64,000 nucleotides of DNA. Source: Actinomyces sp. oral taxon 170 str. F0386. GTDB lineage: Bacteria; Actinomycetota; Actinomycetes; Actinomycetales; Actinomycetaceae. The notes beneath the pieces were generated by a model. It was not told the DNA's origin. It searched no databases and saw only the letters and a program-made list of their open reading frames with translations. This document shows positions 1 to 64,000 of the stretch, one piece after another (position 1 is the first letter of the stretch; every line of letters begins with the position of its first letter). A program made the position numbers and the translations under genes. The stretch covers positions 1-64,000 of the forward strand of contig NZ_GL882544.1 in NCBI RefSeq assembly GCF_000195595.1. Direction: 5' to 3'.

Positions 1-188
1 AAGACAACCACCACACTAGAACACGACCCTCCGCGGGTGTGCCCTTTAGCGTCATGTATTCTTCCGAGTGTTCTCCACCTTGCTCGCGGATATCGGCGAT
101 TCCTGAGGGCTGCCGCCGCTCATGTAGCATTCGGCCCATGTCATCGGTGACCACAGAGAGTGACAGATTCCTACTCGACGGCGAGTGC

Positions 189-911
189 ATGATCATCGGG
201 CACCGAGGTCTGAGCTCACTCGCCCCGGAGAACACCATGGCCGCCTTCCGCAGCGCGGTGGGCCATCAGGTGAGTTGGGTGGAGGCCGATGTCGACGTCA
301 TCGCCGACGGAACAGTCATCATCTGCCACGACTCGACCCTGGACCGCACCACGAACCGGACTGGCCGGTACGACGACCTGACCATCGCCGACCTGGCAGG
401 TATCGACGCCGGAGGCTGGTTCTCCTCCCAGTACGAGGGCGAACCGCTCCCCACCCTGGGGAATCTCATTGATCTCATGAACGAGGCCGGCCTCAATGCC
501 AATATCGAGATCAAGCCCAATGAGACCGGTAAGGAGGGGACGCTGCGACTCATCGACGGTGTGGTCGCCCAGCTCGAGCGACTGCGCCCAGGCCCGAAGG
601 TCATCGTCTCCTCCTTCAGCCACGTCCTGCTTCATCTGCTCAAGCAGCGCGCTCCACACGTTCCCGTGGGATGCCTCTACGAGAGTCGCACTCTTGGCGA
701 CGACTGGAGGAGCACGCTGGAGATTGTGGGAGCCGACTACATCCATCCTGAGGACACAGGCCTGACCCGGCAGCAGGTTCAGGCCTTTCGAGCCGAGGGC
801 TACGGCGTCAACGTCTGGACCGTCAACTCGCTCGGCCGGGCCAACGAGCTCTTCAACTGGGGAGTCACCGGAATCTTCTCCGACATCGCCCACCAGATTC
901 CTCGCCGCTGA
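189..911 (+). CDS. Glycerophosphodiester phosphodiesterase
   Basis: Predicted cytoplasmic enzyme that hydrolyses glycerophosphodiesters to glycerol-3-phosphate and an alcohol. The family hallmarks are visible in order: IGHRGLSSLAPENT at the N terminus (catalytic His and Arg), EADVD (metal ligand Glu/Asp), ICHDSTLDRTTN (second catalytic His) and NIEIKPN. The length of 240 aa is normal for a single-domain soluble member. No signal peptide is seen from this ATG. An in-frame ATG at 138 would add 17 residues (MSSVTTESDRFLLDGEC); 189 is preferred because family members start a few residues before the HRG motif. An MFS transporter follows 59 bp downstream on the same strand, suggesting the substrate or product is transported by its neighbour. 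Confidence 0.88.
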   Translation: MIIGHRGLSSLAPENTMAAFRSAVGHQVSWVEADVDVIADGTVIICHDSTLDRTTNRTGRYDDLTIADLAGIDAGGWFSSQYEGEPLPTLGNLIDLMNEAGLNANIEIKPNETGKEGTLRLIDGVVAQLERLRPGPKVIVSSFSHVLLHLLKQRAPHVPVGCLYESRTLGDDWRSTLEIVGADYIHPEDTGLTRQQVQAFRAEGYGVNVWTVNSLGRANELFNWGVTGIFSDIAHQIPRR

Positions 912-970
912 CACTCCTGTCCGCAGCACATATTTCTCAGATCATCCCTTGAAAGGACGGACCTGGTCCC

Positions 971-2365
971 ATGACTGCGTCCATATACGAGTCGTTCCCT
1001 GACTCGTCTACCGCCATCGTCTCGGAGAAGAACTCTGAGGGGAAGGGCGAGCATCTCGTCGATCCGCAGGAAGGCGCCGCCGGTCAACGGCGTCCGGTCT
1101 TTCTGCGCCGTGACCACGTTGGCGCGTTTCTCAGCATCGTGCTCTCCGGCCAGCTCGTGTACGCCGCCTTCGAAGCGCTCAAGGGCTCCCTCATGCTGCA
1201 GATCTCCGACGTACTGGGGATCGGCATCGACGGCTTCGGCGCCATGATGAGCGTCATCGGTCTGGCCATGTACATGTACATCCCGGCCGGATGGATCAAC
1301 AACCGCTTCACCATTCGCTCGATCCTGGCGACGTGGTGCGCCTGGAGGCTGGTGACGCTTATGGTGCTCTACCTCGTTCCGGGCCTGCCGTTCACGATGA
1401 TGCTCGCCATCGCGTTCTCCTGGGCGGTCTGGGACGCCATCGGGTGGCCGGCGGTGGTCAATGGCCTCACCTTCATCTCCCGAGGTGATCGCCACCATGG
1501 CAGAGGTATGGTTATGGGATTCTTCGAGGCGATCAGACGCAGTGTGGAGTTCATCCTGGCCATGATCGTCGTCGGCTGCGTGTGGGCCTTTCCGCAGCAC
1601 TGGAGGGTCATCATCATCGGCTTCGCGGTCGGCTACTCCCTGCTGCTCGTCCCGCTGATCGCCTGCCTGCTCCGCCTCGTGCCGAGGAACGCGATCGCCC
1701 ATCAGGACAACACCTCGGCAAGTACCGCTGCCCTCCTCGGACTGCTCAAGGTCATGGCGCATCCGCGTATCTGGCTGGCCGGGCTGGCGGCCATGTGCCT
1801 GTACTGGGCCTACGTCAACCTCATCTACTCCTCGGCCCCCTACCTCAAGCTCGTCTACAACGTCTCCGACGGCGTGGCCGGACTGTTCGGGGCTACGACG
1901 ACCAGCCTCGTCGGCGCCCTCATCTGCATCCCGTCGGGATTCGTCGCCGACTACATCTTCAAGTCCTCAGCCGCCATGATGACGGCGGCGCTGACCGTCG
2001 TCGGGGTCAGCGCCGCAGCGGTGTACATGCTGCCATCATCAAAGATGATGATGTGGCCCGCGATCATTCTCCTTATCGTCATGTCAGTGGGTGTCTTCAT
2101 GGGAAAATCGGTCATCCTGGCCCCGATCGCCGAGCTCGACCTGCCCGAGGAGGTCAACGGCTCGGCTATGGCGGTTGCCTCGTTCCTCGCCTACGCATCC
2201 ATCATCTGGGGTAACTCGATGACCTCCGGCATCGTCGAGTCCCACCGCCACAACGCCTACGAGGGCTACCAGACCGTCTTCCTCATCACCTTGGCCGTGG
2301 CACTGGCGGGAGCCGCCTGCGCCTTCGCTCTGACCGTCGTCGGACGGGGTCGCCGGCACGTCTGA
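971..2365 (+). CDS. MFS transporter
   Basis: A 464-residue protein with about twelve hydrophobic segments after a hydrophilic N-terminal tail of roughly 55 residues, the architecture of a major facilitator superfamily carrier in the inner membrane. Charged loops such as GWINNRFTIRS, between early helices, fit the MFS loop 2-3 region. A purine-rich GAAAGGA lies about 13 bp before the ATG, rather far for a ribosome site, so the start is provisional. The gene follows the glycerophosphodiesterase by 59 bp. By inference it could import a glycerophosphodiester or a related polyol phosphate, but nothing in the sequence identifies the substrate. Confidence 0.8.
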   Translation: MTASIYESFPDSSTAIVSEKNSEGKGEHLVDPQEGAAGQRRPVFLRRDHVGAFLSIVLSGQLVYAAFEALKGSLMLQISDVLGIGIDGFGAMMSVIGLAMYMYIPAGWINNRFTIRSILATWCAWRLVTLMVLYLVPGLPFTMMLAIAFSWAVWDAIGWPAVVNGLTFISRGDRHHGRGMVMGFFEAIRRSVEFILAMIVVGCVWAFPQHWRVIIIGFAVGYSLLLVPLIACLLRLVPRNAIAHQDNTSASTAALLGLLKVMAHPRIWLAGLAAMCLYWAYVNLIYSSAPYLKLVYNVSDGVAGLFGATTTSLVGALICIPSGFVADYIFKSSAAMMTAALTVVGVSAAAVYMLPSSKMMMWPAIILLIVMSVGVFMGKSVILAPIAELDLPEEVNGSAMAVASFLAYASIIWGNSMTSGIVESHRHNAYEGYQTVFLITLAVALAGAACAFALTVVGRGRRHV

Positions 2366-2430
2366 TCAGTTGATTCAATGCATGGCCCGGAAGGCTGTGT
2401 GAGCGCAGTCACCAGGGGTAGGGTGAGGGC

Positions 2431-3048
2431 ATGTCACGCTACATCGAGCTCCACCCCGTCAACCCGCAGGCACGTCTGGTTGAGAAGGTCGTCGACACGC
2501 TGCGCGACGGCGGCCTGGTCGCCTATCCCACCGATTCGGGCTACGCCCTGGCCTGCGCGCCTGGGAACAAGGAGGGCCTGGACCGTATCCGCGCCATCCG
2601 CCAGCTCGACGGCAAGCACAACTTCACCTTCGTGTGCGCCGACTTCGCCCAGGTGGGTCCCCTGGCCATCGTGGGCAACAACGCCTTCAGGCTCATCAAA
2701 CGCCTCACCCCGGGACCGTGGACCTTCATCCTCAAGGGAACCAAGGATGTTCCCCGGATGACGCTCAACCCCAAGAAGCACACGCTGGGCGTGCGCATCC
2801 CCGACCATGCCATCACTCAGTCCCTCGTGGCGGAGTTCGGCGCCCCCATCCTGTCGTCCACCTTCATCCGACCTGGACAGGAGGAGCCGGAGACCAACGG
2901 GTGGGAGGTCGAGGAGTCCCTCGGTCATCTCATCGACGTCGTCATCGAGGGGCCTGTGGGACAGGGCGAGCCGACCACCGTCGTCGACCTGACCGACGAC
3001 GTTCCCGAGGTACTGCGCGAGGGTGCGGGAGACATCAGCCTCCTGTGA
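2431..3048 (+). CDS. Sua5/YciO/YrdC-family protein (YciO-like)
   Basis: A 205-aa protein of the YrdC fold, which binds nucleotides and RNA. The signature runs from GGLVAYPTDSGYALAC (residues about 29-44), through the KHNFTFVCAD segment and LTPGPWTFIL, to GVRIPDH. This order matches the YciO branch. TsaC/Sua5 enzymes, which make the threonylcarbamoyladenylate needed for t6A in tRNA, share the fold. There is no C-terminal Sua5 domain. The ATG follows a GTGAGGGC stretch closely. It stands alone between the MFS gene and rarA. Whether it makes threonylcarbamoyl-AMP or only shares the fold cannot be told from sequence. Confidence 0.82.
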   Translation: MSRYIELHPVNPQARLVEKVVDTLRDGGLVAYPTDSGYALACAPGNKEGLDRIRAIRQLDGKHNFTFVCADFAQVGPLAIVGNNAFRLIKRLTPGPWTFILKGTKDVPRMTLNPKKHTLGVRIPDHAITQSLVAEFGAPILSSTFIRPGQEEPETNGWEVEESLGHLIDVVIEGPVGQGEPTTVVDLTDDVPEVLREGAGDISLL

Positions 3049-3181
3049 CCCGCTCTGAGGCCGACACGGCCCCGGATCAGCGATCTGAACCTGGTATCCA
3101 CCGGTGCGCTCGGCGTCTGAAGTCGAGGTCGAGCCGACCTTCAGCGCGGAGTCGAGAGCAGGTGAGCGATAGGGTCGGTCC

Positions 3182-4588
3182 ATGGACCTCTTCGAGTCGG
3201 CCGGTACGGATGACGCCGGGCTCCCTGCGGACTCCCACGCGCCTCTGGCCGTGCGGATGCGTCCCCGCACGCTCGACGAGCTCGAGGGACAGACGCACCT
3301 GCTCACTCCTGGTTCTCCGCTGCGACGACTCGTGGAGCCGTCCCGGACCACGGAACAGGTGGATTCGGGGGCGCCGGCACGACCCAATGCGCACAGGCTC
3401 GGCGCATCCCTGTCCTCAGTCGTCCTGTGGGGCCCGCCCGGCACCGGCAAGACGACGCTCGCCTACCTGGTGGCGCGCGGCAGCGGGCGCCGCTTCGTGG
3501 AGCTGTCGGCAGTGACCGCCGGCGTCAAGGACGTACGCGCCGTCGTCACCGATGCCAGGCGGCGCCTGTCGGCGGGGGAGGAGACGGTACTGTTCATTGA
3601 CGAGGTCCACCGCTTCTCCCGTTCCCAGCAGGACGCTCTCCTGCCCAGCGTGGAGAACCGGTGGGTCACGCTCATCGCCGCCACCACGGAGAACCCGTCC
3701 TTCAGCGTCGTCTCGCCGCTGCTGTCCCGCTCCCTGCTTCTGACCCTTCACCCGCTGGGGGCCGATGACATCGGGCGCCTGGTGGACCGCGCCCTGAACG
3801 ACGAGCGCGGCCTGGCCGGAGCCGTCCGGATCACCGAGGAGGCCCGCGAGCAGATCGTGCGCATGGCCGGCTCCGACGCCCGCAAGGCCCTGACCGTGCT
3901 GGAGGCCGCTGCGGGCACGGTCCTGGCTCAGGGGACGGGGGCCAGCTCGCCGCCACGGATCGAGGTGGCCGACGTCGAGCAGGCCGCCGATGTGGCGGCG
4001 GTGCGCTACGACCGCGCCGGCGACCAGCACTATGACGTCGTCAGCGCCTTCATCAAGTCCATGCGCGGTTCCGATCCCGACGCCACCATGCATTACCTTG
4101 CGCGCATGATCGCGGCGGGTGAGGATCCCCGCTACATCGCCCGCCGCATCGTCATCCACGCCGCCGAGGACATCGGTCTGGCCGACCCTGCGGTGCTGTC
4201 CACCGCCGTGGCCGCGCAGCAGGCGGTCGCCATGATCGGGATGCCCGAGTCTGGGCTCATTCTGGCTCAGGCCGCGCTCGCCGTGGCCACCGCGCCCAAG
4301 TCCAACGCCGTCACCGTGGCTCTGAGCGAGTCCCTGGCGGATGTGAGCGCCGGTAGGGCTGCAGCCGTGCCGGCCCACCTGCGCGACGCCCACTACGCCG
4401 GGGCCGAGGGGCTCGGACACGGTAAGGACTACCGGTACCCGCACGACTTCCCGCACGGAGTTGTTGGCCAGCAGTACCTGCCCGAAGGGCTCGAGGGCAG
4501 CCGGTACTACCGGCCCACCGGCAACGGCTTCGAGAAGCAGCTGGCCTCCCGGCTCGAGGCGGTCCGGCGCATTCTCGACGAGCGATAG
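3182..4588 (+). CDS. rarA: Replication-associated recombination protein A (AAA+ ATPase)
   Basis: A 468-aa AAA+ ATPase of the RarA/MgsA/WRNIP1 family, related to clamp-loader subunits and acting at stalled replication forks. Visible motifs are the Walker A segment GPPGTGKTT (about residue 83), the Walker B box LFIDEVHRF, the sensor ATTENPSF, and the conserved C-terminal stretch with [14 protein letters not shown] and the YPHDFPHG region typical of RarA. Upstream is the N-terminal [14 protein letters not shown] box, also typical. It lies upstream of rpsD and alaS, an arrangement believed common in actinobacteria. Confidence 0.95.
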
Positions 4589-4843
4589 CTCGGAGCGACA
4601 GCGGATGCCAGCCGCACCACTGCTGAGGAGCGTCTCACACCGGGCGGTTCCGACATAGGTTTTTGCCGGCGAGCACGCTAGAGTTCTCGAGTTGTCCACA
4701 TCGAAGACGTCTGGCGGCGCCTGGTTATCCGTCCGTCGGCAACGATGCAGACCTCCTGGGGTCCCGGCCCGAACCGCGGCTGACCCCGCGCCGTCGGCAC
4801 CAGCCCACGGCGTGCGACCACCAATCCGACAGGAAAGAAGTAC

Positions 4844-5467
4844 ATGAGCTCTTCGCGCTCCCGCCGTCAGGTGCGCCTTTCTCGCGCCCTCGGCATCCCG
4901 CTGACCCCCAAGGCCGTGCGCTACTTCGAGCGCCGCCCCTACGGCCCCGGTGAGCACGGCCGTGCGCGCCGGCGCACCGAGTCCGACTACGCCGTCCGTC
5001 TCAAGGAGAAGCAGCGCCTGCGCGCCCAGTACGGTATCCGCGAGGCCCAGCTCCAGCGAGTCTTCGAGGAGGCCCGTCGCGGCCAGGGCCTGACCGGTGA
5101 GTCCCTCGTCGAGCTGCTCGAGATGCGCCTGGACGCCCTTGTCCTGCGCTCCGGGATCGCCCGTACCATCGCCCAGGCCCGCCAGGACGTGGTCCACCGT
5201 CACATCCTCGTCGACGGCAAGGTCGTGGACCGTCCCTCTTACCGGGTCAAGCCCGGCCAGACCATCCAGGTCCGTCCCCGCTCCCAGGTGATGGTGCCCT
5301 TCCAGGTCGCCGCAGCCGGCGCCCACCGCGACGTGCTTCCCCCTGTTCCGGACTACCTCAACGTGGACCTCGAGAAGCTCTCGGCCACGCTGGTGCGCCG
5401 CCCCAAGCGTGACGAGGTCCCTGTGACCTGTGACGTCCAGATGGTCGTCGAGTACTACTCGCGCTGA
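4844..5467 (+). CDS. rpsD: 30S ribosomal protein S4
   Basis: A 207-aa primary rRNA-binding protein of the small subunit. The N-terminal half carries the S4 domain start (RQVRLSRALG, PGEHGRAR, YAVRLKEKQRLRAQYG). The C-terminal S4 RNA-binding fold includes LEMRLDALVLRSGIA and HILVDGKVVDRPSYRV. No cysteines are present in the first 60 residues, so this is the zinc-independent form. AGGAAAG stands 7 bp before the ATG. A strong hairpin terminator follows at 5485. The roughly 255 bp upstream contains no gene. It is not in an alpha operon with rpsK or rpoA; the rarA-rpsD-alaS context seems normal for actinobacteria. Confidence 0.97.
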   Translation: MSSSRSRRQVRLSRALGIPLTPKAVRYFERRPYGPGEHGRARRRTESDYAVRLKEKQRLRAQYGIREAQLQRVFEEARRGQGLTGESLVELLEMRLDALVLRSGIARTIAQARQDVVHRHILVDGKVVDRPSYRVKPGQTIQVRPRSQVMVPFQVAAAGAHRDVLPPVPDYLNVDLEKLSATLVRRPKRDEVPVTCDVQMVVEYYSR

Positions 5468-5484
5468 CGCCCACGTTCATCCTG

Positions 5485-5531
5485 ACGCCGGGGCGCCCCG
5501 GACCCATGAGAGGTTCGGGGCGCCCCGGCGT
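5485..5531 (+). terminator. Hairpin terminator after rpsD
   Basis: Two 20-nt arms (5485-5504 and 5512-5531) pair perfectly apart from one G-U, around a 7-nt loop. The stem is almost entirely G and C. It starts 17 bp after the rpsD stop and is not followed by a run of T, as is usual for terminators of high-GC actinobacteria. Confidence 0.8.
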
Positions 5532-5698
5532 GGGAGTACGCTCTCCAAGGAGCAACCCAACCGGCTGAGGCCTCGCGGCCACCTGCATATCACCGGGATA
5601 TCGATTCTGCCGGTCGACCACACCACACAGTCCACACGCCCCGTCACACGGCCCGAGCGCCAAGTGCCCGGGCGCCCCTCGAACAGGATGAGGACCCT

Positions 5699-8410
5699 AT
5701 GCGCACATCCGAGATCCGCAGCCGCTGGCTGGACTACTTCGCCGCGAATAAGCACGAGATCCGTCCCTCGGTCTCCCTGGTGTCCCCGGAGCCCTCCATC
5801 CTGTTCACCGTGGCGGGCATGGTGCCGTTCATCCCCTATATCCTGGGTACGGAGGAGGCCCCCTGGCCGAGGGCGGCCTCGGTGCAGAAGTGCATCCGCA
5901 CCAATGACATCGACAACGTCGGCGTCACGACGCGCCACGGCACGTTCTTCCAGATGAACGGCAACTTCTCCTTCGGCGACTACTTCAAGGAGGGGGCCAT
6001 CTCCTACGCCTGGGGTCTGCTGACCGGTAGTCGCGAGGAGGGCGGCTACGGCCTGGACGGGGACCGGCTGTGGATGACGATCTGGGAAAAGGACCAGGTC
6101 TCCCTCGACTACTGGACCCGCGAGATCGGCGTTCCCGCCGAGCGGATCCAGCTGCTTCCGTTCAAGGACATCTCCTGGTCCACCGGTCAGCCCGGACCGG
6201 CCGGATCCTGCTGCGAGATCCACTACGACCGGGGCCCCGCCTACGGGCCCGACGGCGGGCCCGCCGTCGACACCCAGGGAGACCGCTTCCTGGAGATCTG
6301 GAACCTCGTCTTCGACGAGTTCCTGCGCGGTGAGGGCAAGGGGCACGACTTCGAGCTCCTGGGCAAGCTCGACCAGACGGCCATCGACACCGGTGCCGGC
6401 CTGGAGCGCCTGGCCTTCATCATGCAGGACAAGCCCAACATGTATGAGATCGACGAGGTCTTCCCCGTCATCAGAGCCGCCGAGGAGCTCTCCGGCAAGG
6501 TCTACGGACGTGGCTCGGCCGGCCCCGAGGCCGGGGACGCCTACCACGACGACGTGCGCATGCGAGTCGTGGCCGACCACGTGCGCTCGGCCCTCATGCT
6601 CATTTCCGACGGTGTGCGCCCCGGCAACGACGGGCGCGGCTACGTCCTGCGCCGCCTCATCCGCCGTGCGGTGCGCTCCATGCGCCTGCTGGGCGTCGAC
6701 GAGGCCGCCATGCCCACGCTGCTGACTGTCTCGAAGGATGCCATGAAGGCCTCCTACCCCGAGCTGGAGACCAGCTGGAGCGCCATCTCCGAGATCGCCT
6801 TCGGTGAGGAGGACGCCTTCCGCCGCACCCTGACCGCCGGGACCACGATCCTGGACACTGCGGTGGCCTCGGCCAAGAAGGACGCAGGTCGGACTGGTCG
6901 CCCGCTGATGTCCGGCAGAAGCGCTTTCGAGCTGCACGACACCTACGGCTTCCCCATCGACCTCACTCTGGAGATGGCCGCCGAGCAGGGAGTCGACGTC
7001 GACGAGAGCGCCTTCCGCAGCCTCATGAACGAGCAGAAGGAGCGTGCCCGCGCCGACGCGCGAGCCAAGAAGACCGGGCACGCCGACATCCGTGTCTTCC
7101 GTGAGCTCGAGAAGGAGATGGGTGGCGGCTCGGCTTTCCTGGGCTACACCGAGTCCTCCGCCGAGGCCTCTGTCGCCGGTGTGCTCGTCGACGGCGTTCC
7201 GCAGAGCGTCGTCACCTCCCCGGCCGAGGTCGAGGTCATCCTCGACCGGACTCCGTTCTACGCCGAGATGGGCGGGCAGCTCGCCGACCAGGGCACCATT
7301 CGTCTGGCCGACGGAGGCACCGTTGAGGTTAATGACGTCCAGGCGCCCGTCAAGGGACTGCACGTTCACCGCGGCACCCTGACCGAGGGCACGATCGCCG
7401 TGGGGGAGAAGGCCTTCGCCCAGATCGACGTCGCCCGCCGCCTGGCGATCGCACGCGCACACACCTCCACCCACATGGTGCACAAGGCGCTTCATGAGAT
7501 CGTCTCCGACAACGCCACCCAGGCCGGCAGCGAGAACTCCCCATCCCGTATGCGCTTCGACTTCCGCCACGGCTCAGCCCTGGCTGGCGAGCAGGTCGCC
7601 GGCATCGAGGAGCGCGTCAACGCCAAGCTCTCCGAGGACCTGACCGTCACCGATGAGGTCATGGACATCGACGCCGCCCGGGCTGCAGGCGCCATGGCCC
7701 TGTTCGGGGAGAAGTACGGCAAGGAGGTGCGAGTCGTCTCCATCGGCGGCGACTGGTCCAAGGAGCTGTGCGCCGGGACCCACGTGCCTACCACTGGCCA
7801 CATCGGCCGCATCGCAGTGGTGGGTGAGTCCTCGATCGGCTCGGGCGTGCGCCGCATCGACGCCCTCGTCGGCGACGGCGCCTACGGCTACCAGGCCAAG
7901 GAGCACGCCCTGGTCTCCCAGATCTCCACCATGGTTGGAGGCCGTCCCGAGGAGCTGCCCGAGCGTGTCGAGAGTCTCATGACGCGCCTGAAGGACGCCG
8001 AGAAGCGACTTGCCGCAGCCGAGCAGGCCGCCCTGTCCGCTCGCACCGCCGGCATCGTCTCCGACGCCGTCCCCGTGGGCGAGGTCCGGCTCGCCTCGGC
8101 CAACCTCGGCTCCGTCGGTGCCGCCGACGCCGTGCGCTCCTTGACCCTCGACGCCCGCAGCCGGCTGGGTGACTCGGAGCCCGCTGTCGTGGCCGTCGGT
8201 GCAGTCCTGAACTCGCGTCCCGTCATCGTGGTCGCAACCAACGCCGGCGCCCGGGACAAGGGCATTCGTGCCGGAGCACTGGTGCGCACCGCGGCTCAGG
8301 TCCTTGACGGTGGCGGCGGCGGCAAGGACGACCTGGCCCAGGGCGGTGGACAGAACCCCGACGCCCTGGACGAGGCGTTGCGCACCGTCGCCGACCAGAT
8401 CAGGGCCTGA
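5699..8410 (+). CDS. alaS: Alanyl-tRNA synthetase
   Basis: A 903-aa class II synthetase that charges tRNA-Ala and edits mischarged Ser or Gly. The N-terminal catalytic domain opens with RSRWLDYFAANKHEIRPSVS and includes FTVAGMVPF, TRHGTFFQMNGNFSFGDYFK and the TGAGLERLAFIMQ segment. The editing domain carries HTSTHMVH (HxxxH) and the CAGTH (CxxxH) zinc motif. The C-terminal DHHA1/C-Ala domain ends in GGGGKDDLAQGGGQNP. AGGA stands 4 bp before the ATG. ruvX follows closely, a conserved actinobacterial pairing. No T-box leader was recognised in the 165 bp upstream. Confidence 0.98.
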   Translation: MRTSEIRSRWLDYFAANKHEIRPSVSLVSPEPSILFTVAGMVPFIPYILGTEEAPWPRAASVQKCIRTNDIDNVGVTTRHGTFFQMNGNFSFGDYFKEGAISYAWGLLTGSREEGGYGLDGDRLWMTIWEKDQVSLDYWTREIGVPAERIQLLPFKDISWSTGQPGPAGSCCEIHYDRGPAYGPDGGPAVDTQGDRFLEIWNLVFDEFLRGEGKGHDFELLGKLDQTAIDTGAGLERLAFIMQDKPNMYEIDEVFPVIRAAEELSGKVYGRGSAGPEAGDAYHDDVRMRVVADHVRSALMLISDGVRPGNDGRGYVLRRLIRRAVRSMRLLGVDEAAMPTLLTVSKDAMKASYPELETSWSAISEIAFGEEDAFRRTLTAGTTILDTAVASAKKDAGRTGRPLMSGRSAFELHDTYGFPIDLTLEMAAEQGVDVDESAFRSLMNEQKERARADARAKKTGHADIRVFRELEKEMGGGSAFLGYTESSAEASVAGVLVDGVPQSVVTSPAEVEVILDRTPFYAEMGGQLADQGTIRLADGGTVEVNDVQAPVKGLHVHRGTLTEGTIAVGEKAFAQIDVARRLAIARAHTSTHMVHKALHEIVSDNATQAGSENSPSRMRFDFRHGSALAGEQVAGIEERVNAKLSEDLTVTDEVMDIDAARAAGAMALFGEKYGKEVRVVSIGGDWSKELCAGTHVPTTGHIGRIAVVGESSIGSGVRRIDALVGDGAYGYQAKEHALVSQISTMVGGRPEELPERVESLMTRLKDAEKRLAAAEQAALSARTAGIVSDAVPVGEVRLASANLGSVGAADAVRSLTLDARSRLGDSEPAVVAVGAVLNSRPVIVVATNAGARDKGIRAGALVRTAAQVLDGGGGGKDDLAQGGGQNPDALDEALRTVADQIRA

Positions 8411-8444
8411 CCCGGCGCCTGGCTCAGACTCGGTGGCAGATCAC

Positions 8445-8960
8445 GTGACAGACTCATCAGCTCAACCGGCGCTGACGGGATTCCGTTCCGGTGTGCGACT
8501 CGCCTTCGACGTCGGAAAGGCACGTATTGGTGTCGCTCGTTGCGATCAGGACGCGATTCTGTCCGTTCCTGTGGTAACTCTCAGGCGGGACCGTTATGGT
8601 GCTGATCTCGACGAGGCCGTTGACCTCGTCGACGAGTACGGTGCCTTCGAGGTGATCGTCGGTCTGCCCAAGCACATGGGTGGTGGCAGCTCGAGCTCAA
8701 CCAGGGACGCCCGCAGATGGGCCCGAGACCTGGCGAGCCGCCTACCGCAACGGGTGTGCGTCCGGCTGGTCGACGAGAGGCTCACCACCGTCACTGCTCA
8801 CCGGGACCTGCACGCTGCCGGACTGAAGGAGAGGAGTTTTCGCGGTATCGTCGACCAAGCGGCAGCGGTCGTCATCCTTGAACAGGCCATCACAACCGAG
8901 CGGATGTCCGGGGTTCCGGCCGGTGAGCGAGTCCACCCGACCAAGAGAGGCAGAGCGTGA
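8445..8960 (+). CDS. ruvX: Putative pre-16S rRNA nuclease / Holliday junction resolvase-like (YqgF)
   Basis: An RNase H-fold nuclease of the YqgF/RuvX family, about 171 aa. It is implicated in 5' maturation of 16S rRNA. Motifs are LAFDVGKARIGVA (first catalytic Asp), VIVGLPKHMGG, VRLVDERLTTV (catalytic Glu) and a late VDQAAAVVILE with the third acidic residue. Start choice is uncertain: GTG at 8445 has a weak GGTGG 8 bp upstream, while GTG at 8433 is also in frame. Both lie just after alaS. The stop overlaps the mltG start by 4 nt, indicating translational coupling. Confidence 0.9.
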   Translation: MTDSSAQPALTGFRSGVRLAFDVGKARIGVARCDQDAILSVPVVTLRRDRYGADLDEAVDLVDEYGAFEVIVGLPKHMGGGSSSSTRDARRWARDLASRLPQRVCVRLVDERLTTVTAHRDLHAAGLKERSFRGIVDQAAAVVILEQAITTERMSGVPAGERVHPTKRGRA

Positions 8961-10171
8961 GCCACGACGATTTCTTCGCCGAGCTCGGCATCCAGCGCGA
9001 TGAAGATGCTGGTAGCGCCACAGAGAAGCCCAAGAGCCGCAAGCAGCGGCGCATGGAGAAGGTCGAGCGTCGTCAGCGCAAGCGGCGCCGTCACTGGCTG
9101 ACGAGTCTCGCCATCGTCATCACCCTCGTGGCCGTCGGCGTCCTGAGTTACAAGGCCATCGTAATCATGCGCGACGCCTCCGCTCAGGCCACCCATGCCG
9201 AGGACTACCACGGTAACGGCGAGGGCGAGGTCACGGTCACGATTCCGGAGGGGGCCTCCGGAGTAGACATCGGTGACATCCTCCAGCAGAAGGGCGTCGT
9301 CGCCTCCGGTAAGGCCTTCACCAACGCGGCGAAGAACAACCCGAAGGGCAGCACGATCCAGCCGGGCACCTACAAGCTCAAGAAGAAGATGTCCGCCAAC
9401 GCCGCGCTCCAGGCGCTGCTCGATCCCGAGTCCAAGGGCGACCACACCCTGACGGTCTCGGCCGGCAACACTAAGCAGATCGTCAAGGACCGGCTCAAGC
9501 AGGTCAGCAACTTCACCGATGAGCAGATCGAGGCCGCTTTCGCCGACACTGCCGCCATCGGCCTGCCGGCCGAGGCGGGCGGCAGCGTCGAGGGCTGGCT
9601 CGCTCCAGGGACCTACGACGTCACCGAGAACGCGACGCCCACCGAGCTGGTCAAGCAGATGGTCTCCCGGACCACGAGCCAGCTCAACGACCTCAAGGTT
9701 CCCAAGGAGAGCTACCACGTCGTGCTGACCAAGGCCTCCATCGTTGAGCGTGAGGTCAACGACTCCAAGTACTACGGGCAGGTGGCCCGGGTCATCGAGA
9801 ACCGCCTTGCCCAGGTGGACGGAGAGACCCAGGGCAAGCTGCAGATGGACTCGACGGTGCTCTACGGACTGGGCCGCAGCGGCGGGATCCCAACGCCGGA
9901 GGAGGCGACCGATCCCAACAACCAGTACAACACCTACGTGCACCCGGGGCTTCCGCCCGGCCCCATCGGCAGCCCCAGTGAGGACGCCATCAAGGCAGTG
10001 CTCAACCCGCCTGCCGGAAGCTGGCTCTACTTCGTGACGGTCAATCTCGAGACCGGTGAGACCCTGTTCTCCTCCACGAGCGAGGAACAGGCAGCCAATA
10101 CCAAGAAGCTCAACGAGTACTGCAAGAACAACGAGGAGATCTGCAACGGCGGAAAGAAGAAGAGTGGCTGA
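8957..10171 (+). CDS. mltG: Endolytic transglycosylase MltG (YceG-like)
   Basis: A 404-aa inner-membrane lytic transglycosylase that cuts nascent peptidoglycan and ends glycan strand growth. It has a basic cytoplasmic N terminus (KSRKQRRMEKVERRQRKRRR), one membrane helix (about residues 50-72) and an extracytoplasmic part. The latter has a LysM-like region (VTIPEGASGVDIGDILQQKG) and the catalytic block LTKASIVEREV, with the likely catalytic Glu, followed by QMDSTVLYGLG, YNTYVHPGLPPGPIGSP and the NPPAGSWLYFV end. The GTG start overlaps the ruvX stop. aroE begins before its stop, so the ruvX-mltG-aroE run is translationally coupled. Confidence 0.95.
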   Translation: MSHDDFFAELGIQRDEDAGSATEKPKSRKQRRMEKVERRQRKRRRHWLTSLAIVITLVAVGVLSYKAIVIMRDASAQATHAEDYHGNGEGEVTVTIPEGASGVDIGDILQQKGVVASGKAFTNAAKNNPKGSTIQPGTYKLKKKMSANAALQALLDPESKGDHTLTVSAGNTKQIVKDRLKQVSNFTDEQIEAAFADTAAIGLPAEAGGSVEGWLAPGTYDVTENATPTELVKQMVSRTTSQLNDLKVPKESYHVVLTKASIVEREVNDSKYYGQVARVIENRLAQVDGETQGKLQMDSTVLYGLGRSGGIPTPEEATDPNNQYNTYVHPGLPPGPIGSPSEDAIKAVLNPPAGSWLYFVTVNLETGETLFSSTSEEQAANTKKLNEYCKNNEEICNGGKKKSG

Positions 10172-11117
10172 GCACCGCGCCGCCGTCATCGGTCGGCCGG
10201 TGAGTCACTCGTTGTCTCCTGTCCTGCATCGCACCGCCTACGCCGGACTGGGCCTGAGCGGCTGGTCCTACAAGCGCCGCGAGACTGAGCCCGAGGCCCT
10301 GCCCGCCCTGCTCGACCAGCTGGCGGCCCCGGTCGGCGCCGGGCCCGTCTGGGCCGGGCTGAGTGTGACCATGCCCCACAAGCAGGCGATCCTGACGCAC
10401 CTGGATGTTGTCGACCCCTTGGCCGAGGCCGTCGGCGCGGTCAACACGGTAGTCGCCCAGCGCAGTGGTGCAGGTGAGGCGCTGCTGGCGGGCTTCAATA
10501 CCGACGTCGCCGGTATCGTCGGTGCGCTGAGGGAGGCCGCCGGCCACGTCACCGCAGGTCCGGCGAAATGCAGCAGCTATCCGCTCAGCGCCGTCATCCT
10601 CGGGTCTGGTGCCACCGCATGTTCCGCCCTGGCCGCGCTGGGCGAGCTCGGGACCCGACGCATCACCGTGGCGGCGCGCCGCCACGCCGGTCCTGGCCGA
10701 GCACTCGGCGCCGCGCACCGCATGGGACTGGACATTGAGACCCTCACCTGGAAGCCGGCCGAGCCCGCCTCGAACGCCGAGGTGGCACAGCACCTGGCCG
10801 CGGCCGACATCGTCGTCTCCACCCTGCCCGCAGGGGCGGCAGACCCTCTGGCAGGTCCTCTCAGCGAGGCCTGGGAGCGCACAGGCCGTCTCCAACCGGG
10901 AGCCGTCATGCTCGACGTCGTCTACGCCCCCTGGCCCACCGCCCTAGCCGAGGCCTGGGAGCGCGCTGGAGGGGCCATCGCTCCGGGCTGGCTCATGCTT
11001 CTGCACCAGGCCGTGCCCCAGGTCCAGCTCATGACCGGGCAGCAGCCCGATATCGAGCTCATGCGCACGGCGCTGCTAACAGCCCTCGCAACGCCGTCGG
11101 CCTCCACTGTGCAGTGA
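10164..11117 (+). CDS. aroE: Shikimate dehydrogenase
   Basis: About 317 aa; reduces 3-dehydroshikimate to shikimate with NADPH. Substrate-binding motifs are IGRPVSHSLSPVLH (the SxSP pair), LSVTMPHK (catalytic Lys) and AVNTVV. The nucleotide-binding Rossmann part has VILGSGATACSALAALGELG, followed by VVSTLPAGAAD and MLDVVYAPWPTALA. The GTG at 10164 overlaps the end of mltG by 8 nt and is preceded by the purine-rich GGAAAGAAGA. It is the first of four shikimate-pathway genes in a row (aroE, aroC, aroK-aroB fusion, kinase-like paralogue). Confidence 0.93.
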   Translation: MAEHRAAVIGRPVSHSLSPVLHRTAYAGLGLSGWSYKRRETEPEALPALLDQLAAPVGAGPVWAGLSVTMPHKQAILTHLDVVDPLAEAVGAVNTVVAQRSGAGEALLAGFNTDVAGIVGALREAAGHVTAGPAKCSSYPLSAVILGSGATACSALAALGELGTRRITVAARRHAGPGRALGAAHRMGLDIETLTWKPAEPASNAEVAQHLAAADIVVSTLPAGAADPLAGPLSEAWERTGRLQPGAVMLDVVYAPWPTALAEAWERAGGAIAPGWLMLLHQAVPQVQLMTGQQPDIELMRTALLTALATPSASTVQ

Positions 11118-11182
11118 TGGTCCTCCGTACGCGGTGATCACCGACGCTGGAAGGCGGCATCGTGTGTGAGAGTATCTGCCTC

Positions 11183-12403
11183 ATGCTTCGATGGATGACG
11201 GCCGGGGAGTCCCACGGTGAGGCTCTGACTGCGGTGTTGGAGGGTGTGCCCGCGGGCGTGCGGGTCACCAGTGAGGACATCAGGGCTGCGTTGGCCCGGA
11301 GGCGTCTGGGGCACGGTCGTGGTGCCCGCCAGGCCTTCGAGCGCGATGAGCTGCGGGTCCTGGGCGGTATCCGTCATGGTAGTACCATTGGTAGTCCTGT
11401 CGCGCTGCAGATCGGTAACTCCGAGTGGCCCAAGTGGTCCACCGTGATGAGCGCCGACCCCGTGGACCCTCATGAGCTGCTCGTTGACGCGGGCACCGGC
11501 GACGAGCGTGAGATCGCCCGTAATCGTCCCTTGACCCGCCCCAGGCCCGGGCATGCGGACCTGCCTGGGATGCTCAAGTACGACCTGGATGAGGCTCGTC
11601 CGGTCCTGGAGCGGGCCTCGGCTCGCGAGACCGCCGCCCGTGTGGCGCTGGGGGCACTCGCCGAGGCCGTCCTGGCCCAGGTTGCCGGTATCGGGTTGGT
11701 CAGCCACGTCGTACGCATCGGGACTGTCTCCCTGCCAGATGACGTGCCTGCGCCGACTGCTGAGGACACTGAGCGTCTCGACGCCGACCCCGTGCGCTGC
11801 ACCGATCCCGCTACCAGCGCCGCCATGGTCGTGGAGATCGACGCCGCCAAGAAGGCCGGGGACACGCTCGGGGGCGTCGTCGAGGTCGTTGCCACCGGTG
11901 TCCCGGTGGGACTGGGCACGCATGTCTCGGCCGACCGTCGTCTCGACGCCCGGCTGGCGGCCGCTCTCATGGGCATTCAGGCCGTTAAGGGCGTGGAGAT
12001 CGGTGACGGTTTCGCCGAGGCGGCTCGGCGGGGCTCGGCCGCGCACGATGAGATCGTCTCAGCGCGCGATGGTGAGATCACCCGGAGTACGAACCGAGCC
12101 GGCGGCGTCGAGGGCGGCGTCTCCAACGGCTCCGAGTTGCGGGTGCGGGCCGCCTTCAAACCGATCTCGACGGTGCCGAGGGCTCTGCGTACCGTCGACC
12201 TGGCCACGGGCGAGGCGGCCACCGGGCTCCACCAGCGCTCCGACGTGTGCGCCGTCGTCCCTGGAGCGGTGATCGCCCAGGCCATGACCGCCTTGGTCCT
12301 GGCCGATCTTCTCCTGGACAAGACCGGTGGTGACTCGGTTGCCGAGGCCAGGCGCAACCTTCAGGCCTACCTGGCCCGTATAGCCCAACGGACACACTGG
12401 TGA
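11183..12403 (+). CDS. aroC: Chorismate synthase
   Basis: About 406 aa; converts EPSP to chorismate using reduced FMN. All three family signatures are visible: [18 protein letters not shown] at the N terminus, [12 protein letters not shown] and GTIGSP-like [10 protein letters not shown], then [10 protein letters not shown]-like [15 protein letters not shown], and the C-terminal [19 protein letters not shown] region. The ATG at 11183 ([15 protein letters not shown]) agrees with the usual start of the family; upstream in-frame codons would add 7 non-conserved residues. It lies 65 bp after aroE and 73 bp before the aroK-aroB fusion. Confidence 0.96.
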
Positions 12404-12476
12404 ACCGAGTGGTAAATCCGCCGGTGAACGCGATACTGGTGCCGATGGCCAGCTCGACGGTGAGGGAGACACGATC

Positions 12477-14348
12477 ATGACCTGGAAGCGCGTTCCAACC
12501 ATCGCCCTGCGGGACGACCAGCTGCCCCTGGTCCTGGTGGGGCTGCCCGGTGCGGGCAAGACCACCCAGGCCCGGCTCCTGGCCCAGGCGCTGGGTGTGC
12601 AGGTCACCGATACCGATGCCGAGATCCGGCGCCGTGCCCGGATGACGATCCCAGAGATCTTCGCCTCCGAGGGGGAGGAGGGCTTCCGCGACCGCGAGCA
12701 CCGCGCCATGCGAGCCGTCCTGGACTCTCCGGCGGCTGCGCACGGTGTCATCGCCCTGGGCGGGGGAGCGGTGATGCGTCCTGAGAACCGGGAGCTGCTG
12801 CGCGGACACACCGTCATCCACCTGTCCGCCTCCCCAAGCACGGCCGCCGAGCATGTGGGTGACGGTACCGGCCGTCCTCTCATGGCCCCGGATGCCGACT
12901 CCGATCAGACCCGGGCCGCTCAGCGCAGCAGCAATGACGATGTCGAGCACTCCGGTCAGGGCGATACTGTCCTGGCGCGGATGGAGGCTCTCCACGCTCA
13001 GCGCTCACCGCTGTACTGTGAGGTGGCCACCCTCACCGTGCCCACCGACGGGCTGAGCCCCCAGCAGGTCGCCGCCCTCATCCTCGTGGCACTGGGGGTT
13101 CAGACCCCCCAGGCGGTCAGTGTCCTGGCTCCTATGGCGGACGGGCAATCGGCCTCCTCCACCGCTCTGGGTGGGGTCAGCGGCTCAGCGGGGCGTACCC
13201 GGGTCCGACCCGCTGAGGCACCTGGGACCCGCGGCGGCGCCAGACGTGTCAGCGTCACCGGCGAGAGCCCTTACGACGTGCTCATCGGTCACGGGCTCCT
13301 GGCCGACCTGGCACGGGCTGTCCGGGAAGCTCCGGGAGCGGGCGCCGGAGGTGTTGCGGTCATCCATGCCAAGGCTCTGGCCGAGCGGGCCGCCGGCACC
13401 GAGGAGCAGCTGGTCCGCCAGGGGCTGCGCGTCGTGCGGCTCGAGGTGCCTGACGGCGAGGCGGCCAAGAAGACCCGGGTTCTGGAGTACCTGTGGGAGC
13501 GGCTCGGCTCCTTCCGCCTCGGACGTGACGGACTTGTCGTGGGCCTGGGCGGCGGCGCGACGACGGACCTGGCCGGTTTCGCGGCCGCCACCTGGTTGCG
13601 CGGCGTGCCTGTGGTGCAGGTGCCCACCACATTGCTGGCCATGGTGGACGCGGCCGTCGGAGGCAAGACCGGTATCGACACGCCGGCGGGCAAGAACCTG
13701 GTCGGCGCCTTCCACCCACCGGCCGCCGTCGTCGCCGACCTGGAGACGCTGTCCACCCTGCCGGCCGCCGAGCTGCGGGCAGGGCTTGGTGAGGTTATCA
13801 AGTGCGGGCTCATCTCGGATCCTGTCATCCTCGATCGCGTTCTGGCCGAGCCCGCCGACTGCCTGGCCTGGGACTCGCCGGTTCTGGCTGAGCTCGTCGC
13901 CCGGTCGGTCGCGGTCAAGGCCGCCGTCGTGGGGGAGGACCTCACTGAGGCCGGCCTACGGGAGGTTCTCAACTACGGGCACACCTACGCCCACGCGATC
14001 GAGAAGGTCACCGGCTACTCCTGGCGGCATGGCGAGGCGGTCGCCGTCGGCTGCGTCTTCGCCGCCGAGGTCGCTCACCGCAGCGGCAACCTGAGCAGCG
14101 ACGCGCTGGCACTGCACCGTCAGAGCCTTGAGGCGGTCGGGCTGCCGACCCGCTTCCCCGAGGGCGGGGGGCGCTGGGAGGAGCTCAAGGCGGCCATGAT
14201 GAGTGACAAGAAGGTACGCGGCGGCCGGTTGCGGCTCGTCCTGCTCGACGACGTCGCCAGGCCCGTCAGGGTGCAGGCGCCCGACGAGAGCGTCCTGCTC
14301 AAGGCCCATGAAGCCGTCACCAACCCAACCGAAAGGACACCGGCTTGA
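12477..14348 (+). CDS. aroKB: Bifunctional shikimate kinase / 3-dehydroquinate synthase (AroK-AroB fusion)
   Basis: A single 623-aa reading frame carrying two shikimate-pathway enzymes. Residues about 15-205 are shikimate kinase: Walker A GLPGAGKTT (22-30, Lys28), TDTDAEI, FRDREHRA, ALGGGAVMRPENR and the LID start GDGTGRPLM. Residues about 255-610 are 3-dehydroquinate synthase: VPDGEAAKKTRVLEYLWERL, GLGGGATTDLAGFAAATW, VPTTLLAMVDAAVGGKTGID, GLGEVIKCG and the metal-site HTYAHAIE. A linker rich in Ala, Gly and Ser joins them. The kinase LID carries an acidic insertion of about 25 residues between RPLM and the MEALHAQRSPLYCEV segment. GAGGGAG stands about 8 bp before the ATG. The next gene overlaps its stop. 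Confidence 0.94.
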   Translation: MTWKRVPTIALRDDQLPLVLVGLPGAGKTTQARLLAQALGVQVTDTDAEIRRRARMTIPEIFASEGEEGFRDREHRAMRAVLDSPAAAHGVIALGGGAVMRPENRELLRGHTVIHLSASPSTAAEHVGDGTGRPLMAPDADSDQTRAAQRSSNDDVEHSGQGDTVLARMEALHAQRSPLYCEVATLTVPTDGLSPQQVAALILVALGVQTPQAVSVLAPMADGQSASSTALGGVSGSAGRTRVRPAEAPGTRGGARRVSVTGESPYDVLIGHGLLADLARAVREAPGAGAGGVAVIHAKALAERAAGTEEQLVRQGLRVVRLEVPDGEAAKKTRVLEYLWERLGSFRLGRDGLVVGLGGGATTDLAGFAAATWLRGVPVVQVPTTLLAMVDAAVGGKTGIDTPAGKNLVGAFHPPAAVVADLETLSTLPAAELRAGLGEVIKCGLISDPVILDRVLAEPADCLAWDSPVLAELVARSVAVKAAVVGEDLTEAGLREVLNYGHTYAHAIEKVTGYSWRHGEAVAVGCVFAAEVAHRSGNLSSDALALHRQSLEAVGLPTRFPEGGGRWEELKAAMMSDKKVRGGRLRLVLLDDVARPVRVQAPDESVLLKAHEAVTNPTERTPA

Positions 14349-14911
14349 CCTCGAGCGCGCCCCGGGTACTGGCCCTCATCGGTCCGCCAGGAGCCGGGTG
14401 CTCCAGCGTGGGACGCGCTGTCGCAACCGCCATGGATCTGCCGGTGCTCGACCTCGCCCGTCGTGTCGCCGACGAGCTGGGGACCGGCCCCGATCTGGCA
14501 CTGGTAGCCGTACCGGAGGCCGAGTACCGCCGGGTCGAGTCCCGCACCGCTATCAGCCTGCTCGACCGTGCGGTCGCCCAAGGCGCCGTCGTGGTCCTGG
14601 GTTCCGGCTGCCTGGCGGATCCTCAGACACGTCGGCGCCTTGAGGACGTGCGCGGCCATGACCGGCCTCACCGGGTGGTGGTGGCCCTGACCTGTGCCAC
14701 CCGGGTGCTGACCACCCGCAACGGCCTCGACGCACCTCGGTCGGTAGCGCTGGGGACCGTCCACCATCAGTTCGTCCAGATGCTTCACGAGCGAGAGTCC
14801 CAGTGCCGGGAGCTGGCCGATATCGTCGTCGACACCAGCTCGACCACACCCCAGGAAGCCGGAGAACAGGTCATCGGGGCCATGCTGTCCGCTTTCTTCC
14901 ACCACTCGTGA
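14345..14911 (+). CDS. Degenerate shikimate-kinase-like protein without the P-loop lysine
   Basis: A 188-aa protein aligning by eye with shikimate kinase along its whole length: LALIGPPGAGCSS for the P-loop, VLDLARRVADELG for the DxD region, EAEYRRVESRTA for the FRxxE region, VVLGSGCLADPQTRRRL for the GGGA loop, and a closing RESQCRELADIVVDT like RxPLYREVADxxVDT. The P-loop Lys is replaced by Cys19, and GGG is reduced to GSG, so kinase activity is doubtful. The TTG start overlaps the stop of the aroK-aroB gene by 4 nt, with AAAGGA about 8 bp upstream. Coupling to the fusion suggests a partner or regulatory role (inference). It is not a short pseudogene: the frame is intact. Confidence 0.75.
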   Translation: MTSSAPRVLALIGPPGAGCSSVGRAVATAMDLPVLDLARRVADELGTGPDLALVAVPEAEYRRVESRTAISLLDRAVAQGAVVVLGSGCLADPQTRRRLEDVRGHDRPHRVVVALTCATRVLTTRNGLDAPRSVALGTVHHQFVQMLHERESQCRELADIVVDTSSTTPQEAGEQVIGAMLSAFFHHS

Positions 14912-15001
14912 CCGGCGTGACACACCTGCCCTGGGGAGAGTGCGCTACGTCGCGGTAGTATCAGCGCGTCCCAGACGCAACGCAACAGTGAGGAAACCCT
15001 C

Positions 15002-15565
15002 GTGGCAACGACGAACGACCTGAAGAACGGCATGGTGCTCAACCTCGAGGGCCAGCTGTGGCAGGTAGTGGAGTTCCAGCACGTCAAGCCCGGCAAGGGC
15101 CCCGCCTTCGTACGCACCAAGATCAAGAACGTCCTGTCCGGCAAGACCGTCGACAAGACCTTCAACGCCGGCCTCAAGGTCGAGACCGCGACCGTTGACC
15201 GGCGCGACATGCAGTACCTCTACAAGGACGGCGACGACTACGTATTCATGGACGTCAAGTCCTACGAGCAGACCTACGTCCCCTCGGCGACCGTCGGCGA
15301 CGCCGCCACCTTCATGCTGGAGAACCAGGACGTCATCGTGGCCTTCCACGAGGACGCCGTCCTGTTCGTCGAGCTGCCCGCCTCCGTGGTTCTGACGATC
15401 TCCCACACCGAACCGGGCCTCCAGGGCGACCGCTCCAGCGCCGGCACCAAGCCGGCCACCGTTGAGACCGGTGCTGAGATCCAGGTCCCCTTGTTCCTCA
15501 ACACCGGGGACAAGGTGAAGGTGGACACCCGCTCCGGCTCCTACATCTCCCGCGTCACCGACTGA
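15002..15565 (+). CDS. efp: Translation elongation factor P
   Basis: A 187-aa three-domain factor that rescues ribosomes stalled at proline stretches. The N-terminal KOW-like domain reads [34 protein letters not shown], with the tip Lys in PGKG that is the usual modification position. OB domains follow ([13 protein letters not shown]; the C-terminal end has the family motif [16 protein letters not shown]). The GTG start has GAGGAAA about 6 bp upstream. nusB starts inside its stop codon (TGATG), so they are coupled. Confidence 0.97.
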
Positions 15566-16056
15566 TGACCGAGCATCCCGGGGAGGGCTCGTCCCACTCG
15601 AGCCCCGCGTCGCGTCATCCCGTGACAGCCCGAACCAAGGCGCGCCGGCGTGCGATCGAGATCCTCTTCGAGGCCGACCAGCGCGGAATGCTGATCTCCG
15701 GCGACGCCGAGGAGCTGCGTTCCTTCGCTCAACTACGAGCCGTCAGCTCGGCCAACCACACTGAGGCCCCCGCCTACACCCGGGAGATCCTTGACGGCGT
15801 GTGCGACCACCTGGCCGACGTCGACGAGACGATCCAGACTTACGCCCAGGGGTGGACGCTGGGACGTATGCCGGCCGTCGATCGGGCCATCGCCCGAGTC
15901 GCCACCTGGGAGATCGTCTACAACGACGACGTCGATGCCCCCGTTGCGGTAGACGAGGCGATGACGCTCAGCCGGATGCTCTCCACCGACGAGTCACCCA
16001 GGTACCTCGGGGGACTGCTGGGGCGTATCGGTGACCTCGCGGACACACTGCGCTAG
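15565..16056 (+). CDS. nusB: Transcription antitermination protein NusB
   Basis: A 163-aa all-helical RNA-binding protein that acts with NusE at boxA sites, mainly in rRNA transcription. The start ARTKARRRAIEILFEADQRG is the typical NusB N terminus, and the later WTLGRMPAVDRAIARVATWEI and APVAVDEAMTLSRMLSTDESPRYLGGLLGRI complete the family pattern. The ATG overlaps the efp stop by one base. The efp-nusB pairing is conserved in actinobacteria. The 116 bp that follow contain no gene. Confidence 0.95.
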   Translation: MTEHPGEGSSHSSPASRHPVTARTKARRRAIEILFEADQRGMLISGDAEELRSFAQLRAVSSANHTEAPAYTREILDGVCDHLADVDETIQTYAQGWTLGRMPAVDRAIARVATWEIVYNDDVDAPVAVDEAMTLSRMLSTDESPRYLGGLLGRIGDLADTLR

Positions 16057-16172
16057 CTCTTGCCCGCTCTGCTCATGGCATAGGGAGAGTACACCCCATG
16101 TCATGAGCTGGGCCTGGTCGGCTGTTGTCATCTAGCCTGGGCTGAGTCCATCCGCCGATGCCGGAGCATCCT

Positions 16173-17012
16173 GTGACCCAGTTACCTCCCCAAGACCCCA
16201 GCGACTACCCCTACATCAAGGGCGACTCCGCGGACGTACCGCATGATTCGAAGGCCTCTGTGCCGCCGGGTACAGGGCCTGTCAACGGTGTATGGCCCGC
16301 TCCCGGACCGGGAGCGGGCCATCCCGGTGGTCCGCCTCCTGGCGGAGGAGCCTGGGGGCCTCCGCCAGGGCCGGGTGGCTACCCGTGGGGCGCGCCCGGC
16401 CCCCTCCCGTACCCCCCACCGGTTCCGGCCCCCGTTCCGGGGATCGGCTGGAACGATCCGGCCTACGTTCTGGAGCGCAAGCGCACCACGAACCGTCGGG
16501 TCGCGGTCTCAGGCAGCATCGTCGGACTCGTGACCGCGATCATCCAGATGATTGTCACGGCAACTCTCTTTATCGCCAACGAGTATGTGGGAGTTCGTGA
16601 CATCGGACTGATGCTCCTGTCCGCCCTCATCATTGTGTTCGGTCCGGTAGTGGTTGGTATCGGATGCGTCGGCAGCTTCATCCTCGGCCTCATCGCATGC
16701 ATCCAGTCGCATTCCCGGATTGACAGGATCCAGCCGGACGGATGGGGCGAGGCCAAGATGCCGACATCAGCGCTTCTGGCTACCAGCATCGTGCTCGGGC
16801 TCCCCACCGTGGTCATGTATGCGGCCCTGTACTGGACGGTGCAGGATGACGACGGCGAGTGGTTGATCCGCAGCAGTGCTGGGCCGGTGGTCATCATCTG
16901 CGCACTGGTCCAGGTTCTGCTCGTGGTGGGTCATCTCGTTCTTCTGAGAAGGATCACGTCATTGGATCCTGCTGTCGCAGCACCCGAGTCACTGGGGGAG
17001 CGGACTCACTGA
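16173..17012 (+). CDS. Proline-rich membrane protein of unknown function
   Basis: Not recognised beyond a general type. About the first 95 residues are disordered and rich in Pro and Gly (repeats such as PPGGGAWGPPPGPGG), then four hydrophobic segments follow (around AVSGSIVGLVTAIIQMIV, LMLLSALIIVFGPVVVGIG, LLATSIVLGLPTVVMYAALY, VVIICALVQVLLVVGHLVLL). Such proline-rich plus multi-helix proteins are common and uncharacterised in actinobacteria. GTG at 16173 is chosen because GGAG stands 6 bp upstream; an ATG at 16158 would add 5 residues. A 31-bp palindrome lies inside the proline-rich coding part. It is convergent with the GH16 gene. Confidence 0.7.
   Translation: MTQLPPQDPSDYPYIKGDSADVPHDSKASVPPGTGPVNGVWPAPGPGAGHPGGPPPGGGAWGPPPGPGGYPWGAPGPLPYPPPVPAPVPGIGWNDPAYVLERKRTTNRRVAVSGSIVGLVTAIIQMIVTATLFIANEYVGVRDIGLMLLSALIIVFGPVVVGIGCVGSFILGLIACIQSHSRIDRIQPDGWGEAKMPTSALLATSIVLGLPTVVMYAALYWTVQDDDGEWLIRSSAGPVVIICALVQVLLVVGHLVLLRRITSLDPAVAAPESLGERTH
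16292..16322. repeat. 31-bp perfect palindrome inside a coding sequence
   Basis: Positions 16292-16306 are the exact reverse complement of 16308-16322, around a single centre base at 16307. It encodes the WPAPGPGAGHP part of the proline-rich region. No T-run follows. Confidence 0.85.
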
Positions 17013-17063
17013 TCCGGACTCACCATCGGTGCCGGCGCCACCTGACCGCGCCGACTGGACACC

Positions 17064-17119
17064 GCCCCTCGGTCCGCGAGATCTGCTGGTGACGAGCTGA
17101 TCGAGCCGGGCCGAGGGGC
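17064..17119. terminator. Hairpin between convergent genes
   Basis: The 12-nt arms 17064-17075 and 17108-17119 are complementary except for one G-T pair. A 32-nt loop separates them. It sits between the ends of the proline-rich membrane gene (plus) and the GH16 gene (minus), the expected place for a bidirectional terminator. There is no clear T-run. Confidence 0.55.
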
Positions 17120-17128
17120 ATTGAGCGG

Positions 17129-17992
17129 CTACTGGTCCATCGCACGTACGACGATGTAGTCGATATCCACCTGGGCCTGAGTAAAGTCCTCATGGTCGAG
17201 CCGACCTCGGTGGATGCTGCCGCTGTGGGTGGTCAGGCAGATGTGGTACGGGGAGCTCGGGCCGAAGCAGGCGTCGAACTCCTGCTGTGAGTCTGAACGG
17301 CGTACCTCGTGATAAGGCTTGCCATCGAAGAGGAACAGGATGCTCTCCGGGGTCTTCTCCATGCCAAAGGTGTGCCACTCGGTGAGATCAGGCTTCGGCG
17401 AGACTCCCAGGTTGCTTCCCGTGCCTCCGGCCTGGCCGAAGTGAACAGTTGACTCGGCGATACCGGTGGCACTTCCGCCGCCGTAGGTCTCAACGACATC
17501 GATCTCGCCCCCGTTCTTCCCCTGGTCCGCCCGCAACCAGATCCCGGCGAACAGGCCCTCATCCGACTGGGGGAAGCGCGCTCTGGTCTCCAGGGAGCCG
17601 TAGATGAAGGAGAACAGGCCCTCAGTGGTGACGAAGGCCTGGTCGACGTAGCGGACGGTTTCCTGCTTGTCGAAGCGGTTCTGGAAGCCCTTGAGGGGCG
17701 TAGCGCGTTTGCGCCAGAGAACATGACCCACACCGTCGCTGACGCTGTGGGTGTCATGGGTGAAGACGCCCCAGTCGTAGCTCGTGCACGACTCCGGTTC
17801 AGAGCTGTTGTCCCGCCAGCGGGATGATGAGAAGTCGGCCCCTTGAGAGAACTGCTCGTCGAAGATGACGGAGCTGAAGCTGTGGGTCCGGTCGGCTGCA
17901 GACGCTGGGGAGTGCGAAAGCAGGCCGGCAGTGGCCAGGCCCGCCCCGGCGCCGAGGCCGGTGATCATCGAACGTCGAGTAGGGAGTGTCAT
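17129..17992 (-). CDS. Secreted glycoside hydrolase family 16 enzyme (Tat signal)
   Basis: About 287 aa. The N terminus MTLPTRRSMITGLGAGAGLA has a twin-arginine motif followed by a hydrophobic stretch and an ASA/AD cleavage site, so export by the Tat pathway is likely. The catalytic GH16 motif is GEIDVVETYGGG, carrying the nucleophile and acid/base glutamates. The surrounding GLFAGIWLRAD, STVHFGQ and EWHTFGMEKTPESILFLFDG segments also fit a beta-jelly-roll beta-glucanase. The exact glycan (beta-1,3, mixed-linkage or other) is not predictable. The start at 17992 has AAGGA 5 bp upstream on its strand; a longer frame to 18055 lacks this support. Transcribed away from the pyr operon. Confidence 0.85.
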   Translation of the reverse strand: MTLPTRRSMITGLGAGAGLATAGLLSHSPASAADRTHSFSSVIFDEQFSQGADFSSSRWRDNSSEPESCTSYDWGVFTHDTHSVSDGVGHVLWRKRATPLKGFQNRFDKQETVRYVDQAFVTTEGLFSFIYGSLETRARFPQSDEGLFAGIWLRADQGKNGGEIDVVETYGGGSATGIAESTVHFGQAGGTGSNLGVSPKPDLTEWHTFGMEKTPESILFLFDGKPYHEVRRSDSQQEFDACFGPSSPYHICLTTHSGSIHRGRLDHEDFTQAQVDIDYIVVRAMDQ

Positions 17993-18333
17993 ATCGTTCC
18001 TTGCCAGAGAAGAAGTTACCGACGCAGCAGTAATGCCAGTCCTGCCTGGCGACATCGTTCAGTTCTCAATCGGGCTCAGATGGATCCGGCACTCACTTCT
18101 CAAGCTCTCGACATGTTGTGACGATCTCGCGCTCAACGCCTGACGGCGCTGCGGCATTGGGGTGAGAGTACGACATTGTTACGGAAAATCTGTAGATGAG
18201 GAACATCGTCTACAACGGCTCGTGCTAAGTGCGTACTGATTCGCCGCACACTGGCGTGATCTTCGTCTCGGCGGGTTTCTCGATCATGTCGCGCGAAGGC
18301 CGGATCGGCGACGTAAACTTACGGGCGACCAAC

Positions 18334-18369
18334 ATCCTTTAAGTCCGTCCAGAGAGGCGGGGAAGGAGG
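18334..18369 (+). promoter_or_regulatory. PyrR-binding RNA hairpin in the pyr leader
   Basis: The sequence at 18347-18357 reads TCCAGAGAGGC, matching the known PyrR loop consensus UCCNGNGAGGY. Flanking CCG (18345-18347) and CGG (18358-18360) and the outer CCTT/AAGG pairs form the hairpin. The downstream arm runs into GGAAGGAGG, the pyrR ribosome site, so bound PyrR would plausibly block translation when uridine nucleotides are plentiful, as described for mycobacterial pyrR. The rest of 17993-18333 holds no gene; an inverted repeat TGTAGA/TCTACA (18191-18214) is the only other structure seen. Confidence 0.8.
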
Positions 18370-18375
18370 CCTGAA

Positions 18376-19047
18376 ATGGCCGAACGTTTGTCAGGCGCTT
18401 CCAGCGCACCATCCTCGGGCAAGGAGATCCTCGGACCTCCTGAGATAGCCCGGTCACTGTTCCGTATCGCGCACGAGATCCTGGAGCGCAACCACGGAGC
18501 CCAGGACGTCGTCGTCCTGGGGATCCCCAGTGGGGGAGTTCCTCTTGCACACAGACTCGTCGAGGCGCTCGCCGTCGCCTCAAGTGAGGGGGCGCAGCAG
18601 GATGAGCAGGCGGAGCGGTCACAGACCTCCGGTGACAGGGTTCCGGTCGGCACCTTGGACATCACCATGTACCGTGACGATCTGGGACGTCACCCGATCC
18701 GCGTTCCCCGTCCCACTGAGATCCCCCGGGGCGGCATCGACGGCAGGATCGTCATCCTCGTCGACGATGTCCTCTACTCCGGACGCACGATCCGCGCCGC
18801 CCTCGACGCCCTGGGTGCGATCGGCCGCCCCCGGGCCGTACAGCTGGCCACGCTCGTGGACCGCGGACACCGCGAGCTGCCCATACGAGCCGACTACGTG
18901 GGCAAGAACCTGCCGACGTCCCGAACTGAAAAGGTCGTGGTCTCCCTGACCGAGCTGGGTGCCCCCATCGACGCCGTCACCATCGTTCCCGCAGACGTCC
19001 CCACTGAGCGTTCGAGCGAGCGCACCGACCAGGAGGCCACCCGATGA
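18376..19047 (+). CDS. pyrR: Bifunctional pyr operon regulator / uracil phosphoribosyltransferase PyrR
   Basis: A 223-aa type I phosphoribosyltransferase that senses UMP/UTP and binds the pyr mRNA. The PRPP-binding loop reads [34 protein letters not shown] and the [12 protein letters not shown] segment match PyrR, and [30 protein letters not shown] is the typical C-terminal part. An insertion of about 20 residues ([20 protein letters not shown]) is longer than in Bacillus-type proteins. GGAAGGAGG lies 7 bp before the ATG, inside its own target hairpin. The stop overlaps the pyrB start by 4 nt. Confidence 0.96.
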
Positions 19048-20033
19048 AGCACCTGCTCTCCGCCAAGGACCTGACCCACGACGAGGCGGTCATGGTCCTG
19101 GACACAGCCGAGGCCATGGCCGCCACCCAGAGCCACGCGGTCAAGAAGCTGCCCACCCTGCGCGGCAAGACCGTGGTCAACCTCTTCTTCGAGGACTCCA
19201 CCCGGACCCGGCTGTCCTTCGAGGCAGCCGCCAAGCGCCTGAGCGCCGACGTCATCAACTTCTCCGCCAAGGGCTCCTCGCTGTCCAAGGGGGAGTCCCT
19301 CAAGGACACCGCCCAGACGATCATGGCCATGGGGGCGGACGCCGTCGTCGTGCGCCACTCGGCCTGCGGCGCCGCGCATCTGCTGGCCCATGCCGGCTGG
19401 ATCAACGTGCCCGTCCTCAACGCGGGTGACGGCACCCACCAGCACCCCACCCAGGCGCTCCTGGACGCCATGACCCTGCGCCGCTGGTATATCCCGGGCG
19501 CGCCAGCCACGGCGGACGGGAGCCCCGCCCCCCAGGGACGTGATCTGGAGGGGGCCCGTGTCATCATCGTCGGAGACGTCCTGCACTCCCGGGTGGCGCG
19601 CTCCAACGTGGACCTCCTGACCGCGCTCGGCGCCCAGGTCACCCTGGTGGCGCCCCCGACGCTGCTTCCCGTCGGCATGGACGACTGGCCCTGCGAGGTC
19701 TCCTACAACCTCGACGAGGCCCTTGAGGAGGTTCAGCCCGACGCCGTCATGATGCTGCGCGTCCAGCGCGAGCGCATGAGCGCCGCCGGTGGCGGCTTCT
19801 TCCCGAGCCCCGCCGAGTACTCCAGCGTCTACGGCCTCAACTCCGCCCGTCGCCGGGCCATGCCGGAGCACGCCATCGTCATGCACCCCGGTCCCATGAA
19901 CCGCGGCCTCGAGATCACCGCCGAGGCCGCAGACGACCCCCGCTCGCGCATCATCGAGCAGGTCGGCAACGGCGTCTCCGTGCGCATGGCCGCTCTCTAC
20001 CTCCTCCTCGCTGACGAAGGGAACCAGCTGTGA
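19044..20033 (+). CDS. pyrB: Aspartate carbamoyltransferase catalytic chain
   Basis: A 329-aa enzyme joining carbamoyl phosphate and aspartate in the second step of UMP synthesis. The carbamoyl-phosphate site [19 protein letters not shown], the [16 protein letters not shown] loop with its active-site Lys, the [15 protein letters not shown] motif and the [11 protein letters not shown] and [11 protein letters not shown] ends are all present. No pyrI regulatory gene is adjacent. Its start overlaps pyrR and its stop overlaps pyrC by 4 nt each. Confidence 0.97.
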
Positions 20034-21352
20034 CCTCCCACCTCCTGACCGGTGTCCGCCCCTACGGCGAGGACCCCACCGACATCCTCATCACTGACGG
20101 AACCATCACCGCCATCGGCCCCGACGCCGCGGCGAAGGCCCCTGCCGACGCCGTGCGCCACGACCTGAGCGGGCTCATCGCCCTGCCCGGGCTCGTCGAT
20201 ATCCATACCCACCTGCGCGAGCCTGGCGGGGAGTCCGCTGAGACCATCTACTCCGGTACCCGTGCCGCGGCCGCCGGCGGCTACACCGCCGTCTTCGCCA
20301 TGGCCAACACCACTCCGGTTCAGGACAGCGCCGGCGTCGTCGAGCAGGTCCTACGACTGGGGCGCGAGGCCGGCTGGGTGGACGTCCACCCCGTCGGCGC
20401 CGTTTCCGCGGGCCTGGCCGGCGAGCACCTCTCCGACATGGGGGCGATGGCCTCCTCCGCCGCCCGGGTGCGTGTTTTCTCCGACGACGGCAAGTGCGTC
20501 TCCGACCCCGTCCTCATGCGCCGGGCTCTGGAGTACGTCAAGTCCTTCGACGGCGTCATCGCCCAGCACGCACAGGATCCCCGCCTCACCGAGGGCTCCC
20601 AGATGCACGAGGGCGTCATCTCCGCCGAGCTGGGCCTGCGCGGGTGGCCGGCGGTGGCCGAGGAGTCGATCATCGCCCGCGACGTCCTGCTGGCCGAGCA
20701 CGTCGGTTCGCGCCTGCACGTGTGCCACCTGTCCACCGCCGGCAGCGTCGACATCATCCGCTGGGCCAAGGCCCGCGGCATCAACGTCACCGCGGAGGTC
20801 ACCCCGCACCACCTCCTGCTGACCGATGAGATGGCACGCACCTACTCGCCCCTGTACAAGGTCAACCCCCCACTGCGCACGGCCGAGGACGTCGAGGCCG
20901 TCCGCCAGGCCCTGGCCGACGGCATCATCGACGCCATCGGGACCGACCACGCCCCCCACCCGCTGGAGGACAAGGACTGCGAGTGGCAGGCAGGAGCCTT
21001 CGGCATGACGGGCCTAGAGACCGCGCTGAGCGTCCTGATCGAGACAATGGTGAGCACCGGTCGCATGACCTGGCGCGACATCGCCCGGGCCATGTCCTCG
21101 GCGCCCGCCCGCATCGGTCGCCTGAGCGACCAGGGGCGCGAGCTCGAGGTCGGTGCCCCGGCCAACATCACAGTGGTGGCCCCCGAGGTCCGCCGCACCG
21201 TCGACGGCGCCGCTCAATGGACCAGCTCCACGAATACCCCCTACGCGGGCATGGAGCTGCCGGGGCACGTCAAGGCCACCTTCCTCCACGGCCGTCCCAC
21301 CGTCCTGGACGGGGTTCCCGTCGAAGCCCCTGCCGGCTCGGCCCATGCCTGA
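20030..21352 (+). CDS. pyrC: Dihydroorotase
   Basis: A 440-aa amidohydrolase that closes N-carbamoylaspartate to dihydroorotate. The zinc-binding [12 protein letters not shown] motif, the [12 protein letters not shown] His, the [12 protein letters not shown] segment and the catalytic GTDHAPH are clear and place it in the class I (PyrC, long) type. The frame starts with GTG overlapping the pyrB stop. The carA ATG lies 8 bp inside its end, so the operon is continuously coupled. Confidence 0.97.
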
Positions 21353-22568
21353 GTCGAGCCACCGCCCAGCCGCCCTCCTCGTCCTGGAGGACGGCTGGGC
21401 CCTGCGGGGCCGCAGCTACGGGGCTCAAGGACGCACCATTGGAGAGATCGTCTTCTCCACCGGGATGACCGGGTACCAGGAAACACTGACCGACCCCTCC
21501 TACCACCGTCAGATCGTGGTGCAGACCGCACCACATATCGGTAACACCGGGGTCAACGACGAGGACGCCGAGTCCGACCGCATCTGGGTGGCCGGCTACG
21601 TCGTACGCGAACCTGCCCGACGAGCCTCCAGCTGGCGCTCCCGCCGTGAGCTGGAGGACGATCTTCGTGACGGCGGCATCGTCGGCCTCTGCGAGGTCGA
21701 CACCCGGGCCCTGACCCGGCACCTGCGCGAGGCCGGCGCCATGCGCGGCGGCATCTTCTCCGGTCAGGCCCTGCCGTCCGGCGCTACCGACCCCGGTGGC
21801 CCCAGTCAGGCCTGCATCGATATCTGTCTGGAGGCCGTGCGCAGTGAGCCGCCCATGAACGGCCGCGCCCTGGCCGCCGAGGTGACCACTACCTCCGGCT
21901 ACGTCGTCGAGCCCACCGAGCCGGCCGAGAGACAGGAGCCGGTCGCGGTGCTGGCCGCCATCGATCTGGGCATCAAGTCCCGCACCCCGTGGCAGTTCGC
22001 TGAGCGCGGCATACGCGTCCACGTCCTGCCCCAGTCCACGACTCTCTCCGAGATCCTCGCCCTCAGACCCGATGGCGTCCTGTTCTCCAACGGCCCTGGA
22101 GACCCGGGGACCGCGGACGCCGAGATCGAGCTGCTGCGCGGCGTACTCGACGCTCACATCCCCTTCTTCGGCATCTGCCTGGGCAACCAGCTCCTGGGAC
22201 GTGCCATGGGCTACGGCACCTACAAGCTCGCCTACGGGCACCGCGGTGTCAACCAGCCCGTCCTGGACCGCGCCACCGGCAAGGTGGAGATCACGGCACA
22301 CAACCACGGCTTCGCCGTCGACGCACCCGTTGACGAGCCCTCCACAGCCCCCTTCGACAACGGCCGCTACGGTCGGGTGGAGGTCTCCCACCTGGGACTC
22401 AACGACGGTGTCGTCGAGGGACTACGGGCACTGGACCTGCCGGCCTTCTCCGTCCAGTACCACCCCGAGGCCGCTGCCGGACCCCACGACGCCGAGCACC
22501 TCTTCGACCGATTCATCCGCCTCATGCGGGAGCACCGCGAGGGCCAGGACCGTGAGGACACGAACTGA
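21345..22568 (+). CDS. carA: Carbamoyl phosphate synthase small (glutaminase) subunit
   Basis: About 407 aa. The N-terminal domain ([37 protein letters not shown]) is unique to CarA. The C-terminal class I glutamine amidotransferase carries the nucleophile elbow [16 protein letters not shown] and later the catalytic HPEA ([20 protein letters not shown]). Supplies ammonia to CarB for carbamoyl phosphate, used in both pyrimidine and arginine synthesis. It starts before the pyrC stop; carB starts one base after its own stop. Confidence 0.97.
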
Positions 22569-22569
22569 C

Positions 22570-25500
22570 ATGCCTGCTCGCCCTGATATCACCTCCGTCC
22601 TGGTCATCGGATCGGGACCCATCGTCATCGGGCAGGCCTGCGAGTTCGACTACTCCGGGACCCAGGCCTGCCGCGTCCTGCGCGCTGAGGGAATCCGCGT
22701 CATCCTGGTCAACTCCAACCCGGCCACGATCATGACTGACCCCGACGTCGCCGACGCCACCTACATCGAGCCAATCACCCCCGAGGTACTGACCACCATC
22801 ATCGCCAAGGAACGGCCCGACGCCCTCCTGCCCACCCTGGGCGGGCAGACCGCCCTCAACGCCGCCATGAGCCTGGTCGAGCGCGGTGTGCTCGATGAGT
22901 ACGACGTCGAGCTCATCGGTGCCTCCGCCGCCGCCATCAACGCCGGGGAGGACCGTGACGAGTTCAAGGACGTCGTCGAGCGCTGCGGCGCCGAGGTCGC
23001 CCGCAGCGTCATCGCCCACACCATGGATGAGTGCCGCGCGGGAGTCGATGCCCTGGGCGGCTACCCGGTCGTCGTGCGCCCCTCCTTCACGATGGGCGGC
23101 CTGGGCAGCGGCGTCGCCTTCAATGACGCGGACCTGCATCGCATCGCCGGGGCAGGTCTGGCGGCCTCCCGCACCACCGAGGTCCTCCTGGAGGAGTCGA
23201 TCCTGGGCTGGAAGGAGTACGAGCTCGAGCTCATGCGCGACACCGCCGACAACGTGGTGGTCGTGTGCTCCATCGAGAACGTCGACCCCGTGGGAGTGCA
23301 TACCGGTGACTCCATCACCGTGGCCCCTGCCCTGACCCTCACCGACCGCGAGCTCCAGCGGCTGCGGGACATCGGCATCGCCGTCATCCGGGAGGTCGGG
23401 GTCGATACCGGCGGCTGCAACATCCAGTTCGCCGTCGACCCGGCCACCGGCAGGATCGTCGTCATCGAGATGAACCCGCGCGTCTCCCGGTCCTCAGCCC
23501 TGGCCTCCAAGGCCACCGGCTTCCCGATCGCCAAGATCGCCGCACGCCTGGCCGTGGGTTACACGCTCGACGAGATCCCCAACGACATCACCGGCTCCAC
23601 CCCGGCCTCCTTCGAGCCGACCCTGGACTACGTGGTCGTCAAGGTCCCGCGCTTCGCCTTCGAGAAGTTCCGGGGCGCCGACCCCAGGCTCACCACCACC
23701 ATGAAGTCGGTGGGAGAGGCCATGGCGATCGGCCGCTCCTACACCGAGGCCCTCCAGAAGGCCTTGCGCTCCCTGGACAAGAAGGGATCCGTCTTCCACT
23801 GGGACGGACCGGCCCCCAGCCAGCAGCAGACCGCCGAGCTGCTGGAGTCCATCGCCATCCCCAGCGAGCACCGGTTGGTCGACCTCCAGCAGGCCGTGCG
23901 CGGCGGAGCCACGATTGCTCAGCTCCACGAGGCCACCCGCATCGATCCCTGGTTCCTGGACCAGATGCTGCTTCTTGAGGAGGTGGCCCAGGAGGTCAGG
24001 GGCGCATCCGCGCTCACTCCGGAGGTCCTGGCCCTGGCCAAGCGCCACGGCTTCTCCGACGTCCAGGTCGCCGCCCTGCGCGGCATCAGCGAGGACACGG
24101 TGCGAGAGGTCCGCCATGCCTTCGGCCTGCGGCCCGTCTACAAGACCGTGGACACCTGCGCCGCCGAGTTCGCCTCGCGCACCCCCTACCTCTACTCCAG
24201 CTACGACCTGGAGACCGAGGTGGCATCCCGTGAGCGTGAGGCCGTCATCATCCTGGGCTCGGGCCCCAACCGGATCGGCCAGGGCATCGAGTTCGACTAC
24301 TCCTGTGTTCACGCCGCGATGGCGCTGTCCGATCGCTACGAGACCGTCATGGTCAACTGCAACCCTGAGACCGTCTCCACCGATTACGACATCTCCGGCC
24401 GGCTTTACTTCGAGCCCCTGACCTTCGAGGACGTCATCGAGATCTACGAGGCCGAGCTGGCGGCCGGCCCCGTGACCGGTGTCATCGTCCAGCTCGGTGG
24501 CCAGACACCGCTGTCTCTGGCCGCCAGGCTGGCCGAGGCCGGTGTGCCGATCCTGGGGACGAGCCCTGAGGCCATCGACGCCGCTGAGGACCGCGAGGCC
24601 TTCGGCGTCGTTCTTCAGCGCGCCGACCTGCCCGCACCGGCGCACGGCACCGCTCTGAGCGACGAGCAGGCGCGCTCAGTCGCCCAGGGCATTGGCTATC
24701 CGGTCCTGGTGCGCCCCAGCTACGTGCTTGGCGGTCGCGGCATGGAGATCGTCTACGACGCCCAGGGACTCGACGACTATCTCCAGCGCGCCAGTCTTGA
24801 GCCCGGAGGCGTCTACGGGACCGGGCCACTACTCATCGACCGTTTTCTCGACGACGCCATCGAGATCGATGTCGACGCCCTTTACGACGGCAGCGAGCTG
24901 TTCCTCGGCGGGGTCATGGAGCACATCGAGGAGGCCGGTATCCACTCCGGTGACTCCGCCTGCGTCATGCCGCCCATGACCCTGTCCGACACGGAGATCG
25001 CTCGCATCCGACGCTCGACCGAGGCGATCGCCAAAGGGGTGGGCGTGCAAGGGCTGCTCAATATCCAGTTCGCCCTGGTCTCCGATGTTCTCTACGTCAT
25101 CGAGGCCAACCCTAGGGCATCGCGCACAGTCCCCTTCGTCTCGAAGGCATCCGGTGTGCAGCTCGCCAAGGCGGCGGCCCTCATCATGACGGGGGAGACC
25201 ATCGCCTCGCTCAGGCGCTCCGCTCACCTCCCCGAGGCCGACGCCGCCGTCTCCGATCCCGATGACCCGATCGCCGTCAAGGAGGCGGTCCTGCCCTTCA
25301 AACGGTTCCGTACCACCGAGGGGCGCGTGGTCGACACGATCCTGGGGCCGGAGATGCGTTCCACCGGGGAGGTCATGGGCTACGACGTCGACTTCCCGCG
25401 GGCCTTCGCCAAGTCCCAGGCCGGTGCCTACGGTGGCTTACCAGGAGAGGGCACGCTGTTCGTCTCGGTGGCCGACCGGGACAAGCGCGCCATCATCCTG

Positions 25501-25929
25501 CCGGTGGCCCGGCTCGCCGAGCTCGGCTTCACGGTCCTGGCCACCACCGGGACCGCGCAGGTGCTGCGCCGCAACGGGATCGACGCCATGGCGGTGCGCA
25601 AGATCAGTCAGGGTGTCGGCGCCCACGGTGAGCAGACGATCGCCGGACTCATCGAGTCCGGAGCCATCGACATGGTTGTCAACACCCCCAAGGGCCAGGG
25701 TGCCCGTGCCGACGGGTACTCCATCCGCGCGGCCACCACCGGCGCCGACCGTCCCATCATCACCACCGTCCAACAGCTCCAGGCGGCGGTCCAGGCCCTC
25801 GAGGCCCAGCTGCGCGGTCCCTTCCAGGTTCGCAGCCTTCAGGAGCACATCGCCGCCCGCCGATCCCGGCGGGGCTCGACGCCCGAGTCCCGCCCCGTTG
25901 CCCCTGTTGACGACAAGGAGACTCGATGA
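22570..25929 (+). CDS. carB: Carbamoyl phosphate synthase large subunit
   Basis: 1119 aa, full length. The two homologous ATP-grasp halves are visible: the first begins [20 protein letters not shown], the second near [20 protein letters not shown]. Each is followed by its metal/ATP motifs ([21 protein letters not shown] and [20 protein letters not shown]). The C-terminal methylglyoxal-synthase-like allosteric domain ([35 protein letters not shown]) is the usual site for UMP or ornithine control. Its stop overlaps the pyrF start by 4 nt. Confidence 0.98.
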
Positions 25930-26810
25930 GCCCCGCCGCATCCCCCCAGCCCGGTCGGCTCCGGCGCCCCTTCGGTGCCCGCCTGGCCGATGCCATGGAC
26001 GACCAGGGTCCCCTGTGCGTCGGCATCGACCCTCATCCGAGCCTTCTCGATGCCTGGGGGCTGGCCGACTCCGCCGCCGGCCTACGGGACTTCGCCCTGC
26101 GAACCGTCGACGCGGTGGCCGGACGAGTGGCCGCCGTCAAGCCGCAGTCCGCCTTCTTCGAGTGCCACGGCAGTGCAGGCATCGCGGTTCTCGAGGAGAC
26201 CCTGGCGGCACTGCGCGATGTCGGCACCCTGTCGGTCCTCGACGTCAAGCGCGGCGACATCGGTTCCACCATGGTCGGCTACGCCCAGGCCTATCTGTCC
26301 GACGGGGCGCCCCTGGCCGCCGACTCCATCACCGTCTCACCCTACCTGGGCTACGGCTCCCTCACCCCCGCGCTGGACCTGGCGGAGGCGAGCGGGCGGG
26401 GCATCTTCGTCTTGGCGCTCACCTCCAATCCCGAGGGGGCCACCGTCCAGCACGCCATCCGCGGGGACCAGGCGGTGGCTGCCGGCGTCGTGGAGGGCGT
26501 CACTGCCTCCAACGCCCCGGCCAGCGGTGAGGGCAGGCTCGGCAGCATCGGGCTGGTCGTTGGCGCCACCGTCGGGGAGGCCGTCTCCCATCTGGAGATC
26601 GACCTGCTGCACGCCAACGGCCCGCTCCTGGCTCCCGGTGTCGGCGCACAGGGGGCGGGACCCGCCGAGTTGGAGTCCGTCTTCGGAGCGGCTCGCCGTC
26701 ATGTTCTGGCTTCCACCTCACGCGGGGTTCTCAAGGCCGGCCCTTCCATCGAGGCGCTACGGACGGCTGCGCTAGCAGCTACCCATGAGGCAGCCACCGC
26801 CTTACGCTGA
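25926..26810 (+). CDS. pyrF: Orotidine 5'-phosphate decarboxylase
   Basis: A 294-aa enzyme making UMP from OMP. The catalytic signature [22 protein letters not shown] contains the Asp-Lys-Asp set. GVDPHP-like [15 protein letters not shown] at the N terminus, [12 protein letters not shown], and a final [12 protein letters not shown] phosphate loop fit the longer actinobacterial (PyrF type 2) form. It is the last gene of the coupled pyr run. pyrD and pyrE are not in this cluster and must lie elsewhere. Confidence 0.96.
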
Positions 26811-26954
26811 CGCCGCGTGACTGCACGCGATCAACGTGTGTGCGGGAACACGAAGTCAGTGCCGGAATAGCGGCCCCTGCGAATGCGAGTGCATCCGACC
26901 CGACTTATGCTTGTGGTGCGGGTCACTGGCACTGGACTGGGGGAGGAGACCACC

Positions 26955-27266
26955 ATGACGCTTCCTACACTGACACCCGAGCAACGGGCTGAGGCGCTGG
27001 AGAAGGCTGCCGCTGCGCGATCGCAGCGCGCTCGTATCAAGTCCGAGCTCAAGAGCGGAGAGCTCAAGCTCTCCGACTTCTTCACCGCCTCGGACACTGA
27101 TGAGGTCCTGGGCAAGATGAAGGTCAGGGCGCTACTCGTCTCCCTCCCGCGCGTCGGAACGACAACAGCCGACGCCATTCTCGCGGACGTGCATATCGCC
27201 GAGTCCCGGCGGGTGCGTGGCCTGGGGGCGAACCAGCGGGCAGCACTGGTGGAGCGTTTCGGCTAG
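26955..27266 (+). CDS. mihF: Integration host factor, actinobacterial type (MihF)
   Basis: About 103 aa, a nucleoid-associated DNA-bending protein. The N terminus TLPTLTPEQRAEALEKAAAAR, the basic helix RARIKSELKSGELKLSDFF, and a helix-two-turn-helix region MKVRALLVSLPRVGTTTADAIL ending in VRGLGANQRAALVERFG follow the mycobacterial IHF pattern. The ATG at 26955 is preferred over an upstream in-frame start at 26883 because GGGAGGAG precedes it. The position between pyrF and gmk is the conserved one. Confidence 0.95.
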   Translation: MTLPTLTPEQRAEALEKAAAARSQRARIKSELKSGELKLSDFFTASDTDEVLGKMKVRALLVSLPRVGTTTADAILADVHIAESRRVRGLGANQRAALVERFG

Positions 27267-27317
27267 CACGCCGTCTGAGACAGCGGGTCGTGCTGGCGGC
27301 GTCCGGTAGGTCATGAT

Positions 27318-27911
27318 GTGACCATGACCGACGCCGCCGCCTCGTCCGCTCCCTCTCTCGCTCGTCTGACCGTCCTGGCAGGACCAACAGCGGTGGGCAA
27401 GGGCACTGTCGTCACCGAGTTGCGTAGACGCCATCCGGACCTCTTCGTCTCGATCTCCGCCACCACCCGCAGGCCCCGCCCCGGCGAGGTTGACGGTGTG
27501 CACTACTACTTCGTCAGCGACGAGGACTTCGACTCCCTCGTCGCAACCGACCAGATGCTGGAGTGGGCCCTGGTTCACGGTGCCCACCGCTACGGCACCC
27601 CTCGTGGTCCCGTTCAGGATGAGCTCGACGTCGGGCGACCCGCACTCCTGGAGATCGACGTGGCCGGCGCTCGCCAGGTTCGCCGGGCCATGCCTGAGTC
27701 CCGACTCGTCTTTCTCGCGCCGCCGAGCTGGGAGGAGCTCGTCCGCCGGCTCGCCGGCCGTGGAACGGAGGACTCTGAGGAGCAGAAGCGACGTCTGGCC
27801 ACGGCACGCACCGAGCTGGACGCGGTCGGCGAGTTCGACCACGTGGTCATCAACGACACCGTGGCGAGCGCCACCGCAGAGCTCGAGAGACTCATGGGAC
27901 TTGGCAGTTAG
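27318..27911 (+). CDS. gmk: Guanylate kinase
   Basis: 197 aa. Phosphorylates GMP to GDP. P-loop LAGPTAVGKGTVV, the GMP-binding ISATTRRPRPGEVDGVHYYFVSDEDFD region, and ALLEIDVAGARQVRRAMPESRLVFLAPPSWEEL with the later RLATARTELDAVGEFDHVVIND all match the family. The GTG at 27318 has AGG 7 bp upstream; an ATG two codons later (27324) is equally possible. The gene precedes rpoZ, a linkage widespread in bacteria. Confidence 0.96.
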   Translation: MTMTDAAASSAPSLARLTVLAGPTAVGKGTVVTELRRRHPDLFVSISATTRRPRPGEVDGVHYYFVSDEDFDSLVATDQMLEWALVHGAHRYGTPRGPVQDELDVGRPALLEIDVAGARQVRRAMPESRLVFLAPPSWEELVRRLAGRGTEDSEEQKRRLATARTELDAVGEFDHVVINDTVASATAELERLMGLGS

Positions 27912-27956
27912 AATATCGTGGCTCTGAACTATCGAGATTGAACCGGAGGCATGCAC

Positions 27957-28355
27957 ATGCTCGGAACCTCTCCCCAGCCCGAGGGCATCACCAACCCGCC
28001 GATCGATGACCTTCTGGAGAAGGTCGACTCCAAGTACGGGCTCGTGGTGGAGGCCGCCAAGCGCGCCCGCCAGATCAACACCTACACCCAGCAGCTAGAG
28101 GACAACCAGTTCGAGTTCTTCGGGCCGCTGGTCGACTCCGAGGTCGGCGAGAAGTCGCTCGGCATCGCTCTGCGGGAGATCGCCGAGGACAAGCTCGAGG
28201 TCATCCCCGGAGACGTCGCCCGTGCCCGCCGCGCCGAGGCCGAGGAGGCCCGTCGCGCCGCCGAGGCCGACATGTTCAGCGACATCTCCCTGGACGCTCC
28301 GGTCTCCCTCGAGGCGGGTGAGACTCCCACCAGCCTCGACGACATCCAGTTCTGA
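27957..28355 (+). CDS. rpoZ: RNA polymerase omega subunit
   Basis: About 132 aa. Core assembly subunit of RNA polymerase, binding beta-prime. The region [31 protein letters not shown] is the family core, followed by [17 protein letters not shown]. The C-terminal tail of about 50 residues, rich in Ala, Glu and Arg, is longer than in E. coli and typical of actinobacteria. ATG at 27957 has GGAGG 7 bp upstream; the frame's earlier ATG at 27951 is too close to it. Confidence 0.95.
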
Positions 28356-28366
28356 GCCTCGCTCGC

Positions 28367-29698
28367 ATGGACGAGCCGCACACCACTGCGAGTGAACGCG
28401 CCGCGACCGCCCTTCGGGCGCCGCGGCGCGTCGTCGTCGGCGTGGCCGGTTCCATTGCCGCCTACAAGGTGCCCTTTGTCATTCGACTGCTGCGTCAGGC
28501 CGGGCACGAGGTCAAGGTGGTGGCCACCGAGTCGGCGCTGCGTTTCATCGGGGCGCCGGCACTGGCAGCGGTCAGCGGGCAGACCGTGTCCACCGGTGTC
28601 TTCGATGACCCGGCCGCGGTGGAGCACGTGGCTGTGGCCGAGTGGGCCGAGCTGGTCCTGGTCGCCCCGGCCTCGGCGGACCTGCTGGCGCGGGTGCGTG
28701 CGGGGCGGGCCGATGATCTGCTGACTGCGACGATCCTGACCACTGAGGCCCCCGTCGTCTTGGCACCTGCTATGCACACCCAGATGTGGCTCAATCCCGC
28801 CACCCGGGACAATGTGACAGTGCTGCGTGAGCGCGGCCTGACGGTCATTGATCCCGACTCCGGTCGTCTGACCGGCAGGGACTCCGGCTTGGGGCGCCTG
28901 CCTGAGCCCGAGCAGATCGTCTCCCGGGCCCTGGCCATCCTGCGGCAGCCCGAGCACCAGGATGACGACGTCGCTTCGGCCGAAACGACTGGGAGCCTAG
29001 AAGGACGGCATGTCGTCGTCTCCGCCGGTGGCACGCGCGAACCCATCGACCCGGTGCGCTACCTGGGAAACAGGTCCTCCGGCCGTCAGGGGTGCGCGCT
29101 AGCCGCGGCCGCGGCCGAGCAGGGCGCCCGCGTTACCCTCGTACAGGCCCATGTGGCCTCGGAACTGCTCGATGCTCTACCACCGGGTGTCGCCGTCATC
29201 GCCGCCGGCACCGCCTCCGACATGCTCCATGCCGTGCGTGAAGTCGCCCGCGATGCCGACGCCGTTATCATGGCAGCGGCCGTCGCCGACTACCGGCCGC
29301 TCACCGTGGCGGCCACCAAGATCAAGAAGCAGGCATCCACGGTGTCGGATCACCGGAGCGGACCCACGATGTCCATCGAGCTCACCACCAACCCGGATAT
29401 TCTGACCGGGCTGGTGACCGATCCGCCCCGAGCCGGCCAGATCGTCGTCGGGTTCGCCGCCGAGACCGGGGACGACGATGGCGACGTGCTCTTCCACGGA
29501 GCGGTCAAGGCCCGTCGTAAGAGGGCGCACCTCCTGGCGGTCAACGCGGTAGGGGAGGACCTCGGATTCGGCGACGTGCCCAACGCTGTGGTGGTTCTGG
29601 ACGGCCAGGGCTCGGAAGTGGCTCGTGGACAGGGCAGCAAGATGGACATCGCCCGCCTTCTCATCGGCCTTACTGCAGACCTGGTGAACGGTTCCTGA
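28367..29698 (+). CDS. coaBC: Bifunctional phosphopantothenoylcysteine decarboxylase / phosphopantothenate-cysteine ligase
   Basis: 443 aa; catalyses two steps of coenzyme A synthesis. The N-terminal flavoprotein CoaC domain has [29 protein letters not shown], the [22 protein letters not shown] segment and the [13 protein letters not shown] clamp. The C-terminal CoaB domain begins near [26 protein letters not shown] and has AAVADYRP and the Lys-containing TKIKK segment. It starts 11 bp after rpoZ, its conserved neighbour. Confidence 0.97.
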
Positions 29699-29766
29699 AG
29701 ATCCGCGGTGCACTTTCGTGGGTAATGCCACCATGGATCGGCACCGGTGGTGGCTACGATGGACAG

Positions 29767-30972
29767 GTGAGTTCCTCTTTGCGTCTGTTCACCTCCGAGT
29801 CGGTCACTGAAGGACACCCGGACAAGGTCTGTGACCGCGTCTCCGACGCGATTCTTGACGCTATCCTCGAGCAGGACCCCACCGCGCGCGTCGCAGTCGA
29901 GACCATGGTGACGACCGGCTTGGTGCACGTGGCCGGAGAGGTGACCACCGAGCGGGCCTACGTGGAGATCCCCGAGATCGTCCGCCAGGAGATCTCGGCC
30001 ATCGGCTACACCTCCTCGGAGGTCTGCTTCGACGCCCGCTCCTGCGGGGTGTCGGTGTCGATCGGCCAGCAGTCCCCGGACATCGCCGCCGGAGTGGACA
30101 AGTCGCTCCAGGCCCGCCAGGACATCGGAGACATCGATCCCCTCGATCTGCAAGGCGCAGGCGACCAGGGCCTCATGTTCGGCTACGCCTGCGACGACAC
30201 CGCCGCTCTCATGCCTCTTCCCATCCACCTGGCGCATCGCCTGGCGGAACGACTGGCGCTGGTGCGCAAGCAGGGGATCGTCCCGGGTCTGCGCCCCGAC
30301 GGCAAGACCCAGGTGACCATCGGCTACGACGGTCAGCGCCCCGTCAGCCTGGAGAACCTGGTCATCTCGACCCAGCACGATGAGGACCGCAGCCGCGCCT
30401 GGCTCACCGATGCCCTTCAGGCCGAGGTCATCACCCCGGTGCTGACAGCCGAGGCCGAGGCCGGTACCGAGCTCGCCACCGCTGACGCCGAGGTCCTCAT
30501 CAACCCTTCGGGACAGTTCGTCATCGGTGGCCCGGCAGGTGACGCCGGTCTGACGGGACGCAAGATCATCGTGGACACCTACGGAGGCATGGCTCGTCAC
30601 GGCGGGGGGGCCTTCTCCGGCAAGGACCCCTCGAAGGTGGACCGCTCCGCCAGCTATGCCATGCGATGGGTCGCCAAGAACGTTGTCGCTGCCGGACTGG
30701 CCAGGCGCTGCGAGATTCAGGTGGCCTACGCCATCGGCTCGGCCCATCCGGTGGGTGTCTACGTAGAGACCTTCGGCACGGCGACTGTTCCCGAGGAGCG
30801 CATCATGGCGGCCGTCAACGGGGTCTTCGATCTGCGCCCTGCGGCGATCGTCCGTGACCTTGACCTGCTGCGCCCCATCTACCGCGCCACCAGTGCCTAC
30901 GGACACTTCGGACGTCCCGGCTTCACATGGGAGGCCACCGACCGCGCCGAGGCACTGCACCAGGCCGTCTGA
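29767..30972 (+). CDS. metK: S-adenosylmethionine synthase
   Basis: About 401 aa; forms SAM from methionine and ATP. Motifs are [28 protein letters not shown], the [12 protein letters not shown] signature, the [24 protein letters not shown] loop and [20 protein letters not shown] at 29767 matches the conserved [11 protein letters not shown] start; upstream codons are not conserved. No SAM riboswitch was recognised in the 68-bp gap after coaBC. Confidence 0.98.
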
Positions 30973-31012
30973 GACCCCCGTACTCGTGCAGGAACCTTCC
31001 TAAGGCTTCTAT

Positions 31013-33154
31013 ATGGCACCCGGCCACGACGACGCTCCCGCCTCCGCAGAGCCAGCCGGACTCGCGCGTCGTCGCGGCGCGAGCACGCAGGGTGAGCTGC
31101 TGGACCTGCCCGAGCCCGGTGAACGCAGGGTCACGGCGGCCGGCGTCACCAACCCCGTTGCCAGGGTCCTCCTGGATTCCCCGGTACCGCACCTGGATCG
31201 CGTCTTCGACTACATGGTCCCTGCGGCAATGGCCCAGGAGGCCCTGCCCGGAACCCGGGTGGTGGTTCGCTTCGGTGAGCAGGACATGCGGGGATGGATC
31301 TGGGAACGGGGGGACACGACGACGCACATCGGTCGGCTCTCGGCGCTGCGCCGTGTAGTTTCCGACCTGCCGGTCCTTCCAGAGACGTCGCGTCGGCTCA
31401 TCGAAGCAGTCGCCACCCGTAGTGCTGGGACGCGCTCCGACGTCGTCCGACTCGCCCTGCCCGCCAGGCACGCCACCACGGAGAAGTCCGAGCGGGACAA
31501 GGGGACACGTGAACTGCCCACCTGGCAGCAGCCTTCCAGCCAGTGCGGCTGGCAGCACTACGACGGTGGTGAAGAGCTTCTCTCCCGGTTGGCCGCCGGC
31601 GAGGCGCCACGGGCGGTGTGGTCAGCTCTGCCGGCACAGGACGAGCTGTACGAGACGACATCGTCGAGCGGTGGCAGTGAGCCAGAACGCATGGTTCAGC
31701 CGTGGCAGATATGCCTGGCTCGTGCGGTGCAGGCCTGTCTGGCGGGTTCACGGGGCTCGGTCATCGTTGTGGCAACGACCGAGCAGGCTGAGAATCTGGC
31801 TGCTCGGCTCCGGCAGGAGCTGGGGGAGGAACCGGTGGTGGTGCTCTCGGCAGAGCACGGACCAGCCAGACGCTACCGGGTCTTTCTGACCCTGCTGCTG
31901 GGGCGTGCGCGGGTGGTGGTGGGTACTCGGGCGGCGGCCTTCGCTCCGATGCGGCGGCTGGGCCTGGCTGTGATCTGGGATGACGCGGACAGTCGGCTGG
32001 CCGAGCCCCACGCACCGTACGCTCATGCACGTACGGTGCTGGCTCTGCGTTCTACTCTTGAGGGCGCCGGCCTGCTCATCGGCGGCTTCAGCCGCTCGGT
32101 GGAGGCGCAGTCGCTGATCGAGCAGGACTGGTGCCGTGACCTGACTGCACCTCGGCATGTCGTGCGCGCAGTGGTGCCTCGCATCCAGGTGCCCGGTACG
32201 GCCGAGCTGGAACGGGAGGGGGCCTCCGGGGCGGCCCGGATTCCCTCGTTGGCGCACCGGGCGCTGCGACGCGCCCTGCAGGATGGGCCGGTTCTCATCC
32301 AGGTACCGCGCGCCGGTTACGCACCGCTGGTGGCCTGCGCTCGCTGCCGCACCGCGGCCCGTTGCCCTGTCTGCGGCGGTCCTGTGGCGATGGATCGCCA
32401 GGGCCTCACAGCCTGCCGCTGGTGCGCGCGGACGGTGGGGCGGTGGACCTGTCCTGAGTGTGGCGGTCATGCCTTGAGGATGGTGACGGTCGGTTCGACG
32501 CGTACGGGGGAGGAGCTGGGGCGAGCTTTTCCTGGTGTTCCGGTGGTGGTGTCAGGAGCTCGGGAGGCTCACGGTGTGGTGGGCCAGGTTGACGGCTCAC
32601 CGCGTCTCGTTGTAGCCACACCTAGCGCGGAACCGCTGGCTACGGGCGGATACCGGTCTGTGCTCCTGCTCGACGGCGGTGCACTGTCCTCGCGGCCCGA
32701 TCTGGGGGCTGCTGGTGAAGCGCTGCGTCAGTGGACGAATGCCGTGGCTCTGGCGGCACCGTCGGCCCAGGTCATTCTTCTGGGAGGCCCGGATCCGGCG
32801 GCGGCTCAGGCGCTGCTGAGATGGGATCAGGCGGGCTTCGCACGCAGAGACCTCATCGAGAGGGCTGAGCTGCATCTGCCGCCGGCGTGGCGGGTGGCGC
32901 GCCTGGACGGACCGGCGCGTGGTGTGGAGAGTGTGCTGGCTCAGGCTGACGCCGATGGTTTTGAGGTGCTGGGCCCGGTGGCGCCTCCACCGATCAACGG
33001 CCAGGTGGCTCCTGGTGTGGCGAGAGCGCTGGTTCGCGTTCCACGCTCACACGGCAGAGAACTGTCCGAGATGCTCGCGGTGAGACTGCGGGACCGCTCG
33101 GCGCGGCGGGAGGAACCTGTTCGGGTCGAGATGGATCCCACCCACCTATGGTGA
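31013..33154 (+). CDS. priA: PriA-like primosomal protein N' lacking helicase motifs
   Basis: 713 aa. The N-terminal DNA-binding domain (VARVLLDSPVPHLDRVFDYMVP, PGTRVVVRFGEQDMRGWIWE) matches PriA. A zinc region around residues 440-490 holds paired cysteines (CARCRTAARCPVCGG, CRWCARTVGRWTCPECGG). However, the expected Walker A GxTGSGKT is absent, and the DEAH-type box is replaced by VIWDDAD. It is therefore unlikely to be an ATP-driven helicase. This loss is known for actinobacterial PriA homologues; the role in replication restart is inferred. AAGG stands about 7 bp before the ATG. Confidence 0.88.
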   Translation: MAPGHDDAPASAEPAGLARRRGASTQGELLDLPEPGERRVTAAGVTNPVARVLLDSPVPHLDRVFDYMVPAAMAQEALPGTRVVVRFGEQDMRGWIWERGDTTTHIGRLSALRRVVSDLPVLPETSRRLIEAVATRSAGTRSDVVRLALPARHATTEKSERDKGTRELPTWQQPSSQCGWQHYDGGEELLSRLAAGEAPRAVWSALPAQDELYETTSSSGGSEPERMVQPWQICLARAVQACLAGSRGSVIVVATTEQAENLAARLRQELGEEPVVVLSAEHGPARRYRVFLTLLLGRARVVVGTRAAAFAPMRRLGLAVIWDDADSRLAEPHAPYAHARTVLALRSTLEGAGLLIGGFSRSVEAQSLIEQDWCRDLTAPRHVVRAVVPRIQVPGTAELEREGASGAARIPSLAHRALRRALQDGPVLIQVPRAGYAPLVACARCRTAARCPVCGGPVAMDRQGLTACRWCARTVGRWTCPECGGHALRMVTVGSTRTGEELGRAFPGVPVVVSGAREAHGVVGQVDGSPRLVVATPSAEPLATGGYRSVLLLDGGALSSRPDLGAAGEALRQWTNAVALAAPSAQVILLGGPDPAAAQALLRWDQAGFARRDLIERAELHLPPAWRVARLDGPARGVESVLAQADADGFEVLGPVAPPPINGQVAPGVARALVRVPRSHGRELSEMLAVRLRDRSARREEPVRVEMDPTHLW

Positions 33155-33186
33155 AACAACCAGTGCGCGACTATCGAGAAGTGGGC

Positions 33187-33915
33187 TCAGTGGGTAGCAC
33201 TGCCTGACTCTGCTGCTGCAGACGGATTCGCTTTCGCCGTGGGGGACGGAGCCGGAGGAGCGGGCACCTGGAAGGCCGGCATACCGTGCGCCAGGGTGAT
33301 GAGATCGGTGAGAAGACCTGCTGCGGTGGACTTGACGTTCCATCCTTCACTGAGCGCCGTAACGGCTGCGCCGTCGACGATGGCGATGACCATCTCCGGC
33401 TCAAGCGGGCTGTCGAGCTGACGCAGTACCCGACGCAAGGCGACGTTGAGGCGTTGACGTCCCTGGCGGTAGGCCTGCTTGACCGGGGCCGCCTGGCTGG
33501 CTGAGATGAGCTGAAGGTAGTGCCCGAAGTAGCCGCTGTGGGCCGGCAGAGTTGCCTGAAGGATGAACCGAACCCGCTGGGACAGATCTGGAACTCCTTT
33601 GAAGGCCTCCACCCGGTCCGCGACCCGCTCGGCACGAGAGGCCCACAACCCGATGTTGACCAGTCCTGCTTGATGGAGGAGATCCTCCAACCCGTCGAAG
33701 TAGTAGGTCGTTGCGGACAGTGAGCATCCGGCGCGCTTGGCGACGCTGCGGTGGCTGACCCCTGAGGGGCCGGACTCACGGATGATGGCTGCAGCAGCAT
33801 CGATGATGGCTTGACGACGGTCCTCACCCCGTGGCGTGACCCGAGAGTCTGATCGATTCCTTGATCGAGCCGCAAGGCCCTTGGATGCACTGTCTTCAGA
33901 ACCGGCCATGATCAT
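33187..33915 (-). CDS. TetR-family transcriptional regulator
   Basis: 242 aa. The N-terminal helix-turn-helix is clear: RRQAIIDAAAAIIRESGPSG then VSHRSVAKRAGCSLSATTYYFDGLEDLL (about residues 33-80). The C-terminal ligand domain is typical of the family in length but not assignable; the tail is rich in Pro, Ala and Ser. It lies 32 bp from the end of priA, convergent with it, and 125 bp downstream of the MHS symporter on the same strand. Control of the symporter, the arc cluster, or both is a reasonable guess. An inverted repeat just upstream may be its own operator. Confidence 0.85.
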   Translation of the reverse strand: MIMAGSEDSASKGLAARSRNRSDSRVTPRGEDRRQAIIDAAAAIIRESGPSGVSHRSVAKRAGCSLSATTYYFDGLEDLLHQAGLVNIGLWASRAERVADRVEAFKGVPDLSQRVRFILQATLPAHSGYFGHYLQLISASQAAPVKQAYRQGRQRLNVALRRVLRQLDSPLEPEMVIAIVDGAAVTALSEGWNVKSTAAGLLTDLITLAHGMPAFQVPAPPAPSPTAKANPSAAAESGSATH

Positions 33916-33920
33916 ATATT

Positions 33921-33935
33921 ACGGCTGTTCGCCGT
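33921..33935. promoter_or_regulatory. Inverted repeat upstream of the TetR gene
   Basis: ACGGC and GCCGT arms separated by 5 bp, starting 6 bp before the TetR start codon on its strand. Placement fits autoregulation, but the arms are short. A perfect TTGACA -35 box lies further upstream on the minus strand at 34003-33998, without an obvious -10 partner at normal spacing. Confidence 0.3.
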
Positions 33936-34040
33936 GACCCGTCGACGACAAAACCGTGACAATGGACTCGCACAGAGGAAGATAGTATGTGACTGGTTGT
34001 CAACAGCTCTCAATGAAAGCCATCATACTGGGCGAGCATC

Positions 34041-35384
34041 TCAGGTCTCAGTCAGCTCGGACCCGTGAATCGTGCGGGACCGGAAGATCGCCACCATGGC
34101 AATGAGTGCGATCACAGTGAGATAGACCGCTGGTGCGAGGGAGGAGCCGGACACTTTGATAAGCCAGGTGAGAACAAATGGTGTCGTGCCCCCAAGAAGC
34201 GCGTTGGCGCCATTGAATGACAGGGCAAATCCGGAGTAGCGCACGTTGGTCGGGAACGATTCGGCAAGAAATGTGGCCAGCGTGCCGTCATTGGCCGTCA
34301 AGACGATAGCGAAAACGATCTGGCACAGGATGACCACCATGAGCGTAGTAGCCTTGGTCATGACGACGAACAGTGGAATACTCACCACAATAAAGGCAAT
34401 GCAGGCGGAGATCAGCATACGGCGGCGCCCGAAGGAGTCGGACATGTGACCCATGAGGAAGATTGAGACGATGTAGCACACAAGTGTCACCGAGGTGGCG
34501 AAGTTCGCCGTGTCCTGGGAGAACCCAAGCTCTTGATGAGCATAGGTGGGCATGTAGGTCAGGAGCATGTAGAAGGCGACTGCGTTGAGGCAGGAGACTC
34601 CGAAGGTGATGAGAGTCTCATGCCTGTGATCTCGGAACAACAGTCGTAGAGGCTCGGACCAGCCGGCCGACTTCTGCTCCTGCGGCATTTCTGCACGCAT
34701 CTCCTGATAAGCAGGGGAGTCCTCCAGGTGCACCCGGATATAGCGACCAATAAGCCCTAGCGGACCGGACAGGAGGAAGGGGATGCGCCACCCCCAGGTA
34801 TTGACTGCGCTATCGCTCAGCATCGAGAACATCCCGGTTGCCGTGAGGGAACCGGCGAGCAGGCCGCATGCAGTGGAGGCGGGGACCAGGGAAGTGTAGA
34901 TACCTCGCTGGGAAGGGGGCGAATACTCAGCCAAGAATGTGCCGGCTCCAGCGTATTCACCTGAGGCGGAAAAACCCTGAATCATGCGAAGCAGAAGTAG
35001 ACCAATCGCTCCCAGAATACCAATCGCCGAATGTGGCGGAAGTAAACCGATCAAAAAAGTTGAACCCGACATAATAAGGATGGACCAGGACAGGGCCCAA
35101 CGACGGCCCCAGCGGTCGCCCCAAGCACCCCACACAATAGCGCCGATCGGTCGAAGAATGAACGACATAGCGAACACCGCATATGCCTCCAGAAGCCGGG
35201 CAGATTTGTCTCCCCCTGGGAAGAAGACGATTCCGATGACCGATGCCAGGTACGTGTATGAGGCGTAGTCAAACCACTCAATGAAGTTTCCGATGAAACT
35301 TGCTTTTGCCGCACGCCTCAATGCGAGACTTCGCTCGGGATCCAGGTGATGGTCGTTCGTGCTTCCTGGGTGGACGGTATTCAT
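34041..35384 (-). CDS. MHS-family MFS symporter (metabolite:H+ symporter)
   Basis: 447 aa with about twelve membrane helices. The N-terminal GNFIEWFDYASYTYL, DRWGRRWAL loop and RMIQGFSASGEYAGAG match the ProP/KgtP/ShiA branch of the major facilitator superfamily, which imports organic acids, betaines and related small solutes with protons. The substrate is not predictable. GC content is visibly low for this chromosome (27 of 60 bases in 35041-35100). Together with the EamA gene upstream it looks horizontally acquired. A role in arginine, ornithine or guanidino-compound uptake is only inferred from the neighbouring arc and amidinotransferase genes. Confidence 0.85.
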   Translation of the reverse strand: MNTVHPGSTNDHHLDPERSLALRRAAKASFIGNFIEWFDYASYTYLASVIGIVFFPGGDKSARLLEAYAVFAMSFILRPIGAIVWGAWGDRWGRRWALSWSILIMSGSTFLIGLLPPHSAIGILGAIGLLLLRMIQGFSASGEYAGAGTFLAEYSPPSQRGIYTSLVPASTACGLLAGSLTATGMFSMLSDSAVNTWGWRIPFLLSGPLGLIGRYIRVHLEDSPAYQEMRAEMPQEQKSAGWSEPLRLLFRDHRHETLITFGVSCLNAVAFYMLLTYMPTYAHQELGFSQDTANFATSVTLVCYIVSIFLMGHMSDSFGRRRMLISACIAFIVVSIPLFVVMTKATTLMVVILCQIVFAIVLTANDGTLATFLAESFPTNVRYSGFALSFNGANALLGGTTPFVLTWLIKVSGSSLAPAVYLTVIALIAMVAIFRSRTIHGSELTET

Positions 35385-35461
35385 AGCCTATGGCTCCGGC
35401 TCGATCGATGTCGACGATGATGTTATGTGGCCCTGTCAAGATACCTGGATGATTGTTTCCA

Positions 35462-35516
35462 CCATCCTGCCTGTCCGCGGGGCTGCTGGGCCTGTTTCCG
35501 CAGGCAGACAGGATGG
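35462..35516 (-). terminator. Hairpin after the EamA gene
   Basis: Arms CCATCCTG (35463-35469 region) and CAGGATGG (35509-35516) pair, and the stem extends inwards with one mismatch and one wobble. It is located just downstream of the EamA stop and upstream of the MHS start. It probably separates the two transcripts. Confidence 0.4.
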
Positions 35517-35530
35517 CATGATGATCAGGC

Positions 35531-36538
35531 CTAGGAAGCGCGAGATCTCCGGGAGACGGCATCCAGGACAATGGGTGCCAATCCCCCTCCGACGATGAGT
35601 ACTCCTCCAACCATTCCCACAGGAGTGAGTTGCTCCCCCCAGACGAGGAGACCGCACAGAATAGCAACTGGACATTCCCAGTAGGAGATCGTCGAGTACT
35701 CCACGGCGGGGAGGTTGCGTCCAGCAACGACCAGGAATCCTAGTGCGAAGAGGCCGCACACGAGGAACAGGGCTACTGCCCACATCCAGTTGGTGGCGGT
35801 GAAGGACGAAACGCCGTGCCATGGGCGCAAGAGGATTGACATCGCCAGCGTAGCAGAAGCAGCCCAGAGAAAGTTCCAAACGCCGCGGACAACTGAGTCA
35901 ACATCCTTGCGGTATCCATAGAAGAACATCGCCAGGCCGTAGAAGACTCCTGAGAGAAGACCAAGGAGGTCTCCCAGACTCTTGTTGGGGAACTCTGGAG
36001 ACGACGCCGACAGGTCCAGTCCGAATGTCAGACTCCCGTTCTTGAAGTCGATAATACCGATGGTCAGTAGCATTCCGATGAACACAAGAGTCAGGAAAAT
36101 ACCTGAAATCACGCTAATCTTTTCCTTGCGGAAGATGCGAGCGAGTAGCGCACAGAACAAGGGACCGGTGTAGATGAGGAAGACCGCGTTGGCGATCGAT
36201 GTCATCAGCGTTGAGGAGATGTAGCAGCCCAGGGAGAGGCCGATGCTCACCCCTCCCAGGATCACGGTGGCGCTCAAGCGGGTCCGCCGGAACAAGCCGG
36301 CCTTCCCGGTGAGGACAAGGATGAGGATGAAGCCGAGTAGGCCAACGGTCATGCGACCAAAGGCCAGGAATGATCCGATGACGGATTTATCGGCTTCAGC
36401 GAGACCCGCAGTCGTACCGCGGCTGATGGTGCCGACCAGGCCCATTCCGGTAGCAGAGAGAAGCATGGCAATCGCGCCGAGCTTCTTGTTCATCACGTAT
36501 TCTGTGACGGAGGAGTCGGTAGACGTTGTCTGTGACAT
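35531..36538 (-). CDS. EamA/DMT-family transporter
   Basis: 335 aa with about ten hydrophobic segments in two similar halves, the pattern of drug/metabolite transporters of the EamA type, which often export amino acids or metabolites. The first helix begins LGAIAMLLSATGMGLVG, and the second half has YWECPVAILCGLLVWGEQLTPVGMVGGVLIVGGG, a typical EamA end. AGGAG lies 11 bp before this ATG; a later in-frame ATG (36493) is possible. GC is conspicuously low (25 of 60 bases in 36061-36120). Its place between the amidinotransferase and the MHS gene suggests a role in moving a product of arginine metabolism (inference). Confidence 0.8.
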   Translation of the reverse strand: MSQTTSTDSSVTEYVMNKKLGAIAMLLSATGMGLVGTISRGTTAGLAEADKSVIGSFLAFGRMTVGLLGFILILVLTGKAGLFRRTRLSATVILGGVSIGLSLGCYISSTLMTSIANAVFLIYTGPLFCALLARIFRKEKISVISGIFLTLVFIGMLLTIGIIDFKNGSLTFGLDLSASSPEFPNKSLGDLLGLLSGVFYGLAMFFYGYRKDVDSVVRGVWNFLWAASATLAMSILLRPWHGVSSFTATNWMWAVALFLVCGLFALGFLVVAGRNLPAVEYSTISYWECPVAILCGLLVWGEQLTPVGMVGGVLIVGGGLAPIVLDAVSRRSRAS

Positions 36539-36678
36539 GGCAGTTGTGTCTCCTGAGTTCTCTCCCGGCGTACGTGGTAGGGCACAGCTTCATTGCTGAG
36601 CATCGTACGGCTGCACCAGTTCTCGTCCGTTTCCACGGGGAGTCCGATCACCGCGCTGCGATTACCCGAGCCGGGAAC

Positions 36679-36721
36679 GGTGCGGGGCGGCAGCCCGATC
36701 CATGAGCCACCGCCCCGCACC
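36679..36721 (-). terminator. Hairpin after the amidinotransferase gene
   Basis: Perfect 12-bp arms at 36679-36690 and 36710-36721, nearly all G and C, around a 19-nt loop. It starts 9 bp beyond the amidinotransferase stop on the minus strand. No T-run, as is common in this genome type. Confidence 0.6.
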
Positions 36722-36730
36722 CGCTTGGAA

Positions 36731-37858
36731 TCAGACCAGAGTCGGGTCAGCGACCTGGTTGGGGAAGTAGTCCTCGCAGCCGCCCTCGCGGTACACGTCC
36801 GCCGTCGCGCAGTGGAGACCACCGCCGAAGGCGTATGCGTCACGGAAGGGAACCGGGATGACGTTCATGCCCAGCTTGTCCATCTGCTCCATCTGGTGGA
36901 CCTCACTGGCCTCGACACACACGGTCTTGTGGTCGATGACGAGGCAGTTCATGGACAGCCAGACGGAGGAGTAGCACAGCGGCGGCGGCACCTCGTGGGC
37001 CGGGGGAGCAGCGTCGACGATCTGCCAGTCGTTGGCCTCGAAGATCTTGCGCTGCTCCTCGGGCAGCCGGCGGTGCGGGTTGTTGATGATGAGCCCGGGC
37101 CGCAGCGGCACGAAGGTGGCGTCGATGTGGATCGGGTACGGGTCGCCGGGGAAGTTCACCGCGTGCACCCGGAAGTCGGGGTAGTAGCGCTTGAACCACT
37201 CCATCGCCTTGCGGTTGGTGGTGAGGCCGTGCTGGATGAACAGGTCCTTGCCCACGCGCATGACGTCGGCGGCGTCCCACATCGGCTCAACCTCAGTGGT
37301 CACGAAGTCCTTGGCTGCGGTGCGCTCGAGGCGCTCCTCCAGGGAGATCCGCTCGTCGTAGTAGTTGTGCTTGTAGGACTTGTCCGTCAGCCGGGGACGA
37401 GGCGCCTGAGTCCACTTGAACTCCGGGTCCTCCTCGAAGTACTGGTTCATGAGGGGCCAGTAGGCGAGGTACTCGAAGTACCGGCACCGGAACGAGTTGG
37501 CCGACGACATGATCTCGTCACCGATGGTCAGCAGGATGTCGCGCGGGGGCATCTGGGTGAAGCCCGACTCCGTGCGGAAGTCAGGCGTCTGGATGGCCTG
37601 GTTCCACTGCAGCGGTGTGGGCCGGTCCACCTTGACGCCCAGCCCCTCGAGGATCTTGACGTAGTTGTCGAGCTGCTCGTTGGCGGCCTCGACGGTGGCG
37701 GTGGGGCGAGGACCCCACATACCGCGCATCTCGGAGTCGATCGGCACCTTCTCGGAGGTGGCCGGCTCCTCGGGAGGAATAACCGAGAAGTCCGCGCGCC
37801 CGACGATGACGTGCTTGAGCGGGTCGAAGTCGTTCCAAGAGTTGACAATCTTCGTCAT
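36731..37858 (-). CDS. Amidinotransferase, arginine:glycine-amidinotransferase-like
   Basis: 375 aa, the normal length for a bacterial member of the AGAT family, which moves the amidino group of arginine to an acceptor amine, leaving ornithine. The catalytic set is visible: WDAADVMRVGKDLF (Asp195/Asp198), PIHIDATF (His244) and GGGLHCATADV (nucleophile Cys350). These match the FDAADF, HIDATF and GGGFHC blocks of vertebrate AGAT. The natural acceptor cannot be read off. It lies in the same direction as arcA, arcB and arcC, 211 bp downstream of arcC, and is followed by a terminator hairpin, so it may have its own promoter. It shares substrate (arginine) and product (ornithine) with the arc enzymes. 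Confidence 0.88.
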   Translation of the reverse strand: MTKIVNSWNDFDPLKHVIVGRADFSVIPPEEPATSEKVPIDSEMRGMWGPRPTATVEAANEQLDNYVKILEGLGVKVDRPTPLQWNQAIQTPDFRTESGFTQMPPRDILLTIGDEIMSSANSFRCRYFEYLAYWPLMNQYFEEDPEFKWTQAPRPRLTDKSYKHNYYDERISLEERLERTAAKDFVTTEVEPMWDAADVMRVGKDLFIQHGLTTNRKAMEWFKRYYPDFRVHAVNFPGDPYPIHIDATFVPLRPGLIINNPHRRLPEEQRKIFEANDWQIVDAAPPAHEVPPPLCYSSVWLSMNCLVIDHKTVCVEASEVHQMEQMDKLGMNVIPVPFRDAYAFGGGLHCATADVYREGGCEDYFPNQVADPTLV

Positions 37859-37966
37859 GAGTGAGTCACTCCCTTGTGCTCGTTGAGTGGTGTGTGAATT
37901 GAGACGGATGGATTTGTCTGTGGGTTCAACACTCTCATTCTATCCTGGAGAAATCTCGAAAGTTGC

Positions 37967-37982
37967 CACAGGAATATCTGTG
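37967..37982. promoter_or_regulatory. Inverted repeat upstream of the amidinotransferase
   Basis: CACAG and CTGTG arms with a 6-bp AT-rich centre, about 110 bp upstream of the amidinotransferase start. It lies in the 211-bp gap after arcC. The size and symmetry fit a dimeric regulator site, but no family is identifiable. A TAGAAT-like -10 occurs nearby on the minus strand without a good -35. Confidence 0.3.
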
Positions 37983-38069
37983 TCAAAGAATGACGGCTGA
38001 ACCATGGCATGGTCATATGTGGTTGACGGTTCCCACCACCTCCTTGAAGGACCGATGCCGTCGTTCCGG

Positions 38070-39050
38070 TCAGGCCCTGCGAATGCGGGTATCGAGCTGC
38101 TCGGGAATCGGGGGATGGATATCGTCGGGACCTCCGTAGTTACCCCCAGGGGTCACAATAGTCCCTGCGTGGCCGTCAATGATGGAAACGGCATCCTCAA
38201 GACGGCCGATCGCCGCCATGTCTCCGGTCAGCTCAACAAATCGACATACCGCCTCGACCTTCGGTCCCATGGATCCACTGGGAAGCCCCATAGCGCGCAG
38301 CTCTGCCGGCGTGGCCCGTGGAACCTGCTTCTGGTTCTCGGTTCCGAAGTCCTCAAAGACGCCGTCGACGTCGGTCAGGATGAGGAGCGCATCAGCCTCA
38401 AGCGCCTCGGCCATGACCGATGCGGTGAGGTCCTTGTCGATGACGGCCTCAATGCCCTTGAGCTTGCCTTCTTCGCTGCGGACGACGGGAACTCCGCCTC
38501 CACCGGAGCAGACGACGATGGCTCCGGCCTCCAGGAGCGTGCGCACTAGTCGGGTCTCGATGACCCGCTGCGGCTTGGGCGAGCCGACGACGCGACGGTA
38601 GTGCTCGCCGTCGGGCTTGACTACCCAACCTCGTTCCTCGGCCAGCTTCTCGGCCTCCTCCTTGGTGTAGACCTCACCGACGAACTTGGTGGGGTTGGAG
38701 AAGGCCGGGTCCCCGGCCATGACCAGGGTCTGGTTGACCATCGCGGCCACGTGGCGCCCCGGCAGGGCGTTCTGCATGGCCTGGAGCAGCCAGTAGCCGA
38801 TCATGCCCTGGGTCTGAGCGCCGAGGGTGTCGAAGGGGTAGGGCTCCGAGAGGCGCTCATCATTGGCGGACTCCAGAGCCAGGACCCCCACCTGAGGGCC
38901 GTTGCCGTGGGTGAGGACCAGCTCGTGCTTCTCCGCCAGCTTGGCGAGCTCACGCGCCGCCACCTCGACGTTGTGGATCTGAGTGCGGGCGTCGGGCTTC
39001 TCGCCCCGACGCAGGAGGGCGTTTCCGCCGAGGGCAACAACAATTCTCAC
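38070..39050 (-). CDS. arcC: Carbamate kinase
   Basis: 326 aa. Last step of the arginine deiminase pathway: carbamoyl phosphate plus ADP gives ATP, ammonia and CO2. The N terminus RIVVALGGNALLRRGEKP, the LTHGNGPQVGVLALE loop, ICSGGGGVPVV-like IVVCSGGGGVPVV, DKDLTASVMAEALEADALLILTDVDGV, and the final GSMGPKVEAVCRFVE with DGHAGTIV are all family motifs. GTG start; only 3 bp separate it from the arcB stop, so the two are coupled. Confidence 0.97.
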   Translation of the reverse strand: MRIVVALGGNALLRRGEKPDARTQIHNVEVAARELAKLAEKHELVLTHGNGPQVGVLALESANDERLSEPYPFDTLGAQTQGMIGYWLLQAMQNALPGRHVAAMVNQTLVMAGDPAFSNPTKFVGEVYTKEEAEKLAEERGWVVKPDGEHYRRVVGSPKPQRVIETRLVRTLLEAGAIVVCSGGGGVPVVRSEEGKLKGIEAVIDKDLTASVMAEALEADALLILTDVDGVFEDFGTENQKQVPRATPAELRAMGLPSGSMGPKVEAVCRFVELTGDMAAIGRLEDAVSIIDGHAGTIVTPGGNYGGPDDIHPPIPEQLDTRIRRA

Positions 39051-39053
39051 GAC

Positions 39054-40061
39054 TCAGTCCCACTCTCCGAGGGTTGCGACCATGACGGCCTTGATGGTGT
39101 GCATACGGTTCTCGGCCTGGTCGAAGGCGACGTTGCGCTCGGTCTCGAAGACGTCATCGGTCACCTCCAGGCCTTCCATGCCTGTCTTGGCGAAGATATC
39201 TTCACCCACCGTGGTGTTGCGATCGTGGAAGGCCGGCAGACAGTGGAGGAACTTCACGTCGGGATTGCCGGTGGCCTCGACCAGCTCGGCGTTGACCTGG
39301 TAAGGGCGCAGCAGGGCGATGCGCTGGTCCCAGACCTCCTTGGGCTCGCCCATCGAGACCCACACGTCGGTGTAGAGGAAGTCGACTCCCTTGACGCCTT
39401 CTGCAGCGTTGTCGGTGACGAGAATATGAGCTCCACTCTTCTCCGCCAGCTTCTGGGCCTGGGCCACCACCTCGGGAGGCGTCTGCAGTTCCTTGGGAGC
39501 CACCATCCGCACATCCATTCCCATGAGCGCGGCTGAGATGAGCAGCGAGTTGGCCACGTTGTTGCGGGCGTCCCCGAGGTATGCGAAGGAGATCTCCTCA
39601 ATCGGCTTGCCCGCGTGCTCCAGCATGGTCATCTGGTCTGCGAGCATCTGCGTGGGGTGCCACTCGTCGGTCAGCCCGTTCCACACCGGCACGCCCGAGA
39701 GCTCGGCCAGAGCCTCGACGTGCTCCTGCTTCTTGCCGCGGAACTCGATGCCGTCGTAGAAGCGGCCCAGGACCCGGGCGGTGTCCGCCACCGACTCTTT
39801 GTGCCCCATCTGCGAGCCCGAGGGGTCCAGGTAGGTCACCTGGGCTCCCTGGTCGTAGGCGGCCACCTCGAAGGAGCAGCGGGTGCGAGTCGAGGTCTTC
39901 TCGAAGATGAGTGCGATGTTCTTGCCGGTCAGCCGCTTCACCTCGCGGCCGGCCTTCTTGTCCTCCTTGAGCTGAGCCGCCAGCTGGAGCAGGGTGCCCC
40001 ACTCATTTGCGGTGAAGTCGAGCTCTTTGAGGAAGCTGCGGTTGTGCAGGGGGTGGGTCAT
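39054..40061 (-). CDS. arcB: Ornithine carbamoyltransferase (catabolic context)
   Basis: About 335 aa. It converts citrulline and phosphate to ornithine and carbamoyl phosphate in this pathway. The carbamoyl-phosphate site reads [20 protein letters not shown], followed by [11 protein letters not shown] and the ornithine-side HCLPAFHD. The ATG at 40061 has AAGGAG 5 bp upstream; the frame's upstream ATG at 40109 lacks this. The position between arcA and arcC indicates a catabolic role, although a dual role with arginine synthesis cannot be excluded from this window. Confidence 0.96.
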
Positions 40062-40139
40062 GAGGACTCCTTCGTCTAAGGGGGTGAGCGGGTGATGGGG
40101 TTTCTTCATTGACGCCGAAGGCGCAGATGGGGGATCGGC

Positions 40140-41363
40140 TCAGACAACCGGGTCCCGCAGAATTGGGCAACTCATGCAGTGCGGGCCGCCACGCCCGCGC
40201 CCGACCTCCGAGCCCGGGATCGTCAGGACCTCGATACCGCGGGAGGTGAGGTACTCATTGGTGTTGACATTGCGTTCGTAGGCGACGATGACGCCCGGGG
40301 CGATGGCCAGCGAGTTGGAACCGTCATCCCACTGCTCACGGGCTGCCGCCATCGAGTCCTGAGGCGTGATGAGCACGGTGAGGTCGTCGATGCCCAGTGC
40401 CTGGGCGATGACGCGATACATGTCCTCAGGGTCGTTACGGGTGACGTTGATCTGCCCGCCGTCGCCCGGCCGAAGGGTGAGCGTTGGCAGCATCCCCAGA
40501 CCTCCATAGATGGTGAAGGTGCCGACATCGACCATGGTCATGACCGTGTCCAGGTGCATCTGCGCGCGCGTCCGGCTCATCTCGACGGCGACGACCCGGT
40601 TGACCTTCCCTCCGGCGAAGAGTCTACTGGCGAGTCTTTCGATGCCCTGGGCGGTGGTGCGTTCCGAGACGCCGACCAGTACGGCGCCGTTGCCGATGAT
40701 CTGGACGTCGCCTCCCTCGACGGTGGCGGGGCCGGCCTGGGTACCCTCGGACCACACGGGGAAGCTCGCGTTCGCGAACCTGGGATGCCAGCGATAGATC
40801 GCCTCGTAGTTGATGGTCTCGCGCTGCCTGGCCGGCATCATCATTGAGTTAATGGACACACCGTTATAGATCCAGCAGGACGTGTCACGGGTGAAGAGGT
40901 GGTTGGGCAACGGAGCCAGGAGAAGGTCATCGTCGTCCATGGAGGCTAGTACGAGCGAGTCCGGACAGGAGACGCGCTCGAGCAACTCAGCCTTGGTGAT
41001 GCCAGCGATGAGCACCTCAGCTAGGTCCGCCCCGGACAACCCTTGAGCCAGAGCGCGCAGCGGCTCGGCGGCACTGGGGCCATTGGTGTTCTCATTGACG
41101 ACTCGGTCCAGGACGTAGTCCCGAGCCTCGGGTACCTCCAGGGTCTCGGCCAGAAGGTTACTGAGGTAAAGCACCTCGATGTCGCGGTCGGTCAGTACGC
41201 GTGCAAACTGGTCGTGCTCCTCCTGGGCCCGCTCCAGCCACAGGACATCGTCGAACAGGAGGTGCTCCTTGTTCTGTGGGGTGAGTCGAAGCATCTCACT
41301 GCCGGGCCTGTGCAGAATGACCTGCTGAAGCCTCCCGATTTCGGAATCTACGGAAAGATCCAT
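40140..41363 (-). CDS. arcA: Arginine deiminase
   Basis: 407 aa. Hydrolyses arginine to citrulline and ammonia. The catalytic cysteine is Cys396 in [14 protein letters not shown]. Other pathway motifs are the [13 protein letters not shown] segment, [23 protein letters not shown] and [10 protein letters not shown] with the catalytic His. First gene of the arcA-arcB-arcC run; GGGAG precedes its start closely. Arginine catabolism yields ATP and ammonia and protects oral bacteria against acid (established for the pathway). No arcD-type antiporter is encoded in the window. Confidence 0.97.
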
Positions 41364-41437
41364 GACTCCCTCTCTGACACTGCACTGTGTCGTTGATGTG
41401 GACCATGACGCGTATCACGCGCTCTGACGATTGAAGT

Positions 41438-41469
41438 GGTACGCCCGTACCGGATTAGTACGAGCGTAC
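41438..41469. promoter_or_regulatory. Tandem GTACG-NN-CGTAC palindromes upstream of arcA
   Basis: Two perfect palindromes, GGTACG-CC-CGTACC at 41438-41451 and GTACG-AG-CGTAC at 41458-41469, centred 19 bp apart and about 75-105 bp upstream of the arcA start. Two similar sites on nearly the same DNA face suggest a pair of operators. They do not resemble the AT-rich ArgR box. The same region is upstream of the divergent HAD gene. Confidence 0.5.
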
Positions 41470-41712
41470 CAGACTCACAGAGGGTTGGAAACCTCTTGGC
41501 GGAACTGAGTTCGAGGCAAGTTGCGTGAACAACCGTCGTCAAGGCGTGACATTCATCCCATGAGGTGTGTGCTCTTTCGATGGGATTGCTAGGTGTGTCC
41601 TGCCTTACAGTCGACATGCCCCCGCGTTGGTAGAAGCCGTACAAAAACGAGGATCCCATCCAGGGCCACCATGAGCGGGACTCTTGCGGGGAACCGTGGA
41701 AGGATGCCGAGC

Positions 41713-42393
41713 ATGACCGAGCCCGGCTCCTCCACCTCCGCCACTGCCATCGAGATAGATTCTGAGTCCGTGAACGCTGTCGTCCTCGACTACGGCAATG
41801 TCCTGTACGCCTGGGAGCCGATGGCCGCTGTGGCCGGACACGTCTCCGAGGAGGACTGGGAGGAGTTCGTGGCCGACGGCAACTTCCTCGCCTGGAACGA
41901 GCGACTGGACCTGGGAGAGCCCTTCGAGCAGGTGCTCGCCGACTACGCCCGCGCACACCCGGACCGCCCTGACTGGACGGAGATCCTCGCCTTGTACCGC
42001 GAGCGCTTCACGGCCTCACTGACAGGCCCCGTGCCCGGCATGGCGTCGGTGCTCGATGATCTTCTCGAGGCGGGGGTGGTGCTGTACGGGCTGACGAACT
42101 TCGATTCCAGCCTCTTCGAGCAGGCCCGACTCCTGGTGCCTCAGCTCGAGCAGTTCGCTGGCATCGTGGTCTCCGGACGTGAGCACCTGGCCAAGCCCGA
42201 CGCTGCCATCTTCGAGTTGCTTCTGGAGCGCTATGGTCTCGATGCCGCCAGCACCCTGTTCGTAGACGACTCGGTGGTCAACATCCACTCCGCCGACCGG
42301 CTGGGCCTGCGTGTGCACCGCTTCTCCGGTGCGGGACGGCTACGGGCCGCACTGATCTCACTGGGCCTGCTTCCCACGCCGGGGCGGCAGTGA
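41713..42393 (+). CDS. HAD-family hydrolase
   Basis: About 226 aa. HAD motif I is VVLDYGNVLYAWEP, with the nucleophile Asp and a Gly at the second-Asp position as in YihX-type members. Motif II is LTNFDSS (Ser/Thr), motif III the KPDAAIF Lys, motif IV LFVDDSVVNI. A helical cap sits between the first and second motifs. The substrate is unknown, probably a small phosphoester. ATG at 41713 has AAGG 9 bp upstream; ATG 41704 is also in frame. Divergent from arcA and 39 bp before fmt. Confidence 0.85.
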   Translation: MTEPGSSTSATAIEIDSESVNAVVLDYGNVLYAWEPMAAVAGHVSEEDWEEFVADGNFLAWNERLDLGEPFEQVLADYARAHPDRPDWTEILALYRERFTASLTGPVPGMASVLDDLLEAGVVLYGLTNFDSSLFEQARLLVPQLEQFAGIVVSGREHLAKPDAAIFELLLERYGLDAASTLFVDDSVVNIHSADRLGLRVHRFSGAGRLRAALISLGLLPTPGRQ

Positions 42394-42432
42394 ACCCCGC
42401 GTTCGGCGGCGTGGAGCCGTAGACTCGGCCCC

Positions 42433-43401
42433 ATGCGTGTGCTTTTCGCCGGAACTCCTGAGGCGGCCCTTCCCACTTTGGAGGCCCTCATCGCCAGTGA
42501 GCACGACGTCGTCGGCGTCCTCACCCGTGCGGACGCCCGCAAGGGCCGTGGTCGCTCACTGCATCCCTCGCCGGTGGCCGCCACGGCTCGTGAAGCCGGT
42601 CTCGACGTGCGCACTCCGACCACGCTCAAGGGCGAGGCTGCTGATGAGGTGCCTGACTGGGTACGAGGGCTCAATGCCGACGTCGCCGTCGTGGTTGCCT
42701 ACGGGCGTCTGATCCCGGCCGACCTGCTGGATGTTCCTGAGCACGGATGGCTGAACCTCCACTTCTCCCTGCTCCCGGCCTGGCGCGGAGCCGCCCCTGT
42801 CCAACGGGCGGTCATCGCCGGTGAGGAGATCACCGGTGCCTGCGTGTTCCGCCTCGAGGAGGGTCTCGACACCGGCCCTGTTTACGGCCGCATCACCGAG
42901 GCGATCGGCGCGACCGACACCAGCGGGGACCTCCTGGAGCGACTGGCGCGAGCCGGGAGCTCTCTGGTTCTCGACGTCCTGGGCTCGGTCGAGGACGGGA
43001 GCGTGCGCCCTGAGCCGCAGGACGACGAACTGGCCACCCTGGCTCCGATGCTCTCCACCGCCGACGGCGAGGTTCGCTGGGACGATCCTGCGCTCACCAT
43101 CGACCGGAGAATCCGGGGAGTGAGCCCGGCGCCAGGTGCGCACACCACCTATCTCGGGGCCAGGTTCCGTCTGGGGCCGGTCACCCCAGTTCCGGAGGTC
43201 ACTGATCTTCTGCCCGGTCAGATACGTGCCACCAAGCGCGAGGTCCTTGTGGGGACCGGAGGCTGCGCCGTGCGCCTGGGACAGGTCGCACCCGCCGGGC
43301 GCAGCTGGATGGCTGCGGATGCCTGGGCTCGTGGCGCCCGTCCGGGGGTGGGGACCGTCCTGGGGGCCCCGGCGTCCGAAGACGGCGAAGGGGACGGCTG
43401 A
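42433..43401 (+). CDS. fmt: Methionyl-tRNA formyltransferase
   Basis: 322 aa. Formylates initiator Met-tRNA. The N-terminal RVLFAGTPEAALPTLEAL, the DVAVVVAYGRLIPADLLD segment and LHFSLLPAWRGAAPVQRAVIAGEEITG (with the formyl-transfer Asn-His-Asp-like set) are diagnostic; a C-terminal OB-type tRNA-binding domain follows. The rsmB start overlaps its stop by one base. fmt-rsmB-rpe is a conserved actinobacterial order. Confidence 0.97.
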   Translation: MRVLFAGTPEAALPTLEALIASEHDVVGVLTRADARKGRGRSLHPSPVAATAREAGLDVRTPTTLKGEAADEVPDWVRGLNADVAVVVAYGRLIPADLLDVPEHGWLNLHFSLLPAWRGAAPVQRAVIAGEEITGACVFRLEEGLDTGPVYGRITEAIGATDTSGDLLERLARAGSSLVLDVLGSVEDGSVRPEPQDDELATLAPMLSTADGEVRWDDPALTIDRRIRGVSPAPGAHTTYLGARFRLGPVTPVPEVTDLLPGQIRATKREVLVGTGGCAVRLGQVAPAGRSWMAADAWARGARPGVGTVLGAPASEDGEGDG

Positions 43402-45026
43402 TGGGGGAGCGGCCGATGCGTCGAAACACGTCAGGTGGCCACGGTGGGCGTCGCGGCGGTGGAGCCGGTGGACGGCGCAGCAACCGCAGCGAGGACATGA
43501 GACGCAGTGAACGGGGTAGCGGAGGCGGCCGAGGGGGTGGACGTGGTCGAGGCAGGCGATCCCGTACGTCAGACGGCGCAGGAGCGGGTGTGCGGTCGCA
43601 GGCCCCTCAACGCAGGTCGGATTCGGCGCGCCGAGTGGCCCTGGAGGCGCTCACCCGTGTCCGTCGCGACGACGCCTTCGCCAACCTCCTCCTGCCCGAG
43701 CTGCTGGACTCCGCCGACCTGGACCGCCGCGATGCCGGCTTCACCACGGCTCTGACCTACGGAACCCTGCGCCTCCAGGGACGCTACGACGCGATGATCA
43801 GCTCCTGCACGGACCGGACCCTGGAGAGGATCGATCCGACCGTGCTCGACGTCCTGCGCCTGGGGTGCCACCAGCTCATGGGGATGAGAGTGGCTCAGCA
43901 CGCTGCCGTGAGCACCACCGTCGACCTGGCGGCGGACTCCTGCGGTCGCGGTGCCGCCACCTTCGTCAACGCGATCATGCGCCGGCTCAGCGGTCAGGAC
44001 CTGGACGCCTGGATGAACGACCTACGCCAGAGCGCCCCTGATGAGACAGTCGCCCTGGCGCGTACCCAGTCCCACCCACAGTGGATCGTCAAGGCGCTGC
44101 GCCAGGCCCTGACCACCCACGGTCGCAGTGCCGACGAGCTGGAGGCGCTCCTGGTCGCCGACAACACCGACCCCGAGGTGGCTTTGTGCGCCCGGCCCGG
44201 TCTCATCGCCCCTGAGGCCCTGGCCAAGATCGCTCGCAAGGCCGACCGGGTCCACGACGTCGAACCCCGCCTGGGGAGGATCAGCCCGCTCGCCGTTGTC
44301 ATGGTCGGAGGAGATCCCGGCAGGATCGAGGCGATCAGGGACTCCCGGGCCGGGGTCGAGGACGAGGGCAGTCAGCTGGTGGCGCTCATCGCCGCCGAGG
44401 CCCCTCTCGAAGGGCGTGACGAGCGCTGGCTCGACCTGTGCGCCGGCCCTGGCGGCAAGGCGGCTCTGCTGGCCGCCAGGGCCGGTCAGAAGGGCGCCCA
44501 CCTGCTCGCCAATGAGATCAGTCCCCACCGGGCCGACCTGGTGCGCTCCGCCCTGCGTGCGGTGCCGCAGGACACGGTCCATGTGCGCTGCGGGGACGGA
44601 CGGGATGTCGGACGCGATGAACCGGACTGCTACGACCGGGTCCTGGTCGATGCGCCCTGCACGGGACTCGGCTCGCTGCGTCGTCGGCCGGAGGCCAGGT
44701 GGCGCCGGAGGCATGAAGATGTCGCCGTCCTGGCCGAGCTCCAGCGCGAGCTGCTGACCAGTGCCCTGCACGCTGTACGGCGTGGGGGAGTGGTGACCTA
44801 CGTGACCTGCTCACCGCACGCCCTCGAGACGAGCCTTGTGGTTCGGGACGTCACCCGCCTCCTGAAGCGTCAGGGCCTGAGTGCCGAGATCCTGCACGCC
44901 GGAGACGTCGCCACTCGTCTGGCTCCTCAGCCGCCGGCCGGAGCCGACCGCGAGATGCTTCAGCTCTGGCCCCACCTCGACGGCACCGACGCCATGTTCT
45001 GCGCCCTGCTGCGCCGCACCAGCTGA
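43401..45026 (+). CDS. rsmB: 16S rRNA (cytosine-C5) methyltransferase RsmB with an RG-rich N-terminal extension
   Basis: 541 aa. Residues about 75-215 form the NusB-like N-terminal domain (SDSARRVALEALTRVRRDDAF). The SAM-dependent methyltransferase follows, with the LDLCAGPGGKAALLAA loop, the catalytic VDAPCTGLGSLRRRPEARW and YVTCSPHALET cysteines. Residues 1-73 are an unusual extension rich in Arg and Gly with RGG-like repeats, probably unstructured and RNA-binding (inference). Methylates C967 of 16S rRNA in E. coli (family knowledge). Coupled to fmt; rpe follows at 45 bp. Confidence 0.94.
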   Translation: MGERPMRRNTSGGHGGRRGGGAGGRRSNRSEDMRRSERGSGGGRGGGRGRGRRSRTSDGAGAGVRSQAPQRRSDSARRVALEALTRVRRDDAFANLLLPELLDSADLDRRDAGFTTALTYGTLRLQGRYDAMISSCTDRTLERIDPTVLDVLRLGCHQLMGMRVAQHAAVSTTVDLAADSCGRGAATFVNAIMRRLSGQDLDAWMNDLRQSAPDETVALARTQSHPQWIVKALRQALTTHGRSADELEALLVADNTDPEVALCARPGLIAPEALAKIARKADRVHDVEPRLGRISPLAVVMVGGDPGRIEAIRDSRAGVEDEGSQLVALIAAEAPLEGRDERWLDLCAGPGGKAALLAARAGQKGAHLLANEISPHRADLVRSALRAVPQDTVHVRCGDGRDVGRDEPDCYDRVLVDAPCTGLGSLRRRPEARWRRRHEDVAVLAELQRELLTSALHAVRRGGVVTYVTCSPHALETSLVVRDVTRLLKRQGLSAEILHAGDVATRLAPQPPAGADREMLQLWPHLDGTDAMFCALLRRTS

Positions 45027-45071
45027 CGTATCACAGCACCAGGTCACCAGCACCTCGTGAGGAGCATCCCG

Positions 45072-45761
45072 ATGACGACCATCCACCCCTCGATCCTCAA
45101 CTGCGATATCGCCCATCTGGCCGACGAGCTCGACCGGGTCACAGGAGACGACGGCGCCAGGGGCGCGGACGGGATCCACGTCGATGTCATGGACAACCAC
45201 TTCGTGCCCAACCTGTCCTGGGGGCTGCCGGTGGTTGAGGCGGTCCTTGCCCATACCGCACTGCCCGTGGACGCCCACCTCATGATCTGTGACGCCGATC
45301 GCTGGGCCCCTGCCTACGCCGAGGCCGGCTGTCAGGTCGTCACCCCCCATGCCGAGGCCACCACGGCCCCGGTCCGTCTGGCGCGCGAGCTTCACCGGCT
45401 CGGCGCAGGCGCTGGCATTGCGCTGAGACCCGCCACCCCCTTGGAAGCCGTTGCTGACGTGCTGGGGGAGTTCGACCTCCTTCTGCTCATGACCGTGGAG
45501 CCGGGATTCGGGGGCCAGTCCTTCATCGAGCCGATGCTGCCCAAGATCCGCCGCGCCCGCGAGCTTGTGGGAAACGGCGGGCTCGACCTGCGCGTGCAGG
45601 TCGACGGCGGCATCACCCCTCAGACGATCGAGCGCGCTGCTGAAGCCGGGGCCGACGTCTTCGTCGCCGGATCGGCGGTCTACCGGGCCGACGATGCCCT
45701 GGCCGCCATCTCGGAGCTGCGCCAGGCCGCCTTCTCTCACCGGAATGACACCTGCCGCTAA
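45072..45761 (+). CDS. rpe: Ribulose-phosphate 3-epimerase
   Basis: About 229 aa, a TIM-barrel enzyme of the pentose phosphate pathway. Signatures are [77 protein letters not shown] and [31 protein letters not shown] at 45072 has GAGGAG 7 bp upstream; the earlier GTG at 45057 does not. It closes the fmt-rsmB-rpe run. Confidence 0.97.
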
Positions 45762-45798
45762 TCGCGGAACTGACCCACCCCTCAGAAAGGAGAAGCTC

Positions 45799-46041
45799 AT
45801 GAGACAGGTGCGACAGATGGTGCGAAGACACGTCCCTCCCCACCATCCTTGTGGGAAACCTCAAAGGCCCTCAGGGGGTGGGAACCACCTTTGTGAGGCG
45901 CCCGTTATGCCGCACCATTGCTGGGGTCTCGGTTGTTACACCAACGCAACTCCCAGTCTTTGTGAGGTTTCCACAAATGGATTGTGGTGCCCTGACCACG
46001 TAACGTCGTCGTCCAGCGGATCCTTCAACCTGCGCTTGTAG
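45799..46041 (+). CDS. Small Cys/His-rich ORF (80 aa) in the leader before the fatty-acid genes
   Basis: Not recognised. AAAGGAG stands 7 bp before the ATG, as strong as for the real genes here. The predicted peptide MRQVRQMVRRHVPPHHPC continues with several further Cys and His residues (HLCEAP, HHCWGLGCY, SLCEVS, LWCPDHV) and has no hydrophobic segment. The DNA of the ORF contains several hairpins, so it may be a leader peptide, a real small protein, or an RNA element whose ORF is accidental. Codon use is unlike neighbours, with many short repeats. Confidence 0.35.
   Translation: MRQVRQMVRRHVPPHHPCGKPQRPSGGGNHLCEAPVMPHHCWGLGCYTNATPSLCEVSTNGLWCPDHVTSSSSGSFNLRL
45839..45977 (+). promoter_or_regulatory. 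Structured, repeat-containing leader upstream of the acc/FAS genes
   Basis: Visible elements are CCCAC/GTGGG (45839-45855), GGTGG-GAA-CCACC (45877-45889) closed by CCTCAAAGG and CCTTTGTGAGG (45859-45867, 45888-45898), and TTTGTG-7-CACAAA (45959-45977). The box TGAGGTTTCC(C)ACAA occurs at 45964-45976 and in the opposite orientation near 45850-45862. A GGGCCC/GGGCCC hairpin (46064-46080) lies just before the accBC ribosome site. It could be an RNA switch or operator cluster; no known family is recognised. The rest of 45762-46119 shows only the small ORF above. Confidence 0.4.
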
Positions 46042-46119
46042 GGAAGGCACGGATCCATCGCCCGGGCCCATGGAGGGCCCCGCCGCCAACCCGGCACTGT
46101 CCAGGCAAGGAGACTCTTG

Positions 46120-47967
46120 GTGACCCTCTCCCGCATCCTCATCGCCAACCGCGGTGAGATCGCACTACGTATCGTGCGAACCGCCCGCGATCTCGGGGCG
46201 ACATCGATTCTTCCGTACACGCCCGAGGACCTCATGAGCCCGGCGGCAGAGCTCGCCGACGAGGCCTACGCGCTGCCCGAGGGGTCGTCCTACACCGACG
46301 CGGCGGCAGTCCTGGAGCTGGCCCGCACCACCGGTGCTGACGCCATCCACCCCGGTTACGGCTTCCTGTCCGAGGACGCCGACTTCGCCCGCTCAATCAT
46401 CGAGGCCGGTATCACCTGGGTTGGTCCCTCGCCCGAGGCCATGGATGCCCTCGGAGACAAGATGAGCGCCCGCGCCACCGCCGAGCGCGCCAAGGTCGCT
46501 CCCGTCCCCGGCATCACCGACTCGGTCACCGACGCCGGAACCGTCATCGACTTCGCCGCCACCCATGGATATCCGGTCGCCCTGAAGCGCACCGACGGCG
46601 GCGGTGGGCGTGGCATCACCGTTCTGCACAACGACGACGAGGTCAGGTCCACCCCCGCTTTCGAGTCCGCGGCGCTGGGTGGCGGCACCCTCATCCTGGA
46701 GCGCTTCGTCACCGCCGCGCGCCACATTGAGACCCAGTGCGCCCGGGACTCCCACGGCGGCTTCGCCGTCGTCTCGACTCGCGACTGCTCCTTGCAGCGA
46801 CGCAACCAAAAGCTTCTCGAGGAGGCCCCGGCCCCCTTCCTGCCCGAGGACGTTCACGACCGTCTCGTCGAGGCCTCCCGCCGCCTTCTGGAGACGGTCG
46901 ACTACATCGGGGTGGCCACCTGCGAGTTCCTCCTGACCCCTGAGGGCGATGTCTGGTTCCTCGAGGTCAACCCCCGCCTCCAGGTGGAGCACTGCGTCTC
47001 CGAGGAGGTCACCGGAACCGACCTGGTCGAGGTCCAGCTGCGCATCGCCGAGGGCGGTCGCCTCGGCGAGCTCAACGAGCCCCGTGGCCACAGCCTCGAG
47101 CTGCGCATCACCTGCGAGGATCCCTCCCGCGGCCTGGCCCCCTCCACGGGCGCCATCACCCGCCTGCGCTGGCCGGCCGGTCCCGGTATCCGCATCGAGT
47201 CCGGGGTCACCGAGGGCGATGTCGTCACCCCCATGTTCGACCCGATGCTCGCCAAGATCGTGGTCACCGGCGCCACCCGGGAGCAGGCTATCGCCCGCGC
47301 CCGGCGTGCCCTGCGCGAGACGATCGTCGAAGGCGTCACCGTGTGCACCCCTCTGCACGCCGAGGTCCTGGAGCGTTCCGACTTCACCACGCCCGACGAG
47401 TCCGGACGGCTGACGGTGACGACCCGGTGGATCGAGAACGAGGTGCTGCCCGATCTCGCTGACGCCGGTGCTCCGGCAGACGCCGACGGTTCTCAGGCCG
47501 CCCAGGAGGCGGTCACCAACCCGCGTACCCGTTCCAGCTACATCATCGAGCTCAATGGCCGCCGGATGCAGCTGACCCTTCCCGACGGGATCCTCGCCCC
47601 CTCCAATCCGGCGCGCGGCTTCAGCCCGCGCAGCAACCGGGCCCAACCGTTACGCGGTCGCTCCGGAGGGGCCACGCGCTCGGCCCGCGGTGGCGCCTCC
47701 GGCGAGACCGAGTCAACCAGCTCCGAGCCCGGCGTCATCGCCGCCCCCATGCAGGCGATCGTCACCCGTATCTGTGTGGAGCCCGGCCAGCAGGTCTGTC
47801 AGGGCGATCTGCTCGTGGTCCTGGAGTCCATGAAGATGGAGAACTACGTCCACGCGCTCAGTGACGGCACCATCTCGGAGATCCCCGTCGGTGCCGGACG
47901 CACGGTCTCCGCCGGTGATGTCCTGGTGCGCATGCACACCCCCGAGAACAGCCCCGAGGAGGCCTGA
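46120..47967 (+). CDS. Acyl-CoA carboxylase alpha subunit (biotin carboxylase + biotin carrier)
   Basis: About 615 aa. The biotin carboxylase part opens with ILIANRGEIALRIVRTARDLG, and has the HPGYGFLSEDADFA, GGGGRGI and EVNPRLQVEHCVSEEVTG motifs in the first 450 residues. A poorly conserved linker follows. The C-terminal biotinyl domain has VVLESMKMENYVHAL with the biotinylated Lys at about 572. It carboxylates biotin for the partner accD-type gene to make malonyl-CoA (or methylmalonyl-CoA). GTG at 46120 has AAGGAG 7 bp upstream; TTG at 46117 is one codon earlier. It is 3 bp before the beta subunit, so both form a complex. Confidence 0.95.
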   Translation: MTLSRILIANRGEIALRIVRTARDLGATSILPYTPEDLMSPAAELADEAYALPEGSSYTDAAAVLELARTTGADAIHPGYGFLSEDADFARSIIEAGITWVGPSPEAMDALGDKMSARATAERAKVAPVPGITDSVTDAGTVIDFAATHGYPVALKRTDGGGGRGITVLHNDDEVRSTPAFESAALGGGTLILERFVTAARHIETQCARDSHGGFAVVSTRDCSLQRRNQKLLEEAPAPFLPEDVHDRLVEASRRLLETVDYIGVATCEFLLTPEGDVWFLEVNPRLQVEHCVSEEVTGTDLVEVQLRIAEGGRLGELNEPRGHSLELRITCEDPSRGLAPSTGAITRLRWPAGPGIRIESGVTEGDVVTPMFDPMLAKIVVTGATREQAIARARRALRETIVEGVTVCTPLHAEVLERSDFTTPDESGRLTVTTRWIENEVLPDLADAGAPADADGSQAAQEAVTNPRTRSSYIIELNGRRMQLTLPDGILAPSNPARGFSPRSNRAQPLRGRSGGATRSARGGASGETESTSSEPGVIAAPMQAIVTRICVEPGQQVCQGDLLVVLESMKMENYVHALSDGTISEIPVGAGRTVSAGDVLVRMHTPENSPEEA

Positions 47968-47970
47968 ACC

Positions 47971-49590
47971 GTGAGCACAGACTCCAGCGCCGGCTCCAGC
48001 ACGCCGACACAGGGAGCCACGATGGCGGACTCGCCCTCCACCACGGCCTTCCGCCAGCGCATCACCCGCGTCGACAGGGAGGCCGAGGAGCGCGCCGCCA
48101 CTCGGCAGCACGCCAAGGGAAAGCGCACCGCCCGGGAGCGCATCAACGACCTGCTGGACGACTCCACCTTCCTGGAGATCGGCCGCTACACCGGTTCGGG
48201 CGCCGGCGACAAGGCCCGACCCTCCGGCGTCGTCACCGGCTTCGGGCAGATCGACGGCCGTCAGGTGGCCGTCTACTCCCAGGACTTCTCCGTCTCCGGC
48301 GGAGCCCTGGGCACCATCGAGGGCGACAAGATCGTTCGCCTCCTGGACGACGCCCTGCGCCTGCGCATCCCCGTCATCGGACTCATCGACTCCGGCGGCG
48401 CCAAGATCCAGGAGGGCGTGGGAGCCCTGAGACAGTACGGGCGCATCTTCAACCGCACCTGCGCAGCCTCCGGACTGGTCCCGCAGATCAGCGTCATCCT
48501 CGGACCCTGCGCCGGCGGCGCCGTCTACAGCCCGGCCCTGACCGACTTCGTCATCGCCACCCGCCAGGCCTCCCACATGTTCGTCACCGGTCCCGACGTC
48601 GTACGCGCCACAACCGGTGAGCAGATCAGCGCCGAGGACCTCGGCGGCGCGAGGATCCACGGTTCGGTCTCCGGCGTCGTCCACTACGTGGCCGAGGACG
48701 AGGAGGACGCCCTGGGTCAGGTCCGCAGCTTCCTGGCCTACCTGCCCTCCTCATCCGGGGTCAGCGCCCCCCTGTACGCCTACGACGACGCCGACTCCCA
48801 GGCCGACGCCGAGGCCGCCCGCAGCGTCGGAGAGATCGTCCCGGCCTCCACCCGCCAGGCCTATGACGTCGTCGAGGTGGTCTCGGCGGTTGTCGACCAC
48901 GGTGAGCTCGTCCAGGTCCAGGAGGAGTTCGCCGCCAACGTGGTGGTCGGCTTCGCCTGCTTCGAGGGCCACCCCGTGGGGATCGTCGCTAATCAGCCGC
49001 TGGTGGACGCCGGCACTCTAGATGTCGACGCCTCCGAGAAGCTCGCCCGCTTCGTGCGCTTCTGCGACGCCTTCGGGCTGCCGGTGGTCACCTTCGTCGA
49101 CGTGCCCGGCTACCGCCCCGGCGCCGAGCAGGAGCACGCCGGCATCATCCGCCGCGGCGCCAAGGTCATCAACGCCTACGCCACCGCCACTGTGCCCCTG
49201 GTGACGATCGTCCTGCGCAAGGCCTACGGCGGCGCCTACATCGTCATGGGCTCCAAGGCCATCGGCGCCGACCTCAACTTCTGCTGGCCGGGAGCCGAGA
49301 TCGCCGTCCTGGGCGCCGCGGGCGCAGTCGGCATCATCCACCGCCGCGACCTGGCCAAGGTCCGCGACGAGCAGGGTGAGCAGGCTGCCACCGCCGAGCA
49401 CGAGCGGCTCGTGGCCGAGTACACCGACGCCGTCATCAACCCCGACAAGGCCGTGGCCATCGGGGAGATCGACGCCGTCATCGCCCCCGAGGACACCCGT
49501 GGCGTCATCATCGACTCGCTGGCCGCGCTGCGCGCCAAGAACGACGCCCGCCCCGACTCTCCCAAGAAGCATGACAACATCCCCCTCTGA
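47971..49590 (+). CDS. Acyl-CoA carboxylase beta subunit (carboxyltransferase)
   Basis: 539 aa, of the propionyl/acetyl-CoA carboxylase beta type found in actinobacteria. Both crotonase-fold halves are visible: KGKRTARERINDLLDDSTFLEIG, GLIDSGGAKIQEGVGALRQYGRIF and GPCAGGAVYSPALTDF in the first, and FVDVPGYRPGAEQEHAGIIRRGAKVINAYA with RKAYGGAYIVMGSKAIGAD in the second. GTG at 47971 has GAGGAGG about 8 bp upstream; an ATG at 48022 is an alternative. With the FAS gene immediately downstream, malonyl-CoA supply is the likely role. Confidence 0.95.
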   Translation: MSTDSSAGSSTPTQGATMADSPSTTAFRQRITRVDREAEERAATRQHAKGKRTARERINDLLDDSTFLEIGRYTGSGAGDKARPSGVVTGFGQIDGRQVAVYSQDFSVSGGALGTIEGDKIVRLLDDALRLRIPVIGLIDSGGAKIQEGVGALRQYGRIFNRTCAASGLVPQISVILGPCAGGAVYSPALTDFVIATRQASHMFVTGPDVVRATTGEQISAEDLGGARIHGSVSGVVHYVAEDEEDALGQVRSFLAYLPSSSGVSAPLYAYDDADSQADAEAARSVGEIVPASTRQAYDVVEVVSAVVDHGELVQVQEEFAANVVVGFACFEGHPVGIVANQPLVDAGTLDVDASEKLARFVRFCDAFGLPVVTFVDVPGYRPGAEQEHAGIIRRGAKVINAYATATVPLVTIVLRKAYGGAYIVMGSKAIGADLNFCWPGAEIAVLGAAGAVGIIHRRDLAKVRDEQGEQAATAEHERLVAEYTDAVINPDKAVAIGEIDAVIAPEDTRGVIIDSLAALRAKNDARPDSPKKHDNIPL

Positions 49591-49681
49591 CTCTCTGTCT
49601 TCGTCATCATCCGTCCCCAGCCCCGGTCACCGTTCCGAGACCTCCGACCACGCCGTCGCAACACCGAAGGACACCACCACC

Positions 49682-52600
49682 GTGCACACGACCTCGCAAG
49701 CCCCCAGCCCCGCGACCACCATCGCTGAGCGTCTGAGCGGAGGCGAGCCCTACATCATCACCTTCGGTGGCCAGGCCACCCCATGGCGTCAGACGCTCGC
49801 CGACCTGGCCTCCCTGGACCAGGCGCTGGCCGACGACGTCGTCGCCGTGGACCAGGCCGTGTCCGAGCGCCTGGCCCCCGTGGCCACCGATCTGCTCACC
49901 GTGACCCCGCGTGGCTCGCGGCTTCTGGACGATGCGGCCGCTCCGGTCGTGCCCCAGCACCGCACCACCGCCGACGGAGCCGATGTCTCCGTACCCGGCA
50001 TCCTCATGGCCCAGCACGCCGCCCTGGCCTCGCTGCCCGGCGTCGGTATCGACACCACCGCCCACGCCCCGATGGGGGCCATCGGCCACTCCCAGGGCGT
50101 CCTGGGCGTCAGCCTCCTTGAGGCCGTTCGGACTTCGGACCGCGAGAGAATCATCCAGGTCCACGCCATCGCCCGCCTCATCGGCGCCGCGGCCACCCGC
50201 ACCACCCGCCGTCTCGACCTGGGGACGGTGGGGGAGTCCACCCCCATGCTCTCGGTGCGTGGTGTGACCCGCAGCGTGCTCGACACCGTCCTGGCCCAGG
50301 TGCCCGGCTCCGAGAGGATCTCCGTGGGCGTCACCAACGGTCGCCAGGCCCACATCCTCTCCGGGCGACCCGCCGACCTCGAGCGCGTCGTCACCGCCCT
50401 GGAGGCGGCCGCCGCCCGCAGCGCCAAGGCTCGTAAAGACCGCCGCCGCGGCGGTGCCGTTCTGTCTCCCGTCACCGAGTTCCTCACCACCTCGGTGCCC
50501 TTCCACACCCCGCTGCTGGGCAGCGCCGTCGACGACGTCGCCGCCTGGGCGGCTGCCTGCGGTCTGGACGAGAAGCTCGCCCGGGACCTGGCCACCGCTG
50601 TGCTCATCGACCCGGTCGACTGGCCCGGTCTGGTCACCGAGGCCCTTGGTATCGGCTCGGCCGACCCGGTGCGCACCGTTGTGGACCTGGGGCCGGGCAC
50701 CGTGCTGGTCCGTCTCACCGAGGGCGTCGTGGCCGGCACCGGTACCACTGTCGTGCCCGCGGGCACCGCCAAGGCCATCGACGACCTCGACCGCGCCGGC
50801 GCTGCTCCCCAGCCCAGCGTCGACCGCTCCCGCTTCGCCCCGCGCATCACCCGCCTGCCCGACGGCCGCCTCACCCTGGACACGGCCTTCACCCGCCTGA
50901 CCGGCCGCAGTGCCGTCCTCCTGGCCGGGATGACCCCCACCACTGTGGACCCCGCCATCGTGGCGGCCGCCGCCAACGCCGGCTACTGGGCCGAGCTCGC
51001 CGGTGGTGGGCAGACCACCCCCGCCGTCCTGGCCGAGAACCTGGAGGGCCTGGAGGAGGCGCTCGAGCCCGGGCGAACCGCGGCCTTCAACGCCATGTTC
51101 ATGGACCGCTACCTGTGGAACCTGCACCTGGGCACCCAGCGCCTGCTGTCCAAGGCCCGTGCCGGCGGTGCCCCCATCGACGGCATCACCATCTCCGCAG
51201 GAATCCCCGAGCTCGACGAGGCCACCGCTCTGCTCGAGCGCCTCCACGCCGAGGGCTTCCCCTACATCGCATTCAAGCCCGGCACCGTGGACCAGATCCG
51301 CCAGGTGCTGGCCATCGCACGTGCCGTGCCCGACAGCCCCGTCATCATCCAGATCGAGGACGGGCACGCCGGTGGCCACCACTCGTGGGAGGACCTGGAC
51401 ACCATGCTCCTGGCCACCTATGACGCCATCCGCGCCGTGACCAACGTCGTGCTCGTCGTCGGAGGCGGCATCGGTACACCCGCCCGCGCCGCCGACTACC
51501 TCACCGGCCGCTGGGCCGAGGCCTACGGCACGGCCGCCGCCCCCGTCGACGGCGTCATGATCGGTACCGCCGCCATGACCTGCCTGGAGGCCAGGACCAA
51601 CGACGACGTCAAGCAGCTCCTCGTCGATACCCCCGGAATCCCCGAGGACTCCGGGGTCGAGGGCGGCTGGGTCGCCTCGGGGGAGTCCATCGGCGGCATG
51701 ACGTCGGGTCTGTCCCACCTGCGCGCCGACCTCTACGAGATCGACAACTCCTCGGCCCGGGCCTCCCGCCTCATCCAGGAGCTCGCCGGTGATGAGGCCG
51801 CCATGGCCGCTCGCCGCCAGGAGATGATCGACGCCCTGGCCAAGACCGCCAAGCCCTACTTCGGCGACGTCGAGGAGATGACCTACCTCGAATGGGCCAC
51901 CCGCTACGCCGAGTTGTGCGTCGCCCCGCACGAGGGTCGGCCCGCCACCCGCGCCGACTGGGCTGACGAGGGGTGGTACGACCGCTTCATCGACCTGCTG
52001 CACCGTGTCGAGGCCCGCCTGAGCCGGGCCGACCACGGTGAGATCCTCACGCTCTTCGCCGACTACGACGCCGTCATCGACTCCGACGCCGCCCTGGCCG
52101 CCCTGGCTGAGCGCTACCCGTCGGCCGCCTCCACCCTCGTGGAGCCCGTCGACGCCGCCTGGTTCGTCGACCTGTGCCGCAAGCACCCCAAGCCCGTGCC
52201 CTTCGTGCCCGTGGTCGACGCCGACATCCTGCGCTGGTGGGGCACCGACTCCCTGTGGCAGTCCCAGGACCCGCGCTACACCGCCGACCAGGTGCGCATC
52301 ATCCCCGGTCCCGTGGCTGTCGCCGGCATCACCACCATCAACGAACCCGTCGGTGAGCTGCTGGGCCGCTTCGAGACCGCCGCCGTCGAGGCCCTCCACG
52401 ACGCCGGCACCGGCGAGCAGGAGGCAGCCGGCCGCCTGGGCGCTGCCCCCGCCGTGGCCGACGGGGCGCTGGCCGCCCCTGTGGCCGACGCCAAGGAGCT
52501 CGTCCAGGTCGCCCCCCACGTCCTGTGGAACGGCCACCTGACCGTCAACCCGGCCACCGTCCTGGGTGACGACGCCTACAACGTCGTCGCCCGCCCGGAC

Positions 52601-55600
52601 GTCGCCGAGGACGCCTACGACCTCGACATCCGCCTCGACACCCACTGGGACGGCACCCCCGGCGGCGACGAGATCCACGCAGTGCGCCGTCTTGTGGTGC
52701 CGCTGCGGCTGGCCCGCGCCTGGGACGGTGCCGCCCCGCTGGTCGACCCTGAGCGCATCAGCGAGACGATGAACGACCTGCTGCGCTCCACCGCCGGTGT
52801 GGGCGCCGTGTCGATCACAGGCGACGACGTCGACCACCTGCCCGAGGTCCGCCCCGCGCAGCCCGAGGCCACGGACGCCCTGGGGCGTCTCGCCACCCAG
52901 CCCTTCGGCACCATCCACGGCTCCTTCACGCTGGCTAGCACCCTGGGCCACGACCACGCCTCGGTGACGGCCGACGCGCTACCGGTGGACCTCTCAGCCG
53001 CCCCGTTCGTCCCCGACGCCCTCCTCGGCCCCTGCTGGCCGGTGGTCTACGCCGCCCTGGGCAGCGTCGTCGAGGACGGCATGCCGCTCATCGAGGGGCT
53101 GCTCGGTGCGGTCCACCTGGACCACACCATCGACCTGCATCTCACCCTCCACCAGCTCCAGGCAGCTGCGGCCACCACCAGCCCCACGATCAAGGTCACC
53201 GGCTGGGTCGCGGCCCTGGAGGAGTCCAGCGCCGGCCGCGTCGTCGACGTGCGCCTGGAGCTGACCGACGCAGATGACGGCACCATCGTGGCGCTCATGC
53301 GCGAGCGTTTCGCCATCCGCGGCCGAGCTTCCGGCAACGCCGTGCCCAGCGCACCCGAGCTGGCCGGTGGCACCGGGCGCGAAACCGCTCCGGCAGCCCG
53401 TCGTATCCTGCGCCGCACCACCGTCACCGCGCCTGCCGACATGACGGCCTTCGCCCGGGTCACCGGCGACTTCAACCCGATCCACACCTCTTACAACGCC
53501 GCCCACGTGGCCGGCATGGACGCACCGCTCGTCCACGGCATGTGGCTGTCGGCCACCGCCCAGCAGGTGGCGGCCTCCACCGCAGCCGACGGCTCGCGCC
53601 ACGTGCTGGCGGGCTGGACCTACGTCATGACCGGACCGGTGGAGCTGGGCGACGACGTCGAGATCACCGTGGAGCGCACCGGCCTGGTGGTCGGTGGTGG
53701 CTACGTCCTGGAGGTCGTCTGCCGCATCAACGGTGAGGTCGTCTCCCGCGGCACTGCCGTGACGACGCCCGAACCCACCGCCTACATCTACCCCGGCCAG
53801 GGCATCCAGGCCCCCGGCATGGGTCTGGACGAGATGAGCTCCTCCAAGGCCGCTCGTGAGGTCTGGGAACGAGCCGACGCCCACACCCGCGCCGAGCTCG
53901 GCTTCTCCGTCATCAACCTGGTGCGTGACAACCCCACCGAGATGACCGCCCGCGGCGTCACCTACCGCCACCCCGAGGGCCTGCTCAACCTCACCCAGTT
54001 CACCCAGGTGGCCCTGGCCACCGTGGCCATGGCGACCACCGCGCGCCTGGCCGAGGCCGGTGCCCTGGTGGAGAACGCAGCCTTCGCCGGCCACTCCCTG
54101 GGCGAGTACACGGCCCTGAGCGCCTACGGACGCGTCATGCCCGTGGAGACGACGATCTCGATCGTCTTCCAGCGCGGCTCCACCATGCACTCGCTGGTGC
54201 CGCGCGACGCAGACGGTGCCTCGAATTACCGGATGGGCGCGCTGCGCCCCAACCAGGCCGGGATCAAGGCCGACGAGGTTGAGGCCTACGTGCAGTCGAT
54301 CTCCCAGGAGACCAGCGAGTTCCTCCAGATCGTCAACCACAACCTGGCCGGCGTCCAGTACGCCGTCGCCGGCACAATCAAGGGCCTGGACGCCCTGGCC
54401 GCGGACGCCCGCGCCAAGGCCAAGGCGCGCGGTGGCAAGAACCCCTTCATGTTCGTGCCCGGCATTGACGTGCCCTTCCACTCCGAGGTGCTGCGTCCCG
54501 GCGTCCCTGAGTTCCGCGGTCGCCTGCTCGAGCTCGTCCCCAACGACCTCGATGTCGAGCGCCTCGTGGGCCACTACGTGCCCAACTTGGTGGCGCGTCC
54601 CTTCGCACTGACCCAGGACTTCGCCCGCTCGATCCTTGAGGTCGTTCCTTCCGAGCCGATTGAAGAGATCCTGGCCGACTGGGACTCCTGGGTGAAGCGT
54701 CCCACCGAGCTCGCCCGTGTCCTACTGGTCGAGCTCCTGGCCTGGCAGTTCGCCTCCCCGGTGCGTTGGATCGAGACCCAGGAGGTCCTGCTGTCCTCTC
54801 TGAGCGAGGGAGGCCTGGGGATCGAGCACGTCGTCGAGGTCGGCCTGGCGGGCTCGCCCACCCTGGCGAATCTGGCCACCAATACCCTGCGCCTGCCCCA
54901 GCACGCCGGGCGCCACGTCACCGTGCACAACGCGCGCCGTGACGAGGCGCGGGTCCTGGCCACCGACACCGACCCGGCTGTGGAGCTCACCGAGCCGGAG
55001 TTCGACGCCCCGGCCACCGAGGAGCCCGCCGCTGAGACCGGCTCCTCTGCAGAGACGGCTGCCGCCACGCCATCCCCGGCTCCCACGGTCGAGGCCGCAC
55101 CCGCTCCGACGGCTCCGGCCGCCGGCGGGCCGGTCGATGACCTGTCCTTCGGAGCGACCGACGCTCTGACGGTGCTGCTGGCCCACGCCTCACGCATCCG
55201 CCCCGAGCAGATCGGCGCCACCGACACCACCGAGACGCTCACCAACGGCGTCTCCTCGCGCCGCAACCAGCTCCTCATGGACCTGGGCACCGAGCTCGAA
55301 CTCGCCTCCATCGACGGCGCCGCCGATGCCGACATGACCGCCCTGGCGGCCACGGTCGCCAAGGGCGCCCCCGGCTACAAGGCCTTCGGCCCCGTCCTCA
55401 CCGAGGCTATCCGTGTGGGCCTGGGCCGTCTGCTCGGCCCCTCCGGCGTTCGCGCCTCACGGATCGCCGACCGCGTCACCGGCACCTGGGGCCTGGGTCA
55501 GGGCTGGGTCTCCCACGTGACCGCCGCCCTGTTCCTGGGCACCCGTGAGGGTTCCTCGATGCGAGGCGAGGACCTGGCCTCTTTGGGGTCCTCGGCCCCG

Positions 55601-58600
55601 CTGACCAGCGCCGGCGCCGTCGACGCTCTTATTGACTCCGCTGTCCAGGCGGTTGCCGCCGACCACGGTGTGGCCGTCTCCAAGCCGAGTGCCGGTGGCG
55701 CTGGCGGAGCGGTCGTCGACTCCGCCGCTCTGGACGCCTTCGCTCAGAGCGTCACCGGTGAGGAGGGAGTCCTGGCCGCTACCGCCCGCACCCTTCTGGA
55801 TGCCCTGGGCCTGACCGAGAAGGCCACTGTTCCGGCAGACGCCGACGACGAGGCCGCTCGCACCCGGGCCGCTCTGGCAGCCCTGGACGCCGAGCTCGGG
55901 GCAGGATGGGTCAAGTCCGTCACCCCGGCCTTCGCCGCCGAGCGCGCCGTCCTCATCGACGACCGCTGGGCCACCGCCCGTGAGGACGTCGCCCGCCTCG
56001 GTTCCGGCGAGACCGACCTGGACGCCTCCCGCCACCTCCTGGCACCCGAGCGCTTCGTGGGCCTGGGGCAGGCGGTGGCCGACCACGCCACCTGGTGGGC
56101 GAAGCAGGTCAAGGGCTCCGAGCTGGCCGACGCCGCCGAGCGCGCCGCCATCCTGACCGAGATCGCCCAGGCAGCCCCGAAGACCCCCCAGACCGGTGAC
56201 TCCACGGTCCGCTGGTCCGAGGACGTCGCCGTCGTTACCGGCGTGGCGCCCAGCTCCATCGCCGCAGCCGTTGTCGGGGACCTCCTAGCCGGTGGAGCCA
56301 CCGTGGTGGCCACCAGCTCGCGTCTGACACACGAGCGCCTGGACTTCGCCACCGCTCTTTACCGCGAGCACGCCGCGGCCGGGGCCAAGCTGTGGATGGT
56401 CCCGGCGAACCTGTCCTCCTACCGCGACGTCGACGCCCTGGCGGAGTGGATCGGCAACGACCAGGTGGTCACCTCCGGCGGATCCACCAAGGTCGTCAAG
56501 GAGGCCCTGGTTCCCACCCTCCTGTTCCCCTTCGCCGCGCCACGCGTCTCCGGAACGCTGGCCGACGCCGGCCCCGCCGCGGAGTCCCAGTCCCGGCTGC
56601 TGCTGTGGTCGGTGGAGCGCACCATAGCCGCCCTGAGCGCGATCGGCACCGACACCCACGTCGACCATCGTCTCCACGTGGTGCTGCCCGGGTCCCCGAA
56701 CCGGGGCATCTTCGGCGGTGATGGCGCCTATGGCGAGGTCAAGGCCGCCCTGGACGCGATCGCCAACCGCTGGTCCTCCGAGCGGGCCTGGGCCCAGCGC
56801 GTCACACTGGCTCACCCACGTATCGGCTGGGTCAAGGGCACCGGCCTCATGGGCGGCAACGACCCACTCGTCGCCGCCGTCGAGGCCGCCGGGATCCGCA
56901 CCTGGACCACCGAGGAGATCGCCTCCGAGCTGACCGACCTGTGCACCACCGAGGTGCGCACCCGCGCCGCGGAGGCTCCCGTGAACGCCGACCTCACCGG
57001 CGGACTGGGTGACGGCATCGACCTGGTCGCCCTGCGTGAGAACGCTGCCGCACAGGCCACCGCACCCGCTCAGGAGACCGAGATTCCGGCCGTCATCAAG
57101 GCCCTGCCCACCCCGGTCGTTCCGACCCAGCCCACCGCCCCCCAGTGGGGCGAGGTGAACGCCGACCTCGATGACCTGGTCGTCATCATCTCCACCGGCG
57201 AGGTCTCCACCTGGGGCTCGGGCCGCACACGTCGCGAGGCCGAGCTGGGCATGAGCGGCGGGGAGGACGTCGACCTGACCGCCGCCGGCGTTCTCGAGCT
57301 CGCCTGGGGCATGGGGCTGCTCACCTGGCAGGACAGCCCCAAGGCCGGCTGGTACGACACCGACGGCGAGATGGTCGAGGAGTCCGACATCCTGGACCGC
57401 TACCGCGACGAGGTCGTGGCCCGCTGCGGAATCCGCGAGTTCGTTGACGACGGTGTCATCGCGCCGATCGCCGACGAGGAGGTCACCGTCTACCTCGACC
57501 GCGACATCACCCTGTCGGTTCCCGACGAGGCCACGGCCCGCACCATCGAGGCCTCCGACCCCGAGCACACACTCGTGGTGCCCGATGCGGAGACCGGCGA
57601 GTGGACCGTCACGCGCCTGGCCGGCTCACTGGCCCGGGTGCCGCGCCGTGCTGCCCTGTCGCGCACGGTCGGCGGCCAGTTCCCGCGCGATTTCGATCCG
57701 GAGCGCTGGGGCATCCCCGCCTCGATGACTCAGGGCATGGACCCGATCGCCTCCTGGAACCTGGTTACCGCCGTCGACGCCTTCCTGTCTGCCGGCTTCA
57801 CCCCGGCCGAGCTGCTCAAGGCCGTCCACCCCTCCGATGTGGCCTCCACGCAGGGCACCGGATTCGGTGGCATGGAGTCGATGCGCAAGATGTTCGTCGG
57901 CCGGTTCCTGGGGGAGGAACGTCCCAGCGACATCCTCCAGGAGGCCCTGCCCAACGTCGTGGCCGCCCACGTCATGCAGTCCTACATCGGCGGCTACGGC
58001 GCCATGGTTCAGCCAGTGAGCGCCTGCGCCACCGCGGCCGTCTCCATCGAGGAGGGCTGGGACAAGATCGCCCTGGGCAAGGCCGATGTCGTCGTGGCCG
58101 GCGCCATCGACGACATCTCGATCGAGTCCGTCGTCGGCTTCGGCAACATGAACGCCACCGCGGAGGCCGCGACCATGCGCGCCAAAGGCATCTCCGACCG
58201 CCACTTCTCGCGTGCCAACGATCGCCGTCGCGGTGGCTTCGTGGAGGCCGAGGGAGGCGGCACGGTGATTCTGGCCCGCGGCTCGGTCGCGGCCCAGATG
58301 GGCCTGCCGGTGGCCGGTGTGGTCGGATTCGTCTCGTCCTACGCGGACGGCGCCCACACCTCAATCCCGGCACCCGGCCTGGGCGCCCTGGGTGCCGGCC
58401 GCGGTGGGCGCAGCTCGCGCCTGGCCAAGGCCCTTGCGGCACTGGGCGTAGAGGCCGATGACATCGCGCTGGTCTCCAAGCACGACACCTCAACCGGCGC
58501 CAACGACCCCAACGAGTCCGAGCTGCACACGCGCCTGGCGCGCGCTCTGGGACGCTCCGAGGGCAACTCGCTGGTGGCGGTCTCACAGAAGACCATCACC

Positions 58601-59134
58601 GGTCACGCCAAGGGCGGTGCCGCGGTCTTCCAGGTCGCCGGCCTCACAGAGATCCTCGCCTCCGGCGTGGCTCCCGGTAACGCCTCGTTGGACGTCGTCG
58701 ACGCCCCACTGGCCAAGGACGCCTTCTGGGTGTGGCCGCGCAGGCCCATCCGCCTGGCCGGCCGTGGCGGCAGGGACGGGCGTGTCCCCGGCGCCGGCCC
58801 GGTGCGTGCGGGGCTGCTGACCTCGTTGGGCTTCGGGCACGTCTCAGGTCTCATCGCGATCGTCCACCCCGGTGCCTTCGAGGCCGCACTGCGTCAGGCC
58901 GCTGGCCAGGAGGCGGTCGACGCCTGGCTGGCCTCTGCCAACGCCCGCCTGGCAGCCGGCACGAGGCGTCGCCGCGCCGGCATGATCGGTCGGGCTCCGC
59001 TGTTCGAGCCGGTCCAGGGCCGACGCCTGGGCGAGGAGTCCAGGCAGCGCGACCCGCACGAGGTTGAGGCCGCCATGCTGCTCGACCCCGACGCCCGTCT
59101 GGGCACTGACGGCGTCTACCACACCGGGGAGTAG
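49682..59134 (+). CDS. fas: Type I fatty acid synthase (multidomain)
   Basis: One frame of about 3150 aa, the usual size and order of a mycobacterial-type FAS-I. Domains by nucleotide-derived positions: acetyltransferase (GHSQG, Ser about 137); enoyl reductase (from about 400, LLAGMTPTTVDPAIV and AELAGGGQ); dehydratase hot-dog region (FNPIHTSYNAAHVAGM, HGMW, about 1260); malonyl/palmitoyl transferase (GHSLGEYTALSAYGR, Ser about 1472); acyl carrier protein (NGVSSRRNQLLMDLG, phosphopantetheine Ser 1858/1859); ketoreductase (VVTGVAPSSIAAAVVGDLL, with GDGAYGEVKAAL and Tyr about 2350); ketosynthase (VSACATAAVSIEEGWDKI, Cys about 2782; later KTITGHAKGGAAV). It has no built-in phosphopantetheinyl transferase, which fits the separate acpS. 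GTG at 49682 has GAAGGA 9 bp upstream; an ATG at 49571 overlapping accD would add 37 residues. Confidence 0.96.
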   Translation: MHTTSQAPSPATTIAERLSGGEPYIITFGGQATPWRQTLADLASLDQALADDVVAVDQAVSERLAPVATDLLTVTPRGSRLLDDAAAPVVPQHRTTADGADVSVPGILMAQHAALASLPGVGIDTTAHAPMGAIGHSQGVLGVSLLEAVRTSDRERIIQVHAIARLIGAAATRTTRRLDLGTVGESTPMLSVRGVTRSVLDTVLAQVPGSERISVGVTNGRQAHILSGRPADLERVVTALEAAAARSAKARKDRRRGGAVLSPVTEFLTTSVPFHTPLLGSAVDDVAAWAAACGLDEKLARDLATAVLIDPVDWPGLVTEALGIGSADPVRTVVDLGPGTVLVRLTEGVVAGTGTTVVPAGTAKAIDDLDRAGAAPQPSVDRSRFAPRITRLPDGRLTLDTAFTRLTGRSAVLLAGMTPTTVDPAIVAAAANAGYWAELAGGGQTTPAVLAENLEGLEEALEPGRTAAFNAMFMDRYLWNLHLGTQRLLSKARAGGAPIDGITISAGIPELDEATALLERLHAEGFPYIAFKPGTVDQIRQVLAIARAVPDSPVIIQIEDGHAGGHHSWEDLDTMLLATYDAIRAVTNVVLVVGGGIGTPARAADYLTGRWAEAYGTAAAPVDGVMIGTAAMTCLEARTNDDVKQLLVDTPGIPEDSGVEGGWVASGESIGGMTSGLSHLRADLYEIDNSSARASRLIQELAGDEAAMAARRQEMIDALAKTAKPYFGDVEEMTYLEWATRYAELCVAPHEGRPATRADWADEGWYDRFIDLLHRVEARLSRADHGEILTLFADYDAVIDSDAALAALAERYPSAASTLVEPVDAAWFVDLCRKHPKPVPFVPVVDADILRWWGTDSLWQSQDPRYTADQVRIIPGPVAVAGITTINEPVGELLGRFETAAVEALHDAGTGEQEAAGRLGAAPAVADGALAAPVADAKELVQVAPHVLWNGHLTVNPATVLGDDAYNVVARPDVAEDAYDLDIRLDTHWDGTPGGDEIHAVRRLVVPLRLARAWDGAAPLVDPERISETMNDLLRSTAGVGAVSITGDDVDHLPEVRPAQPEATDALGRLATQPFGTIHGSFTLASTLGHDHASVTADALPVDLSAAPFVPDALLGPCWPVVYAALGSVVEDGMPLIEGLLGAVHLDHTIDLHLTLHQLQAAAATTSPTIKVTGWVAALEESSAGRVVDVRLELTDADDGTIVALMRERFAIRGRASGNAVPSAPELAGGTGRETAPAARRILRRTTVTAPADMTAFARVTGDFNPIHTSYNAAHVAGMDAPLVHGMWLSATAQQVAASTAADGSRHVLAGWTYVMTGPVELGDDVEITVERTGLVVGGGYVLEVVCRINGEVVSRGTAVTTPEPTAYIYPGQGIQAPGMGLDEMSSSKAAREVWERADAHTRAELGFSVINLVRDNPTEMTARGVTYRHPEGLLNLTQFTQVALATVAMATTARLAEAGALVENAAFAGHSLGEYTALSAYGRVMPVETTISIVFQRGSTMHSLVPRDADGASNYRMGALRPNQAGIKADEVEAYVQSISQETSEFLQIVNHNLAGVQYAVAGTIKGLDALAADARAKAKARGGKNPFMFVPGIDVPFHSEVLRPGVPEFRGRLLELVPNDLDVERLVGHYVPNLVARPFALTQDFARSILEVVPSEPIEEILADWDSWVKRPTELARVLLVELLAWQFASPVRWIETQEVLLSSLSEGGLGIEHVVEVGLAGSPTLANLATNTLRLPQHAGRHVTVHNARRDEARVLATDTDPAVELTEPEFDAPATEEPAAETGSSAETAAATPSPAPTVEAAPAPTAPAAGGPVDDLSFGATDALTVLLAHASRIRPEQIGATDTTETLTNGVSSRRNQLLMDLGTELELASIDGAADADMTALAATVAKGAPGYKAFGPVLTEAIRVGLGRLLGPSGVRASRIADRVTGTWGLGQGWVSHVTAALFLGTREGSSMRGEDLASLGSSAPLTSAGAVDALIDSAVQAVAADHGVAVSKPSAGGAGGAVVDSAALDAFAQSVTGEEGVLAATARTLLDALGLTEKATVPADADDEAARTRAALAALDAELGAGWVKSVTPAFAAERAVLIDDRWATAREDVARLGSGETDLDASRHLLAPERFVGLGQAVADHATWWAKQVKGSELADAAERAAILTEIAQAAPKTPQTGDSTVRWSEDVAVVTGVAPSSIAAAVVGDLLAGGATVVATSSRLTHERLDFATALYREHAAAGAKLWMVPANLSSYRDVDALAEWIGNDQVVTSGGSTKVVKEALVPTLLFPFAAPRVSGTLADAGPAAESQSRLLLWSVERTIAALSAIGTDTHVDHRLHVVLPGSPNRGIFGGDGAYGEVKAALDAIANRWSSERAWAQRVTLAHPRIGWVKGTGLMGGNDPLVAAVEAAGIRTWTTEEIASELTDLCTTEVRTRAAEAPVNADLTGGLGDGIDLVALRENAAAQATAPAQETEIPAVIKALPTPVVPTQPTAPQWGEVNADLDDLVVIISTGEVSTWGSGRTRREAELGMSGGEDVDLTAAGVLELAWGMGLLTWQDSPKAGWYDTDGEMVEESDILDRYRDEVVARCGIREFVDDGVIAPIADEEVTVYLDRDITLSVPDEATARTIEASDPEHTLVVPDAETGEWTVTRLAGSLARVPRRAALSRTVGGQFPRDFDPERWGIPASMTQGMDPIASWNLVTAVDAFLSAGFTPAELLKAVHPSDVASTQGTGFGGMESMRKMFVGRFLGEERPSDILQEALPNVVAAHVMQSYIGGYGAMVQPVSACATAAVSIEEGWDKIALGKADVVVAGAIDDISIESVVGFGNMNATAEAATMRAKGISDRHFSRANDRRRGGFVEAEGGGTVILARGSVAAQMGLPVAGVVGFVSSYADGAHTSIPAPGLGALGAGRGGRSSRLAKALAALGVEADDIALVSKHDTSTGANDPNESELHTRLARALGRSEGNSLVAVSQKTITGHAKGGAAVFQVAGLTEILASGVAPGNASLDVVDAPLAKDAFWVWPRRPIRLAGRGGRDGRVPGAGPVRAGLLTSLGFGHVSGLIAIVHPGAFEAALRQAAGQEAVDAWLASANARLAAGTRRRRAGMIGRAPLFEPVQGRRLGEESRQRDPHEVEAAMLLDPDARLGTDGVYHTGE

Positions 59135-59152
59135 ACTCATCCACAAGGGCGG

Positions 59153-59202
59153 ATGGGGCCGGTTCTACAGACGATATCTATCGTCTGTAGAACCGGCCCC
59201 AT
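59153..59202. terminator. 50-bp perfect palindrome between FAS and acpS
   Basis: The 24-nt arms 59153-59176 and 59179-59202 are exactly complementary, around a 2-base centre. Begins 18 bp after the FAS stop. It is far longer and more perfect than an ordinary hairpin terminator; there is only a short AT-rich tail after it. It may end the FAS transcript, or be a mobile or regulatory palindrome. acpS starts 67 bp further on. Confidence 0.65.
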
Positions 59203-59269
59203 TATGCTCACCCGGAGTCGTCAAAGGAATTGCGTAAATGATTCGTAAGCTGTACTTCATGAGGGTTCC

Positions 59270-59779
59270 ATGACGGCTGACCCGCAACTTCCCGAAATGC
59301 CGCGGACGCCCCCCGGTGCAACCGTCTTAACGGTGGGCACGGACCTGGTACATGTTCCAGACTTCGAGACCCAGCTCAATCAGCCCGGCACCGTCTTCGC
59401 ACAACGGGCCTTCACTGCGCGTGAGCTCCGTGAGGCCCGCCGCCGCGCGCAGGAGAAGGGATCGAGCCCAGCCCAGCACCTGGCCGCCAGATGGGCGGCC
59501 AAGGAGGCGTTCATCAAGGCCTGGAGCCAGGCGCACGTGCAATGCGCTAACGGTCGCGGAAATACCATCTCCCCGGTTATCCTGAGCGAGGACGTCGACT
59601 GGCGCGAGGTTGAACTTATCACTGATCGATGGGGACGGCCGTCCTTGCGTCTGAGCGGCGCTATTGCCCGCGCTGTTGAACATAGTCTCGGACAGGAGGT
59701 ATCGACCCCAGGGTGCTGGCCGGTTTCTCTGAGCCATGACGGTGACTATGCGGTCGCAATCGTCGTTCATACGCGTTGA
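59270..59779 (+). CDS. acpS: Holo-[acyl-carrier-protein] synthase
   Basis: 169 aa. Transfers 4'-phosphopantetheine from CoA to the ACP domain of the FAS. VLTVGTDLVHVPDFE (metal-binding Asp), FAQRAFTARELREA, the WAAKEAFIKAWSQA Glu/Lys motif and SLSHDGDYAVAIVV are clear. It is longer than E. coli AcpS (126 aa), as is usual for actinobacterial members that serve FAS-I. It follows the 50-bp palindrome, so it probably has its own promoter; a TTGCGT sequence lies upstream, without a convincing -10. Confidence 0.92.
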   Translation: MTADPQLPEMPRTPPGATVLTVGTDLVHVPDFETQLNQPGTVFAQRAFTARELREARRRAQEKGSSPAQHLAARWAAKEAFIKAWSQAHVQCANGRGNTISPVILSEDVDWREVELITDRWGRPSLRLSGAIARAVEHSLGQEVSTPGCWPVSLSHDGDYAVAIVVHTR

Positions 59780-59875
59780 AGCCATACCAGCACAAGGCAA
59801 AAGCGGAATTCTTGATTCTGTCGCGTCTCTCCGGCCGCGACACGTCTCGCCGCTGACTGACATGAGGACACATGA

Positions 59876-61369
59876 ATGACTGACGGTACCTATCAGGCCA
59901 TCGCGATGATCATCTACTTCGTGGCCATGCTCGCCATCGGAGGCTGGGCCTATCTGCGAACGGACAACTTCGATGACTACATGCTCGCCGACCGCGACCT
60001 CAACCCCTGGGTGGCGGCCCTGTCCGCCGGAGCCTCGGATATGTCGGGGTGGCTGCTCATGGGGCTACCAGGCGCCCTGTACGCCAGCGGTCTGGTTGGG
60101 GGGTGGATCGCCATCGGCCTGACGATCGGGGCGCTGGCGAACTGGCTGCTGGTAGCACCTCGCCTGCGCGCCTACACCGAGGTCGCCAACAACTCCATCA
60201 CCGTCCCCAGCTTCCTGGACAACCGTCTCCACGACACACGCAGGTTGCTGCGCTGGTCAAGCGGCCTGATCATCCTGGTCTACTTCACCTTCTACGTCTC
60301 CTCCGGCATGGTCGCCGGCGGACGGTTCTTCGAGTCCTCCTTCGGGATGGACTACCACCTGGGCATGGTCATCGTCGCGGCCATCACGGTGGTCTACACG
60401 CTCATCGGCGGGTTCCTGGCCGTGTCCTACACCGACTTCATCCAAGGACTCATGATGGTGGCCGCCCTGGTCATGGTGCCCATCGCCGGAGTCATGCACG
60501 TCGGAGGGCTGGGTAACCTCGTCAAGGCCGTCTCCGAGGTCGACCCCCACTACTGGGCCATCTGGGGCCCGACGACGACGATCATCGGGGTCATCTCGGC
60601 TCTGGCCTGGGGCCTGGGCTACTTCGGTCAGCCGCACATCATCGTCCGCTTCATGGCCATCCGCAGTCCTAAGGAGGCTGTCGCCGGCGGCACCATCGGG
60701 ATCGGCTGGATGCTCTTCGCCGTCCTCGGCGCCGCCGGAACCGCCATCGCCGGCGTGGCCGTCTACCAGCACGACAAGAGCAAGTTGGCAGATCCGGAGA
60801 CCGTCTTCATCGCCTTGGGAAAGCTGCTCTTCCACCCGCTGGTCGCCGGGTTCATGCTGGCCGCGATCCTTGCCGCGATCATGTCGACGATCTCCTCCCA
60901 GCTACTCGTCACCTCCTCGGCGCTCATTGAGGACCTCTACGGATCAATGACCCGCACGCGTGGCGGCGACGTCAGCGGCAACCGGATGGTGCTCTACTCG
61001 CGCATGGCGGTCTTCGCGATCGCCCTGGTTGCGGCCGTCATGGCCTGGAACCCCAGTAAGACGATCCTTGATCTCGTGGCCTTCGCCTGGGCCGGCTTCG
61101 GGGCCTCATTCGGGCCCACCATCCTGCTGTCCCTGTACTGGAGACGCCTGAGCGCCATGGGCGCCTTCATCGGCATGATCACCGGTGCCGTCATCGTCAT
61201 GGTCTGGGGGAACGTCTCCGGCGGTCCGGGCGGTATCTTCGATCTCTACGAGATCGTGCCCGGCTTCCTGGGCAACCTGGCCGTGGCCTGGGCCGTGTCT
61301 CGCACGAGCCGGCCCTCGGAGGAGATCTCTCAGGAGTTCGAGGCGGCCGTTGCTGCCGCCCGCACGTAG
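59876..61369 (+). CDS. putP: Sodium/proline-type symporter (SSS family)
   Basis: 497 aa with about 13 membrane helices. DNFDDYMLADRDLNPWVAALSAGASDMSGWLLMGLPGALY is the PutP signature, followed by TVVYTLIGGFLAVSYTDFIQG and the LAAIMSTISSQLLVTSSALIEDLY motif with Na+-site residues. Proline is the likely substrate, but other SSS solutes cannot be excluded. The ATG at 59876 is used; an upstream ATG at 59872 opens only a three-codon frame. glxK follows 21 bp after the stop. Confidence 0.88.
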   Translation: MTDGTYQAIAMIIYFVAMLAIGGWAYLRTDNFDDYMLADRDLNPWVAALSAGASDMSGWLLMGLPGALYASGLVGGWIAIGLTIGALANWLLVAPRLRAYTEVANNSITVPSFLDNRLHDTRRLLRWSSGLIILVYFTFYVSSGMVAGGRFFESSFGMDYHLGMVIVAAITVVYTLIGGFLAVSYTDFIQGLMMVAALVMVPIAGVMHVGGLGNLVKAVSEVDPHYWAIWGPTTTIIGVISALAWGLGYFGQPHIIVRFMAIRSPKEAVAGGTIGIGWMLFAVLGAAGTAIAGVAVYQHDKSKLADPETVFIALGKLLFHPLVAGFMLAAILAAIMSTISSQLLVTSSALIEDLYGSMTRTRGGDVSGNRMVLYSRMAVFAIALVAAVMAWNPSKTILDLVAFAWAGFGASFGPTILLSLYWRRLSAMGAFIGMITGAVIVMVWGNVSGGPGGIFDLYEIVPGFLGNLAVAWAVSRTSRPSEEISQEFEAAVAAART

Positions 61370-61390
61370 TCGAAAGGCCCTGAGGCTGAT

Positions 61391-62545
61391 ATGAGCACGC
61401 GGATCGTCGTCGCGCCCGATTCCTTCAAGGAGTCCATGACTGCGGTGCAGGCGTCTCGGGCCATGGCGGCCGGAGTACGGGACTCCCTGCCCATGTGCCT
61501 GGTCGATCAGGTCCCCGTCTCCGACGGCGGAGAGGGTTTCGCTGAGGCCGTGTCCGCCGCCTGGGGCGCCTTATGGCGAGCAGTAGCCACTGTTGATGCC
61601 CTGGGGCGGCCCCGGACTGCAGGATTCGGACTCGACGGCGACCGGGCCGTCATCGATCTGGCCTCCAGCGTGGGGCTTGAGCACATCGTGCCGGATGAGC
61701 GCGACGTGATGCATTCCTCGACCATCGGGCTGGGGCATGTCATCGCAGCCTCGGTCGACGCTGGCGCCCGCTCACTGCTTATCGGGTTGGGAGGCTCGGC
61801 CTCCAACGACATGGGCCTGGGGATGCTCGTGGCGCTGGGGGCCAGATGCCTCGACGAGCAGGGGCACAAGGTGGAACCGGTACCCGCCGAGTTCTCCCGC
61901 ATCCGGCGGATTGAGGTCGAGCCGGCTCGCCGTCGTCTTGAGGGTGTGCGCATCACGGTGGCCGGTGACGTGACGAATCCACTCACGGGCCCCCACGGCG
62001 CGGCAGCCGTCTTCGGACCGCAGAAGGGACTGACCGAGCCTGCGATCACATGGGTCGACGGCGAGATGACGCGCCTTGCCGGAGTCCTCGGCCTGAGCCA
62101 CTGGGCCAGCTGCCCGGGCACCGGGGCGGCAGGCGGCACCGCCTTCGCCCTGGCCGCTGTTCTTGGGGCGGAGCTTGCCATCGGCATCGATCATCTGGCT
62201 CGCGTCGTCGGGCTACGTGAACGCCTGGAGTCAGCCGACCTACTGCTGACGGGGGAGGGTTCCTTGGACGCGCAGTCCTTGGATGGCAAGGCGGTCAGCG
62301 GAGTACTCCGTCTGGCTTGCGAGTGCAGCGTGCCATCCATGGTTTTCGCCGGGCGGGTCAAGATGGGTGCCAAGGCTCAGCAGCGCCTGGCTGATCTGAG
62401 GGCCCAGGAGATCATCCAGATCTCTGATCCTTCAGAGCCGCTGGGAACGTCTCTGCAGCGAGGCCCATATCATCTGCGTCGGGCAGTTGCGGATGTTGTG
62501 CGTCGCTTTTCTACTGGTTGCCCCCTCAAGACACGCTCTGGATGA
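61391..62545 (+). CDS. glxK: Glycerate kinase (type 1)
   Basis: 384 aa. Phosphorylates glycerate to 2- or 3-phosphoglycerate. The family start RIVVAPDSFKESMTAVQASRAMAAGV, the SDGGEGFAEAV motif, LLIGLGGSASNDMGLGMLVALGA, VAGDVTNPLTGPHGAAAVFGPQKG, and LTGEGSLDAQSLDGKAVSGVL near the end make the assignment clear. The neighbouring symporter may share a transcript with it, but a functional link is not obvious. It ends before the FMN riboswitch region. Confidence 0.95.
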   Translation: MSTRIVVAPDSFKESMTAVQASRAMAAGVRDSLPMCLVDQVPVSDGGEGFAEAVSAAWGALWRAVATVDALGRPRTAGFGLDGDRAVIDLASSVGLEHIVPDERDVMHSSTIGLGHVIAASVDAGARSLLIGLGGSASNDMGLGMLVALGARCLDEQGHKVEPVPAEFSRIRRIEVEPARRRLEGVRITVAGDVTNPLTGPHGAAAVFGPQKGLTEPAITWVDGEMTRLAGVLGLSHWASCPGTGAAGGTAFALAAVLGAELAIGIDHLARVVGLRERLESADLLLTGEGSLDAQSLDGKAVSGVLRLACECSVPSMVFAGRVKMGAKAQQRLADLRAQEIIQISDPSEPLGTSLQRGPYHLRRAVADVVRRFSTGCPLKTRSG

Positions 62546-62570
62546 CGTTCTGTGAGTGCACGCGCCATCA

Positions 62571-62599
62571 TTGAGAAGCAATGGATGTCGCCGTAGAAC
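62571..62599 (+). promoter_or_regulatory. Candidate promoter for the FMN-riboswitch transcript
   Basis: TTGAGA at 62571-62576 (5 of 6 matches to TTGACA) and TAGAAC at 62594-62599 (4 of 6 to TATAAT) are 17 bp apart. They end 28 bp before the riboswitch begins, an ordinary distance. Confidence 0.4.
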
Positions 62600-62626
62600 C
62601 ATCATGTTGTATGCTTACCGGCAGCA

Positions 62627-62776
62627 ACGTGCTCCGGGGTCGGTGAGAGTCCGAACCGGCGGTAACAGTCCGCGACCCGCTTCGTGCCACGGCAGCGTCA
62701 AGCAGCCGGGGGACCAGTGGTTGAGCCGGTGGAACTCCGGCACCGACGGTGAAAGTCCGGATGGGAGGATGCGCGT
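62627..62776 (+). ncRNA. FMN riboswitch (RFN element)
   Basis: The conserved RFN blocks are present in order. Early block: CTCCGGGGTCGGTGAGAGTCC then GAACCGGCGGTAACAGTCCGCGA. Late block: GAGCCGGTGGAACTCCGGCACCGACGGTGAAAGTCCGGATGGGAGGA, each read in pieces within 62631-62770. The closing stem pairs ACGTGC (62627-62632) with GCGCGT (62771-62776), allowing one G-U pair. The element binds FMN and lowers expression of flavin synthesis or uptake genes (established). Here it precedes an ABC permease. Confidence 0.93.
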
Positions 62777-62933
62777 GGCGCCCGGCGGGGAGACCCGCAG
62801 TTCAAGACAACGTCCCGATCTCACGGACAGCCGTGGGCTCACCGGATCTTGGACTTGACGGGCGCCCAGCACGTGTGCGCCGACCGACGGCGTGCAGGCG
62901 GACCCCGGTACAGCCGGGAGCGCTCGTTCCCGG
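62777..62933 (+). promoter_or_regulatory. Expression platform after the FMN riboswitch
   Basis: GGCGCCCG (62777-62784) can pair with CGGGCGCC (62859-62866), and CCGGGA (62914-62919) with TCCCGG (62928-62933), the latter forming a hairpin 23 bp before the permease start. The second may end transcription or act close to the GGGAGG ribosome site at 62942-62947. Which arms are alternative to the riboswitch stem cannot be settled by eye. Apart from this, 62546-62955 contains no gene. Confidence 0.4.
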
Positions 62934-62955
62934 AAGGACCCGGGAGGAAACCGTC

Positions 62956-63903
62956 GTGTACAGCCCCAGCCCCGTCGGCAAGGCCGCGCGCTTCCACGCT
63001 TCCCCCGCCGAGCCGCCCAGTGACGTTCCAGAGCCATCGACGTCCTCAGCCTCGTCGATGACCTCCCCGTCAGAGTCGTTCTCAGAGTCGCCGTCCAGGC
63101 CTTCGGCTCGTCGCCGACGTCGCATCCGCGCTGCTGAGCGGAGCGGGCCATTGCCCGCCGTCGTCCTGGGAGCGGCACTGCTTATCATCTGGCAGCTCGT
63201 CGCCGGCTCGGGGGCCGTTCCCGAGATCTTCCTACCCAGCCCCTGGGCGGTCGTCACCCGCCTGTGGCTGAACCTCACTCAGGCCGGGCTGGGATGGAGA
63301 GCCTGGATCACGCTGCGTGAGGCCCTCCTCGGCTGTCTCCTGGCCGCCGTGTTCGCTCTGCCCCTGGCCTGGGCCCTGTACCGCTGGCGGCTGTTCTCCC
63401 GAACCATCCTGCCCTATGTCGCTGCGAGCCAGGCGGTTCCCGGCATCGCCGTCGCGCCCCTCATGGTTCTGTGGATCGGTTACGGAACTCTTCCCATCGT
63501 GGTCCTGTGCGCCTTCATGGTCTTCTTCCCCATCACCATCACGGTGCTCCTGGGGCTGCGCGGCCTGGACGCCGACGTCATGGACGCCGCCCGGCTCGAC
63601 GGCGCTCATGGCCTGAGCATGCTTATCCACATGGAGCTTCCGATGGCCTTGCCGGCGGTCTACACCGGGTTGCGTACCGGTTTCACCCTGTCAGTCACCG
63701 GTGCGGTCGTCGGCGAACTCATCATGGGCGGCGAGGGCCTGGGTACCGTGCTCTCCACGCAGCAGAGCCGGGGCGACACGACCGGCGTATTCGCCACGAT
63801 CACGCTCCTGTGCGTGCTGGCCACATCCATCCACTGGGTGCTCCACGAGCTCGAGCGACGCAGCCGCACCGTGGACGCCCTACGAGGCCGACACGCCACC
63901 TGA
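62956..63903 (+). CDS. ABC transporter permease, riboflavin/thiamine-precursor-type (SsuC/TauC/ThiX/RibX family)
   Basis: About 315 aa. After a disordered Pro/Ser-rich N terminus, about six hydrophobic segments follow. The EAA-type loop that contacts the ATPase is MDAARLDGAHGLSMLIHMELPMALP (about residues 209-233), as in the BPD-transport inner-membrane component of the SsuC/TauC/ThiX/RibX type. GTG at 62956 has GGAGG about 8 bp upstream. The longer upstream frame runs through the riboswitch and is not used. With the FMN riboswitch in front, import of riboflavin or a precursor is likely, like RibX (inference). Confidence 0.85.
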   Translation: MYSPSPVGKAARFHASPAEPPSDVPEPSTSSASSMTSPSESFSESPSRPSARRRRRIRAAERSGPLPAVVLGAALLIIWQLVAGSGAVPEIFLPSPWAVVTRLWLNLTQAGLGWRAWITLREALLGCLLAAVFALPLAWALYRWRLFSRTILPYVAASQAVPGIAVAPLMVLWIGYGTLPIVVLCAFMVFFPITITVLLGLRGLDADVMDAARLDGAHGLSMLIHMELPMALPAVYTGLRTGFTLSVTGAVVGELIMGGEGLGTVLSTQQSRGDTTGVFATITLLCVLATSIHWVLHELERRSRTVDALRGRHAT

Positions 63904-63956
63904 GCCCTGCGCGGCCCCCCGCTTCTCACCCCTCCGACATAAGGAAACTCCTCATC

Positions 63957-64000
63957 ATGGCTGTCTCTCACCTCGTCGTCTCCCAGTCATTCCTCTCGCG
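63957..64000 (+). CDS. Partial gene, probably the substrate-binding protein of the ABC system
   Basis: Only the first 14-15 codons are present, MAVSHLVVSQSFLSR-like, cut by the window end. AAGGA lies 11 bp before the ATG. Position directly after the riboswitch-controlled permease suggests a substrate-binding lipoprotein or ATPase of the same transporter, but the sequence itself shows too little to say. Confidence 0.35.
   Translation, partial: MAVSHLVVSQSFLS

What the first reader, a model, noticed from the sequence alone, without database searches (positions are those of the whole stretch)
36731..41363. Amidinotransferase joined to the arginine deiminase cluster
arcA, arcB, arcC and an AGAT-like enzyme with intact catalytic residues (Cys350, His244, Asp195/198) lie in one direction. 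The arc enzymes destroy arginine to give ornithine and ATP, whereas an amidinotransferase makes ornithine plus a guanidino compound, or in reverse rebuilds arginine from a host guanidino compound such as guanidinoacetate. The pairing could let the cell feed guanidino compounds into the deiminase pathway (reverse direction) or make one. The sequence does not choose between these. Vertebrate-like motifs in an oral-type actinobacterium make the origin interesting.
Basis: partly seen in the sequence, partly recalled or inferred. Interest (0 to 1): 0.7.

Follow-up and report, generated by a model that had tools for sequence, protein, structure and literature searches.

The report
Creatine-burning gene cassette in mouth bacteria
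Next to its arginine-fermentation genes this mouth bacterium carries an enzyme that, judging by its gene neighbours in many relatives, probably passes the nitrogen-rich end of the host's creatine to ornithine, so that creatine could be burned for energy; the activity itself has not been measured.

Summary
In detail: arcA, arcB, arcC and an AGAT-like amidinotransferase (AT) lie in one direction at 41363-36731. The unit is larger: arcABC-AT-EamA-MFS-TetR, recurrent in Actinomycetaceae. Relatives point to creatine as its substrate. (1) Creatininase lies beside AT in 14 of 14 creatininase-bearing genomes of the genus, none of which has a creatinase-family protein. (2) In 15 further loci of the family creatininase pairs with AT (10) or creatinase (3), never both. 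(3) The window's MFS has plasmid relatives (50% identity or more) beside creatinase in 10 of 12 loci fetched, against 0 of 8 controls. (5) AT-linked deiminase genes lack the arginine/ornithine antiporter (0 of 28; others 15 of 27). Proposed: creatine + ornithine -> sarcosine + arginine; ArcABC regenerates ornithine and yields one ATP. This would explain how E. lenta lowers colonic creatine without a recognised creatinase, and why AT is abundant in Actinobaculum on catheters. No activity is measured; sarcosine also fell in those mice; guanidinoacetate remains the main rival.

The parts
40140..41363 (-). arcA, arginine deiminase
   Evidence: TIGR01078 492.2 bits, cut-off 489.1
39054..40109 (-). 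arcB, ornithine carbamoyltransferase
   Evidence: NF003286 523 of 515 and TIGR00658 424.2 of 280.85 bits
38070..39050 (-). arcC, carbamate kinase
   Evidence: TIGR00746 373.4 of 358.25 bits
36731..37858 (-). AT, AGAT-like amidinotransferase; proposed creatine:ornithine amidinotransferase
   Evidence: 41.6% identity to human AGAT; catalytic residues kept, Asn300/Met302 replaced by Tyr/Ile
35531..36538 (-). EamA/DMT transporter; proposed exporter of the by-product (sarcosine)
   Evidence: PF00892; a related gene within 6 kb of 72 of 86 AT copies
34041..35384 (-). MFS transporter, nearest the metabolite:H+ symporter model (361 bits, below its cut-off of 443); proposed creatine permease
   Evidence: 50-56% identity to MFS genes beside creatinase in 10 of 12 plasmid loci fetched, 0 of 8 controls
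33187..33915 (-). TetR-type regulator; proposed regulator of the cassette
   Evidence: PF00440, 27.3 of 24 bits; a related gene within 7 kb of 56 of 86 AT copies
41438..41451 (.). palindrome GGTACGCCCGTACC, 75-88 bp upstream of arcA; candidate operator
   Evidence: exact match; recurs upstream of the cassette's first gene in relatives
41457..41470 (.). second copy of the palindrome, one mismatch

Best explanation
The cassette ferments creatine. The MFS permease takes up creatine. AT moves the amidino group of creatine to ornithine, giving sarcosine and arginine. ArcA turns arginine into citrulline and ammonia; ArcB splits citrulline with phosphate into ornithine and carbamoyl phosphate; ArcC makes ATP, CO2 and ammonia. 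Ornithine is regenerated, so it acts as a catalytic carrier and no arginine/ornithine antiporter is needed. Net: creatine + ADP + Pi + 2 H2O -> sarcosine + 2 NH3 + CO2 + ATP. EamA probably exports sarcosine; TetR and the palindrome probably control induction. Relatives with creatininase can start from creatinine; the window's genome has none and would start from creatine. Shown: gene content, homology, linkage, AT and creatinase never in one creatininase locus, residue changes. Inferred: the AT reaction, its direction, transport substrates, regulation.
For: (a) Creatininase (TIGR04448 over cut-off): 14 of 49 genus genomes, 14 of 14 within 1.1-2.5 kb of AT, same strand. (b) Creatinase_N PF01321: 0 of these 14 genomes and none in the window's genome, but 2.2-2.5 kb from creatininase, same strand, in 4 of 6 AT-less creatininase genomes outside Eggerthellaceae; one of these proteins scores 612 bits to creatine amidinohydrolase 1chm. 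(c) 15 creatininase loci in the rest of the family: 10 with AT, 3 with creatinase, 0 with both, 2 with neither. (d) MFS relatives: 10 of 12 against 0 of 8. (e) Nine pairs of AT copies compared, 98-100% identical; the E. lenta pair is 100% identical, one copy with creatininase and BCCT, one with EamA-MFS-TetR. (f) arcD within 10 kb of 0 of 28 AT-linked and 15 of 27 other ADI places entered. (g) Eggerthellaceae: 62 of 67 AT+ genomes have an ADI match, 20 of 71 AT- (p 1.3e-15). (h) Actinobaculum massiliense on urinary catheters: AT 0.0196 of spectra, ArcA/B/C 0.0021/0.0042/0.0034, all in the class over 8-fold above culture (PMC6314084 Table 1). (i) E. lenta lowers colonic creatine in gnotobiotic mice; its authors found creatininase but no gene for the next steps (PMC11149096, passages).
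Against: No activity is measured. Sarcosine also fell in the E. lenta mice, whereas the pathway makes it. 12 of 28 creatininases in Eggerthellaceae are not near AT, and 4 of those genomes show no AT. Two of the 6 AT-less control genomes (G086, G409) and the 4 AT-less Eggerthellaceae have no Creatinase_N gene beside creatininase either. 9 of the 10 AT-bearing Eggerthellaceae tested, the E. lenta genome among them, do have Creatinase_N proteins elsewhere; these could be peptidases but were not sorted. 18 of 86 AT copies have a creatininase nearby, the window's does not (many loci are cut short). 5 of 67 AT+ Eggerthellaceae genomes show no ADI, one of them 99% complete. 9 of 37 AT+ genus genomes have no ADI gene near AT. 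AT copies in G514 and G515 differ in score and were not compared. The Photobacterium relative has His at the 300 position and another transporter. glyA-folD lies upstream of arcA in some relatives, which could fit a glycine product.
Confidence: 0.8

Rival explanations
1. Same cycle, but the main donor is guanidinoacetate (product glycine); creatine is at most a side substrate.
For: Closest solved homologue is AGAT, which handles guanidinoacetate (recalled). glyA-folD adjoins the cassette in some relatives.
Against: Creatininase makes creatine, not guanidinoacetate, and lies beside AT in 14 of 14 genus cases; MFS relatives lie by creatinase; AGAT Asn300/Met302 are Tyr/Ile in 87 of 87.
Confidence: 0.12
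2. AT runs forward: arginine plus an amine (sarcosine, glycine or other) gives a guanidino product, e.g. creatine, that is exported or used as osmolyte.
For: Amidino transfer is reversible and EamA proteins are often exporters (both recalled).
Against: ArcABC would compete for the arginine; the MFS and BCCT types are usually uptake systems (types; usual role recalled); no arcD within 10 kb of AT-linked ADI genes; E. lenta lowers creatine in mice.
Confidence: 0.04
3. AT serves a polyketide or other secondary-metabolite pathway, as tentatively suggested for Actinobaculum massiliense.
For: Raised in PMC6314084 (passages, part of the results, Table 1) because a cyanobacterial relative acts in such a pathway.
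Against: None of the neighbours that I annotated is a polyketide or peptide synthase (and further ones; not every neighbour was annotated); the frequent partners are arc, creatininase and transporter genes.
Confidence: 0.01
4. The donor is another guanidino compound (homoarginine, canavanine, guanidinobutyrate, taurocyamine), with the creatininase linkage secondary.
For: AT has not been assayed; amidinotransferases vary in substrate (recalled).
Against: No gene for such compounds was seen among the neighbours annotated, whereas creatine genes were.
Confidence: 0.03

Closest known systems
Human L-arginine:glycine amidinotransferase (AGAT/GATM)
   Same: Full-length homology, 41.6% identity; AGAT Cys407, His303, Asp254, Asp170, Asp305, Arg322, Ser355 kept in 87 of 87
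   Different: Asn300 and Met302 are Tyr and Ile; bacterial cluster with arcABC; proposed to run towards arginine with creatine as donor
Arginine deiminase (arcABC) fermentation
   Same: The three enzymes; ATP from carbamoyl phosphate
   Different: Arginine would be made inside from creatine; no over-cut-off arcD within 10 kb of 28 AT-linked ADI genes; ornithine is recycled
Creatininase-creatinase route of creatinine breakdown
   Same: Creatinine to creatine to sarcosine; related MFS or BCCT genes in some of the loci
   Different: AT plus arcABC take the place of creatinase; ammonia, CO2 and ATP instead of urea
CreT creatine transporter of Corynebacterium glutamicum (PMC8864220, passages)
   Same: MFS protein needed for creatine use; a similar gene lies upstream of creatinase in Pseudomonas putida
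   Different: The window's MFS was not compared with CreT directly

Membership tests
AGAT-type amidinotransferases | Full-length homology to a solved amidinotransferase | tested here: met
   269 bits to 1jdx over residues 5-365; also inosamine-phosphate amidinotransferase 1bwd, 163 bits
AGAT-type amidinotransferases | Catalytic Cys-His-Asp and arginine/ornithine-side residues | tested here: met
   AGAT positions 407, 303, 254, 170, 305, 322, 355 (roles recalled) invariant in 87 of 87
AGAT-type amidinotransferases | Asn300 and Met302 of the glycine-using enzyme (role in specificity recalled) | tested here: not met
   Tyr and Ile in 87 of 87; so not filed as a glycine amidinotransferase
AGAT-type amidinotransferases | Predicted fold | not testable with these tools
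AGAT-type amidinotransferases | Amidino transfer activity | not testable with these tools
   Needs an assay
Arginine deiminase operon | arcA, arcB, arcC equivalogs together | tested here: met
Arginine deiminase operon | Arginine/ornithine antiporter arcD near the operon | tested here: not met
   0 of 28 AT-linked ADI places within 10 kb; in the window's genome arcD is 124 kb away
Creatininase-creatinase pathway | Creatinase in the genome | tested here: not met
   PF01321: no match in the window's genome
Creatininase-creatinase pathway | Creatininase in the genome | tested here: not met
   TIGR04448: none in the window's genome; 14 of 49 in the genus
Creatinase-linked MFS group | 50% identity or more, above the 38% at which the other listed symporters stop | tested here: met
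Creatinase-linked MFS group | Creatine transport | not testable with these tools
   Needs an uptake assay

The most novel reading that the evidence does not exclude
Probability: 0.7. Interest if true: 0.9.

Novelty: new variant of a known kind. Interest (0 to 1): 0.82.

Why it matters
Creatine and creatinine are abundant host compounds, and creatinine is the standard kidney marker; part of it is lost to microbes by routes described as using creatininase, creatinase and deaminases (PMC11764249, passages). An energy-yielding route without creatinase or urea would mean that common commensals are selected to eat creatine. It gives a concrete candidate for the unexplained creatine loss caused by E. 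lenta (PMC11149096), re-reads an abundant in vivo protein of a urinary bacterium (PMC6314084), and bears on creatinine as a marker and on loss of creatine supplements in mouth and gut. The proposed reaction can be tested with one purified protein.

Tried and rejected
Vertebrate gene transfer: rejected; the family is a bacterial clade with a long stem. Sarcosine- or glycine-degrading genes as regular AT neighbours: none among the neighbours annotated, except glyA-folD in some relatives; not every neighbour was annotated. MFS identity of 48-53% to the MFS genes near creatininase or creatinase in L220, L225 and L234-L236 was not trusted until the plasmid survey showed that other listed symporters stop at about 38%. 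EamA as a second creatine marker: weak. An EamA/DMT gene follows creatinase-MFS in Acinetobacter loci by annotation, but the window's own EamA protein gave no match of 60 bits there. The palindrome is not unusual in the window alone (5 matches with up to 2 mismatches against 3.0 expected); only its position across loci counts, the pattern was chosen after seeing the window, and its regulator is not shown. Papers on AGAT and CyrA by DOI: not held, so residue roles are recalled. Ten paper searches, judged by titles and starts of abstracts, listed no paper on creatine:ornithine amidino transfer coupled to arginine deiminase; five of these lists were cut (e.g. 20 of 908), and preprints and most subscription papers are not held.
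Full report
What is there. The window belongs to an Actinomyces genome near naeslundii, johnsonii and oris, judged by AT identities of 99-100%. On the - strand lie arcA, arcB, arcC and a 375-aa AGAT-like protein, AT, followed in the same direction by an EamA transporter, an MFS transporter nearest the metabolite:H+ symporter model, and a TetR regulator. arcA, arcB and arcC pass equivalog cut-offs. AT matches no Pfam or NCBIfam model at E up to 0.001, but matches human AGAT along its length.

How conserved it is. AT is found in 37 of 49 genus genomes and in 67 of 138 genomes of the family of G412, taken here as Eggerthellaceae because it holds the E. lenta genome. A named collection gave 144 relatives, of which 79 loci were kept, among them Cutibacterium, Georgenia, Austwickia and two delta-proteobacteria, at 81-100% identity. 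In 396 genomes drawn from the phylum, 18 had a match at E up to 1e-10: 11 belong to the family (79% or more, three only as fragments) and 7 are at 44% or less, so the family is sharply bounded; a Photobacterium plasmid protein at about 60% stands nearest outside it. Eggerthellaceae loci have AT at 81-86% to the window, while their EamA, MFS and TetR genes are at about 34-55%.

The cassette. Among 86 AT copies in the fetched loci, same-strand neighbours within 6 kb (TetR and BCCT 7 kb) are: any arc gene 49, EamA 72, MFS 71, TetR 56, creatininase 18, BCCT transporter 10 (many loci are cut by contig ends, and two copies in one locus can count the same neighbour). In a delta-proteobacterial bin arcB-arcC-arcA-AT lie together, in Desulfosarcina arcB-arcC-AT.

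The substrate, first line: creatininase. One recurrent neighbour is a true creatininase: 329.6 bits against a cut-off of 235 and 295 bits to solved creatininase 1j2t, with the EQHG and NGHYEN motifs aligned (their role as metal sites is recalled). In the genus 14 of 49 genomes have one over the cut-off, all 14 also have AT, and all 14 lie 1.1-2.5 kb from AT on the same strand (co-presence alone, Fisher p 0.011). In Eggerthellaceae 28 of 138 have one; 24 of these have AT (p 1.1e-5) and 16 lie within 2.5 kb on the same strand, so 12 do not, 4 of them in genomes without an AT match. On a quick tree of AT the creatininase neighbour needs at least 10 changes; branch support in such trees was modest.

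Second line: AT stands in for creatinase. No Creatinase_N protein was found in the 14 genus genomes with creatininase or in the window's genome. Of 6 creatininase genomes without AT outside Eggerthellaceae, 4 have one 2.2-2.5 kb from creatininase on the same strand and 2 do not. One of these proteins scores 612 bits to creatine amidinohydrolase 1chm; the best match not called a creatine amidinohydrolase has 90 bits. The 4 AT-less Eggerthellaceae have none beside creatininase; 9 of 10 AT-bearing Eggerthellaceae tested have such proteins elsewhere in the genome, not sorted into creatinases and peptidases. A search for creatininase in 213 genomes of the window's family gave 15 over-cut-off loci outside the genus, in 13 genomes: 10 with AT, 3 with creatinase, 1 with neither, and 1 on a contig that ends before the AT position. 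One genome (G629) has one locus of each kind.

Third line: the window's own permease. Its MFS was compared with 72,556 plasmid records; 1485 had a match. The 40 best are at 50-56% identity; in an even spread of 60 records, 5 are at 50% or more and 55 at about 38% or less, ProP proteins among them. I fetched 12 loci of the upper group, chosen to differ in organism (four are Acinetobacter), and 8 of the lower. Creatinase (61-69% identical to the one above) lies within the 6-kb flanks in 10 of 12, directly adjacent in 8; the other two lie by annotated sarcosine oxidase genes (L246) and hydantoinase genes (L248). None of 8 controls has creatinase. One Acinetobacter locus has an annotated urease gene nearby, fitting urea from creatinase. 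An EamA/DMT gene follows the MFS there by annotation (one checked), but the window's EamA protein itself did not match those loci at 60 bits, so only the MFS counts. It ties the window, which lacks creatininase, to creatine.

Fourth line: identical copies. In nine genomes I compared two AT copies; they are 98-100% identical in protein. Copies in G514 and G515 differ more in score and were not compared. G394 has a contig of 3,632,260 bp, the length printed for the E. lenta type strain (PMC3035228, passages), and is taken here to be that strain. One AT lies by EamA, creatininase, BCCT and MFS, the other by EamA, MFS and TetR; the two are identical in DNA. One enzyme in both modules suggests one substrate.

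Direction. In Eggerthellaceae 62 of 67 AT+ genomes have an ADI match against 20 of 71 AT- (matches at E up to 0.001, a few of them weak or fragments); four of the five exceptions are under 90% complete, the fifth is 99%. In the genus arcD is over cut-off in 18 of 49 genomes; 15 of 18 lie within 0.4 kb of an ADI, yet of the 55 ADI places entered, 0 of 28 AT-linked and 15 of 27 others have arcD within 10 kb. A pathway that makes arginine inside and recycles ornithine needs no such antiporter. ArcA is irreversible in practice and would pull AT towards arginine (established knowledge, recalled).

The active site. Catalytic and arginine-side residues are invariant in 87 of 87; AGAT Asn300 and Met302 are Tyr241 and Ile243 in all. 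That these positions set specificity is recalled. The Photobacterium relative has His and Ile there and sits with an EamA gene and a sodium:solute symporter.

Published data that fit. In Actinobaculum massiliense from urinary catheters AT is 0.0196 of spectra and in the class over 8-fold above culture, as are ArcA, ArcB and ArcC with consecutive locus numbers; the authors tentatively assigned them to a polyketide pathway and note that urine and biofilm effects were not separated (PMC6314084, passages, part of the results, Table 1). Another strain of that species has the whole cassette here (L033). In gnotobiotic mice E. lenta lowered colonic creatine; the authors found creatininase but no gene for the next steps (PMC11149096, passages). 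Sarcosine fell too, which the pathway does not predict; further use of sarcosine, or less creatine left for other members, could explain it but is untested. A review lists at least four microbial routes for creatinine, none of those in the passages seen by amidino transfer (PMC11764249).

Regulation. The palindrome GTACGNNCGTAC occurs 17 times exactly in 694 kb of 37 loci, in 16 of the 37; 16 of the 17 lie within 450 bp upstream of the cassette's first gene, and the 17th 62 bp upstream of the cassette's arcA in L034. With one mismatch allowed, 34 of 49 lie upstream. Where arcA or all arc genes are missing it stands before arcB (L009, L011) or AT (L035). The Eggerthellaceae loci were not scanned, close relatives share the site by descent, and the pattern was chosen after seeing the window.

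Verdict. The enzyme families are known; the combination and the predicted activity did not turn up in the lists of ten paper searches.

Noticed in passing
G308, G319, G102, G444, G567, G569: AT appears only as fragments, many at contig ends, in several Eggerthellaceae assemblies, as expected when near-identical copies break the assembly; presence counts there may be too low.
   Followed up: partly
L202 6285-7754 (window genome, contig C8): A second, diverged arginine-deiminase-like protein of 489 aa, below the NCBIfam cut-offs (370.7 of 414; 354.2 of 489.1); the genus has many ADI matches in the same score range of about 277-305 bits.
   Followed up: partly
G000 contig C41, 165303-166700: The window's genome has an arcD antiporter 124 kb from the cassette with no arginine deiminase match next to it.
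   Followed up: no
L013, L014, L018, L034 upstream of arcA: glyA and folD lie upstream of the cassette on its strand (checked by family models in L013; by sequence cluster in the others); could point to use of glycine or of a methyl group.
   Followed up: partly
L238 3211-10143 (Photobacterium plasmid): A 60% identical AT with an EamA gene, a sodium:solute symporter and LacI- and AraC-type regulators nearby; His replaces Tyr at the 300 position.
   Followed up: partly
L074 3950-12873 (Desulfosarcina): arcB-arcC-AT beside an ABC transporter nearest polyamine types, without an arcA match, and with a second carbamoyltransferase-family gene on the other strand.
   Followed up: partly
L194 9815-10375 and 13147-14115; L195 9334-9894: Open frames between or near cassette genes in E. 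lenta with no Pfam match.
   Followed up: no
L247, L249, L250, L251 (Acinetobacter plasmids): A creatinase-MFS-DMT unit recurs on Acinetobacter plasmids, one beside a urease gene, two near formaldehyde-handling genes.
   Followed up: partly
window 36569-36574 and 36604-36609: Two CGTACG palindromes upstream of the EamA gene resemble part of the arcA-upstream palindrome.
   Followed up: no
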